Of a stretch of DNA of 64,000 nt, positions 1-64,000 are shown piece by piece. Source of the stretch: Bolinopsis microptera (taxonomy: Eukaryota > Ctenophora > Tentaculata > Lobata > Bolinopsidae). The stretch's first letter is position 1. Each line of letters starts with the position of its first letter. The stretch lies in NCBI RefSeq assembly GCF_026151205.1, contig NC_087083.1:13514944-13578943 (forward strand). Direction: 5' to 3'. The position numbers and the translations under genes were made by a program. The notes below the pieces were generated by a model that was not told where the DNA came from, searched no databases, and worked only from the letters and a program-made list of their open reading frames with translations.

Positions 1-225
1 AGACTAAGGACAATGCTTTAACAGACAGCAAGGAAGAAGAGTCTGAGTGTTGTTGTGGAAAATAAAAGCATGGACAAAATAGTAGAACTATCTAAGTAAA
101 TATTTGAGAAAAACTATAGTAATGTTTTGAGTGAATATAGTTTGAGTGTTCATTTCGGAAGCATGGATTATGAACATACATTTTAATGACAAAAGTTTTA
201 TTCAGAACTTATAATTTCTGTTTTC

Positions 226-1752
226 TTGGTCGCAATAGAAAAAGAAACAAAATATCTATTACCCTGCTCATCTGCGACAAATATTTTGCTAATCAGTCAT
301 GCCCAGTACATCGAACATGAAGGAGAATGCGATTTTATCGTTATAGGAGATAAATTCGTGGCGGTGATTGAGGTTAAAGGGCTTTCACTCCAAAAGACAG
401 GAGAAGACATGATTAAGTTAGATGGATGTTGTGACAGCACGGTAATGCAAAGGAAAAGGATGAGGGACCTCATCAGATCAATAAACGCCTTGGTGACGGT
501 GTTCGAGTTTACAATGTTTCCGAATATTTCCATGGAAGAGGTGGAAGAGAAATATCTCTCAGACGAGACAATCCTGTTCAGAGAGGATTTAGAGAACTTG
601 GTACTGATTATTTACTGCTGTGAAGCGTTCTCATTGTCACCTGTCACAACGTTGAGTATGAAGACTGCCAGAGAAATGTTATGTTGCAGTTTTTTAGGAT
701 TGTGGTGCGTGAACCAAGACAATAAATGGGATTTAGATGAATGTAGCCTCTCCAAATGTGTAAAAGATGTAGATAATAAACTCAAGAGTTCACTTGTAAT
801 AAGGAAATTGGTTGAAGAAGCAGAAATTAGCCAGGGCTTAAAAAATAAATAAAAGGAAAGATGAAGAAGAACTATCCTCAAAATCCCAGGATGGTTCAAG
901 CACCGGATCTCTTCAAAAAATATCTCAAAATAAATTGCCTGACGCAATGCCAGCTGGATGTATTCAGTAGTGATGAGACTGAGAGATTCCTTTGGGTGGA
1001 CGGTCCTGCTGGCTCAGCCAAGTACTTTTTTATTACTTTTTAAAATTAATCTGTAACCTAAGATATTTTTCACAAAGAGGGTAATAGAAATCACCAAAAC
1101 TTTGGAACCCCTTGAAAATTAACAATAACGCGGTTCATTGAAAATAAATCTTCACTATCTGATCAGGCAAAACGGTTGTGATGTTAAGTAAGATTATCGA
1201 CCTTGCTCTGACACCACCAGAGAAGAGGATACTTCTGATGTTTACAGGCCATGACAACAACCCAGCTCCACGTGATGCAATGTTTTTACTGAACAACATC
1301 AGACAGGATCAGGGACAAAATGATTTCGCGATTATTTTGGCCAAAACGCGATTCCGTACATGCTGCGATTTCCTTTTGTCCCTGGACAGGATATAACATG
1401 TGTGATGACAAAATGTGGTTGTGAGACATGCTTTGAAGTAATTGGTCGCGATCAGGGTGATAAATTGGATCGAACACGCACATTATTATCACAGCAACTA
1501 TCTGATAACACCAATAAAATCGTATTACTGAATATTGGCACTGGTTTAGCTAAAAATATAGACAGCTTGATTTCGAGGTTTGATGACGTGTTTGTCGACG
1601 ATCATCAGTCGCCCGATGAACTTGTCATGATGGAGTATTGTAATTCTATATCATTAGCACATGCAAATTTTATATCTGAGGGACTGCTTCCTGTCGTGAA
1701 GAACAGAGACAGTCAAAATTCAATTTTAGATACCTTTGTAATGCGGTTTTGA
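226..1752 (+). pseudogene. Decayed NERD-nuclease / superfamily-1 helicase-like gene
   Basis: Three open stretches (226-852, 861-1020, about 1165-1752) read as pieces of one protein. The first contains ECDFIVIG...VIEVKG, the D...ExK core of a PD-(D/E)XK nuclease of NERD (nuclease-related domain) type. The second ends in VDGPAGS, the start of a Walker A loop; the third would resume with GKTVVMLSK, so the P-loop GPAGSGKT is split by an intron of phase 1. The donor that should follow TCAG at 1016 reads CCAAGTA where GTAAGTA is expected, so it looks mutated. Stops and frame changes separate the pieces at 850-852 and near 1390. FDDVFVDDHQ in the last piece resembles Walker B (DExQ type). AATAAA lies at 1762-1767. 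The first piece has no ATG at its start (226 is TTG), so the gene is 5'-incomplete. Seen: motifs and breaks. Inferred: pseudogene. A strain difference or unusual splicing could also explain it. Confidence 0.5.
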
Positions 1753-2127
1753 TTGTGTCCAAATAAAAGTTAACTTTACGTTCAACTGCAATTACAAGTT
1801 AAATCGATTACTATTAGTCTTTAGATATTGATGAGTATTTAAACGTTTCTTGATGTTTTTTAATCCATAATGCACTGATCGATTAAAAAAAGTGCTATGA
1901 TTAGTCGCATATCTTTTCTTCGGGTATCCGTTTTCGTTAATCGTTTCACCACGTCTTCAAGTATAATTGTATACATACTCCCGGGATCCAGGGCACACAA
2001 ATCACCATCAGTCGACATATCTGATAGTATAGCCAGAAAAGAATTCACAAAATCTTTATATACAGTATGATTTGAGGTGTCCGATCAAAAAATTGTCTTT
2101 TCTCAAAAAATTGTTTTTTTCTTTTCT
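1753..2127. other. Convergent intergenic gap
   Basis: Non-coding DNA between the 3' end of the helicase-like pseudogene (+) and the 3' end of the ABCG gene (-). It would hold both 3' UTRs. Apart from AATAAA at 1762-1767 I see no structure. Confidence 0.6.
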
Positions 2128-5100
2128 TCATTTCCTTAGTCTCCACCACAAGCTGAACCAGGCTAATAAACACATTCCCAGTCCTAGAGACAGATTCGCC
2201 ACGATATTGGGCAACCAGATGTTCTGAAAAATCAAGTTTAACCATGAGGTTGAAAAATAAACTTTCTAGCGGCAATCTACAGAGGATAATTTTCACGAAG
2301 ATGAGATCATGCAGTGATGACTGATGATACATGTTTATCATTACATCAGAACTTGCAGGTTCAGCTTTACTTCTTTAAGTCGATTTGATTGAGCGGCTCA
2401 TTTCAATTTTCAGCTGTGAAATCCGAAGCTCTGCAAAACAGAACCGAACCTTTAACCGGACTAAAACCGACCCTGCACTAAAGCTCGACTGTGTTACTTT
2501 TATCTAATTTTAAAATATTACAACACTTACATTTTCTATTCCGTAGAAAGATAGAACTTCTGAACCGTTGTTAAATTGACAGCTGATTTCTTGTACGTCA
2601 CATTCTGAGGACACATTGATCAAAAAACGTCAGTTATATGGATTATAATTAGTTTTTAATCAATTATATTATGCAATGTGTGCAAGAATTGAAATTAAAG
2701 CACGTTTGAAATTCTAACTGAGTGGTTTCTAGCGTACAAATAATAATTGTAAATTTACATGGAAATTGGAAACATACCGATATGATCAACGTTGCGGAAC
2801 TCATTCACCATCATGGCATTCCATGCATACCTTATCCAAGATAGGTACTTGAACGGCATAAACCAATACGGGGTTGTACTGATAATATGAAATTGAAATG
2901 AAAATATAAGGTTTAATACAACATAATACATATTATCATGGTATTATAAGATATTTAGATTTGAGGGGGGAGATGAAAAAATTATTTTTTTGTAGCTTTG
3001 AAGTTCGATTTCGAGGTGAAAGTGTTGAAAATAGTTTTGCTGAGCGAATAGTGAGTTGCACATAGTTGGCATTCATAAACATTAGTTAGTTTTCATGAAT
3101 ACCAAATTTATCCGATTTCTTATGAATACGACTTAGTGTACATCAGGAATATGAATAAAACATTGAACATTTTCAAAATTGTATGCAGTCCTTACTTGTC
3201 GTTTTGGTAGAGTCCTCCGAGTAAAAAACTTGGAACTGTGATCGCTAACAGTAAGCTTCCTGCTGCATCCACCGTCTTCATTACGGAGCCACAAAAAATT
3301 CCTAAAGCAGATTATATTACAATTTTATGCAGTTAAAACAATTTTTATTTATGATAGTAAAGAATTATTTCCGAAACTACTTGTACTTCGTTGAAATAAG
3401 TGGCCTGCTCCACACAAAATCACAAAGGAAGAAGGAACAAAAATAAGTCACTGAAAGTAAAGCTTTTAGGGGTCGTTCACATATTACGTAATCATTTTTT
3501 GGAACATTTTTACCCCCCCTCCTCCGTAATCAGTTTTACACATAGCTATTGTGTCAAAATGACACTAGCGTAATCATTCGGAAACCCCCCCCCCCCTCAG
3601 CTGATTACGTAATATGTGAACGACCCCTTATCCTGTGAGACAAAATCACTGACTGAGGAAGAGACCCAAACCACTGAGATACTGATAAAGTAACAGTTAA
3701 AGAAAGCTGCGAGCGAGATGTGGAGTCCTGTATTGAGGCAAGTTATTAATAATCATTGGTTTGTTAGTTTTAAAACAAAATAAATTTCTACGAGTAAAAC
3801 ATGATTCATTCATAAATACGAAGAAATATTTTTTTTTAATGAGTAAGCTATCTAATCTATGATAGAGTAAAAATAACCAAGTTCTAGTTCACCTGTGAAG
3901 AAGTAGAAGAATATAAGTTGTATTCCCACTAGAACATGCTCAAATGGACACTGAAAGGGGCGGGTCAGTTTGTTAAAATTTATTTTTATTCAGGTTTTTT
4001 GTTGATGCCAGTAAAATGGCACATTTAAAACAAGGAAATTTATAGAAAGGATGTCATGAAATTGCAACGTTTCAGTGCTATGAGTTGTTCTCTTCTAGCA
4101 TTACAGAAGGCTTACCGCCATCACGATTGTGGTCAGGAGGTATGGGAACCCCCTGCGAATTCGTCGCGATTATTCGATTGTTTGCCGCGAATATGCCGCG
4201 ATTTACAAAATTCCCGCCGCGATTTTGCGGCGATTCTGCCTAGTTTGACCTGTCGCGGCGCCGCGATTTTCTTTTTTCCCTGCTTACCGCCATTACGATT
4301 GTGGTCAGGAGGTAAGGGAACGCCCCGTAAATCCCACGTTTGTAGTCCCTCTGTACCACCTGAATTAAATATGTTATATTAGTAAATTATAATTATAGGT
4401 CAAATCACTTTTAATTGTTAGATATATAAATTATCGCGATTAAAAGCCATAGCCATTATTGAAATCTAAACGTTCATTCTCGTTGTCGGAAAAATCCACA
4501 CGTGCGATCGAAACATTTGTAATGAACAATAAATGCATCAATCATGATTTTTTCATGGAGACAAATAACGTTTTTGCTTGGAAGGTGATACAAAATGTAG
4601 TTAGCTTTATCTGAAACTCACTGGAAATTGTTGAGGAATCAACGAGGTGGATGCATGCGACCAACAAAATGCCAGGAATGTAACGAAGAAAAAGAGTAAT
4701 CCAGCTTTATTCTGCGCAACTTGCTGGTCATTCTTAGTGTGGAAAAATCCCAGCGCCAATATTAGACCAACTGCCTGTGAATATGTTAACTGCTGATCTT
4801 CGATATAATCTCAATTGAAAAATAAACTTCAAATAATATTTAAATTAAGATATTTGAGATTAAAGCAAAGTCTGTTGATAAAAGCTTCATCTTAAATCAT
4901 GTCCCAATAAATCTTGAAGTTGAATTCTTAAAAGGTGTAAAAAATAAAAATATTAACACCTACCACAGTTTGAATAACTTGTTGAGACCCATCAGGAAGA
5001 GACCTTTTAGCTACGATGTAACCGCTCTTAAGGTTCTCTTTTACCTGTTCCACAAATGAAGCTGTTAGAACTTTCCGACTGTAATAAGGTATTATAGGGG

Positions 5101-7212
5101 TGTTATCATTGATTTCTTTACTGGTACTATACTACTTATAAGACTTACCAGTACGTCACATGTTACGTCACATGTTACGTCACATGTACGTCACATGTTA
5201 CGTCACATGTTACGTCACATGTTACGTCACTACTACGTCACATGTTATTTAATGCTTTAATGTAATGGTTGAAAAGTCCATCAGCAAATTGTTCATTAAC
5301 GATATAGTGCAAATTATTTCTCCCTCTTGAGAAGTCTGATCACTCTGAATATTCCGTCAAAGACATTTAGATCCGGCAAAAAGAAAGGTTACCTGATGAT
5401 ATTAGGCTTGACAGTATTGATTTTGGCTGTGTAAGAGATTCCCTCATCCATTCTTCTGTAGTGGTCAGAATCTTTGTAGTAGTTGGTAAACGACTGTGAT
5501 ATGAAAGATACTATAAATCTCCGTTTAGGATTCAACTAAATCATCAGTTTAAGGAATTATTTCATGATCCTGTTTCCACAAACCTAAATTTTTCATTTTT
5601 TTCCCTTCCACAATTTTCCACACAAACCTCAATTTTTCCAATATCTTCTATCTGAGTCTCCTTCTTGATAGTGAGCTCTTTAATAAAATGATCAGCTGGG
5701 TTATGCAATACTGGGCATGGTCTACCCAGATTCTCAAAGTGTTTTACTGCATCCTCACTTGTTCCTAAAAATGCTATGTTTCCCTCAGCCATCAGACAAA
5801 CCCTGGAACAGAAATTGTGTTAAATTGTAACATTCTATTTATATATTAGCGACAAGAGAAACGCCATTGTTGGACGTGAGGAGAGTGAGGACTCCTCAAA
5901 CTACATTAAATTAATTTCTTCAGTAACGTCCTCAATAAATGTAATAGATTTGTACTGTTGTAATTAGTTTAAAACTTGACATTGTCAGGTGGGTGGAGGA
6001 AATTAAAAACGTGTCTAAAATGGCGGCATGTCAGTATTACTACCGTTCAGACTCGTGAACCGTATAAAAGGTATTTTAAGATATATCCCTGAAGGAGGGA
6101 AAATTCATTATCCCTGATCAGTCTCGAGGGCATGCTCGGAAAAGTACGCGGTTTTACTTGAAATTTACGAAACTCCAAACCTTAAAAAACAATTGTATTT
6201 CTATTGTATTTGTACCTGTCAAAGTGGGAGTAGTCCTCGGAGCTAGGGTGACTCATAGTCATCAGTACTGTGCGGTTAACACTTGCTAAACTCGCTATAG
6301 TCCTCACCTGCGCAAAGTTTCATATTATTTGTATCACTATTATATATACAAAATAGCTATTATATTGTTATTATTCAATTCCGTGTGAGGTACTATGGTA
6401 TGATCTGATTCCACGAGAACAGGTAAGGACCAAGAAATTATTGAATGTGATCTTACAACGTTTTCAGCTTCAAAATACTCCACATTCAGTGTTGGTTCGT
6501 CTATGAACAGAATCAATGGATCCGTCAACATCTCCAGCCCAATGGACAACAGCTTTCTTTCTCCACCTTTGTAAAAGCTTCATAAGTATTTACTATATTT
6601 ACACGCCCCCCGTGTGTAACGTGTAAGTGTAACGCCCCCCCCCCCCCCCAAATGTTTGTTGAATTACGAATCTAGAAATTTTATGTGAATTCAAAGAAAC
6701 ATTGAACAATAAAATTGTTTACCTGAAATACAGCCAAGTCCGATTCTTGCCTTACCGACCAGTGAATTTTCACAGCTCTTTAGTCCCAGCTGAAATCGAA
6801 TACGTTTTTGCATGATCTTATAATGAAAGTAATTATAGTTGCCGCTACGAAAATTGCTATTACACGCGATAACTATTTAAATATTAAAAGTGATACCTTT
6901 TCGATAACTTCCTCAACCTTCTCCGTTCTTTTTGCTAATCGTTGCCGTCTGTCTAGTCTTAAGTTTGCCTGCAGAATAGTTTGATAAGCTGATAGTTCTA
7001 ACCAAAGTAGAAATCTTACAGATTCTTGGTGACTGCAGAAAGCTTTGATCTTATATTATTACACGAAAGCTTAGAAACTTACATGAAACATAAACGTCTC
7101 CCGCACAGTTAGTTCACCAAAAAAGTGATCGTCTTTGTCAACGTAAGAACTGATCAGTGACATCTGGGAGCTTTCTATAGGCCATCCGTTCACTTGAATT
7201 GTACCTAGAGTG

Positions 7213-7309
<97 letters not shown>

Positions 7310-9432
7310 ACCTAAAGTGTTTGTACTGAATATCTTTATAGATTGAATGCGACCTAATATAATTAATTTAGGTTCACGTTTGCGAAGAGCTGTTCGGTTA
7401 TCACTCATATACAAAACGGGTGGAATAGTTGGAGTTGAAAACTTAAAGAGAAATATAAAAGTATAAAGCATGATGGAATTTTTCAAAATTTGCACATCAG
7501 CTTTTGTCTATCAGGGTCTTTCTAAATGCTTTCTCATCCAATCAATTTACCTGGTCACAAATTAGCAATCACTAGTACACTTACCTGTAACTTTCACATT
7601 TTCCATTCTTATCATTGCAGCGGTTTTCAACATTGTAGTCTTTCCAGCTCCGCTAGGTCCTAGAATGGAAACAAACTGTCCTGGCTCGACCAGACCAGAA
7701 ACTGAAAAAACACCCGATTATATGAGTTGCTCAAAATAAAGAAATAGCACAGCCAACCAGCCTCATATTAATTTAATTAATAATTGCAAAATGTAAAAAA
7801 CTGAACGTAACATTTAAAAAACATGCTGTTCCACTCTGAAGTACCCTCGCAAAATGAAACCCACCTCTCTTTTTTAATAAACAAATAAATGAACAAATAA
7901 ATTATTTTAATTAAAAAACCCACCTCTCTTAAGAATGTCCTGACAAAGGTATTTGCCCAGTTTGTTACTGCACCATGGAGCTTTAGTGTACGTCTCTGTG
8001 GAGGCGTGTACATCTCTCCAGGCTAAAGTAGCCGAGGTCAGGGTATCAAACCTCTCACCTTCTTCTGTTAACTGAAGAGTTAGACTAGGTTACAGAGGTC
8101 AGGGTATCAAACCTCTCACCTTCTTCTGTTAACTGAAGAGTTAGACTGGGTTACAGAGGTCAGGGTATCAAACCTCTCACCTTCTTCTGTTAACTGAAGA
8201 GTTAGACTAGGTTACAGAGGTCAGGGTATCAAACCTCTCACCTTCTTCTGTTAACTGAAGAGTTAGACTAGGTTACAGAGGTCAGGGTATCAAACCTCTC
8301 ACCTTCTTCTGTTAACTGAAGAGTTAGACTAGGTTACAGAGGTCAGGGTATCAAACCTCTCACCTTCTTCTGTTAACTGAACAGTGAGACTAGGTTACAG
8401 AGGTCAGGGTATCAAACCTCTCACCTTCTTCTGTTAACTGAAGAGTTAGACTAGGTTACAGAGGTCAGGGTATCAAACCTCTCACCTTCTTCTGTTAACT
8501 GAAGAGTTAGACTAGGTTACAGAGGTCAGGGTATCAAACCTCTCACTTTCTTCTGTTAACTGAAGAGTTAGACTAGGTTACAGAGGTCAGGGTATCAAAC
8601 CTCTCACCTTCTTCTGTTAACTGAAGAGTTAGACTAGGTTACAGAGGTCAGGGTATCAAACCTCTCACCTTCTTCTGTTAACTGAAGAGTTAGACTAGGT
8701 TACAGAGGTCAGGGTATCAAACCTCTCACCTTCTTCTGTTAACTGAAGAGTTAGACTAGGTTACAGAGGTCAGGGTATCAAACCTCTCACCTTCTTCTGT
8801 TAACTGAAGAGTTAGACTAGGTTACAGAGGTCAGGGTATCAAACCTCTCACCTTCTTCTGTTAACTGAAGAGTTAGATTAGGTTACAGAGGTCAGGGTAT
8901 CAAACCTCTCACCTTCTTCTGTTAACTGAAGAGTTAGACTAGGTTACAGAGGTCAGGGTATCAAACCTCTCACCTTCTTCTGTTAACTGAAGAGTTACAC
9001 GGATCTTCAGGGTTACCTTTAATTTAGATTTCTTCATCCCTAAATAGTAAATATGAGCATATTGTTTTCGGCTTGGGTTTTGGGCATGTTAATGTGATTT
9101 GGCATAATTTGGCCAAATATAAGCTGCACCACGGCACTAATGGGCGCTAATGAAGGGCTGCGATCTGCTCAAAAGTCACGTGACCTAGTTTGTTGATGAA
9201 CTGCCCCACCTCAATAGCTTAATAGGAGGAGTGATAAGTTTTAGAATTGCACTACAATGGAACAATATTATTATTCAAATAGCAGCGCTACCTCACAAAT
9301 CTCCAGGACATCAGCTTTATTAGACTTATCCAGTGAGTGAACTGAACCTCTCCTCCCTGAGTAATCAGCACGTGACGTCTCGTCGTCCAGTAGCCGGCTA
9401 TGCTCTGAATCTACTGAACCAGCTTCTGACAT
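2128..9432 (-). CDS. ABCG-family half-transporter (White/ABCG subfamily)
   Basis: Eighteen exons: 9432-9292, 8071-7924, 7701-7585, 7204-7083, 6968-6897, 6789-6723, 6566-6457, 6307-6216, 5802-5628, 5493-5393, 5078-4964, 4774-4622, 3950-3893, 3727-3650, 3301-3196, 2878-2778, 2604-2531, 2223-2128. All phases close and the sum is 1926 nt, 641 residues plus TGA. This is the usual ABCG half-transporter size, with the ATPase domain first and six membrane segments after it. Walker A is GPSGAGKTT, signature ISGGERK, Walker B LILFIDEPT, switch H in SHPSSED. The membrane domain runs from AVGLILALGFF to the C-terminal SLWWRLRK. Oddities: the Q-loop reads YVDKDD where YVQQDD is usual, and the D-loop reads LNVE instead of SGLD. 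ABCG proteins export lipids, pigments or drugs as dimers at membranes; the substrate here cannot be told. The start is ATG at 9432, giving a Ser/Asp-rich cytosolic N-terminus (MSEAGSVDSEHSRLLDDE). Confidence 0.9.
3469..3627. mobile_element. MITE with 26-bp inverted ends and TTA target duplication
   Basis: A 159-bp element lies in an intron of the ABCG gene. Its ends are perfect inverted repeats of 26 bp beginning GGGGTCGTTCACATATTACG. It is flanked on both sides by TTA (3466-3468 and 3628-3630). Three-base TWA target duplications and G-rich termini suit a PIF/Harbinger-type non-autonomous element; that assignment is an inference. The interior holds two C-runs and no ORF. Confidence 0.85.
4111..4322. 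repeat. 40-bp direct repeats flanking a GC-rich CCGCGATT cluster
   Basis: Nearly the same 40-bp sequence (starting CTTACCGCCATCACGATTGT) occurs at 4111-4150 and 4283-4322. Between them are about 130 bp unusually rich in CG, with repeated CCGCGATT words. It lies in the ABCG intron between exons at 4622 and 3950. Confidence 0.7.
5157..5243. repeat. 12-bp tandem repeat, unit GTTACGTCACAT
   Basis: About seven imperfect copies of a 12-bp unit in the ABCG intron between exons at 5393 and 5078. Some copies are shortened by two bases. Each copy carries TTACGTCA, close to a CRE/ATF site; no function is implied. Confidence 0.85.
7206..7310. repeat. Hexanucleotide microsatellite abutting a 3' splice site
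   Basis: About 17 copies of GTGAAA (CACTTT on the coding strand) end directly at the acceptor CTCTAG of the ABCG exon starting at 7204. On the transcript the array is the polypyrimidine tract of that intron. Confidence 0.9.
8036..9000. repeat. 61-bp minisatellite made of the exon-2 splice acceptor (16 copies)
   Basis: Sixteen nearly identical 61-bp units lie in intron 1 of the ABCG gene, directly upstream (on the minus strand) of exon 2, which begins at 8071. Each unit contains the acceptor CTCTTCAG followed by the first 38 nt of exon 2 (encoding LTEEGERFDTLT), then a short run ending TCTGTAACCTAG. The copy nearest the gene continues into the real exon; the others read into an in-frame TAG. 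Divergence between copies is only a few bases. Confidence 0.92.
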
Positions 9433-10781
9433 CTTCTTTGCTGTGTTATTGTGCCTGTGATTGTACCAACCCTACTTGTATATAACGGTAGTCCCACTTT
9501 TATAACGTGGCTTTTGGGACGGAAAATTAAATGTGAAATAACTGAATTGAAAACTTTCAATCCAAGAAAACGGGATCAAAAATGTTTTCCAAAGAGCTGT
9601 GTTGTACAAGGCCGTATACTGTGTTCAACAAATCAACGCGGACATTAATTAACGCAATAAAGTGCATACATGTTGTGAGTGTTTACTATACAAGGAGTAT
9701 ACACTGCATATAAATAAAATGAATCACTTTCATGACAAACAAAAGCATAGAACAATTGTAGAATATAGATAATTCAACTTCCTTCATCTTCGAAATAGAG
9801 TGGTATCCCCATTAATACTGATTGTTTACTCGGCAATAGTGAGAATTGAGAAGATACTCAGAATCACAACTCTTATAAGCCAATTTGAAAATACATCGAT
9901 TTGTTTTATATCGTCTTTTCGCTGATTCTGGGAAATCAAATATGGTAAAGTAGGAAGAAAAATGTAAATTCACGCGCCCCTAAATGTTTTTATATGAGGT
10001 AATAACTTGATTATAATAACAGGGAGAGGGGGGTACACGTCATGTAAATATCCTGCAATTCTCCGAAAATTTGGGACTCGAATTCTATTTCCAATGGACT
10101 GCACACTTTCCGGTTGTATAATATTATGAGCTATCTCTTCCTGATACACCGCCCATTAGGCCTAATACACCGCCCGTTAGTTCTGAGGAGTGTAGCGGCC
10201 CTAATGATTAGGGGCTGCACTCCTCAGAACTCAAAGACTCAAAGAGAGATCTCCTCTTTGTAAGATTTCCTCTCTGTGATCACAAAATTTGAATTGTGAT
10301 GGCCCTGTTAAAGCTTAACGAATCTCAACATAGGTGACATAGATTATAGGTTAAGGTAGGAAGCTAGCTTACTGGCCTGGAAATATGTGGAACAACATGA
10401 TGCTGATTGATACACGTGACTACAATGAATTTTGTAACATCACCACCAAGCGCTTGGTTAACTCAAATATTTGACATCCAGCTAATTTTATATTCAAACC
10501 ATTTAATTTAAACTTGAAATGAGCAGATTGATGGTATGATAAAGCAAGAAAAAAACGTATATCAGAATGAGAAGATTTATTATTATTATATAAAAATCAG
10601 GTAAGGTATGAAGTAACATATAATACTAACAATCTACTTACTGAAAAATGTAACATTTCCACACCGAGTAAAACATGTCAAATTGAAAAATTACTTCTAT
10701 AGATTTACTCAAACACTTTTTAGCAATTACAACTGTTGGATCAGTGAGTTGAACAGATATCAACCACATCTAAAAATTTAC
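9433..10781. other. Non-coding region upstream of the ABCG gene
   Basis: This holds the presumed ABCG promoter and 5' flank. I see no convincing exon. One hairpin is listed separately at 10179-10231. The rest is AT-rich with no recognisable structure; the reading frame at 9451-9648 has no features of a gene. Confidence 0.5.
10179..10231. repeat. Near-perfect 25-bp stem inverted repeat
   Basis: AGTTCTGAGGAGTGTAGCGG is followed, after a two- to three-base centre, by its complement with a few mismatches, ending at CTCCTCAGAACT. The arms are about 25 bp. It may be a small foldback element or a transcribed hairpin. The word CGGCCCTAAT inside it recurs near 15296-15345. Confidence 0.75.
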
Positions 10782-11040
10782 TATCTAGAGCTAACCAGTA
10801 ACCATGCGATGACGGTATAGTCAAAACCAGCCTTCATTTCACTCACACTTTCAAACAAAACATTGTTCTTGAAAATCACAAATGTAAACGATCGGCTTTC
10901 CTTCTGATAATAAAATTCTAATTTATATCCGCTAGACTTTGAATACGTACAGAGTTCAGTTGAAACGAGCTTCATCTGGTTGTGTATTCTTTTTGGGTAG
11001 TCCCATTGAGTGATGAAGCAACATCCGTCGCATGTCATGT
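10782..11040 (-). CDS. Possible terminal exon of unknown protein
   Basis: An open frame on the minus strand (CDGCCFITQWDYPKRIHN ... VIAWLLVSSR then TAG) has balanced composition, unlike the repeats beside it. A possible acceptor is CACAACCAG before ATGAAGCTCG. I recognise no family. It could be the last exon of the gene whose other pieces lie at 12165-14084, or a chance ORF. Confidence 0.25.
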
Positions 11041-11515
11041 CAGGACCAGAGAGAGTCAGGACCAACCAGAGAAAGAGTCAGGACCAGAGAGAGTCAGGAC
11101 CAGAGAGAGTCAGGACCAGAGAGAGTCAGGACCGACCAGAGAAAGAGTCAGGACCAGAGAGAGTCAGGACCAGAGAGAGTCAGGACCGACCAGAGAGAGA
11201 GTCAGGACCAGAGAGAGTCAGGACCAGAGAGAGTCAGGACCAGAGAGAGTCAGGACCAGAGAGAGAGTCAGGACCAGAGAGAGTCAGGACCAACCAGAGA
11301 GAGAGTCAGGATCAGAGAGATAGCCAGGACGAGAGAGAGAGAGAGTCCGTACCAGAGAGAGAGATAGAGTCAGGACCGACCAGAGAGAGAGTCAGTACCA
11401 GGGAAAGAGAGAGAGAGAGAGAGAGTCAGGACCGAGAGTCAGGACCAGAGAGAGTCAGGACCAGAGAGAGTCAGGACCAGAGAGAGAGTCAGGATCAGAG
11501 AGAGAGAGAGAGAGA
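11039..11515. repeat. Degenerate 14-bp tandem repeat, unit AGAGAGTCAGGACC
   Basis: About 30 copies, with GA expansions and CAACC/CGACC variants between blocks. All plus-strand frames stay open and give Arg/Glu/Ser/Asp/Gln repeats; that is a by-product of the repeat, not a gene. Confidence 0.9.
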
Positions 11516-12150
11516 CCTGTTACAAAAAGTAATAATAAAAGTGCGGTATAGTAAGGCTAACAAATATAACATAAAGTATTCATGCGAGCTAGGCTCTGCA
11601 GTTCATGAATTCAGAAGTGAAGTCTAATGTAATGACCACATACGCTTCTTTAGGAGGGGGATCATGAGGGAGGCCGGAGGAAGATATAGAACAATACCAA
11701 GAAGGTCATCGGGATGTGGAGGTAAGGGTAGAGCTGCGAGGTCAAACTGAAACATTTGAATGTTGCCTCAAATTGATAAACTCAACTCTGATGTATAAAA
11801 CTTACCTACAAGAACTCTACCAGCTATCTTGATAAAACCATTTTAAAAACAAATCTTGCTGTGTTTACTGCTTTGTAAAAAAGATATTACCCAGGGGATA
11901 GGGTGATTTTTTGAGGCCGGTGTGCTTTTTGAGGATGTGCTAGGTCTTGGGTTTTTCTTATTCACGATTTTTATCTGAATTAAATTAGGTTTATACATTT
12001 CATAACAAAATTAAACAGCGCTAATAATGTACGCTTTCTGAAAAACCTATAACTTACCAACTACACGTATTGAGTCATATAACGAAAATGAACAGCTCTA
12101 ATGAATTTTGCTTTTAAATAAAAAATAGGGGGGAAAACTTTAACTCACAG
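11516..12150. other. Mostly featureless spacer
   Basis: A minus-strand stretch at about 11757-11623 (FDLAALPLPPHPDDLLG..., preceded by TTTCAG and ending in TAG) could be an exon, but I cannot join it to anything. Otherwise I see nothing. Confidence 0.35.
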
Positions 12151-12164
12151 GTGGGGTGCCCTTT

Positions 12165-13201
12165 TCAGTGTCTTTCGAGGGGCTTTAGAGGCCAGGTTGG
12201 GGTTGGTTGGGTTGGGGCTGGTGGGGTTGTTGCTTTGGAGGTTGGGGTTGGTTGGGTTGGGGCTGGTGGGGTTGGGGCTTTAGAGGTTGGGGTTGGTTGG
12301 GTTGGGGCTGGTGGGGTTGGGGCTTTAGAGGTTGGGGTTGGTTGGGTTGGGGCTGGTGGGGTTGGTGCTTTAGAGGTTGGGGTTGGTTGGGTTGGGGCTG
12401 GTGGGGTTGGGGCTTTAGAGGTTGGGGTTGGTTGGGTTGGGGCTGGTGGGGTTGGGGCTTTAGAGGTTGGGGTTGGTGGGGTTGGGGCTGGTGGGGTTGG
12501 GGCTTTAGAGGTTGGGGTTGGTTGGGTTGGGGCTGGTGGGGTTGGGGCTTTAGAGGTTGGGGTTGGTGGGGTTGGGGCTGGTGGGGTTGGGGCTTTAGAG
12601 GTTGGGGTTGGTTGGGTTGGGGCTGGTGGGGTTGGGGCTTTAGAGGTTGGGGTTGGTTGGGTTGGGGCTGGTGGGGTTGGGGCTTTAGAGGTTGGGGTTG
12701 GTTGGGTTGGGGCTGGTGGGGTTGGGGCTTTAGAGGTTGGGGTTGGTGGGGTTGGGCCTGGTGGGGTTGGTGCTTTGGAGGTTGAAGGCGGCTGAGATAC
12801 CGTCATGAGTCCTGATAACTCCAGGTAGTTATCCCTTTTGATAACTACCGCCCGACATGGGGTGTTCAGCTGAGAAATGCAAAACATGAGTGAATAAATT
12901 ATTAATTATCTATAAGTGTAATTAAGTTTCCCCCTGTTTAATCAAGACATCTTGCAACTTTGAAAAAATTCAACAAATTCACCTGAACTTCTAAAATTAT
13001 TGATATCAGCATAAGAAGCATTACCTCTAGGTTCGGGGTGGGCTGTGAGGCCCACCACCGATATATCTGCACCTCCCCTCCTTCTTCAATCATTGTTGTT
13101 TTAGACAGATATACCTCACTGTACTGATGGCCGTTTTTTGTTTTCTTCTCCATGCTCACTCCTACATAAAAAACCACCCCCGACACGATTCCTTTCATAT
13201 T
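12165..13201 (-). CDS. Protein with Pro/Thr-rich 15-residue repeat stalk (two exons, incomplete)
   Basis: Exon 13201-13025 (phase 0 to 0, 59 codons; contains EVQIYRWWASQPTPNLE) joins in frame to 12869-12165, which begins LNTPCRAVVIKRDNYLE and then runs into about 13 copies of SKAPTPPAPTQPTPT before ending in PLKPLERH and a stop. The splice sites are AG before 13201, GT after 13025 and AG before 12869. The W...C spacing of the first part is faintly like a C-type lectin fold, but I do not claim it. A Pro/Thr stalk of this kind is typical of O-glycosylated mucin-like linkers. Upstream exons are not resolved; the exon at 14084-13990 is a candidate but its phase does not fit directly. Unknown function. 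Confidence 0.45.
12187..12784. repeat. 45-bp G-rich coding minisatellite
   Basis: About 13 copies of a 45-bp unit (GTTGGGGTTGGTTGGGTTGG... on the plus strand). Variants are GGTTGG/GGTGGG and GGGGCTTTAG/GGTGCTTTAG. The minus strand encodes the 15-residue repeat SKAPTPPAPTQPTPT in frame throughout. The plus strand has dense runs of three or four G and should form G-quadruplexes. Confidence 0.92.
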
Positions 13202-13633
13202 CTGAATATAAGTGAATTATAAAGTAAAATGTCCAATGTAAGCGTAACGGTAATCTTGAAATTGTTGTACAAAATGAAGTATGGAAATTGTGTAAGCAGT
13301 CTCTATTTGCTTAAGATTTGTAGATTATTTGTAGCAATTTAGGGTACGAACAACGAAAACGAGGGTTACAAGATAACAAATTATATAATAATACAATGAC
13401 TAATTCGAGAAACTTTTACTTCAAACCCTATATATAACCAGACTTATATCACTCAACCCTCACCCAACCCTCGCTGACCGTACCTTAACTTATCTCTAAC
13501 TTAATCTAACTAACTCCGGAGAGAGCACGAGTTATTTTGAGAAGCGGAAAATAACTTTAACTGTTTTTCGAACACAGAGCATCTGTATTTATATAAGTTA
13601 GAAATTACCTTGCGTGCACAGGTACTTACTACT

Positions 13634-13945
13634 GCAATTTATCTTGAACACTAACAATTAACGTACTTGACAATGCAGTTTATCTCGAACACTAACAATT
13701 TACGTACTTGACAATGCAGTTTGTCTTGAACACTAACAATTTACGTACTTGACAATGCAGTTTGTCTTGAACACTAACAATTTACGTACTTGACAATGCA
13801 GTTTATCTCGAACACTAACAATTAACGTACTTGACAATGCAGTTTATCTCGAACACTAACAATTAACGTACTTGACACTGCAGTTTATCTCGAACACTAA
13901 CAATTAACGTACTTGACAATGCAGTTTATCTTGAATACTAACAAT
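13634..13945. repeat. 41-bp minisatellite, about 8 copies
   Basis: Unit begins GTTTATCTCGAACACTAACA and includes TTTACGTACTTGACAATGCA. Two sub-variants (TCTCG/TCTTG) are interspersed. It lies in a probable intron between the candidate exons at 13990 and 13201. Confidence 0.9.
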
Positions 13946-13989
13946 TTTTATTTAAAAGTACTTTATTTAAAGTTAGAGCGACAACTTAC

Positions 13990-14084
13990 TTGAATGAGCA
14001 GACCCTCTGTTTAGTGAATGGTTCACAAGTCGCAATCAAACCACCTGTTCCCATAGTCACGTTAGCGAACGTCAGCGAACCTCT
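13990..14084 (-). CDS. Candidate exon of unknown secreted protein
   Basis: Between acceptor GTTCAG and donor GTAAGT is an open 95-nt exon reading RGSLTFANVTMGTGGLIATC and then EPFTKQRVCSFK. Both splice sites are good, and the two Cys suggest an extracellular domain. It ends in phase 2, whereas the next candidate exon (13201) needs phase 0, so at least one exon is missing between them. Confidence 0.4.
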
Positions 14085-14647
14085 CTGAACATTTTATAGA
14101 TACAAATACAAATTATTTATAAATTTCGCGAACCTCTCTGAACATTTATAGATAAAATAAAAATTATCTATATAGGGCATTAATCTTCTACTAACACGTT
14201 TTCGGTTTTCTATGTGGCTGTATGAAGTATGAACCCAGAGCCCTCGTTAAAATGTATTTCTATTCAATTTCTGATCCTATCCCGACTGAAAGTTTGGGTA
14301 ACGTTTGTAGTTACATGTAAAGATGTAAGTCAGTAAGTGGGTTTGTATCTGTCGGCTTTATTTTTTCATTTAAATAGCCGTTATACGATTGCGATTAACG
14401 ATAATTCGAATTCATGATTTAACAATTTCAACAATTTCATGATATATCAAATACAATATTAACGCTACTGAAAAATAAAATCTAAATAGTGTCTCACAAA
14501 ATTGAAATACAATGACAAAAATAATCAAAACTTTTAAAAATATAAAATGATAGCATTGAAATTACAAAATATTCCAAACAGTAAACTGAAAAAATTCAGT
14601 TTCTTCCCCTTGTTAATGCGGGGGATAGCTGTCCCAACATTTACACA
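14085..14647. other. Spacer downstream of the TSP1 gene
   Basis: AT-rich DNA after the stop codon of the TSP1/fibrinogen gene. I see no exon, element or clear polyadenylation signal. Confidence 0.5.
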
Positions 14648-16780
14648 TTATCTGATGTAAATTTTGCCCCACGTGCTGAGATCATGCGCGCCTTCTACGT
14701 TAATATAGTCACGTGACGTAGCAAGTACCAGCTTGTTCCAAGGTCCACCACATCTTGATTCGTCACACCTGACCTCTGTGCACGTGGTGTCTTCATTTAG
14801 TGACATGTGCCAGTCCTGTAGGAGAGGATTTAACAAATTAGGTCTGGGAATTTAGGGTTTTAGTTAAACGTTAGGGTTTTAGTAAAAAGTTAGGGTTTGA
14901 GTGAAATGAAAGGGATCCTCTGCGATGGTCAGAATGTAGTTGATTATAGTTACTGGTTCATACAATGGAAAATTGGCCCTGAAACTGTACAACTACAATT
15001 ATAAACTAAAACGACAATTATCATGATCGCTGAAAACAAAAGGTTTTTTAACACACCCACCATAGACTTAGCGTTATAACTACTGAGCATGCCAGCTCCC
15101 ATCAGACCACATAGAGTTCCACCAAAACCCAGCACAGGTGTCCTCTCAGTGGAACCCGGATTAGTGTCCATCCTGTTGCAACCTGGATACAGGAGTTAGA
15201 AAGTGAAAGCGATATTCTTATAACTTATAACTTCTGGGATTGACGAGATGTGTTCCGATGATAAGGAATGTGACATCAGACAAGCATGTCTTATCGGCCC
15301 TAATTAACCCGGCCCTAATTTGGTCAACCAAAAATTTGTTACGGCCCTAACACCAAGTATGGCCACAGGAGCAAAATGATGATTAATGAGGGCAGGAAAA
15401 ATAAAGGCCGATAAGCAGGTAAGGTACCTAATTCCTTAGCTCTAGCAGGGTAGATCAGAAGTACTCCAGTCTTTCTCCATTTTGAACTGCTCGACTCTAC
15501 GTTATGACCGGGACCTTTGACGGGTTCTGTAGTGCAGTGCTCTACTTTTCCAAGGAGATCTATCAGGGTGACTTTCGGGTCCCCCAGGTAGAAGCTCATC
15601 CAACCATAACTGAGATAAAAGAAAATAGCTGTGACAATCGTTATAAATATGATAATAAAAATAGATTAACCTAATATCTACTAAAAATTATATATTCAGG
15701 CAGAACAGAAAATGAAAACGATTTAAGCGCACTGACCTGTCCTCGATTAAAATCTCTGTCCCAGCTACTGCATTCCATGCGTCACTTTTAAAATCAGCTA
15801 ACTCTGCATTCCCAGCTCGTCCAAATGTTTCAGAGTTTGTCCAGTTCCTATTTCTGATTCCGCCCCAAGATACTGTTTCGTCAGTATTAACAAAACTTCC
15901 CAGTAGTGTCCAGGCTTTTGGTTCTAAATTTGTCTTGTCCTGAGTGTGATTTGTATTAGAATTTGTATGATAAATTGCTTGATCATGTAAAAATCAGTTT
16001 TGTGATCGGTTACATCGAACAGAAGCTAACCCACATTATTTTTCCAATTTTTAAATACAGCTGCAAAATGTCAAGCACTAACCATTTTGCAAGCCGTCTT
16101 GTACACGTCACCATTAAGCTTGTAAAGAGTGAACACACCAGAAGATATATCAGTGGACAGCTGTAACAATGCTTCACATGAGGTGGGTTTCAGTTCAACA
16201 GCCTGTTTCTTCAAATCCTCAGTCTCAAACTGATCAGATGCATTTCCCTCTTCTTTTTCTTTCAGTGTTTCTCCTTCTTTTTCTTCTTTTGTTTGCTTTT
16301 CCTTCCCTTCTTCTGCCTTATCTTTGTTTGCTTCTTGTTCTGATGCTTTTTCTTCTTTATCTTCTCCCTTAGTTGAATCTCCCTTCTCATCTTCTTCTGT
16401 TATTGAATCCTTCCCCAGCTCTGCATTACTGGTAACTTTTCTGTCTGAAGACTGAGTTGGTTTTACAGAGATTATGTAAGGAAGGATGCTAAACCCTTTA
16501 TTATCATCGACTGAGCTGCTTGATTCGTCTTCAAGTTCATCATCTCCTTCAACTGTTTTTTCCTCTTCCCCCGTTTCTTCTTCTATCAATTTTTCAGTAA
16601 CTTCTCCGTCATCGTTCTCTCCTCCCCCTTCTTTCGTTTCTTCTTTCACTGCTTCTTTGCCTTCTTCTTTTCCTTTTATTTCTTGTTCTTCTTTGGTTCC
16701 ATCAGTTATAACCGTAAGGTTATCGCTATTTTGTGTAGAATTTTCATTTAGAATGAGGTTGTCAATCGTATAACCTCCAT
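14648..16780 (-). other. Glu/Lys-rich linker and fibrinogen/intelectin-like C-terminal domain
   Basis: Exon 16780-16083 encodes about 190 residues of Glu, Lys, Asp, Thr and Ser with almost no hydrophobic residues, then PTSCEALLQLSTDISSG and VFTLYKLNGDVYKTAC, the usual start of a fibrinogen C-terminal domain. Exons 15939-15737 (KAWTLLGSFVNTDETVSWGG), 15609-15428 (SYGWMSFYLGDP), 15182-15061 (RTPVLGFGGTLCGLMGAG) and 14815-14648 complete it, ending KIYIR. Phases 0, 2, 1, 0 close. Domains of this kind bind sugars or act as recognition modules in invertebrates; binding residues cannot be confirmed here. Confidence 0.78.
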
Positions 16781-19700
16781 CTGAAAACAATTTATGAAAT
16801 ATAACCAAAACGAAATAACTCATGGTTTAAAACGTTGCAAACAATTATTGTATATGAATTAATTATATATATAAGTAAGGTGGGTGGCTGATTTTGTCGA
16901 TATGTAGTAGTACTAGTGTGACTGCACCATTGACACACGATTTTTTCAATCCAATAATGATAATCTACGAGTAGGCTGGGCTTTCAAAGGTATTTTGTGG
17001 GTTTGGCTGTGATTGCATCAACGATAAGTACAAGCAAATATTCGAATGGACTCAGAAATTATATACAGAAACACAAAACAGAGAATTGTAACGATACCTC
17101 AGCCCGAAAATTATATCAAAAGTAAACATTAAAATATTTTAGAGTGAAACTAACCAATAGTTTTATCGCAAACCACAACACATTGAATCTGTCTGAACAA
17201 AGTGGAACAGTTGAAATGATCGAAACAGTTTATGTGCTCCTTCGCCCACCTTGGACACGTGTTAGTGTTCATGCACTCCCTCATCTACAATACATTGGGT
17301 TGTTTGTTATGTTTAGGGTAAAATTAATATTGAAGATCTTTTTTAAAATATATAATCGTGTAAATTATGTTCGTGTAAATCGTGTTTTTAATCCAAGCAT
17401 GAGATCAAATAGTCAATTTTAGCGAAGTTAATTAACGAATCAAAACTTCCAAGTGGATAACTAATTAAGCAGAGCAGCTAGATTCTAGAACTATAATTAT
17501 AAGGAAATGAACCTGAGGTTTAGTACCGATACCGCAACCGGTATCATTGCTAGCAATACAGTGGTAGATGTCCACCCATTCGCCCAGCATCTCATCTTCC
17601 TCCTACAGTGAGTTTTTAGTTTCAGTTTAAATTGAAATAAATTAATCGTTAACTTAAGAGAATGATAAGATTATTTGAATTATAAAGTTTAAATCTAAAA
17701 TTATAAAGTTTAATTATAAAATTATAAAGTTTAATTATAAAATTATAAAGTTTAATTATAAAATTATAAAGTTTAATCATGTTCCACCTTATCATTAGCA
17801 CAGTCGATATCACACGACTCGAACTTGAACAAACTAGAACAAGTCAGGACACCAGTACAACCCTTGTTTTTAGGGCACGTTTTAGAGTTGATACACTCCC
17901 GGACAAGCAGCTGAGTACCCGCCAGCTCCCCACAGGTACCATTCCCCGGGACCACGTGGCATTGTCCGTGTTTCTCCCAATCTCCCAACGGCTGAAAGGG
18001 TCAAAGGGAGGCAATGTTAAATTTTAATGTAATATTGGTACGATATACTAATGCATTATAATCTCTGAACAAATATGAAATAGCTAAACCACAGTCCAGA
18101 CACTATAAATGCTGGTGATGGACTTATAAATCAGATACCAGTTTTTACTATAAACGCCTGTGATTGACTATTGGTCAGAGACCACTATTGACTATAAACG
18201 CCTGTGATTGACTATAGGTCAGAGACCACTATTGACTATAAAGGCTTGAGATTGTTTTTACATGAGACTCACATCAGCGCACTCCACGGAACAGGGCGAG
18301 AGCCGGAATAGCTCGGGACAATCGAGGAAGTTCTGACAAGAGTATAGAGGTCCCGGACACGTATTGTTGAAGAAACACGAGTAAACCGATACATAGTGCC
18401 CTTCACCACAACTATAGGGAGGGTAATTATTTGCTGGAATTACTCTTTAAAATGTTACCAACTTTATCCTAAAAGTTCAAAATTTTGATAAAACAAGAAA
18501 AGAAACTGAAAAAGTTTGCATTTTGCAAGAAAAATAAAACTAACTTTTTGCCATCCTCCACAAGACACCCTCCCACGCTAACGAAATGTCCAAGCTCAGG
18601 ATGACACTCCACAGTACACGGCTGACTACTAAAAGCATCAGAACAAGAGAAAGACGAGCTGGTCTGACAACTAAACAATTCCGAGCACGTGTCCGTCCCC
18701 ACACACTCATGTGCTAAAATCTGGGTCCCCTCCCCACAGTCTCCTCCTCCTCCTTCTCCTCCGCCTACTAAACAGTTGCCCATCTCCTCCCACACCTTCT
18801 CCTCCGGACACAGCACGTGACAGGGCACCGACCGGAATAGTTCCGAGCACTCAGTTAAATCACCCTGGCAGGACAGCGTGCTGCTAGCCCACGTGGGGCA
18901 GGTGTGGGTCACGTGACATGACCTGACTTGTACCTGGTTACCGTCTCCACAGTTACCTGGGTTTGGTAGGGAAAAATCAGTATTTCCCGCAATTAGACAA
19001 GGGAATGAGTTCCAAAAGATTCAATAAAACCTCTACAACATTGGCAACATATTTTCAGCCATCGTACCTAATACTCTAATACTCTAATAAAGATAAGTAC
19101 TCCAATATACTAATATATAAATATAAAAATAAATATATAAATATATAAATAAATACCTGCGATTGGTACGCAGTGGTGCATTTCCACCCACTCTCCTAGT
19201 TGTTCCTCGCATTCTACCGCACATGGTACTGATCTGAAGACATGGGAATTTGTTTTAGAAATGTTTTATGAGATGCAGAAGTTCCTTAAGAACAATATGG
19301 TTGAACGCTAATTCGCTATTCGGCTAAAGTGGGCTCAAAAATTTACGGAAATAATTCAAATTTTGGACTGAATTCAAACAGAAAATTGCTCATCAAAGCA
19401 ACAATAAAAGAATAAAACATTTCGTGTGATCAGACCGACAAGCGAGCGTCACCCAGGCGACGGTACCTGAAGAACTGAGAACAGTGCCATGGATCAGAGC
19501 ACTCCTTAGTAGTAGTGGTAAGCTGACAAGACTTGGTTCTAACACAAGATCTAGTTTGGAACTGGGAACCGTGGTTAGGTCCACATCCGCTCTTTCCTAA
19601 AACTTCGCAGTCTCCTGCGTCTTCCCACTCTCCTAACTTTCGTTCAACCTGACAGGGGGTTATCATTAACATTTTATTTGGACCTTCTTTCGAATTTTTA

Positions 19701-22700
19701 GAATATGGCGACCAAAAACAATATGGAAATTAAAGATGGTTATTCTTAAGTTACTCTAAATGAATTATATAATAAGAATATGACTACTTACAGGGCAGGG
19801 CACGTGGCACGGAAGTGCAGAGAACAACAGAGAACAGTCCAGAAAGTTATGAGAAGAACAGCCCTCCTGCATTCCGAGATACTCAGCCGGGCAGGAACCG
19901 GAGAGGAAACAAGAAAATACCATCACTATCTCACCTTCACCACAACTGAAGTGAAAGACATCTCAGCTTAAAAAGATAAAGTTGTTATCTGTCAAAATCA
20001 ACGAGGTTAAACATTAGCACTTTAAGAAATGAATGATCACAACTTTTAAGCGCTTCTATGCTACGAACTGTACTCTATACAGACTCTATACAGACTCTAT
20101 ACAGACTCTATACAGACTCCATACAGACTCCATACAGACTCCATACAGACTCCATACAGACTCTATACAGACTCTATACAGACTCTATACAGACTCTATA
20201 CAGACTCTATACAGACTCTATACAGACTCTATACAGACTCTATACAGACTCTATACAGACTCTATACAGACTCTATACAGACTCTATACAGACTCTATAC
20301 AGACTCTATACAGACTCTATACAGACTCTATACAGACTCTATACAGACTCTATACAGACTCTATACAGACTCTATACAGACTCTATACAGACTCTATACA
20401 GACTCTATACAGACTCTATACAGACTCTATACAGACTCTATACAGACTCTATACAGACTCTATACAGACTCTATACAGACTCTATACAGACTCTATACAG
20501 ACTCTATACAGACTCTATACAGACTCTATACAGACTCTATACAGACTCTATACAGACTCTATACAGACTCTATACAGACTCTATACAGACTCTATACAGA
20601 CTCTATACAGACTCTATACAGACTCCATACAGACTCTATACAGACTCTATACAGACTCCATACAGACTCTATACAGACTCTATACAGACTCTATACAGAC
20701 TCTATATAGACTCTATGCAGACTCTATACAGACTCTATACAGACTCTATACAGACTTTATACAGATTAAAGACTCACCTTTTGCTGTAAGGGAGATGGCA
20801 GATGCCGTTTCCATACTCTACCAGAGATCCTGGAGTGTTAGACTGCTCTCTCTTTCCTATCTCAATTATATTCTCTGGGGACATATTATAATATGATACA
20901 AATATATCTTATTTATTTATTCGTTACGTTGATAATATAACCACGTTCTAGATTTAAATTTAAGGACCCTTGGTAAAATATATGTCCAGTCATTAGTTAA
21001 TTAAATGATAATATTCATGAATAATGAATATGCATTTATTGTGATTTGCAACAAAAATAGTAAAATTCTAGGAATAACAAAATGGCTATGACTTATGATC
21101 TGAGCAAAAGAATGTGATGTTTCAAAAAACATAATTCGTAGAAACTCTGTATTCATAAATAGATAAAAATAATGACAATAACAGAACACACGACTTAACA
21201 AAATTAATCTTACCAGGACAAGGCGTCTGACATTCCGCCGATCTGACCAACCCAGTACATCCCAGGGGGGACCCAGCCGGACAATCCTCCACCAGTTCCA
21301 TCAAGGGGGGACACCCTCCCGTCCTCAGACACGCTCTCCCCTGTATCTGGGTTCCCTGACCGCACTGGGAGCTCGCGTTGTCTGGGTAACAGTCTCCGAT
21401 ATTCTCCCAGATACCTTCGCTTCCTTGAGGGAAATTAGAAATTCGTGGCTGTTGGTTTGAGATTTTATCGTACTTAGTATTTACTGTATTGGTATCTATC
21501 GTGGTAAGAATTAATCGTATATGAAATTAAAAAGTTAAAAGAGGCTGCAATCTTTCCATAATAATCATCAAACTATTACTTCAAATCAATATAATACTTT
21601 TGGACACGAAGGGAAACACACAACATAAGGCTACTTCAAATCAAATCATGGAATGAGTTAGATCACCTTGATACGAATATTTCAGAGTTTTACCTTTCTC
21701 CACAAATCGGTATCTAGCATGAACAGCTCTGAAGTTCCTAAAACCCGCAGTATTGATCCTACTGGCAGCGTATTTAGATTTACACCCATCCATCTTCATC
21801 CGGTGAGAGAGAATACCTCCCATCACTAACAACATCTCCTGGAAACAAGATACATCTTTACAACCTGGTAACCTGGTAACCTGGTAACCTGGTAACCTGG
21901 TTACCTGGTTACCTGGTTACCTGGTTACCTGGTTACCTGGTTACCTGGTTACCTGGTTACCTGGTTACCTGGTTACCTGGTTACCTGGTTACCTGGTTAC
22001 CTGGTTACCTGGTTACCTGATTACCTGGTTACCTGGTTACCTGGTTACCTGTTTACCTGGTTACCTGGTTACCTGGTAACCTGGTTACCGGTGAGAGAGA
22101 ATACCTCCCATCACTAACAACATCTCCTGGAAACAAGATACATCTTTATAACGTGAACCTCGTTATAACGCGGTTTTTTTTAATTAAAATTCTTTCTTCC
22201 CTCGATGCACGTGAAAGCGAGGTACTACTGCAGCGGACTCAGTCAGCTGCATACATGATCTTCATATCTTACTGCACACATGATCTTCATTGTAATTGAT
22301 TGATTGAATCATCAGAACAACTTAATTCATTTTTAAGTATAGCCATCTTGTCCATGGACAAGATGTCATGGACAGTAGTCTCCCAACTCTAACCACATTC
22401 TAACCTCACTATAACCTCACTCTAACCTCATCTGAGATGTAAAGTGTCCAGGTAATCTCCCGATCTTGGTCGACATGAACAGGTCCCTCTCGGCCTTTGA
22501 ACCGCGTCAATCCGCCACAGCCTTCAATGAAAACCCCAGAAAAACCCCAAGCTATAAAACCTATTTTGCCCTTGTCTCCGATAAGCTCCACAGCTCCGTA
22601 AAATGCGTTGGAGGATTTGTACCTGAATAAAGTGAATTTGCTGAGAAGGAAGAACAGACGTTTGATGTAGTCAATGAAATATTATTTTTATAAATACATC

Positions 22701-25700
22701 GTATTTCTGTATAATTATATTCACAGATCATTTTGCATAAAGATGTTTTTTCAACGAACTTCATCTCTACAAAATATTTCGTCATGTTAACTGTCACAGC
22801 ACAATCTTTGTTATCGCAGTCTTTATCTATCTGTTTCCAGTCAAGGGGGCAAGGCAGTGAGCAGACTTCTGATTTCATCAAAGCTGTGCAGTTTAGTAAG
22901 TCCATTTTGTCGCTGCACCCAAGCTCTTCTTTGGTGCACTCTCCTGCACAATGGAAAACTATGAGCATTGACGATTTTTCAAAAATGATACAATACTCGG
23001 ACAAATTACTTATCAGCTGAAAGAACCACGAAATTACATTTTTGACCCACTCCATGTGGCCCGTCGCCACATGGCGTAGTGTGGGCAGGAAATTCGTGCC
23101 TCTGAATAGAGGCATGGATTTGCTAAATCCACGCCAAGTGGCACAGTATGTTTAGGTTAATAGGGCCAAGTGGCCCGTCGCCACATGGCGTAGTGTGGGC
23201 AGACCCTTAAGATTGATATTGATAATAAGAAAACGAACGTATCCACGAATAACACTTAAGATTGATATTGATAATAAGAAAACAAACGTATCCACGAATA
23301 ACACTTAAGATTGATATTGATAATAAGAAAACAAACGTATCCACGAATAACACTTAAGATTGATATTGATAATAAGAAAACAAACGTATCCACGAATAAC
23401 CTCTTTGGAAACAGGACCGTATTTTTAGCTGGACACCAGCCCCACAATTAGTCTGCGGATCCGTCATAACACATTCCTGGTAAGTAATCCACTCTTCTTT
23501 GCTGCGTTCTGAATGCGAGGAATTGTATTTATTATAAGGCTTATGATAAATTAGTCAACAAACTTGCTTATGACATAAGCAAGTTTGTTAACTAATGACT
23601 TAATGGAAGCGAATTCAGACCTTTCACCTTTTGATAGCCGTGTTGTAACCATCTTTAACATCTAGACTCTAGATGTCTCTAGATTCTAGAGACAACTTAA
23701 ACTATCAGGTAGGCCCTAAAATGCAACTCGTCCAGATCCAGTTTTAACCTTAAATTGGTCATATCAGACAAGTATCATGGCACACATTGGACTTATGTAT
23801 AATTGGATCCTTCGGCTTCCTGTAATTGACTGGTTACACCCGTGTAACAAATTATATGGCTGTTGGAATGTCCAAAGTAAAATATGTGTTAGATTTTTAA
23901 AACATGCTAATAAGCCGTGTCGAACTACAGTCCAAGTAGCGCACTAAAATTCAACAGGGTTGAGCTTTAAGGTTTGTCGAACTTTAGTGCTTGTAGAACT
24001 ACAGTACGTGTACCGTATTGAATTGTAAGATCTAATAGTAAATACTGTATTTCGTTTCGTTTCGAATTGTAAAAGGTCTAATACCTGCATCTTCATCATC
24101 GTCACATTGTATGCTGCAGGGGACTATTTTGAAGAGTTTGGTGCACTCGAAGAAGTTTGAATCGTCACACTCGGAAGATTGGAAGCTTTGCTCGGGGCAG
24201 GATCTGCAAAGGTACTGCCATAAGTTGTATTGTTTGATGCGTTTTGAAAAAAATGTAGCATTCTTAAACTGAAGTAAAACATCCAGGACAGATTTCCATC
24301 CAGAATAAAGACATTTTGACAGGCTGATGTTACCTGGGTTGATCAAGGTAACACTGCCTGTCATTCCGCCAAATCTCTAATCTAAGTTTATGAACATTAT
24401 AGTCTGGGGTCCCCAGGTAATACCTGGGTTGATCAAGGTAACACTGCCTGACTTTCATCTAAATCTCTAATCTAACATTATAGTCTGGGGTCCCCAGGTT
24501 ATAATACCTGGGTTGATCAAGGTAACACTGCCTGACTTTCATCTGCTCCCCATCTCCACATTGTATTGCACCAACTTGACAAGCTCCCTGATTTATCCAT
24601 GGTCCCAACACCTGATTTAAATGGTAACCTGGTAACCTGGTAACCTGGTTACCTGGTTACCAGGCAACACCTGATTTGATACTTTCATCAAATAGTACAG
24701 GATTACACAGCAATGAACTTAAATGAAACCAATGGCAACAAAGAATTTTTAGGCTCGCGGGAAATGCTCAGACTGCAGTTAGTGCATGCACAAGTAAACA
24801 GAAATTTACTGAAACTTACTGACCTCGTCTGAAGAAGACGGCTGCTGACATTCAGCTACTTCACTTGTCAGTTCGGGTTTCTGAAGACACGTGTTCTCGT
24901 CTCTACACTGTCTAGTTCTTAGTGTTATCTGCATGTTCTTACAGTCACTCCACTCGCTCCACTCTCCGTACATGTCAATAAGATCTCTGCCATCTGAAAT
25001 CACGTGTTGCTTTCTTGCTTGGTTCATAGTTTGCTTTTCTATGTAAGCCAGGTATATTAAAATAGCTTTCACCTCCTGGTTAACCGAGGAACAATGATAG
25101 GAAGAATGTGAAAAGAACCTGAATTTGTCCCATCAAAACTTTCTTCAGCACTATCAGCACTATCAGCACTATCAGCACCATCAGCACTGTCAGCACTATC
25201 AGCACTATCAGCACCATCAGCACCATCAGCACTATCAGCACTATCAGCACTATCAGCACTATCAGCACTATCAGCACCATCAGCACTATCAGCACTATCA
25301 GCACTATCAGCACTATCAGCACCATCAGCACCATCAGCACTATCAGCACTATCAGCACCATCAGCACTATCAGCACTATCAGCACTATCAGCACTATCAG
25401 CACACTCCTCTACGTCTTTTAGCATAGCTAAGTCTTCACATTTGTACCCTTCCTTGCATCCTCGACTTCTGAAAGGCAGCCTTGTATGATATACATGAAG
25501 GAAGGGAACGATAAGTTCGCTGCTTTAAAAATGATAAAATGATACTAAGATAATGCAAATCAGACATCAAATAAGCTAACACTGTTTTAGACTACTGACT
25601 ATGGCAGAATTGATAGCTCACCTGTACTTATATCTCTGATTCTCACACGATGACCATACGCTCCATTGCTCGTAGTATTCTCCATCAGCACTATCAGCAC

Positions 25701-28700
25701 TATCAGCACTATCAGCACTATCAGCACTATCAGCACTATCAGCACTATCAGCACTATCAGCACACTCCTCTACGTCTTTTAGCATAGCTAAGTCTTCACA
25801 TTTGTACCCTTCCTTGCATCCTCGACTTCTGAAAGGCAGCCTTGTATGATATACATGAAGGAAGGGAACGATAAGTTCGCTGCTTTAAAAATGATAAAAT
25901 GATACTAAGATAATGCAAATCAGACATCAAATAAGCTAACACTGTTTTAGACTACTGACTATGGCAGAATTGATAGCTCACCTGTACTTATAGCTCTGAT
26001 TCTCACACGATGACCATACGCTCCATTGCTCGTAGTATTCTCCATCAGCACTATCAGCACTATCAGCACTATCAGCACTATCAGCACTATCAGCACTATC
26101 AGCACTATCAGCACTATCAGCACTATCAGCACTATCAGCACTATCAGCACTATCAGCACTATCAGCACTATCAGCACTATCAGCACTATCATCATCGTAT
26201 TTACCTGTATCACCAGATCCGTCCTCATAACCGAGTTCTCCTGCAACTTTAAAAATATATTTTTACCATCATTAAACAGGATCGTATACAAATATATTTT
26301 AAACAATGTAACAGTGACAACAACCATCATTAAACAGGATCGTATACAAATATATTTTAAACAATGTAACGGTGACAACAACCATCATTAAACAGGATCT
26401 TATACAAATATATTTTAAACAATGTAACGGTGACAACAACCATCATTAAACAGGATCTTATACAAATATATTTTAAACAATGTAACGGTGACAACAACCA
26501 TCATTAAACAGGATCTTATACAAATATATTTTAAACAATGTAACGGTGACAACAACCATCATTAAACAGGATCTTATACAAATATATTTTAAACAATGTA
26601 ACGGTGACAACAACCATCATTAAACAGGATCTTATACAAATATATTTTAAACAATGTAACGGTGACAACAACCATCATTAAACAGGATCTTATACAAATA
26701 TATTTTAAACAATGTAACGGTGACAACAACCATCATTAAACAGGATCGTATACAAATATATTTTAAACAATGTAACGGTGACAACAACCATCATTAAACA
26801 GGATCGTATACAAATATATTTTAAACAATGTAACGGTGACAACAACCATCATTAAATTAAACAGGATCGTATACAAATATATTTTAAACAATGTAACGGT
26901 GACAACAACCATCATTAAACAGGATCGTATACAAATATATTTTAAACAATGTAACGGTGACAACAACCATCATTAAACAGGATCGTATACAAATATATTT
27001 TAAACAATGTAACGGTGACAACAACCATCATTAAACAGGATCGTATACAAATATATTTTAAACAATGTAACGGTGACAACAACCATCATTAAACAGGATC
27101 GTATACAAATATATTTTAAACAATGTAACGGTGACAACAACCATCATTAAACAGGATCGTATACAAATATATTTTAAACAATGTAACGGTGACAACAACC
27201 ATCATTAAACAGGATCGTATACAAATATATTTTAAACAAAGTAACGGTGACAACAACCATCATTAAACAGGATCTTATACAAATATATTTTAAACAATGT
27301 AACGGTGACAACAACCATCATTAAACAGGATCGTATACAAATATATTTTAAACAATGCAAACGGTGACAACATTTTTGATTGAATTTTCCTATGCTGACA
27401 ATTTTTGCTGAACGTCTGAGTATAAGAATTATAAAGTGATGAGTAGAATTAAATGTCATACTTTGGTCACAATTCTTCAAATCTAACTTCAATTTTGCAG
27501 TGTTCGGACAGTTTGTCTCATCTATACAAGTCCTGGTCCTGAAGAAGACGTGGTAACTGCTCACAACAATAAACAACATTCTGCATACAGAAAACAGTGT
27601 TCAACAGGCAATAAAAATAATGTCCAACATGCAGTAGTTGCAATGCAATGTTCAACATACAATAAACAATGTTCAACATGATAGTATAAGTAATTACACA
27701 TAAAAATTAATGATTGATGATCGAGTATATCGACATCTTTAAAATCCAAAAACATGTAAGGGTCTGAACATACCTGAGCTTATAATTCTGAAGATTACAG
27801 GATGTCCAGTTACTCCACTGGGTAAAGAAGTAGTCCACCTCCGCACACTCCGTGTCACACTGTTCTGAGTCTGATAGTCTACCCGTGCACGTGTACCCCT
27901 GATAAGCGCGCAGCAATCATTTTAGTTGTTTCAGGAGTTATTTGGATTACAAATTGTTTGCTTATTGCTATAGTGTTTTGTTGAGTCCACGATTATAAAT
28001 GAATTTGTTTGGTACTAAACCATTATTCGATTCAAATTTAAAGCGCACCTGATTAAAAATAGTTGAGAGCAAAAGAGCAACTACCACTTCAAAACACAAA
28101 AATGTTTACTAACATTACTAACAAAACCTAAAGTATGTACTAACGTTGCAAGAGCGTGTGCGGTAGCGTCTGCCGGATCCACAGGAGGGTTGGCAATGTC
28201 CCCAAACACTCCAGGTTGTGAAGGAGTCTAACTCACACTGTTTGTCACACGATCTATCCTCGCTTTGGTCGCCTGTAGACAATGCTTTTACTTACACCAG
28301 TAAATTAAAATCCATTGTTAAGATTTCGTTACATTTCAATTTATGTTATACTTTAACTCTGTGTGTCTGAAATCTAGTCGGCCAGAAAATCGACTTAAAA
28401 ATGTATGTGCCACATAAAAAAACATATATACAAAAAGTATATGAAAAGTATAAAAAATGATACCAAGTCAACTAAAATAACCAACCTATAGAACACTCCT
28501 GACAAAGTGCAGGCTCTGCACAGCTAGTTGTAATACAGGACCTGGTTACCAGGTTACCAGGTTACCAGGTTACCAGGTTACCAGGTTACCAGGTTACCAG
28601 GTTACCAGGTTACCAGGTTACCAGGTTACCAGGTTACCAGGTTACCAGGTTACCAGGTTACCAGGTTACCAGGTTACCAGGTTATGTCAACTAAAATAAC

Positions 28701-31700
28701 CCACCTATAGAACACTCCTGACAAAGTGCAGGCTCTGCACAGCTAGTTGTAATACAAAACCTGGTCCTGGTCTGAGTCCTGGTTCCACAGTTACACTCCC
28801 CCCAGTCAGCCCACTCCGAATACATCTCAACTCCTGTACAAATAGAGGGTGATAAGCTAGGGATATTATAGTGTGATCTTTTAGTGACGTTGTAACTTAT
28901 GTGACCACTGATTAGTGACCCATTTGAGAACTTTTGTCTGGATCATAGTTTTAACTTTTGAAGAAAAAAAAATTATTTCCAAATTATCTTTTTTCCAAAT
29001 TATCTCAGTCACTCTTGTAGTCTTGTTACCGTTAGAGTCCGAGAAGATAGTTACTTGAGCAGAAACTCCCAAATTGCTACCTTGACATTGAACATCACTC
29101 ATACATGAGTCCACTTCAAACGTCATCTAGTCAAAGGCGGTGGTCATTAGATTTAGAGATTATGATTGAAGGGGAAAAAACGAATCATAATCTTGTCACG
29201 AACTTGAAACTAGCTAAAAACTTGAAACTCATCACACAAAAAGAAGGAAAAGATGGAAAAGATCACGATGTTGACTGACCTGATTACAGTCGTCACAGAA
29301 GATTGGTCTGACAGTGACTCCAAGACCGCAGTTTGTTGAGCATTTTGAGAATCTACCCGTCAGGTACTCTGCCGACCTGTTAAAATAATTGAAGGTAATT
29401 AAATGTAATTATTTGCAATTAAAGTTAATCAAAGGTAATTAAAGGCAATTAAAAGATCACAAATAATTACAAATTTTGGCGAGGAAATTAATCGGGAAAG
29501 TGACAACTGATCGGTAATTTTAGAGAAAAAACCGTTTCTTTCTGCCCGGACCACCGCTCTGAACTACACAGGGATTACAATATTCAGGTTCTGATAACAG
29601 TGTTTCTTCACACCCAGTACTCAAACAATTCCTGGACCTGGACCTGAACATAGTGTATAACGTCAAACACAAGGATATATTTTGAAAACTCTACGAGTAC
29701 TAAGTAATGACGTATTTTTGACGTTTAAATTCCTGCATATTCACTCAGATCATACAACTTATTTTGACTTATATAAATAAATGATTGGCTATCGTTTGCT
29801 GTAGTAAGAATTATTTATTGCTTAAGATTACGAGTGTTTTAAATTTATAATAGTTTTAAATGTATAATAGTTTTAAATAATTGTTAATAATTGTTTTATT
29901 AGTGTACCTGGAGCATGTATACGTTTCACAAGATCCCCACACAGACCAAGCTGAGAGTATTGACACTTGGTGAGACACTTCACTGTACACCACTCTTATA
30001 ACCATTCCTACTGTGAGATTTTATTGTGATTCATTAATCCTAACTTCCTATAACGTCTTTGTTTTCAGCCGCATGTGATTTTAATCTTAAGAGCGTTCCA
30101 ATCATTTTATCAGAGTTTTTTATTTTATTTTATTTTTTAATTTATTTTTTAAAATAATTTTATCAGAGTCAACAATGGGTTTAAAAGTAACGTTTAGATA
30201 TAAAATTGAATGAGGAGTTAGCTCTACCAACCTTGAGATGTCGCACATTCAGAGCTTCCAGAACATAGACTAATTTCATTTTCTGTCGTGTCTTCACTCA
30301 CAAGTCGACTCCGCACCCTCAAACCTAAATCATAAGAAATCTATCATAAATTTTTGTAGAACTTGATTTGTAACTGTGCATACAATATAATTACAATTAA
30401 AAATTTTGCCTATTATGCAACCTGTCACAGCTTTGAGCTTTACATCATACCAACACTTCAGCTATTTGGGGTCAAACTTTAATGTCGTATTTGCTTCTAC
30501 ATCCTTTTTTAAAAGTATTATCAAAACAATCTCAGTCCTACTCACCCATATCACACGGATTGGAGCACTCTGACCACTCCGACCACTCTGACCACACCAG
30601 AGAATCCATCATATCGTCTGACCGTGTCTCCAACTCCAGTGGTTCCACGCCCACTGTCACCTGACCTGCTTTTGACACTATCTTCAGATCACCGGACCGA
30701 GCCTGGAAAAATATTTCAGTTTAGTCGACAGATGTTTCTATGTGACTTTTTCTGCCTGGTAAATTTTTAGGCATAACGTCTTTAACACAACACGTCTTTA
30801 ATACATAGTTCAAAACACAATCTGATTTCATTTCCAATATCTATAAATAGTACTGGTAAGTGAGTACTCAAATAAAAGTAAAATCTGTAAAATGTGTGGT
30901 GTTTATTAAATTATAGAGAAACCTGGCAGCTGTAACGGTGTTTATTAAATTATAGATATACCTGGCAGCTGTAACGACCCCCATCATTCTCATCAGCGTT
31001 AAACACAGTAAGTAAGCTTCTGAAGGGCGACCTAACATGAACCAGAGAGAAGAGGACTAGATCATCTTTTAACCACGTGATGTACACTTTGCTTCTCTCC
31101 TGATAATTTACAATCTCAGAACATTCTTACACTTATAAGTGGACTCTACATTCTACAAGGTAGCCTAGGTAATAGTTACTTAGGTAGGGAAGTTTATGAT
31201 GACGAATTTATTCATGTTATTATAATATTGCACCAGCTCTTGCCATCAGTTGATTCACTAACACACCTGTACATTATTGTTGGGAGTAGTTATCTGGTCC
31301 GGATGTTGAACATGACACGTTAGGACAGCTTCACCACCTGTATACAAATAATTAGACAACATTTAAATAAATTCAGAGCTCTCGCGGACAATCACAATGA
31401 ATAATGAAAACATTGATAACGATTATCATTTGGTTCCATAACGAGGAGAAGGAAACCTCTTTTCAGAGAGATTTTCAGAGGCCGCCACCTAATTTCCAAT
31501 GAAGATAAAATCATAATTTTCATTAAACGTTTACCGAATTTTCTAGCTCGTTCAAGGAAGAAATATGACAACGGTAATAATACGCAACTAACCTAAAGCA
31601 ACAGTGACGTTGTGTGGGGAGGCGATGAAACTAAAAACTTTAACAGGTTTGATTGTTGTGTGCTGTGCTCCTGATGCCGATGTAACTTTACACAGGTAGC

Positions 31701-34700
31701 CTGCAGCGTGGATTGCTCTCACAACCTGATCAAATGTACGCAAATGTACGTAAATGTACGTAAATGTACGTAAATGTACGTAAATGTACGTAAATGTACG
31801 TAAATGTACGTAAATGTACGTAAATGTACGCAATTTTAAGTAAATGTATGTAAATGTACGTAAAGATTAGGATTCAAAAGAGATACTTTTATTCGTTAGA
31901 TTAAATATTAGATCAAATATTGATTAACAATCTTGTCTAATCAATATTGGGTATGCTCGAGAGAAAATAAACTTACTATTATCCTTAAGACGTTGTAAAG
32001 TATAATATTGGGTATGCTCGAGGGAAAGTAAACTTACTTTTATTCTTAAGACGTTGTATGCTCGAGAGAAAGTAAACTTACTTTTATCCTTAAGACGTTG
32101 TAAAGTATAATATTGGGTATGCTCGAGGGAAAGTAAACTTACTTTTATTCTTAAGACGTTGTAAAGTATTTTGTAAACTTTGTCAACCCTCTTTACAACT
32201 ACATGCTCTTCAAAATCAATCGTCCCTTCATCTGGGAAGTTTTAAAGGTTAACATACTCCTAATCAAGGATATGCAAATCCAACTTAACAGAAGAAATAC
32301 ATTTTCGTATTTAAATGTCTTCTTGCTGTTGTACGTAATAAATTAAATAAAATCATTTTCATCATTTAAAAAACCTGGAGAAACTGTAATCCATGATAAT
32401 GTGATCCCACTCGGAGAAAGATTCGTGGCCTTCAGATTGGATGACGTCATAGCTGAGCCTGATGACGTCATAGCTGAGTCTGATGACGTCATAGCTGAGT
32501 CTGATGAGGTCTCTAGCAGTACTAAGCAAGTCAGTTCTAGAGATGAGCCCTCTGCTACAGAATATTCACTACTACTGTCAACCAGTTTGATACCTGTAAT
32601 ACATCATTGCTAGGCTCCATCTCGCAACGTAAACATTTTCATTAAAATAGTGTTCCACTTCTATATCACAATTCAGGAACACCCTTTAATATAATCGAGT
32701 TCAGCTATAATATGTATTTCAAACTAACCGTGAACAATGTAAGAACTTTCATCTTGCTCGGCACAATCACTGTATGAACACGACACAGTCTCTTCATTAC
32801 ACTCCTGGGAATCACAAGATAAGCAAGTAGTTACGATCTTGTTATTTTGAGTAATGTATAAGAAATAAATAATATCAGCGTTTTATAATAAGAACCTTAA
32901 GACAAATCACCCAGAAAGATAAAATACTCTAATACTAACGGAGGAGGAGTTACAGCTGATTGGGTACCTCTTGGAAACACCAGCTCCGTGATCAAAACAC
33001 GTGCAAAGCGACCAGTCGCTCCACAACACCCCCATTCTGAACAAATAAATACAGTAGAATAAAACACGTACAAAGTGACCAGTCGCTCCACAACACCTCC
33101 ATTCTAAACAAATAAATAAAGTAGAATAAAACACGTACAAAGTGACCAGTCACTCCACAACACCTCCATTCTAAACAAATATATACAGTAGAATAACCCA
33201 AGTCTTTGCAATATTTTGGGAGAAATATTTTCCATGATTGTTATAAAGATTATTGCAAGAAATGAAAGAATTAAAAACTAACCCGTCACATGGCCCGTAA
33301 CAAAGTTGGTAGTTATCAGTACGGTTGTTGCCATGGAGACCACGTGTTTGTACATCAATATTACAGCGGGCACTACAGACGCTCCAATCTAGTGAGAAGG
33401 AATTTTCATAGAAACTGTTATCCGTTTAAATATTATCATAACATTAAAAGTGTATTAGTATCGAATTTTGTCACGGTCAGCACTGGAAATAATCTGATTT
33501 CGTGCTAAAAACGCGCGGCAGCTAAACATGAATATTTGTAGCGACATAATTTCACCTCCACGTACCCGAGTAATCACTGTCACGTGGTATATCCTGATCA
33601 CATGAGCCGTTACAAGATCTGGTGACGACATCCCCTCCCTCGACCACTTGGGACTGAGTACCTGGACCACACCGAGCAGTGCATTCACTCCAACCGTGAG
33701 TCTCACCTGGAAACGTGGGCTGGTTATTTTACAGTTTTTATAAGGCCAGGATTAATTTTACAGTTTAAGATACTGACTTAAAGAAATAAAATTATCACAA
33801 GACGTTTCCAAAATGATATTCCTCGATGCATTAGACCCAGAAAGAGATAAATAACATGTTTTACCAGGTTTTCTCGGCTCATCTTCACCACATTGTACAG
33901 TACACGTCTCCGTTTTTATAGCACATGGGTTATCCTGACAAAACTTCATATAAAGCTGAGTGCCTTGTACTGTGCTGTTCCCTCCGTCACACTCGCCCTG
34001 GCATTCAGTCATCTTCTCGTAGTATACTGCGCAAAGGTTTGTTTATTAATATTAGAGGTATACTGAGCAAAGGTTTGTTTATTAGAGGTAGATTTCTTGT
34101 AAGTTAGTTTTATGCAAAGTTACATATTCGTTCATCCAAGTGAGTTCGGTTGGACAGAATTCGTTGATTATTATTCATTCATCAGCAGATAAAGCCTAAA
34201 GGTATTAATTGTGTGATATAAGGAAAGAAGGAAAGATAAAAGTAAAACATTACAGTGTCGACAAAATAAACTAAAAATCTCCAGAATGCAACAAACTAGA
34301 ATGTCGGTGAGTGCAGTTTCGGAAGCAAGGTCGGGATTTATCTCCACAGGGCCTAAAGTTGTTCCGGAGGAGAATAACCCGCTCGAATCCTGCTCCACAG
34401 GTCACGTTACACGGCTCGTACACGTGTGTTGTTACTGTGGGAACACGTGATTAGTGCACGTGGTTGTTACTGTGGGAACACGTGATAAGTACACGTGGTT
34501 GTTACTGTGGGAACACGTGATTAGTGCACGTGGTTGTTACTGTGGGAACACGTGATAAGTACACGTGGGTTGTTACTGTGGGAACACGTGATAAGTACAT
34601 GTGGTTGTTACTGTGGGAACACGTGATAAGTACACGTGGGTTGTTACTGTGGGAACACGTGATAAGTACACGTGGTTGTTACAGTGGGAACACGTGATAA

Positions 34701-36787
34701 GTACACGTGGGTTGTTACTGTGGGAACACGTGATAAGTACACGTGGTTGTTACTGTGGGAACACGTGATAAGTACACGTGGTTGTTACTGTGGGAATACG
34801 TGATAAGTACACGTGGTTGTTACTGTGGGAACACGTGATAAGTACACGTGGGTTGTTACTGTGGGAATACGTGATAAGTACACGTGGTTGTTACTGTGGG
34901 AACACGTGATAAGTACACGTGGTTGTTACTGTGGGAACACGTGATAAGTACACGTGGTTGTTACTGTGGGAACACGTGATAAGTACACGTGGTTGTTACT
35001 GTGGGAACACGTGATAAGTACACGTGGTTGTTACTGTGGGAACACGTGATAAGTACACGTGGATGTTACAGTGGGACCACGTTTTAATTTCGGATTTTTC
35101 CATCCACCCTTAAAAATGTCCACCCTTAAAAAGTTAAAGTGGTTCATTTTAATGTCCGTTCACGCAATGACCAGTCAAATATCTTCCAATAGGGTAAGTT
35201 TTTAATTTATTTCCAATTGTCCTCACTGTTAACGGTGCAGAATTCATCACGTTCAAGTTCCGAAGCCTCAGTGCCGCTTTGCAGCTCTGCTATCCGGCTA
35301 TCTTGTATTATAGTCCCTTCAAAACTGGTAGATACTGGTGACTGGGACGCCTCTTCCACATCCTCGTAATTAGTGTCTTCAAATTCGCTTTGTCCGGATA
35401 AGAGTTCGTCAGGAGCCGGGTTGTATGAACGCTGTTCTGTGTCTGTGGGGGAAGGCAGAGAAATGTGTTATCAGGTTAAAGAAGTGATGATTTATAACAA
35501 TACTATGAAATAGTGATTGGTTCTTAATTGTTGAAGGTAATGATTTTGAATTTTCATGATTAAAATGATAATTGATAATTTTTACTTTTAAATATTTAAA
35601 TGGTTGGAGCTATTGTTGTTTGATAGCCGAAAAGGAAACTTACCCAGAAGTTGATCCAGCATGCTCGTGCCACTTGCTGGAGTCGCTAGAACATCTGGTA
35701 AAAATATTACTTTAATATTTTATAGGTTTTTAATTCCGACGAATCACTGTAACAATATTTTTGAGGTGGGGACGAGTCCGACTATTAAAAATTGTGCATT
35801 CTCCTAAATTTAAGTTCTAGAAACATAAATCAATTTTCTTACCACCTAAGTTTGACGTGATTTGGATCTAATAGTGGTGTTACAAAATAATGGTTTAATA
35901 AAAACATTCACGAATTTAGTTACTCCAGAGTAACTAATCATATTCAGGATCCGAACATTATTTATTAGTCGCATAGTTGTAATGTTCTGGGGCAAAATTT
36001 GTATTGATCCCGTTTGTTGCGACAAGGAATAGGCTCTTATCAGGAAAGGAATTATCTTACGTTTCAATGTAACAACATCGTATACATGATCTCAAATTAT
36101 TCGTTATCTTATCATGAATACGATGTTGTTACATTGCAACGTAGAATAATTCCAGCATGTATCCTTAGTAAAGGTATTTAAACAATAAACTAATCGCAAA
36201 TGCACGGCTTCCACCCCAGTATCACCCCCCCCCCCCCCCCTTCCACCCCAGTATCACCCACCTCTCTCAAACAAGTCAAGTTCCACATCACAGTCAACTG
36301 TACAGTTCCTCTGTTGGTAGGTAACGTGAGTTCCTGATCTCAGGACCAGGCGACTACTGGTCTGAGTTCCCGCCCCGCAGTCTCCTTCTTCTACAATACA
36401 CTCACTCCATAACACTTCCTCCACTGCAATTGCAAGAATGTTTCTTCGGGTTTTATATGGGTATAAAGATCATGGATAATGAAAAAGAAAAAATTGTTAC
36501 CACTTTTTAAAGGGGTATCTATTTAAAAAAGGGCCTTTAAAAGGGGCCTATTTTTACATTGACGCCTCTTTAGGTGTGTGTGTACTCGATGGGCATCTTA
36601 TTTTAAATGTCGACGAGTTTTTAGGACACATTTTCTATTATGTTGGCTTATTAATTTTAATCTATTAGTCTTTACCTTTCACGATCTATTTGTTGATTAA
36701 TAAAAGAGAAGTGTACTGACCATTAATTAATTCCACACTGGTTATTAACACCACACTGATTAACGTCCAGTGCAGGATAGCTACCAT
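14648..36787 (-). CDS. Giant secreted TSP1-repeat / Ig / fibrinogen-like protein
   Basis: About 50 exons encode roughly 2,590 residues. Order: signal peptide (MVAILHWTLISVVLITSVEL, exon 36787-36721), TSP1 repeats, acidic linker, further TSP1 repeats, Ig-like domains (32593-30962), classical WSxWS TSP1 repeats (30702-24508), a long run of Cys-rich TSP1-related modules (24203-17155), a Glu/Lys-rich linker (exon 16780-16083) and a fibrinogen/intelectin-like C-terminal domain ending STWGKIYIR and TAA at 14648. Phase 1 junctions predominate, as in shuffled extracellular modules. No membrane segment lies at the end, so it is probably secreted or matrix-bound. Two joins are unresolved (about 29568 to 29370, and 22792 to 22622); every other junction I placed keeps the frame. 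TSP1 proteins act in adhesion, matrix and axon guidance; the ligand cannot be told. It is divergently transcribed from the Ig/FN3 gene at 45933. Confidence 0.85.
17689..17775. repeat. 21-bp AT-rich tandem repeat beside a 5' splice site
   Basis: About four copies of AATTATAAAGTTTAATTATAA, starting about 12 bp downstream (on the minus strand) of the donor of the exon ending at 17788. Confidence 0.85.
18100..18245. repeat. Imperfect 46-bp repeat, 2 to 3 copies
   Basis: ACTATAAACGCCTGTGATTG followed by GACTATAGGTCAGAGACCAC recurs in the intron between the exons at 18411-18273 and 17991-17788. Confidence 0.8.
20070..20766. repeat. 11-bp satellite, unit ACTCTATACAG, about 63 copies
   Basis: A nearly pure array with rare CCATAC variants clustered near both ends. 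It lies in a TSP1-gene intron and starts about 12 bp from the donor of the exon ending at 20778. All six frames are open or nearly so because 11 and 3 are coprime; the long ORFs over it are artefacts. Confidence 0.95.
21800..22148. repeat. Duplicated splice acceptor separated by an octamer array
   Basis: The about 60-bp sequence holding the acceptor TTTCCAG and the first 40 nt of the exon starting at 21838 occurs at 21802-21861 and again at 22089-22148. Between the copies lie about 28 copies of the octamer GGTTACCT, with GGTAACCT variants only at the two edges. Confidence 0.9.
23053..23198. repeat. Repeat with internal hairpins
   Basis: GTGGCCCGTCGCCACATGGC plus the following GTAGTGTGGGCAG occurs at 23053-23085 and 23166-23198. 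Between them are small hairpins (GTGCCTCTGAATAGAGGCA). It may be a short non-autonomous element in an intron. Confidence 0.6.
23205..23401. repeat. 50-bp minisatellite, 4 copies, starting at a 5' splice site
   Basis: Unit (minus strand) begins GTTATTCGTGGATACG; the first bases of the copy nearest the exon are the donor of the exon ending at 23401. Confidence 0.88.
24300..24560. repeat. Triplicated exon end plus 5' splice site
   Basis: The last about 30 nt of exon 24611-24508 (AGGCAGTGTTACCTTGATCA, then ACCCAG) and its donor GTATTA recur at about 24425-24455 and 24328-24358 in the following intron. The intervening text includes TCTGGGGTCCCCAGGT each time. Confidence 0.85.
24616..24662. repeat. 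Short GGTAACCT octamer array
   Basis: Five copies of the same octamer (GGTAACCT to GGTTACCT) that is expanded at 21860-22088 and 28545-28684, here only about 5 bp upstream of the acceptor of the exon starting at 24611. Confidence 0.85.
25133..26192. repeat. Coding Ala-Asp-Ser repeats and 360-bp exon-intron duplication
   Basis: Three blocks of the 9-bp unit AGTGCTGAT (25133-25410, 25682-25762, 26043-26190) encode Ala-Asp-Ser runs inside three consecutive exons. The DNA between blocks (25411-25681 and 25763-26042, holding an exon end, an intron and an exon start) is almost identical. The exon at 25828-25622 is therefore a tandem duplicate whose breakpoints fall in the codon repeat. The first block includes Ala-Asp-Gly variants. 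Confidence 0.9.
26255..27362. repeat. 58-bp intronic minisatellite, about 19 copies
   Basis: Unit includes CATCATTAAACAGGATCGTA and TTTAAACAATGTAACGGTGA. Copies fall in two runs by one base (GATCTTATAC versus GATCGTATAC), showing separate amplification of sub-blocks. Confidence 0.92.
28467..28765. repeat. Duplicated exon end plus 5' splice site around an octamer array
   Basis: The end of exon 28833-28705 with its donor (80 bp, about 95 percent identical) occurs at 28685-28765 and 28467-28547. About 17 copies of the octamer GGTTACCA separate them. This is the same octamer family as at 21860 and 24616. Confidence 0.9.
30903..30976. repeat. Two-copy duplication of exon end plus donor
   Basis: The last 15 nt of exon 31099-30962 (GTTACAGCTGCCAG) and its donor GTATAT recur 42 bp further into the intron at 30923-30939. 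Confidence 0.85.
31728..31864. repeat. 10-bp microsatellite abutting a 3' splice site
   Basis: About 12 copies of ACGTAAATGT run up to the acceptor TTTGATCAG of the Ig exon starting at 31725. Confidence 0.9.
31955..32165. repeat. Tandem copies of exon end plus donor (about 4)
   Basis: The last about 24 nt of exon 32231-32143 (ACAACGTCTTAAGAATAAAA), its donor GTAAGTTTAC and about 25 bp of intron recur in units of about 61 bp, one copy shortened. Confidence 0.88.
32437..32508. repeat. Three 21-bp coding repeats, each with TGACGTCA
   Basis: Unit GATGACGTCATAGCTGAGYCT inside the Ig exon 32593-32375 encodes three copies of SSDSAMT-like heptads, an insertion within the Ig fold between strands. 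Each holds the palindrome TGACGTCA (a perfect CRE/ATF-type site). Confidence 0.85.
32995..33197. repeat. 72-bp tandem copies of a 3' splice site plus exon start (3 copies)
   Basis: Each unit holds TTGTTTAG or TTGTTCAG followed by the start of exon 33036-32940 (encoding MxVLWSDWSLCTC). The inner copy joins the real exon. Confidence 0.9.
34019..34092. repeat. Two-copy duplication of a 3' splice site
   Basis: ATACTGCGCAAAGGTTTGTT (acceptor of exon 34026-33865) recurs as ATACTGAGCAAAGGTTTGTT about 38 bp away in the intron. Confidence 0.8.
34428..35076. repeat. 34/35-bp minisatellite made of a 3' splice site, about 19 copies
   Basis: Unit on the coding strand is CACGTGTTCCCACAG then TAACAAC, that is, the acceptor and first bases of the exon starting at 34434, plus CACGTGTACTTAT. 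Copies vary by one G (34 or 35 bp). Each holds two CACGTG E-boxes. Confidence 0.92.
36048..36153. mobile_element. 106-bp inverted-repeat element (MITE-like)
   Basis: Two 43-bp arms with about four mismatches, beginning GGAATTATCTTACG and ending CGTAGAATAATTCC. It lies in an intron of the TSP1 gene. No clear target duplication. Confidence 0.7.
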
Positions 36788-37439
36788 TTTTATAAAGTAA
36801 CTTTTACAAACGGACAGGCAGATCCGACAAACTACGAGCAAAAAAAGCAAAGAAAGAGAAAATAAACGTTACATAAATCGTCCGTGTTTTTATCATCATG
36901 CTTATCAGTTTTTTAATCAGTTTTAACGATCTTATCTGACTGGGACTAAGAGTGACTGATTACCTTCTTTTTCATCCGATTATGTATCAGATCATTTCTA
37001 AATTATATTAGTCTTCTAGAATTTTCTTAGATTATGGTTTTAAACAAATAATGATACGGAGTACAATTATTAATTATATAAACAGATGTCAGATAATTAA
37101 ATTTGGAACTTTTGTTAAGTTCTGAATATATTTATAGTACTAAGTAGGCAGGGTAAGGTAAAAAATTAGGAATTGGAGGGAAGAGACTGGAGGTAATAAG
37201 TTGGAGGGAAGAAATTGGAGGAAAGGGGTTCGAGTTATTTATTCAGTCAATATGTGACAAAGTTTCATTCATCATACAAATTCTGGGCAGAATTCTCTTC
37301 CCGGGAGAGGTTTTTGAGCTAGTGTATAGTACTATATAAAGTGTACTATAGTAGTAATAGTACTTTCTTCGTTCAGGCAATAAATGAATAATCCACGTGC
37401 ACGGAAAAAAGGAATTACCAAGAAAAGGCTGTACTTTTA

Positions 37440-37840
37440 AGGCTGAGTTATGATTAAGAGTTACATTATCGGTCATAATTATCACGGACATTACTTTCAC
37501 GCTGAAGACTTTAGCGTGAATAATTATGTCCGTGAAAATAATGTCTGTGGCATTTAAGGTCGGTGAATAATAAAGTCCGGTAATTATTTCCATTAATTCT
37601 AGTGTGTGTGTCCCTTTATATGCGAAATATTTGTGTAGCCGATTACTATATTACATAGCTTTTTAGTATACTAGGACAAATATAATCACTCCTCGGTCAC
37701 ATTCTAGAGATCAGAAAAAGAGTAAAACACTTATTAAAAAATCGCCAAAAATTATCACAATTTTTGGGCGGTCATGAGCGTGAATAATTATGTCCGTGAA
37801 AAAACTTGTCCGTGATAATTATGTCCGATAAGGTAGTTTC
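37440..37840. mobile_element. Fragments related to the large foldback element
   Basis: Several copies of GTGAATAATTATGTCCGTGA, in both orientations, including the palindromic TCACGCT...AGCGTGA, ending with GTCCGATAAG, the same terminal word as the larger element beginning 23 bp further on. Probably an older or deleted relative. Confidence 0.6.
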
Positions 37841-39237
37841 CTCATGTGACAGCCCCACATACCTTATCGGACCTTATTTGGACGGACAATAAATGAACGG
37901 ACATATAGTCTTTGTAATAAGCGCCATGAGCTGGCACAGAATTTTTTGTCTCTGATTTTGATAAATTTGGTACCAAAAGTTGCCTCTAAGTGTGAATAAT
38001 GAAAATTCACCGTGTAGCACGATAACGTCGAGCTGTATGTGGGCCTTTTGTGCATCGCAAGAGTGTACAAAGGACGAAAAATGGGTAATTTATTACTTAA
38101 AATGCCTATAACTCCTAAAATATTGAATATTTTGAAATAATTCATACAGGATCGTAATGAACTTAGTCAGACGCAACTTTTAGTACAAAAATTATAATAT
38201 TTGAAGCACAAAAATGTTCAAAAATTTGTTCAAAATTTCACACAAGGGGGGACCCTTGTGTTCAGATTAAAAAATTTTGAAAATAATTTTCCTTTAAATC
38301 TTAAAATATTAGTACTAAAAGTTTTGTCTCGATGAGCTGATTACGATGCCATAATGATTATGTGATAATAACTGAAAATGTGAAAGTTATAGGCCAAAAA
38401 ATAAAAATTTGCGCGAAAAAAGCACGCGCGGCAAACAAGCGCCGTGTAGCATTTTTAGCAAAAATTGCTACACGGTGGATTTATTTTATTCACATTTTTA
38501 GACAACTTTTGGTACCAAATTTATCGAAATCGTTGACATACGTTGCATGCCACTTTTCGCGCGCGAAGCGCGCGCCGCCGAAGGCGGAAAAAGGGGCATA
38601 CCATGAAGGGAATCGGACTTTTTAGAGGGACGCATATTCTGCGTCCCTATTATCCTATTTGATCAAATATGGGAGTAATTGACTGAGATGGCGCGCGCGC
38701 GCCACCAAAACAGTTAAATGCATTGTTTTTAACCAAGTTGCAATATTTGTGAGTTTACTTGGTATCTTTGTAGTATTTTTATTATCTAAACGACTGTATT
38801 AAGTCATTAGAACCTTCATGCAAACAAAAATTGAAATGTTTCAATATTTCTGTAAACTGAAAACTTGTAATTTTGTTCCAAACTGCTTAATTTTTGTACG
38901 GCGCTACAAATTCATGAAAAACGCGCTATATTTATATTTCGCATTGGATATATAGATGACCAATGATATCGTGGTATTAAAGTCATGTGACACCGCGATG
39001 AGCTAGCTGGCGTCTAGCTGCCTAAGATCATATCTATGCTTTCTCCTTTGTCCTTTTTTATCACTCGATAGCGGTAACTCTTTACACATGCTTTTTTGTA
39101 CAACCTGTTGTTAAATTTGTTTAACATCTCTCTGGTTATTGCAAACCACTTCAATCCCCAAATTTATACATCTAACCATCTCTCTGGTTGCTTCCATCTC
39201 GTTAAAGCCAAGGCTCGACCGGGACCGCTTTTTTGGG

Positions 39238-41597
39238 GCTAATATTAAATACTAGTGGACTCTATGCAGCTCTTCCAGCACCCCTAATTTTACTGATCTG
39301 GAGGTCACGTTTTATTGAGCCAGTACAGGCTAATATTAAATACTAGTGGACTCTATGCAGCTCTTCCAGCACCCCTAATTTTACTGATCTGGAGGTCACA
39401 TTTTATTGAGCCAGTACAGGCTAATATTAAATACTAGTGGACTCTATGCAGCTCTTCCAGCACCCTTAATTTTACTGATCTGGAGGTCACATTTTATTCA
39501 GCCAGTACAGGCTAATATTAAATACTAGTGGACTCTACGCAGCTCTTCCAGCACCCTTAATTTTACTGATCTGGAGGTCACAATTTATTGAGCCAGTACA
39601 GGCAAATATTAAATACTAGTGGACTCTATGCAGCTCGTCCAGCACCCCTAATTTTACTGATCTGGAGGTCACATTTTATTGGGCCAGTACAGGCTAATAT
39701 TAAATACTAGTGGACTCTATGCAACTCTTCCAGCACCCATAAATTTACTGATCTGGAGGTCACATTTTATTGAACCAGTACAGGCTAATATAATATTAAA
39801 TACTAGTGGACTCTATGCAGCTCTTCCATCACCCTTAATTTTACTGATCTGGAGGTCACATTTTATTGAGCCAGTACAGGCTAATATTAAATACTAGTGG
39901 ACTCTATGCAGCTCTTCCAGCACCCATAAATTTACTGATCTGGAGGTCACATTTTATTGAACCAGTACAGGCTAATATAATATTAAATACTAGTGGACTC
40001 TATGCAGCTCTTCCAGCACCCTTAATTTTACTGATCTGGAGGTAACATTTTATTGAGCCAGTACAGGCTAATATAATATTAAATACTAGTGGACTCTATG
40101 CAGCTCTTCCAGCACCCATGAATTTACTGATCTGGAGGTCACATTTTATTGAGCCAGTACAGGCTAATATTAAATACTAGTGGACTCTATGCAGCTCTTC
40201 CAGCACCCTTAATTTTACTGATTTGGAGGTCACATTTTATTGAGCCAGTACAGGCTAATATTAAATACTAGTGGACTCTATGCAGCTCTTCCAGCACCCT
40301 TAATTTTACTGATCTGGAGGTCACATTTTATTGAGCCAGTACAGGCTAATATTAAATACTAGTGGACTCTATGCAGCTCTTCCAGCACCCATAAATTTAC
40401 TGATCTGGAGGTAACATTTTATTGAGCCAGTACAGGCTAATATTAAATACTAGTGGACTCTATGCAGCTCTTCCAGCACCCTTAATTTTACTGATCTGGA
40501 GGTCACATTTTATTGAGCCAGTACAGGCTAATATTAAATACTAGTGGACTCTATGCAGCTCTTCCAGCACCCCTAATTTTACTGATCTGGAGGTCACATT
40601 TTATTGAGCCAGTACAGGCTAATATTAAATACTAGTGGACTCTATGCAGCTCTTCCAGCACCCTTAATTTTACTGATCTGGAGGTCACATTTTATTGAGC
40701 CAGTACAGGCTAATATTAAATACTAGTGGACTCTATGCAGCTCTTCCAGCACCCTTAATTTTACTGATCTGGAGGTCACAATTTATTGAGCCAGTACAGG
40801 CTAATATTAAATACTAGTGGACTCTATGCAGCTCGTCCAGCACCCCTAATTTTACTGATCTGGAGGTCACATTTTATTGGGCCAGTACAGGCTAATATTA
40901 AATACTAGTGGACTCTATGCAGCTCTTCCAGCACCCATAAATTTACTGATCTGGAGGTCACATTTTATTGAACCAGTACAGGCTAATATAATATTAAATA
41001 CTAGTGGACTCTATGCAGCTCTTCCAGCACCCTTAATTTTACTGATCTGGAGGTCACATTTTATTGAGCCAGTACAGGCTAATATTAAATACTAGTGGAC
41101 TCTATGCAGCTCTTCCAGCACCCATAAATTTACTGATCTGGAGGTCACATTTTATTGAACCAGTACAGGCTAATATAATATTAAATACTAGTGGACTCTA
41201 TGCAGCTCTTCCAGCACCCTTAATTTTACTGATCTGGAGGTAACATTTTATTGAGCCAGTACAGGCTAATATAATATTAAATACTAGTGGACTCTATGCA
41301 GCTCTTCCAGCACCCATGAATTTACTGATCTGGAGGTCACATTTTATTGAGCCAGTACAGGCTAATATTAAATACTAGTGGACTCTATGCAGCTCTTCCA
41401 GCACCCTTAATTTTACTGATTTGGAGGTCACATTTTATTGAGCCAGTACAGGCTAATATTAAATACTAGTGGACTCTATGCAGCTCTTCCAGCACCCTTA
41501 ATTTTACTGATCTGGAGGTCACATTTTATTGAGCCAGTACAGGCTAATATTAAATACTAGTGGACTCTATGCAGCTCTTCCAGCACCCATAAATTTA
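39238..41597. repeat. 91-bp satellite, about 26 units, with 1,198-bp higher-order period
   Basis: Unit begins CTAATATTAAATACTAGTGG; some units carry a 5-bp insertion (AATAT). The series of variants around 39600-40390 (CTCGTCC, GGGCCAG, CCATAAATTT, and so on) is repeated in the same order about 1,198 bp later, showing a block duplication of about 13 units. Confidence 0.9.
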
Positions 41598-42526
41598 CTC
41601 TGATATTTGGATACGAAACATGTATCAACGAAATCGGAGAAAAAAGTTCTGTGCTCGCGCTTGGCGCTTATTACACTGACTAATAATTATGAACGGACAT
41701 TAATATGAACGCTAGAAGGCACTCAACTTAAAACCATCAAAAATCCGAATTTTTTTCATTTTTTTAAATGTTTTTTTATTTCAGAAAATTATTTTTAAAT
41801 CCATTTTGTATACAGTAATTAGTAAAAAAAGCAGTCGTTAAGCAGTAAAAATGTTAAAAGATGTGTACATGATCAGTGTTTAATATCGCATATCATCTTC
41901 ATCAAATGGGTTTTCGTGCATGAAATAGTTCAACGTTTAAAAATTAACCTTTAAAATTAACCAACGTTGGCCTACAAAACGTTTAAGAACTTTTCATTCA
42001 CAATCTAAAATTAAATACAACGTTAAAACGCTGTTCGATTTTAAACGTTGCTCATATCAATTGGTTCATCTTTTTGGGCGTTCGTGTAATGTTTTTTATC
42101 CCAGTTTCAGCGTCTTTTCAGTTTCAATGAGTCAGCTAGAAACTTGATCTCTATTTCCAGACTTTCATAATGATCATTAGGCTCACAACAGCTGGAATAC
42201 AATAAGTTAACCTCCTTTCTGGCTCACTTGTGGACTGCTTCAGAAGGCTATACTAACTGTCTAATTGAATAATTGGAAGAGAACTCCATCAGGCCTAGCT
42301 GAACCAAGCGTGGAGTTGATACACCTTTCACAAGCAAGAGCCACTTTGGTCTACTTTTTGTGAGGTGTCTCAGCTACGCCTACATGGGTCCCCCCTTATC
42401 TTTTTTTTGGCTTTGCTGTTTGGTCTGCACTGATCACCATTATTTAGGACTCGACATGATTTAGTGTTTTACAGTGTGGTAGCTTGGGAGTAACTCTTAG
42501 AGGGAATATCGGCAGTATCGAGATAG

Positions 42527-42728
42527 CCCGACCACTGTCCGCGGACCACTGTCTGCGGACCACTGTCTGCGGACCACTGTTGCGGACCACTGTCCGCGGA
42601 CACCTGTCTACCAGATCATATTACTGTATAATAACGGTATCCCCTGAATCAAGCAGGGTTCACATCATCCCCTGAATCAAGCAGGGTTCACATCATCCCC
42701 TGAGTCAAGCAGGGTTCACATCATCGCA
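42527..42728. repeat. Two short tandem repeats inside the foldback element
   Basis: About four copies of a 17-bp unit (GACCACTGTCTGCGGAC, 42530-42604) and three copies of a 28-bp unit (CCCCTGAATCAAGCAGGGTT, 42640-42726). Confidence 0.85.
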
Positions 42729-43598
42729 CGCGAATTCCAATCAGCGGTGGTGTCAAGGCTTATTAAACGATTAAGCAACCTTACGAGATCAGTTCACATC
42801 ATGCAATATATAAAGAATAACTATTATCAGACTGCATCAATCATTTCTATCATCAACTCCTTCTTGAACAACTACATCTATGGAATATCTTCGATCAGAT
42901 TTGCAAGGGTTTTGCTTGACCGTCCTTTTTCCAGTTCCCGCTCTCATTAGCGATTCATCAAGAGCGCTTTTTCCATGGGATTTATTTTCGTTGACTTACA
43001 TATTGCGTAGTCTGAACTCTGATATCATTGTGGTAATTTAATTTCCCGAAGCTGCAAGATTTTGCAGTTTTCAATTCCCGGGTGCAGATAATTATATAGA
43101 CTTAAAATAGAATTAAAGTCGATGTTCCAAGCGCTTAAGGGCTGTTGCAATCTATAAATCAATTTTATATTGGAGAAACTCTTTAGTCTCGTCTAATATA
43201 GACACTGTCCTTGGCAACACGATTTACCGTAAATGTGTAGAGGCTGCTGCTGGAACAAGTTTGTAATGTTGGCGGGGACTAGCTCATGAACTATGTTGTT
43301 AATGAGTGCCATAACTTCGTTGACTTTTTCCGCAAAGTGCCCCTTGAAAACATCATATACTAGTAGAGTTTCCTGTGCCTCCGGCAGACCAAGGAAAACC
43401 TTTCCGTCGTTAACTTACGGCACAATAAAGTTCTCATAGTTGTCATATTCTGGAAAAAAGTTCGAATTTTTGAAAAAAATTCAACGGACTTTAACTTGGA
43501 CGGACCTTAAATGAACGTACTTTATTTGAACGGACATTAAGATGAACGTTAAGGCCTCCAGCGTTCAATTAATGTCCGTCCAAATAAGGTCCGATAAG

Positions 43599-45932
43599 TG
43601 CATGAAAGTACCCTGATGGTACTGTACCCTCTTTTACAGTTTTCTAATAAGCTCCCATATATAAAAGTGGATTCTGGAGCGGAGAGGTGAAGTATATTTT
43701 TGACACGTGACAGCAATAAACCAATCATCTTCTACCATTGACCAATAAAACCCATAAAATAAATTGACAGTCACGTGTTGGAAAAATGAGCCTCACCTCC
43801 CCATTCCCCAATCCCCTTCAGTTTTCGAGTTTTTATATCAATACACAGTGTTGCCATACAAAGCTATACCTTAAGATTTATCTGCCCTCCAACTTGCCCC
43901 CATTACCACATGTACAACACACGTGTTACCTTCTCTAAACACACGTGTTACGGTGTGTTACCTTCACTGTTACACTCTCTAAACGGCAGGTGCCACTCTC
44001 GCCACTTTCCGGTCCTACTGCTCTTTACTGGACTTAGTAACTCTTATCGCTGCCTAAATTAGTTTATAATTTGGATGTGAAGCCAGCCCTTTCATGACTG
44101 GACCCATACAATGTGGACAATTAAATGATTCTACGGTTAGCGGGAGATACACGACCGGTTGTGTATCGCGTGGTTAATTAGGAATATTATCATTTATTTG
44201 TGGGTTGTAACGCGGACTGAAATTTGAGTCCGTTTTAACGAATATTGCTGATATGTAATCTCCATTTAGATGACAGGAAGGTCTTGTGTTCTGTGTGTAT
44301 TTCGCTTTGCCACTTCGAAAATTGAGTTCTTTTTAAAGCACGAGTACGTTTAACAGTCGATTTAAAGAACTGCAAGTGTAAGTTACATCATTTGGCTGCT
44401 GCAGCACTGATATTTAAAATCTCGCGATAATACCGTGATTTTTTGTTTTTGAAGTCCTTTCTTATCAATGCACCTAGCATGGTTTTTACTGAACTTTTTT
44501 GTTTCATCATCCTCCGAGTAATTTGTTTCATGTATCAGTCGAGGAAAATATTATGAAAAGCGTTTCACAATTCATGCCCACTATCATGGCTTCCTTGTGG
44601 AAGTTTTCAAGATATTTTACAAGCTGAGAAGTTTTAAAGTTTTAAGCCCCTTGCTTGAACCTTAATGTTTTTAAAATTTGCGTTATCTTGACAAGTCCGC
44701 ATGGTTCTTATCATAACTTCATTTTGTTTTGTTAATTAGATTACTGCTTATAGATCCCAACATCACATACTCACATTATGGTATATTTTATTCTACTTTG
44801 AGGTTCTAAAATATGTGAATCTACTCCTGTACCCACTTACAAGCTATAGTTACTTTGGCTTAATGTTTAGTTTCTCGTGTTAACCTGTTGTTTACAAGCT
44901 GGAATTTTCCCCCAATTTTCCCCCTTTTTCTCGAATTTTCTCGCATTTCTTTCATTCTTATCGAAATTCGGAGAGCTGTAACAAATCTGCGGTGTACAGG
45001 AATAGTTAAATATGGGTTTTACTGTAATATTTAGTCAATAATTGTGCACTTATTTTCTTATTCCAAACTTCTATCCATGGTTTTGTCTGCAGTCTGTCTG
45101 CAGTTAAATACTTAATGATTCGAAATGTAATCTAGATAATCCTAGACGTCTCAAACACAAACAACAAGGACATTTTTTCGTCTAAGAGGTTAAATTTATT
45201 GCAAGATATTTACTGAAAATGTTTTTGAACAAGCCGCTCTGGAGTCAACAATAAATGGGTAATGATAATAATAATAATATATATTATTCATATTTGTCGA
45301 AACCCCATAACTTTTAATTAGAGTTAATTTGTGTCGCCATATGTTAATCATGTTCATATCATATTTAAAGTTCGAACAGCCACAAGGCAACTCAAATAAG
45401 CCAACAAGCTGATACCCGTTTCTGTTGCTCAATTTTATTCTCCGACCTAAAACCATTTCCGCGTTTTTTTGCTATTTGAACGATTATATCGTGTCAAATT
45501 TACCAATTAAACTACATTTTCCTGAAAAATAAATGCTCGTTTTTCTGTTACTCAAATGACTGAGATATTATAAAGGTCCAGAAAATTGGGTTGAAACTAG
45601 ATCCCGAGATCCGCTCTACAATAAGAACCGAGCAAGGATCATAAGGATACATAACAATCGTGCAAGGATCCCAATTAATCACCCTTCACAACATTATCCC
45701 CAGCTGAAGACGATTTACACAAGTATTTTGAAAGCTCCTGCTAATAAAATCTTTCGTATCACTTATATGTTTTAAATATCCCCCTCCAGGCCAATTGTAG
45801 GGTATCATATCACACTACCAGTCTCAACATTAGCCCACAATAATTGATAAAGTCCCCCCCCCCCCGGCCCCCATCCTGTACCAATCTAACAGTGTTTAAC
45901 CATGTCACTCTGTTTCAGTCTGATGTGCCTGA
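43599..45932. other. Intergenic region upstream of the Ig/FN3 gene
   Basis: AT-rich, with CACGTG words near 43700-43960 and a C-run at 45858. It should contain the Ig/FN3 promoter, but I see no element that fixes it and no exon. Confidence 0.5.
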
Positions 45933-48900
45933 ATGAATAGTGTTCTACTGTACTTCACTACATTGCTCCCCCTCCACCTACTTGTAAATACACACGAAAC
46001 TGCCAGACAAATATTTTATCCGGGAACGACTAGCTCTTTCGACTTTTTCCAACTCTCACCTGGTAAAGAGTATATAAATGTTTAACATTTTATGAGTTAA
46101 TTAATTGAAATTCATTATTAGTTAATTAATTGAAATTCATTAGTTAATTAATTGAAATTCATTTTTTGGTTGAACAAATATCTGCCACATCTTAAAGATT
46201 AAAGAAATACGTAATTGCACGAAATTTAAGATTTTTTGGACATCATTGAAATTATGTGACAGAAAATTGTAAGGTGTTATTAAATTGTTTAAATTTGTAT
46301 GTTAACGTCGAAACCTGGCTAAACCCAATGAATATATGAAATAGGCATCCCCATTTTCAGAACTAAAGAACTATGATCTATACGTGAAGTATTGTGTCGA
46401 GCAAGAATGTGACATATCAGTTTATCAAAATTTTAACAGAGAAGTTCCTACAAATGGAACAAGCAGGTAAATTTTCATAATATTATTATTAATTAATTAA
46501 TTAATTAATTATTGATATGTCTCAGAGCGATTTTATTCATGATAAACTTTACAGTTAACAAACACAGTGCTGACAAAGCGAACGATAATTTTAATTTATA
46601 ATTATATCATTTCAACAGTTGATAAGTTGGTAAATACTCTTCATTGCTTTGATCCAACTTCAAATTTGTTTGCCCTGAAGCATAAAAGCAACACTTTTCT
46701 GTTTCAGATTTTCAGTATCATCAGTAAGCCACGAGGGTAGTTACACGATGGCACTAAAATCAGGAGATATCGGTTTTATTATTCCCTACATTCTGAACAT
46801 CACAGCCTCCTACCTGTGTATGCAGAAACCAGAGGTACGTTAAACAGAACTCAGGACAATTAGTGGATCTTTACAATCCCATCTTACATTTACCGGTAGC
46901 CAATAGTTACTGACCTGTAGTAACTAACCGATAGTTCCTAACCCAATAGTTACTAACCTGTAGTTACTAACCTGTAGTTACTAACCCAATAGTTACTAAC
47001 CCAATAGTTACTAACCTGTAGTTACTAACCAATAGTAACTAACCCAATAGTTACTAACCCAATAGTAACTAACCCAATAGTTACTAACCCAATAGTTACT
47101 AACCCAATAGTTACTAACCTGTAGTTACTAACCCAATAGTTACTAACCTGTAGTTACTAACCCAATAGTTACTAACCTGTAGTTACTAACCCAATAGTTA
47201 CTAACCTGTAGTTACTAACCCAATAGTTACTAACCCTATAGTTACTAACCAATGTGTTCTTGTTCCGGTAAACAACCTTTTATCCCGATTTTTACGGTTT
47301 TTTATCCCTGTTAACTATCCTTTTATCCTGAATATAGTGTTGTTGTCCTAGTAACTATCATTCCATCCTGATTATAGTGTTGTTGTCCTAGTAACCATCA
47401 TTTCATCCTGATTATAGTGTTGTTGTCCTTGTAACGCGGATATCTCCTCAGGAATATCTGTCCCGGGCGTTACCAGAAATAAATAAACGAGGACGCGGTG
47501 TTGTGGTACCTTGTACCGTTATGGGAGAACCTTTACCTTCCGTGACATGGAGGAAACGAGACGGCGAGAAATTCGTGTGAGTATTCGGGAGTAGGATATT
47601 CATATAGGAATTTGAGGTATTCGTGTGAGCATTGCAAGGATAGAAGGATATTTGAGTTATTCAATATCCATGTTAAAACTTTTAGGAGATGTATATGCTT
47701 TCATATTCCGTAGTTCAAAAAAGTTGTTAATAATTTATCTGACGAATATTTGGGGATATATCAAAACCTTATCTATAAGCCGTCATGAGGTGTAGAGGAC
47801 ACGCGGAAGGAAGACACAGGGGCGGTGCGAGGCTCGTGTCCACCCTTTTGGGATAGAACCGCGGCCCCTCGTGTGCGGTTATTGTCATGAGATCTATCAA
47901 CTTTGGCTCTCTTATTAATCGTCCGGTATGCTTCTCTTACAGCATTATCTTGTCTAAAAACCAACTTATGTTGAATATCATATTTCTAAACCAGTTTTAA
48001 AAGTTGGATATTTGTCCATATAACACGAGGGTATGCCATATCAGACACTTATCATATAATGACGCATGCAGGGCGTGGCACACGTATATTTAGTGTGTGG
48101 TTATTACCGCGGAACAAGTACAAGGGACTTTTAGGAATAAGTTAGAATGAGTTGAAGGTACTGGGATTATTGAACGGGTTGTATACTCATAATAACTACA
48201 TCTACTAAGATACTCTGGTGGATTCGTGTAGTGTTATTGAGTCTCATTTTGATAGTTCTTTTATTCAAATTTCTGATTGTTTCTGAATAGACTCAGTGAA
48301 GACAGATTCTAATAGAAATAAATAGCTGAAATTTTTAATGTACATATTGATCGTCATAATTGAATTAATAGTAATACTATTTCAGAATATGAGTATGACG
48401 TAGAAATGTCGATACGTTATTCAGCTATTTATTTCCATTAGAATCTGTCTTCACTGAGTCTATTCAGAAACAATCAGAAATTTGAATAAAAGAACTTTCT
48501 TAGATACTAATATATAATAGTAATATGAGTATTGCTGAAAGAACAGTGTAAGGCCTACACGGACCGCCTCTAACTAGCCAATCCCTGTTTACATGCCGTG
48601 TAGCAGGGGACTAGAAAGAGCTAAACTAGTAAGCGGGGCATAGCCAATACACTATACTTCCATCATTGAGTATATTACCAACCAGAAGGAAAATTTCCTT
48701 GTGTTTGGAATCTACCAAGACGAAAGTTGTACAATCCAGCGAAATATATATACCATTTTTCCCGCGACCAAATTATATTTAAAGTTTCTCCTCTTAAGGC
48801 TCATATCATATTGAATGCTTTATGTAATAATTTTGCCGACTGTTCTGACATTGAATATGACAACAATATCCTTTGCTACAGGGACATCATCAGCGATGAT

Positions 48901-51900
48901 GACAAGTATACGATATCAAACTTGGGACATCTCTTTATTTCTAATTTTTCTGACAGGTTCGGCAATCTTCAACTACTTTCATTTTTATTTTAAATGATTT
49001 GGATAACTAAACATCTCGACTCTTTTCAAATACTTTAATCCAATTTGCAATAATTGTGACTCAGTTGTTGTTGTCGTTGTTGTTCTTCAGCAAATAGCTA
49101 AATTTTTGTTTTGAAACCCCACGGTGGAGGTTGGCGTGTGCCGCAATTTATTGATCAATGTTTATTACATAAATGAAATTATAGAAGTCACACTAAAATA
49201 TAATAATGTAAAATAAATATATTAAAATAAATGCCCTACTAAAAGTACTATATAACTAACGGTCTGCAAAACTGGTTGAAGTCGCAATTTGTAAACATGC
49301 TAATTACTATTTAATAGTAATTGATAAAAAGTTTTGCGCGGCAGATGTAAATTCGGCATTGCATAATGGCAGTGAAATTAAAATGATATGTTGTTGATAA
49401 CAGATCATGGTCATTTGTCGCGAGTGATCTTTCTTTACGCGTTGTCGCTTACTAACTCGGTGCTGTAGTCTATTTGCGAGCGCCCTTCTCGTTGAGACTT
49501 TCTTAGCCCAGGTATACTATAAAGTAAGAAATTTGGCCAATTTTCATCGTCTCCTGAGCTTTGCAGCTTGAGGAGTTCGCGCTTAGCTGAATTTTTAAAG
49601 ATTTCAATTGAAAAGGTAGAACTTGGAATAGTTATATCCTTACTTTGTTTTGTAATAGAGAGCATGGGTCCTTTGAAGAAAAGAGTATTTCTAAATGTTG
49701 GGCCGTTGTAAGTTGTGAACCAAGAAAGGTTATGTTCGAATGTGGAATTATAGGTGGGAATATCGTGAGGGAAAAGTTCTTTGATGGATTTAGGGAGAAG
49801 GCTTGGCATGTTCCTTACTTTGTGTAGTAGAATAAGAGCGTTTTTTACAATGACGCTATGGACTGTTAGGATATTATGCAATCTAAACGCACTTTTTGTG
49901 TGCTCCGGGGGATTGCCGTCTTTATATCTATAATTTACATATCCTGACATAACAGCTCTAATTCCCTGCTTTTGCTTGGTGAACAGAGATTCAATGTGAC
50001 ATTTTGAGGCAAATCCCCACACTAAAGAACAGAAATTTAGATGGGATTGGATAAGGCTTTGGAAAATGTTTAGGCGGGCTTTGATAGGTAGAAGGTGCTT
50101 TAGCTTATACATAACTCCGAGGTAGCGACCCATCTTTATTCTAACGGCCGTAATGTGTTTTTGCCAAGTGAGCTTTTCGTCTAGGATCACTCCTAAAAAT
50201 CTTGCTTCAGTCTTACGTTCGATTACAGTGTTGTCAATGGACAAATTAAAGCCGCTGAAGTCGATTCTTTTTCTAGTGAAAATCATATAACACGTCTTTT
50301 TTACATTTAAAGATAGCCCATTAACACCTACCCAATCTACAAGACGTGAAATTAGCTGATTAGCTTTTAATTGTATTTCTTCTAGGGTGGTTCCACTAAT
50401 TAATATGTTTGCGTCGTCGGCATAAAGGATGAACTTTGCAAAATCACTAATTCCAGGTAGGTCGTTTATATAAATTACAAATAAGAGAGGTCCTAAAATG
50501 CTACCCTGAGGTACGCCGTAAACTATGGGCATGCTAGAAGAGCAAGTTCCGTTTAAAGTTACGTATTGAGATCGATTACAAAGGTAAGATCTAAACCATT
50601 CGTGCGCGACTCCCCGGATCCCATGATGGTCAAGCTTCTTAAGCAAGGTCTCATGATCAAGCACGTCAAAGGCTTTACTGTAATCGAGCAGGAGCAGTAG
50701 GGAAATTTGTTTCTTATTCAGAGAGTGTAGTATGGAATTTTGGGCATTGAGCAGTGCATGTTCGCACGATCTTCCTGGCCGAAATCCGTATTGATTTTCG
50801 AAAAGAGAATCGTTCTTATCTAAAAATTCTAAAACACGAGCATGCATAAGTTTCTCATAAATTTTCGAGAATGATCCCAAAAGAGAGATCGGCCTATAAT
50901 TAGCTACTTCCAATTTTGAACCACCTTTGTGGATAGGAACGACTTTCGCAGTTTTTAGAGCATTTGGGAAGGTACCACTGGAGAACGAACAGTTAATGAC
51001 ATTAGCTAGTGCCCTGGTAAAGTTTTCGCAGCTGTTTGCAATTTTCAATGGCTCAATTTTACAATCGAGTGTGGACTTGTTCTTAAGCCCTGATATTATC
51101 TTTTGGACTTCACCGTGTGATGTAGGCTTAAGAAACATCGAGTTACTACACGAAGCCTTAAGAAAATGCTTGAAACCACCTGGGTCAAAGGTTCGACGGG
51201 CAGCGATTTGCCTCTTGATACTGGCTGCAATACCGGAGAAGTAGCCGTTAAATTTCTCAGCGACTGCCAGATCGGAGCTTATAATCGTGCCATCGTCGTC
51301 CTTCAGACGGGTGTGTCCGAACTTTTTTCTGTTACGGTTCAGGAGGCCATTGATAATTTTCCATTGACTTTTAGAGCAGTTTTGGTATTTGTCAAACATT
51401 TTTTTATAGTACTTTTCTTTGGCTAGATTCACATGTTTGTGACAAAACTTTTTCATTTTATCATACGCGTCGCAGTTTTTTTGTGATGGATTTATAGTTT
51501 TTTCAAAAAAAAGTAACTTCTTGCGGTTGCATGCCGCCTCAAGCCAGGGTAAGATCCAAGGCTTTGGGTCAGCTCTTTCGAATTTTCTTCTCGAACTGTC
51601 GCGCTTCAGGGGGTATGCAGTATTGTAGTGTTTCATGTACGTTTGATAGATGGAATTGTATTGTTCATCAGCGCACGTTGAGGAGGTAGCATCATCCCAG
51701 GTCTCACTTACAATAAGCTCTTTGAATTTAGCATGATTAGCTTCGTTAAATACACGGGCCTCTAATTTCAAGCTAGTGTTGTTGTTCTTTACACGTTGAC
51801 TACGGAATCGCTCGTTCAAACTAGGTGTGGCTCCTAAACTAATGGTCGTGCTAACCGCGAGATGATCTGACATATCCAACGTCACGACATTACAACTAAC

Positions 51901-54900
51901 AACGTTTGTCACGTGATTAGTATACACGTGATCAATAAGCGTTGCACTGTGGTCAGTTACCCTGGTAGGCTTGGAGACAGTCTGGGCAAACCCATATTTT
52001 TCTAGTAAGCTTATAAGATCCTGGCTGTAAGCGTCGGTATCGTATTTTATAAGATCAATATTTGCATCACCCAGGAAGACTATCTGCTTTCTGGAGTGTC
52101 TATCAAGACCCCTGAGCACGTTTTCAAACTTTTCAAGGAATTTTTTAGGGCTTGTGGATGGCGAGCGGTAGAAATTTACGATGATTTTTGTCTTATTTCC
52201 GTTTTTAAAATTGTTGATTTTAAGCAATTGAAATTCTCCGCAAGTAACTTCTTCTGGACTCAGATTGAGTTCGAGTTCCTGTATTTTATCGTAATCACAA
52301 ACGCGTTTGTTAACATAGAGCGCAAGACCACCTCCTTTTCCAGATTTACGTGCAGGTTCTTTGATAAAGGGCTCGTAAAACTGTTCGATTTCAATGTCGT
52401 TCAGACCATTAGGAAGATTAGAAATTTTACAGTTGGTTTCATTGAGGCAGATGAGGTCAAATTTGGAGAATGTTTCTATTTCTTCACTAAAATTTGAGAT
52501 ATTCTTCACGAGTGATCTAACGTTTAACGAAAGTATCTTAAATTCGCGATTGCTAGGGGTCTTGATATTATCAGGGTGTTGGTACTTACAGCTAACCAAT
52601 ATCTCCGATATACAATTGTTGAGATCGATTTCGCTGGAATCTATTTCATCAGTAAGTTCGCCTATTTGATTCAGTACGTGAGAACGAATATAGGGGTTAA
52701 AAGTGGGGGTTATTGTATTGTAATTATCATTAAGTTCGTAGGAAGTTACTCTATAGCCAGGTATTAGGTTTAGACAGCATGTAATACAACCAAGATAATC
52801 TTTGAGGCATTTTTTATGAACTGGTTTGTCACATACAGGACAAATGAAAACATTTCTAGGAGCATAAGACCACCCGAAGCAACTTGAGCATTGTGATTTG
52901 AAACTAGGTTCAACCATTGTTCAAGATGTGTAAATACCAGATATCTGTGAATAATTAAGTAAGATATTAAATAGATAAGAGTGTATAGTATGGTGTATAG
53001 AATAGCTTGTACAGTCTAAGAATATGTATAAAAAGCTAATGTGTGTGCGTGTGAATGAATGAGGAATAAACTGTGTGCTGAGAAAGCGTAAAGATGAAAA
53101 AGAAAACTTGTTAGACCTACCTATCAAGAACTATACAGCTCTGTGTGTAGATAGAATCGTAACGTAGTCTACAATATTACAATATTACGATAGCGGTACT
53201 GATTTCAGAACTATTCTAAAGTGTTTAAAAAACTCGGGCAAGAATTCTAGTAACTTACGATAAGCTGATAAGAGCACGGGCATGACTATATATTTTCATG
53301 CGAGGGTTTTCATTATAACCATAAGATGTAAGCTATAATCCCTTAAAGATTGTGAAAATTTTGGCGCGGCAAGTATAAGTAGTAGGCTGGGGTACGGCTT
53401 TGTGAGTTTGTATTTAACCGTTAGTTACCAGGCAAGAGCGAGACAAACTCCCGCCTTAATGGCCAGTGCTTTCGAACTTTCTCGCTTCGCATAGAGAGTT
53501 TTTGAACACCGGTCACCAGACAGTTAGCTATCTCACTCTTGGGCAGCTGAGTAATGTGAATCCCATTTCCAGATCTATCTAAAATCTCAAACCCTTTGTT
53601 AAATATCACACTACAAATATGGTGGGAGTCGAAAAACCAAAAGTTACGATTTTCGATCAGACTAAAGTCAAACATGCAGCGGTTAAACAAATCAACCTCC
53701 TTATTTAACCATGCAAATCTCGTTCTAAGAAGGGAGTTGAAAACAAACACTGTTTTTGGATATCTAGCAAACAAGTAGTTAAAATTGTCCCTAATTTCAC
53801 GGGAAAGTGTATAGCTTCTATGGTCATATCTCGACAAATCATTAATACCGGAAGATATAATCACATAATCGCAGTTTTCAAAAAAATTTTCAAACTTCAT
53901 TAAGTCCGTGAGTTGGTACATGTCACGCTTTATGACACGAAAGTTAGAGGGGAAAGATGATGGGGTGTTACGTATCATAGAGTCAGTAAGGTATAGGACA
54001 GTCTGTTTGGAGGGTCTCAGGGGGTCGGATGGTGCTATTGACGGTTCATGGATTTTAGGAATGTGCGTGCGCATGGGCTTGTCAATGCGTCTAAAGGTCA
54101 CTGACACACGACACGAGGTGACGCCAGGTTCGGGTTGTATCGCATGCTCCCAGAAAAACTGAGACTCTGTGGTCATTGCGTACACTGTGCCATTCCTTAG
54201 TTCGTGTTCACGTCGCTCATCAGTGACTATGTTACGGAAAGTTAAGGTGCGAGTGGCCCCAAAGCTGGCAGTGATGATTTCACCCGTTAAGCCTGTTTCA
54301 TTATCAGAGTGAAACGGGATAGAGTCTGAGCCTGTCTGGTATCTAGTGACCATGCAAGTAACGTTATCCCTATTGAAGGTGGGATCGTCTAGTTCGTCAG
54401 CTATACAGTCTAATATCTTATTTACAGCGTGATCAGATGGTGGGTAGGCCTTAGCGCGATGGGTAATACTGCCGTAACTGTATTTACTGGAGCCGAAGTA
54501 AGAGACGTCACGTGATCCTATGCGTTGAAAGTCCAGTCCATCACAAACATTATGCGTTTCAAACTCAAACTTTGATCGCAAACTTCTTACCGGAGTAGCT
54601 TCTAGTACTTCCTCGTGTCCGGCTGGCGAACCTGTGACGAAGGTTGAGGGATCCGAAGTAGTGTTGGGAGTAGAGTTCCTAGCGACGAGAGAACTAGAGC
54701 TCCTTATCACCTCCTTGTATTCGTCAAGCGTCTGTTCGGCTTTTTCCAGCAGCATGCAAAAATCGGAGGTTAGATTATCGTGTATAGTCTGCTTATCAGT
54801 TGGATTTCTGATAAGATGATCATAGTATCTAGAGTCTAGATTTAGCTTTGCTGTCATGTATGGTTTTCGTAGCGTTTTGTTTGTAGATTTACAGAGTCCG

Positions 54901-57900
54901 GCACTTAAAGATTCACGATAAAGTTGGTCCGGTGTAAGTGACGGCAGTAGCTCGAGGCAAGTTTCTGGCGTAAAAGTAGGTACCCAAAAACCAACAAACT
55001 CTGTCTGCGTACTGTGATTTTCGACGTTTATCTTACCTTCAGCTTGAGGGTTTGCCGAGCAGTGTTTTTGATCTGCGGCAGTGGTGGGGGCACCACTGCC
55101 CAGCAACCCCTTTTCAGATGTGTCGCTCTGCGTCGTGGTACTCGAACTAGAGGTAGGGCTGTGGGACTCCAGAGGACTCGAGGGGATCAAGCTTAGGTCA
55201 GTAGGACTCGAACTAGGCTCAGAAGACATGGTATAGAGGGTGTAAAAGTAGGTGTAGGATGTAAACTGGTTAACAAGACGTGGCTAAAAGGCAGGTCAGG
55301 CCGCGCGTTATCAGCTTATCAGATTACTATCAGCAGCAACAAAACATTTAGTGAATATTGATGAATGAATTTAGTGAATATTGATGAATGTTTAGTGAAT
55401 ATTGATGAATGAAAAGTGAATATTGATGAATAGGGAAGTATGTTTCAGAAATTTACCAAAAGGTTAGATACCGAGCAAGCGACGAAAAGGAACTGTCAAT
55501 GATTTAAAAATGATACTGGAAATGATATTAAAGTATTAAAGTTAACATTTTTCAGCGATGTCGGTTTCTACTCATGCAGTGCCACTAATAATTGTGGAGA
55601 GAGGTGTTCTGCGGACTCCCAATGCTCAAAACACTCAGCACAAAGTATAACTTTTACGTTTTTACAGATATTCGATCGGTCGATGCTGCAATAAAGCTGA
55701 CTGATCAATAACTTTCGTCATATCCTCATGATTTTCGTCACTGATAAGTCCAACAATAAGCCACCAACTTGTTACCAACAAATTACCAATTAGTTACCAA
55801 AAAGTTACCAACAAATTAACAATTAGTTACCAATAAGTTACCAACAAATTAACAATTAGTTACCAATAAGTTACCAAAAATTTACAATTAGTTACCAACA
55901 AATTACCAACAAATTACCAACAAATAAATCCCTCTCCGCTACTATTCAGGTCCTGACTACGAGTTAAAGATAGAGGACGATATTCTGACCCCTACAATTC
56001 CTCAGCAAATCAGAATAGACTACTACTTCCTTAATCCAAAAAACGTGAAGTGCTGGATCGACAGTTGTTTCTCGTATCACAGAACTTCCAGTAATCTCTA
56101 CATGTATATCAGGCCTCATGAAGATGTTCATGTTGAGGTTAGTTGTTAATGTTGAGGTTAGTTGTTAATCTTGACAGTTGAGGTTAGTTGTTAATGTTGA
56201 GGTTAGTTGTTAATGTTGAGGTTAGTTGTTAATTTTGAGGTTAGTTGTTAATGTTGAGGTTAGTTGTTAATGTTGAGGTTAGTTGTTAATGTTGAGGTTA
56301 GTTGTTAATGTTGAGGTTAGTTGTTAATGTTGAGGTTAGTTGTTAATGTTGAGGTTAGTTGTTAATGTTGAGGTTAGTTGTTAATGTTGAGGTTAGTTGT
56401 TAATGTTGAGGTTAGTTGTTAATGTTGAGGTTAGTTGTTAATGTTGAGGTTAGTTGTTAATGTTGAGGTTAGTTGTTAATGTTGAGGTTAGTTGTTAATG
56501 TTGAGGTTAGTTGTTAATGTTGAGGTTAGTTGTTAATGTTGAGGTTAGTTGTTAATATTGAGGTTAGTTGTTAATGTTGAGGTTAGTTGTTAATGTTGAG
56601 GTTAGTTGTTAATGTTGAGGTTAGTTGTTAATGTTGAGGTTAGTTGTTAATGTTGATTGTTGAGGTTAGTTGTTAATGTTGAGGTTAGTTGTTAATGTTG
56701 AGGTTAGTTGTTAATGTTGAGGTTAGTTGTTGATGTTGAGGTTAGTTGTTAATGTTGAGGTTAGTTGTTAATGTTGAGGTTAGTTGTTAATGTTGACCTG
56801 TTTATCACGGCACTCATGGGATCACGCTGATAAAAATTTAAAAGGGATTTTTCACATTTTTGTTAAATCTCTCAATGTAATCATGATATTATGACATAGT
56901 ATTTTGGCTCAATTAGGGTCTGAAATTCGAAACTTATAATTCCTGAACCACAGGTGTTCGCTGATATGCACTCCAACTCCAGCTACATTGGTTACGAAAT
57001 GAAAACATTAGTCCAGAGCCCAAGGTGAGGAAGCAAGATTTGCTGGATTTTAATTTCCATTCTGTAAAATAACTATTATAACTAGTAGTACCCAAAATAC
57101 TAACAATTAACCCGCGCGAGGTGCGAAGTGCGAATGTTATAACATCATTGATTATAAATCTGAAAATAGCCTTGCTCATTCCCATGTTCTCTCTCTCTTT
57201 TTACTCCTCCAAACCCAGCTGGCACTTAAGCGTATCATTTTGACGCATGTCACTCTTTACACCATCCTCCACCAGTCACTCTGATTTCACCGGCAACCTT
57301 CCCCAGGGTTGTCACACCCCAGAGGTAGGCAGAGCATCTCAATGCTATCCTCTCGTAGCCCAGCCTCTCTTTAAAAATATAAAAAAATTCCCAGGTTCAT
57401 ATCGTACAGCGATAAAGTATGTACAGGAGTATTGCGGAACTACACGAATAAAGATGTTTTTATCAACTCAGTCGACTGTGGGACTTACGATAGGTATGTG
57501 TAGAAACTACATTGTTACAATATGATTGTCACAATAAGATTGGAGTTTTATAATAATAAGTTTTATAACAATAAGTTTTATAATAATAAGTTTTATAATA
57601 ATAAGTTTTATAACAATAAGTTTTATAATAATAACTATTGACTGATTATTTAAATATTTACACGTTTAAAATACTTGGATCAGAGATAATGAAACTCTAT
57701 TAGGAATTAGGAAATAGGAACCTTATAGTTGATAAGAATTATCGGAATGTGGACATTTTAATATAATCATCTAAAGCTGCTTGAAAGCTTTGTATCTCTA
57801 AAATATTAGAAATTGTGAAGCATAATCACTGCATTATAAAGCACATCCATAAAGTACCAACTCATTAAAGTTGTAACCCTTTTTAAAATGCTTTCAGTCA

Positions 57901-60900
57901 ACAAATGTTCTCACTGTATATGGCAAACTACCGAATAGCGATAACAGAGCCGCTTAAAATAAAATCCTCATCTCAAATAGACGTTAGTTATCTGAATTTG
58001 TCATTCTGTCAAATGGCTTGTTATCGGAAATCACTTTTTTATATTTCTGATACCTTGCTCTCATTGCAAAGGTGTTCATAGTATTGATGACACATTTTAC
58101 ACATTTATTTGATTAGTGCAATTACACATTTTACACATTTAAATACACGTTTACAGATTGTAGAGTACGGTGCCAATTTCACGATAGACTTCAAAGTTAC
58201 ACGAGGTCACTCAGACGCTCTGCACACAGAAATCAATGTGGACGAGGTAGAAAATTCAAAATACTTTGATAACCATGATGCATTCCACAAATTCCATTCC
58301 ACAAAACAGTTCTACTTGAACCAAAATAATGATACTTTAAAAGCACAAAGCTTACAAGTTTGTTTGTAAATAACATTTTTGAGGCGTTAGTGCCGAGTTT
58401 ACTTCTGGTGAACTCCCCAATTAATTAATTAATTAATTAATTAATTAAATCAAATCAATCAATTATCAGATAGCGTGCTACAAGAACGGAGAGGAATTCC
58501 AGATGGAGGCAGGGTGGCATAAACAGTGCACGTGGAATGCAGATACCAAGACAGTCTCTATACTGATTATTTGTACTACTGATACTGATACTGGATATTA
58601 TCAGGTAGTTTTACCAATAAGTTACCAATAAGTTACCGATAAGTTACCAATAAGTTACCAATAAGTTACCAATAAGTTACCAATAAGTTACCAATAAGTT
58701 ACCAATAAGTTACCAATAAGTTACCAATAAGTTACCAATAAGTTACCAATAAGTTACCAATAAGTTACCAATAAGTTACCAATAAGTTACCAATAAGTTA
58801 CCAATAAGTTACCAATAAGTTACTAATAAGTTACCAATAAGTTACCAATAAATTACCAATAATCTGCAGGTTCGTGTGAAGAACTGGTCAGGTACCAGTA
58901 TCTCAGATCAACTGAGATAAGTTACCAATAAGTTACCAATAAGTTACCAATAAGTTACCAATAAGTTACCAATAAGTTACCAATAAGTTACCAATAGGTT
59001 ACCAATAAGTTACCAATAAGTTACCAATAATCTGCAGGTTCGTGTGAAGAACTGGTCAGGTACCAGTATCTCAGATCACCTGAGATAAGTTACCAATAAG
59101 TTACCAATAAGTTACCAATAAGTTACCAATAAGTTACCAATAAGTTACCAATAAGTTACCAATAAGTTACCAATAAGTTACCAATAAGTTACCAATAAGT
59201 TACCAATAAGTTACCAATAATCTGCAGGTCCGCGTGAAGAACTGGTCAGGTACCAGTATCTCAGATCCTCTTTACGTGGAAACATACCCCCACTCCGAGA
59301 CCAGTAGAAATTGCTTTTCTCTCAGACACACTGTGCTCAGTCCTCGGTAATTACTTAATTAATTAATTAAATACTGGTTGCGCAATTCGTTTCTTCAAAA
59401 AGATTCGCAAATATATAAAACTTGCAATTACACTTACAATCCCGGACAAGCAAAAATTTCCATGTGTTTAAACAAGAATATAAAAAATTTCCTTGTGTTG
59501 AAGAAACTTTACATCAGGAGTGTTCGGCTGGAATGGGACAGTCCGCGAGCAAACCAGAACAAAGCTTTAATCTATCAGATAATAGTCCAGAACCGGGCAT
59601 GGAAGGAGAACCTTGAACCTTCCCACACTGTAAAACTATCAACTGTTGTGGAGAACCTCCACCCTGGTACCCCTTACTACGCATACGGTACGTACACTTT
59701 TGGGAGAAAATTATTATTTTTGGAAACAAATACTATACAAGATCGATATAATTATAATTGTAATTGCGAGAGTTTTAATTTTGAAACACGTCACTACACG
59801 TGATCAACAAAGCTCGTTTTGAAAAAGTACGCGAAAAGATAAGGGAGCTCTTTTCAGAAGACAGCTTGTTTGTTTTGTTGTAAACAATGAATCCTGACAA
59901 GGTATCAGGTATTATTTCTGTATTATGCTTGCATGTGTATAATTGTGTTATCGGATAACACATACGACTACGAGAATAATGCAGAAACTAGACTAGACGT
60001 AATTATATATAATTAATAATATAATTATTTATATAATAACCTGTACCTCAGTGCAATCTAAAGGAGACCTGGTAGGACACAGGATAGAGTTTAACACCCA
60101 CGAGGAGCGTCCAGGAGCCACGCCCACAGAGGTGCGATGTGAAGCACAGGAGGGGACTACTTCTCTTTACTGTGTCTGGAACGAGATACCTCTCAAGTAA
60201 GTTATTTTCTATTAGTCAGCTTGTAAATCTGTTATCTTCTGTTGGTAAAGTAAAAAAGCTGAAATTGTACTTATGATTGCAATCCAATTTTAATAGATGA
60301 GTTGCTATAAACGGCAGATGACGAAATACTAATAATTATCAAGATTAGTTAAATAAATAGTTAAATTTCCTGGTAATTAAATTACCTAGTAATTAAATTA
60401 CTTAGAGAGAGGAACGGGAAGATAACGAGTTACAAAGTAAAATACAGACTTGATTACGAGTGGGAGTTTAACTTCACTTCAGTGGACTATATTCGTATAC
60501 CAGACCTACAGCCAGTCGCTCTCTATACTGTCCAGGTAAAACTTGGTCTTGTGACTGTTTAAAAGTTTTATGACGATGGACGGTGGAAAAAAGATGAGGG
60601 ACATATTTTTATAATGCTTTTTAAATATTTTCATCGATTTATGTATTTATTTTGAGATGTGGGACTCAGCACTTGCATCATGAACCCTGATTTATATCGG
60701 GATTTTACTGTGTAAAAAGAATGTGTTAATTCTGATTACTCAGGACGTTTTTGTGATGCTTCAGAGATTATAGAGATGGGTCAAACTTAGATTTTCTGAA
60801 AGTTTCGTAAAGTTTCTTTAATCAATTAATTAATTGCATTGGGATTGCAGCTGGCACGCCTCCTAACTTACTAAGTCTGATAACTCAGGTGATGGGGTGC

Positions 60901-61893
60901 ACTGCAGTGGGGTGTGGCCTAGCTAAAGAACTGCAAGTAACCACTAACGAGGATAAACCCTTATACCGACCAGCTCTCCGTTACATCATATCTGGAGCTA
61001 AGAATATCAGGATAGGCTGGGTCAAACCTGCTGGGTCTTTTAAGAATATGTTCTACATTGTGAGTTCATTTCTCTGTTATACTTATTAGCCATTGTATGT
61101 TTACCTGCATCGTATGATTTTGTATGTAATATTTGCAACAATAAAATCATGATTTACAGCAGCCCAATTTACCAAACCCATGTTTCTTTCCCAAGATATT
61201 TTATAAAACGCTTACGTTTTAAGTACAATATTTCGCGAACTTTCACAGTTTCACAGACCGCGGTGTAAACTCTTACTGGGCCGCGCTCAGCCTGTCATTC
61301 CGCCGAATCTCTATTATGATTATGAACATAAATATAATAGCCTGAGGTCCCCAGGTAACATGTAAACTCGAGCAATTTTGTCTAGGCTCGTTTACACGTA
61401 TTATAACATTAACTGGTAAACATTGCAATCATGATAGGCGTCATGCTTAATTTCACATGCAGGTTGATTGCAAGAGGAAAGAGACAGGATTGTCGATATT
61501 CAAAAAGAATGTTTCTGACGTTGACGCTGTTATTGCCGGTCAAGCTGTAAAGTCTAATACTGAGTACATTGTCTCCATTACTCCCGAAACGTCTCAAGGT
61601 TATACAAATTATTGAGAATTTTACAAAATTTATTGGAATTTATTAAGGACTGAAAAGTTTGGTAAAGCGTCGTCACATTCGGTTTATTACTATCAACTGT
61701 TATGTATTTGAAACACAACTCTTGGACCATAGAAATATTCTAATACCCTCTATTGAATTTAAATATTTCAGGTTTTGGACCAGCTCTCTCCAAAAACGTG
61801 TCCACTCTTTCCGGATGCGCTGCTACACGTTCCTCCTTTTTAGTGAATTTCTTTAGTGTTTTAATTGTCTTTGATTGTTTTTATTGGTTATGA
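45933..61893 (+). CDS. Ig/fibronectin-III cell-surface protein, probably GPI-anchored
   Basis: Nineteen exons: 45933-46062, 46361-46466, 46708-46834, 47452-47576, 48882-48956, 55556-55644, 55950-56137, 56954-57024, 57395-57493, 57898-57982, 58157-58246, 58470-58604, 59228-59346, 59518-59687, 60052-60196, 60407-60536, 60889-61059, 61463-61598, 61772-61893. All phases close; 2313 nt, 770 residues. The signal peptide is MNSVLLYFTTLLPLHLLVNT. Ig folds follow (PCTVMGEPLPSVTWRK...DVGFYSCSATN is the clearest), then FN3 domains, the first with VRVKNWSGTSISD, reminiscent of the WSxWS box of class I cytokine receptors. The tail (SGCAATRSSFLVNFFSVLIV... to the stop) suits a GPI signal or a single short membrane segment. 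AATAAA is at 61948. The family is contactin/cytokine-receptor-like by architecture; no orthologue is claimed. Intron 5 holds a whole retrotransposon. Confidence 0.88.
46900..47250. repeat. 13- to 15-bp tandem repeat, unit TAGTTACTAACCCAA
   Basis: Alternating AACCCAATAGTTACT and AACCTGTAGTTACT units in the intron between exons 46834 and 47452. Confidence 0.9.
48254..48496. mobile_element. 243-bp foldback element with 77-bp inverted repeats
   Basis: Arms 48254-48330 and 48420-48496 match at 76 of 77 positions, starting AGTTCTTTTATTCAAATTTC. The near-identity suggests recent insertion or gene conversion. No target duplication is obvious. It lies in intron 4 of the Ig/FN3 gene. Confidence 0.88.
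49435..52917 (-). CDS. Retrotransposon ORF2: PHD finger, APE endonuclease, reverse transcriptase
   Basis: 1,160 residues, ATG at 52917. Residues 1-50 form a C4HC3 zinc finger (CSSC, CPVC, HKKC, CITC) as in PHD fingers of CR1-type elements. Residues about 125-355 are an apurinic-type endonuclease: N132 in LSLNVRS, E160 in LNETN, D284 and N286 in GDANID, D329-H330, and S350-D351-H352. Residues about 655-895 are the reverse transcriptase, with D745 in LLLLDYSKAFD and YADD at 832-835. All catalytic residues are present and there are no internal stops. The product should nick target DNA and prime reverse transcription at the nick. It lies 503 bp downstream of ORF1. The clade call (CR1/L2 group) rests on domain order and RT motifs read by eye. 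Confidence 0.93.
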   Translation of the reverse strand: MVEPSFKSQCSSCFGWSYAPRNVFICPVCDKPVHKKCLKDYLGCITCCLNLIPGYRVTSYELNDNYNTITPTFNPYIRSHVLNQIGELTDEIDSSEIDLNNCISEILVSCKYQHPDNIKTPSNREFKILSLNVRSLVKNISNFSEEIETFSKFDLICLNETNCKISNLPNGLNDIEIEQFYEPFIKEPARKSGKGGGLALYVNKRVCDYDKIQELELNLSPEEVTCGEFQLLKINNFKNGNKTKIIVNFYRSPSTSPKKFLEKFENVLRGLDRHSRKQIVFLGDANIDLIKYDTDAYSQDLISLLEKYGFAQTVSKPTRVTDHSATLIDHVYTNHVTNVVSCNVVTLDMSDHLAVSTTISLGATPSLNERFRSQRVKNNNTSLKLEARVFNEANHAKFKELIVSETWDDATSSTCADEQYNSIYQTYMKHYNTAYPLKRDSSRRKFERADPKPWILPWLEAACNRKKLLFFEKTINPSQKNCDAYDKMKKFCHKHVNLAKEKYYKKMFDKYQNCSKSQWKIINGLLNRNRKKFGHTRLKDDDGTIISSDLAVAEKFNGYFSGIAASIKRQIAARRTFDPGGFKHFLKASCSNSMFLKPTSHGEVQKIISGLKNKSTLDCKIEPLKIANSCENFTRALANVINCSFSSGTFPNALKTAKVVPIHKGGSKLEVANYRPISLLGSFSKIYEKLMHARVLEFLDKNDSLFENQYGFRPGRSCEHALLNAQNSILHSLNKKQISLLLLLDYSKAFDVLDHETLLKKLDHHGIRGVAHEWFRSYLCNRSQYVTLNGTCSSSMPIVYGVPQGSILGPLLFVIYINDLPGISDFAKFILYADDANILISGTTLEEIQLKANQLISRLVDWVGVNGLSLNVKKTCYMIFTRKRIDFSGFNLSIDNTVIERKTEARFLGVILDEKLTWQKHITAVRIKMGRYLGVMYKLKHLLPIKARLNIFQSLIQSHLNFCSLVWGFASKCHIESLFTKQKQGIRAVMSGYVNYRYKDGNPPEHTKSAFRLHNILTVHSVIVKNALILLHKVRNMPSLLPKSIKELFPHDIPTYNSTFEHNLSWFTTYNGPTFRNTLFFKGPMLSITKQSKDITIPSSTFSIEIFKNSAKRELLKLQSSGDDENWPNFLLYSIPGLRKSQREGRSQIDYSTELVSDNA
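53421..55229 (-). CDS. Retrotransposon ORF1: AlkB-type dioxygenase fused to SGNH hydrolase
   Basis: 602 residues, ATG at 55229. Residues 1-75 are Ser/Thr/Pro-rich; 140-180 may form a coil. Residues about 220-385 match the AlkB family of 2OG-Fe(II) dioxygenases: H307-x-D309 in PFHSDNE, ASFGATRTLTFRN, H362 in EHAIQPEPG and R374-x5-R380 in RVSVTFR, that is, both iron-binding histidines, the aspartate and both 2-oxoglutarate-type arginines. Residues about 410-575 match SGNH hydrolases: S417 in LTDSMIR, G461 to D464 in SSGINDL and H558 in GNGIHIT; the usual Asp three residues before this His is N555, with D551 nearby. Esterase domains are known in ORF1 of some CR1 elements; an AlkB domain joined to one is not something I recall. 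AlkB enzymes remove alkyl groups from DNA or RNA bases. Confidence 0.88.
   Translation of the reverse strand: MSSEPSSSPTDLSLIPSSPLESHSPTSSSSTTTQSDTSEKGLLGSGAPTTAADQKHCSANPQAEGKINVENHSTQTEFVGFWVPTFTPETCLELLPSLTPDQLYRESLSAGLCKSTNKTLRKPYMTAKLNLDSRYYDHLIRNPTDKQTIHDNLTSDFCMLLEKAEQTLDEYKEVIRSSSSLVARNSTPNTTSDPSTFVTGSPAGHEEVLEATPVRSLRSKFEFETHNVCDGLDFQRIGSRDVSYFGSSKYSYGSITHRAKAYPPSDHAVNKILDCIADELDDPTFNRDNVTCMVTRYQTGSDSIPFHSDNETGLTGEIITASFGATRTLTFRNIVTDERREHELRNGTVYAMTTESQFFWEHAIQPEPGVTSCRVSVTFRRIDKPMRTHIPKIHEPSIAPSDPLRPSKQTVLYLTDSMIRNTPSSFPSNFRVIKRDMYQLTDLMKFENFFENCDYVIISSGINDLSRYDHRSYTLSREIRDNFNYLFARYPKTVFVFNSLLRTRFAWLNKEVDLFNRCMFDFSLIENRNFWFFDSHHICSVIFNKGFEILDRSGNGIHITQLPKSEIANCLVTGVQKLSMRSEKVRKHWPLRREFVSLLPGN
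55745..55925. repeat. Irregular tandem repeat of AGTTACCAACAAATT
   Basis: About 12 variable copies of 11 to 15 bp just upstream of the exon at 55950. Confidence 0.85.
56129..56797. repeat. 19-bp minisatellite made of exon end plus donor, about 35 copies
   Basis: The exon 55950-56137 ends CATGTTGAG and its donor is GTTAGTTG. The unit GTTGAGGTTAGTTGTTAAT repeats exactly this junction through the intron, with one 11-bp interruption near 56177 and another near 56655. Confidence 0.93.
57541..57632. repeat. 15-bp tandem repeat, unit TTTTATAATAATAAG
   Basis: Six copies in the intron after exon 57395-57493, with AACAAT variants. Confidence 0.88.
58605..59275. repeat. 11-bp arrays with two extra copies of an exon start
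   Basis: The unit AAGTTACCAAT begins about 10 bp after the donor of exon 58470-58604. Within the array, CTGCAG plus the first about 45 nt of exon 59228-59346 (GTTCGTGTGAAGAACTGGTC ...) occurs at 58867-58912 and 59034-59080 as well as at the true exon start. The composite period is about 170-190 bp. Confidence 0.92.
61289..61344. repeat. Dispersed repeat shared with 24356-24413
   Basis: CCTGTCATTCCGCCRAATCT, then a TTATGAACAT stretch and CTGRGGTCCCCAGGTAA, occurs here in intron 17 of the Ig/FN3 gene and at 24356-24413 in an intron of the TSP1 gene. This is probably a fragment of an interspersed element. Confidence 0.7.
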
Positions 61894-61947
61894 GATTTGA
61901 CATATTGTTGCACTCATGAAGTTATGATATCCTGTTTCATTTTGAAC

Positions 61948-61953
61948 AATAAA
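61948..61953 (+). promoter_or_regulatory. Polyadenylation signal AATAAA
   Basis: AATAAA lies 55 bp after the stop codon of the Ig/FN3 gene and is followed by T-rich DNA. Confidence 0.7.
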
Positions 61954-62676
61954 AGTCTTTATATTTTGAAATTTTTATAGGCGAATATATCGCGGTGAAG
62001 ATAAAATTTTAATGGAAAAATGTGTTTTTGCATCAAAAGCGCCATGTTGTCGAAAGGTGTCGTTAATTGTTACGGAAGGTTAGTGAATGAAACCCATTAT
62101 TTTGAGATATCAAGTCGGAAATTATACAAAAATGAGCATTTAAAGAATTTTGCTCGAATCTTTAATTATCCACCAGCTTCCGCATCATTGAAATTAAATA
62201 TTCTGCAGCCATTTCATAATAACTTCACTGTATCAAAAGGCAACCACACACATTAGTGGTAAAGTAATCTTAGATTGTTCGTTGTTACAAATTATAGTCT
62301 AGATTGTTCCTTCTGCACCTGATATTCTGTTCAAATATGGAATATTTTGATTTTTTAAATCCAAATTTCAGTACTGTAGACACAACGATTTTCGAAAACT
62401 ATTTTTATTTCAGTCAGCCAATATAACGAATGAAGTTACACATTTAATTGTTGTAAGTGAAATAAAACAAAACGTATTTTGCGATCGCGGAGCTAAACCA
62501 CTGTACAGCAAGACGGCAATTTGGTTAATAACCTGCTATTTGCCGGTTATTAGCCGGCTAAAAACCGGCTAATAGTGCAGGTCGGTTTTGTACCACTTTA
62601 CTGCAAAACTCTCTTGAAGACATTTTGTAGTTATAACTTAACTAGTTAGGTTAACATGCTAGTTTTTATTTTATAA
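61954..62676. other. Intergenic region after the Ig/FN3 gene
   Basis: AT-rich. A small hairpin, GCCGGTTATTAGCCGGCTAA, lies near 62548-62577. I see no gene; the frame at 62020-62256 has no recognisable motif. Confidence 0.5.
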
Positions 62677-63745
62677 AACGGACCTTTACCGATAGTTGAA
62701 ATTCGACATCTAGCATCATCGATTTAGCGTCATCTAGCGGCAATTAGCGTGAAATGAAGCTTGATGATGATAGATCATAGATGACGTTAGATAATGCTAG
62801 ATGACGCTAGATAGCGCTAATTAGCGACAATGCCGCTAATTGCGTGGCACCTTTCCAATGTCGCCATCTAGCGCTAGATAGCGCAAGATAGCGCTAGATG
62901 GCGCTAGATGACGCTAGATGACGTTAGACGACGCTAGATGACGCTATCTATAGCGTCATATAACGCTAGTTACGCGACACTGCTAGCGCTATTTGCATAG
63001 AATTTCTGGCCTTTTTTGTGGGCGACATATAAGTTATAACGACATTTAACGCTATCTAGCGCTATATGTTGACATCTGATGATATCTGACGCGGCGACAA
63101 CTGACGCAACGACATTTAGCGCTAGCCGCTAGATAGCGATCAATGTCGGGTTGCGACAGTGCACGCTATTTAGCGCTATCTAGCGCTAGATGTCGCCGCG
63201 TCAGATGGCGCTAGATGTCGCCTACAAAAAGGCCAGCAATTCTATGCAAATAGCGCTAGCTGTCGCCTGGCGACAGTGTCGCGTAACTAGCGTTATATAA
63301 ATATAGGTAGCGTCCTCTAGCGTCATCTAGCGTCCTCTAGCGTCCTCTAGCGTCCTCTAGCGTCATTCAGCGTCATCTAGCGTCAAGTAGCGTCAAGTAG
63401 CGCCATCTAGCGTCATCTAGCGTCATCTAGCGTCATCTAGCGTCATCTAGCGTCATCTAGCGTCAAGTAGCGCCATCTAGCGCTATCTAGCGCTAGATGG
63501 CGACATTGGAAAGGTGCCACGCAATTAGCGGCATGTCGCTAATTAGCGCTATCTAGCGTCATCTAGCGTCATCTATCATCATCAGGCGTCATTTCACGCT
63601 AGATGACGCTAGATGACGCTAGATGGCGCTACTTGACGCTAGATGACGCTAGATGACGCTAGATGACGCTAAATGACGCTAAATGACGCTAAATGACGCT
63701 AAATGACGCTAAATGTCGAATTTCAACTATCGGTAAAGGTCCGTT
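62677..63745. mobile_element. 1.07-kb near-palindromic foldback element
   Basis: It begins AACGGACCTTTACCGATAGT and ends with the reverse complement (ACTATCGGTAAAGGTCCGTT). Arms of about 460 and 590 bp pair along almost their whole length around a centre near 63145, with matching blocks such as GGCACCTTTCCAATGTCG (62848) and its complement (63501). The arms are largely built from decamers of the type TAGCGTCATC and TAGCGCTATC, expanded more in the right arm. No ORF. Confidence 0.85.
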
Positions 63746-64000
63746 ATTACTTTATAAAACATAGATTACGAAGTTCGTGAGGGTGTTTACCAGTTCACCA
63801 TACTATAATCATGTACTAGTTAGTAAATAATTGATTACTAATAAGTAACTAATGTACTAATAATGTACTACTCTGATCTATCTGAGGATACTTTCTGGTA
63901 CATTGTACATGGACAAAAAATCGTGGTTGTTAAGGCCAAAAATGAGAATAGGAAATTTGTGATTTCCTTTTTTCCTTTTCCTTTTTGTGATAACTATAAG
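63746..64000. other. Window end, no feature seen
   Basis: AT-rich sequence with short TAC/TAA-type repetition (ACTAATGTACTAATAATGTA); nothing else is recognisable. Confidence 0.5.

Follow-up and report, generated by a model that had tools for sequence, protein, structure and literature searches.

An AlkB dioxygenase domain joined to an SGNH fold in ORF1 of a LINE from the comb jelly Bolinopsis microptera, with related pairings in other mobile elements of the genome

Of the two proteins that a LINE encodes, less is understood about ORF1. In the esterase-type (Type IV) CR1/L2 LINEs, such as zebrafish ZfL2-1, it contains an SGNH fold and lies upstream of an ORF2 with endonuclease (EN) and reverse transcriptase (RT) domains, as it does in the element described here. 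No AlkB domain is described for Type IV ORF1 in the accessible part of a survey of Jockey, CR1 and L2 ORF1 proteins, whose text there mentions neither AlkB, dioxygenases or 2OG nor ctenophores (PMC4120745), and a report on bdelloid retroelements describes GDSL capture, with no mention of AlkB or an oxygenase in the part accessible to us (PMC5408684). The ORF1 reported here, in contrast, carries an AlkB domain.

The window, a stretch of 64,000 nucleotides of the B. microptera genome (NC_087083.1, positions 13,514,944 to 13,578,943), contains a LINE whose features are collected in Table 1. Its 5' boundary is placed by seven copies, the window's included (L001-L007), which agree from ...CACTAAATGTTTTGTTGC inwards and diverge outside, and copy comparison gives a 3' end, ...GGGGTTTCAAAACAAA, common to the window, L037, L038 and L040; the stretch of L039 lies inside ORF2, short of the element end, and adds nothing on this boundary. 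The arrangement given in the earlier note, an intact ORF1 of 602 residues upstream of an intact ORF2, was borne out: ORF2 follows downstream after 503 bp, and its EN and RT domains both score above the Pfam cut-offs. Against the PDB, the RT matches only L1-type, R2, bacterial or intron RTs, among them the L1-type chain 8c8j (2.8e-17). By our reading, the N-terminus of ORF2 contains a zinc-finger-like stretch, to which Pfam gives only Prok-RING_1 at E 0.45.

Table 1. Coordinates of the LINE and its features within the window
Feature	Position	Strand	Basis or remark
LINE (non-LTR retrotransposon), ~6.25 kb	49103..55353	-	copy comparison; ends good to a few bases
Variable short-repeat run, AGTGAATATTGATGAATG-like on + strand	to ~55432, at element 5' end		outside shared part
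ORF1 (602 aa), with a disordered N-terminal part, then a long helix, AlkB and an SGNH fold	53421..55229	-	ORF and domain searches
Long helix, residues 143-178	54696..54803	-	predicted secondary structure
AlkB (2OG-Fe(II) dioxygenase) domain, residues 206-386	54072..54614	-	
H307-S-D309, iron-binding HxD	54303..54311	-	H and D in 136/137 listed homologues, 1 gap
H362, third iron ligand	54144..54146	-	137/137 listed homologues
R374-x5-R380, expected 2-oxoglutarate-binding arginines	54090..54110	-	R374 136/137, R380 137/137 listed homologues
SGNH-fold (GDSL esterase-like) domain, residues 408-580	53490..54008	-	profile and predicted fold
ORF2, 1160 aa, EN + RT	49435..52917	-	ORF and Pfam
ORF2 endonuclease domain	51853..52533	-	Pfam: Exo_endo_phos_2 2.5e-10, Exo_endo_phos 1.1e-7
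ORF2 reverse transcriptase domain	50185..50931	-	Pfam: RVT_1 6.3e-34

Across the 264.65 Mb assembly, full-length and stop-free copies at 99-100% identity number at least 7 for ORF1 (73 of 889 candidates scored) and at least 14 for ORF2 (40 of 6877 scored), and by their coordinates at least five elements, the window's included, have both ORFs intact. Because so many near-identical intact copies are present, this LINE was probably active until recently.

The AlkB motifs listed in the earlier note (HxD, H362 and R374-x5-R380) are complete, each position being kept in at least 136 of the 137 listed homologues, and ORF1 matches the AlkB family PF13532 above the curated cut-off (63.3 against 31.2 bits, E 4.7e-17). 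At E<=1, a Pfam scan of ORF1 returned PF13532 alone and no TET/JBP profile, a model that Pfam presumably includes. A single-sequence structure model was useless (mean pLDDT 35.9) and was discarded; the model used, which drew on 98 homologues together with the window sequence, has the double-stranded beta-helix of AlkB proteins. By fold and by sequence its nearest solved relatives are human ALKBH2 and ALKBH3, not ALKBH5, with about 23% identity over the aligned fold. These two, which we take to be m1A/m3C enzymes, are free-standing host proteins, whereas the window AlkB is part of a LINE ORF1. The long helix ahead of the domain is perhaps a coiled coil.

The SGNH half of the earlier claim stood in part. 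The predicted structure has an SGNH fold, and the block I Ser, block III Asn and block V His are present (S417, N463 and H558 in the window; 99/99, 99/99 and 98/99 with one gap in alignment A2). A normal esterase it does not appear to be: in the window the block I Gly is replaced by Thr, the block II Gly by Val and the block V Asp by Asn. The block II Gly, part of the oxyanion hole, is found in all 82 other rows of A2 and in none of the 17 window-type rows (Cys in 13, Val in 4), and 15 of these 17 have Asn for the block V Asp. By profile, the domain matches a solved 'ORF1-encoded protein', 4c1b (3e-7), presumably the ZfL2-1 esterase. We equate the block II Gly and block V Asp positions with G165 and D279 of ZfL2-1, given as oxyanion-hole and triad residues in the accessible text of PMC3905857. 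An SGNH-fold domain in ORF1, followed by an EN-RT ORF2, places the element with the esterase-type (Type IV) LINEs. In the window lineage the SGNH half is probably no standard esterase, serving instead in association with lipids or membranes or persisting as a structural remnant. The Pfam check proposed in the earlier note failed for this half, as no GDSL family was found in the single ORF1 sequence at E<=1; taken alone, that scan would have wrongly refuted it. Profiles and the predicted model together confirm that this LINE ORF1 joins a complete AlkB to a domain of SGNH fold.

That the neighbouring SGNH domain lost canonical positions yet keeps its fold could mean that the AlkB fold, too, serves only for binding or structure and has no catalytic function. 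We regard this as quite improbable, because a scaffold would not need kept ligands, and those for metal and 2-oxoglutarate are retained in nearly all sequences examined. On balance, substitution rates (Nei-Gojobori; pairs with AlkB dS >0 and <=3) point to purifying selection on the ORF1 domains, clearest in two families: dN/dS for AlkB is 0.07-0.16 in L017/L018 against L019-L022 and 0.09-0.10 in L034/L035 against L036 (dS 2.5-2.9, rough), and for SGNH 0.11-0.18 and 0.07 in the same two comparisons. Other pairs lie higher: the window gives 0.15-0.29 with L002, L006 and L007, pairs with L025 give 0.15-0.26, L034 with L035 gives 0.24, and L036 gives 0.34-0.40 when compared with four window-family copies (dS 2.0-2.3). 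Values of 0.5-0.9 occur in pairs with few differences (L002, L006 and L007 mutually, L019 with L020, L028 with L029 and L030).

AlkB domains are widespread in this genome. PF13532 scores above its cut-off in at least 150 places, including no fewer than two host genes (587 candidates, 150 scored, 151 rows), and a genome search with P0018 gave at least 80 rows at 30-47% identity, partly overlapping the same places (71 of 1003 candidates scored); no match to P0018-like proteins was obtained in viral contigs. Nineteen stretches were read, L041-L049 (9) and L050-L059 (10). Three LINEs with AlkB and SGNH (L043, L045, L048) have an ORF1 that starts with a PHD-like finger, although the PHD matches fall short of the 24-bit cut-off (L043 scores 16.9 bits, P0104 and P0134 about 20); L059 groups with them by sequence, its N-terminus lying outside the stretch covered. 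A second kind, LINE-H (L041, L044 and L046, with L054 a further copy by eye), has AlkB and an SGNH-like part, and in LINE-K (L042, L047) AlkB comes first, then a probable coiled coil and an SGNH-like part. The pairing also occurs in a Helitron frame of 3388 aa, which contains, in this order, an SGNH-like part (E 6e-5), AlkB (4.5e-21), DUF6570, Helitron_like_N (3.1e-22) and a PIF1 helicase (2.8e-22). Among the five Helitron-type AlkB pieces, one (L049/L050) was seen to have replication domains and two (L049, L055) an SGNH-like part, this part lying outside the stretch covered in the other three.

In the Helitron the Pfam GDSL match scores 24.0 bits, short of the curated 32.9, and it is likewise under the cut-off in LINE-H L041 (8e-6) and LINE-K L042 (0.007) and L047 (0.09); for the PHD-like L043 none is listed. 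Our own SGNH profile matches LINE-H, LINE-K and two Helitron pieces with 15-28 bits and four PHD-like loci with 156-178 bits. In the Pfam-scanned frames the evidence for an SGNH partner is weaker outside the window type than within it. Judged from these sequence matches, further LINE kinds and a Helitron of the Bolinopsis genome carry the AlkB-SGNH pairing as well. In another comb jelly, Mnemiopsis leidyi, protein P0008 has AlkB and endonuclease domains (42% identical over 72% of the query). P0138 calls for caution in annotation: predicted in Bolinopsis as a gene 'alkB homolog 3-like', it has the look of a fragment of an AlkB ORF1.

The LINEs concerned differ in ORF2. Six window-type families (A, B, C, D, E and G) share 36-57% identity in ORF2, E and G sharing 85%; over aligned parts the window ORF2 is 23-25% identical to that of the PHD-like loci and 22-25% to that of LINE-H, and these last two are 20-28% identical to one another. 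LINE-K, seen in short pieces only, has one RT piece 26% identical to the window RT (E 7e-9) and is likely, by this sequence comparison, a separate LINE kind. A recent one-off insertion of AlkB in the window family was considered and is not supported by the neighbours of ORF2s about 63% identical to the window's. Such ORF2s occur in at least 11 places, three of which adjoin AlkB ORF1 matches by coordinates (contigs C2, C3, C5). Upstream of four others lie a full AlkB+SGNH (L061), SGNH with no more of AlkB than its C-terminal portion, preceded by a foreign RT piece (L060), an SGNH end only (L062), and, at L063, no ORF1 within 3.3 kb; L060, L062 and L063 we read as truncated or rearranged. No full-length ORF1 without AlkB was seen at the seven of the 11 places that were looked at.

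In a tree of 53 AlkB rows (P0148 left out), the window type forms one group (100/98), and a 97/92 branch separates the window type, LINE-H, the PHD-like types and the Helitron from host ALKBH2/3. Straight descent of these element AlkBs from host ALKBH2/3 was rejected on account of this branch; the LINE-K AlkB, in the unconstrained tree, lies with the host sequences. The host sequences include an ALKBH2 match (L051, 4e-60 to human ALKBH2) and an ALKBH3 match (L052, 4.6e-40), to which we add a third host-like frame, L053, putatively ALKBH3-like. A constraint that unites the Helitron AlkB with host ALKBH is rejected (p-AU 0.017; the group was chosen with the tree already in view), and a single origin of all element AlkBs is not rejected (p-AU 0.276). 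Support for the exact position of the Helitron is weak, and its branch is long. In the SGNH tree resolution is poor and long branches meet, so that it does not decide if AlkB and SGNH travelled together. An explanation by chance overlap of ORFs, by a chimeric assembly or by capture of part of a host gene would have to contend with many near-identical copies on different contigs, with an architecture shared by diverged families and with host ALKBH2/3 matches that lie elsewhere; we found nothing in favour of any of these, and their probability seems negligible.

Lesions such as m1A and m3C block copying by reverse transcriptase and form mostly in single strands, and the ORF1 proteins of LINEs are believed to bind the RNA of their own element and to package it. 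The explanation that we favour, tentatively and short of an even chance, is that the AlkB of ORF1p demethylates m1A/m3C in the element's own RNA, perhaps its cDNA, and so aids copying. ORF1p would bind element RNA in cis, and its AlkB, with Fe(II) and 2-oxoglutarate, would remove N1-methyladenine and N3-methylcytosine from the single-stranded RNA (perhaps cDNA). An ALKBH2/3-type enzyme tethered to the RNP could thereby clear the template and raise the yield of full-length copies, since lesions on the pairing face block the reverse transcriptase. In a Helitron, AlkB would clear lesions from the single-stranded DNA intermediate; the presence of AlkB in both LINEs and Helitrons would be explained because both pass through lesion-prone single strands. 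The modelled likeness to ALKBH2/3 fits such demethylation better than a likeness to ALKBH5 would, and by itself it does not establish a substrate.

It is not evident why the element would need an enzyme of its own when the genome has ALKBH2 and ALKBH3 matches. Also counted against this explanation were dN/dS values that are not low throughout and an SGNH partner under the Pfam cut-off in the scanned examples of other element types. A broader proposal, doubtful as yet, is that AlkB and SGNH form a mobile 'single-strand protection' module, exchanged between comb-jelly retrotransposons and rolling-circle transposons and long kept catalytic, with which unrelated elements that go through a naked single-stranded stage would clear copy-blocking lesions. 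Work in trans on host RNA, DNA or protein, for example to blunt a host response, is rather improbable: nothing here points to such a target, and LINE ORF1 proteins are thought to act on their own RNA, even if AlkB homologues are known to act on DNA, RNA and proteins according to the available part of PMC12494543.

The earlier note knew of no such fusion, and we found no previous report of AlkB in a LINE or Helitron, or of a demethylase borne by a LINE, among the open-access matches listed (titles and abstract starts; Repbase and Dfam outside scope). An ORF1-borne enzyme with defined chemistry would allow a direct test of how ORF1p acts on element RNA. Plant-virus AlkB, to which the fold search with the window AlkB also leads through viral replicases, is part of the replicase rather than of a LINE ORF1 and has to our knowledge no SGNH partner. 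It is likewise carried by RNA-based mobile genomes (Alpha- and Betaflexiviridae, Closteroviridae), and orchid (Phalaenopsis) Ty3/Gypsy elements offer a retrotransposon-borne AlkB-like 2-ODD domain, in this case an additional ORF of a plant LTR element with no SGNH partner; both statements follow the accessible portion of PMC9289625. The orchid protein binds RNA and is an m6A demethylase in vitro (same portion of PMC9289625), which speaks for a regulatory role, in which AlkB would strip m6A from element RNA, or 6mA and other methyl marks from element DNA, and so let the element escape host silencing.

Fungal TET/JBP proteins lend the same idea a parallel to the recurrence in LINEs and a Helitron, since these 2OG dioxygenases, a family other than that of the window AlkB, are common to different transposon lineages of one genome, DNA transposons and Helitrons included, and are interpreted as a means of escaping silencing by methylation (PMC12730594, as far as its available text goes). 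The window AlkB goes with ALKBH2/3 and not ALKBH5, however, and mammalian L1 is helped by the m6A writer METTL3 and suppressed by the eraser ALKBH5 (PMC7873242, part of the text), so that m6A erasure would not obviously help a LINE; mark erasure is the main rival, and we consider it unlikely. Whether as the template repair that we favour or as mark erasure, an AlkB in an intact ORF1, recurring in other lineages, suggests that comb-jelly mobile DNA brings its own tool for one or the other. Present in several LINE kinds and in a Helitron of one animal, it would exemplify a repair or arms-race trait that extends across transposon classes, comparable to that of the fungal TET/JBP dioxygenases.

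Besides the LINE of the window, AlkB domains are carried in the Bolinopsis genome by a Helitron and by a LINE of another type, here called K (Table). In the Helitron, spanned by the two stretches L049 and L050, the domain lies within a single long frame, and a search of the genome with the PF13532 profile returned, among the matches listed, additional long AlkB frames of 2225-3366 aa on contigs C3, C9 and C12.

Table. Elements and repeats discussed in the text (G000, Bolinopsis genome; C, its contigs).
Feature	Location	Description
Helitron (L049 + L050)	G000:C10:16871000-16885600	3388-aa frame: SGNH-like stretch, AlkB, DUF6570, Helitron_like_N, PIF1 helicase
LINE type K (L042, L047)		AlkB close to N-terminus, then probable coiled coil, then SGNH-like domain
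L060, sister of the window's LINE	G000:C2:7651300-7654700	C-terminal part of AlkB + SGNH domain, in frame after a different reverse transcriptase piece
Further copy of the window's LINE	G000:C12:13424399-13430005	ORF2 intact; ORF1 match starts at residue 67
Short-repeat run	window 55760-55930	units like GTTACCAACAAATTACCAA; beside the LINE; by eye
Minisatellite	window 56130-56800	~19-bp units (TGTTGAGGTTAGTTGTTAA); beyond the LINE's 5' end, on the far side; by eye

The further copy on C12 lies about 135-140 kb from that of the window. In the sister element L060, the foreign reverse transcriptase piece upstream of the partial AlkB includes ...SAYADDAELLSEDG..., and the in-frame join of the three parts appears to be a chimera or a nested insertion. 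AlkB+SGNH proteins (P0018-P0137) form a large family, several members of which have a PHD-like finger. As the long Bolinopsis genome matches to this type are 30-42% identical, the type must be old or range beyond Bolinopsis microptera.

In the AlkB tree the LINE-K domain is placed on the side of the host ALKBHs, so it may represent a second capture; a single origin for it and the other element AlkBs is not rejected. The start of the LINE-K ORF1 in L047 appears, by eye, near-identical to P0138, a Bolinopsis microptera protein that NCBI names 'alkB homolog 3-like'. That name is likely a misannotation. Within the Bolinopsis genome, L052 is a better match to ALKBH3 than P0138 is.
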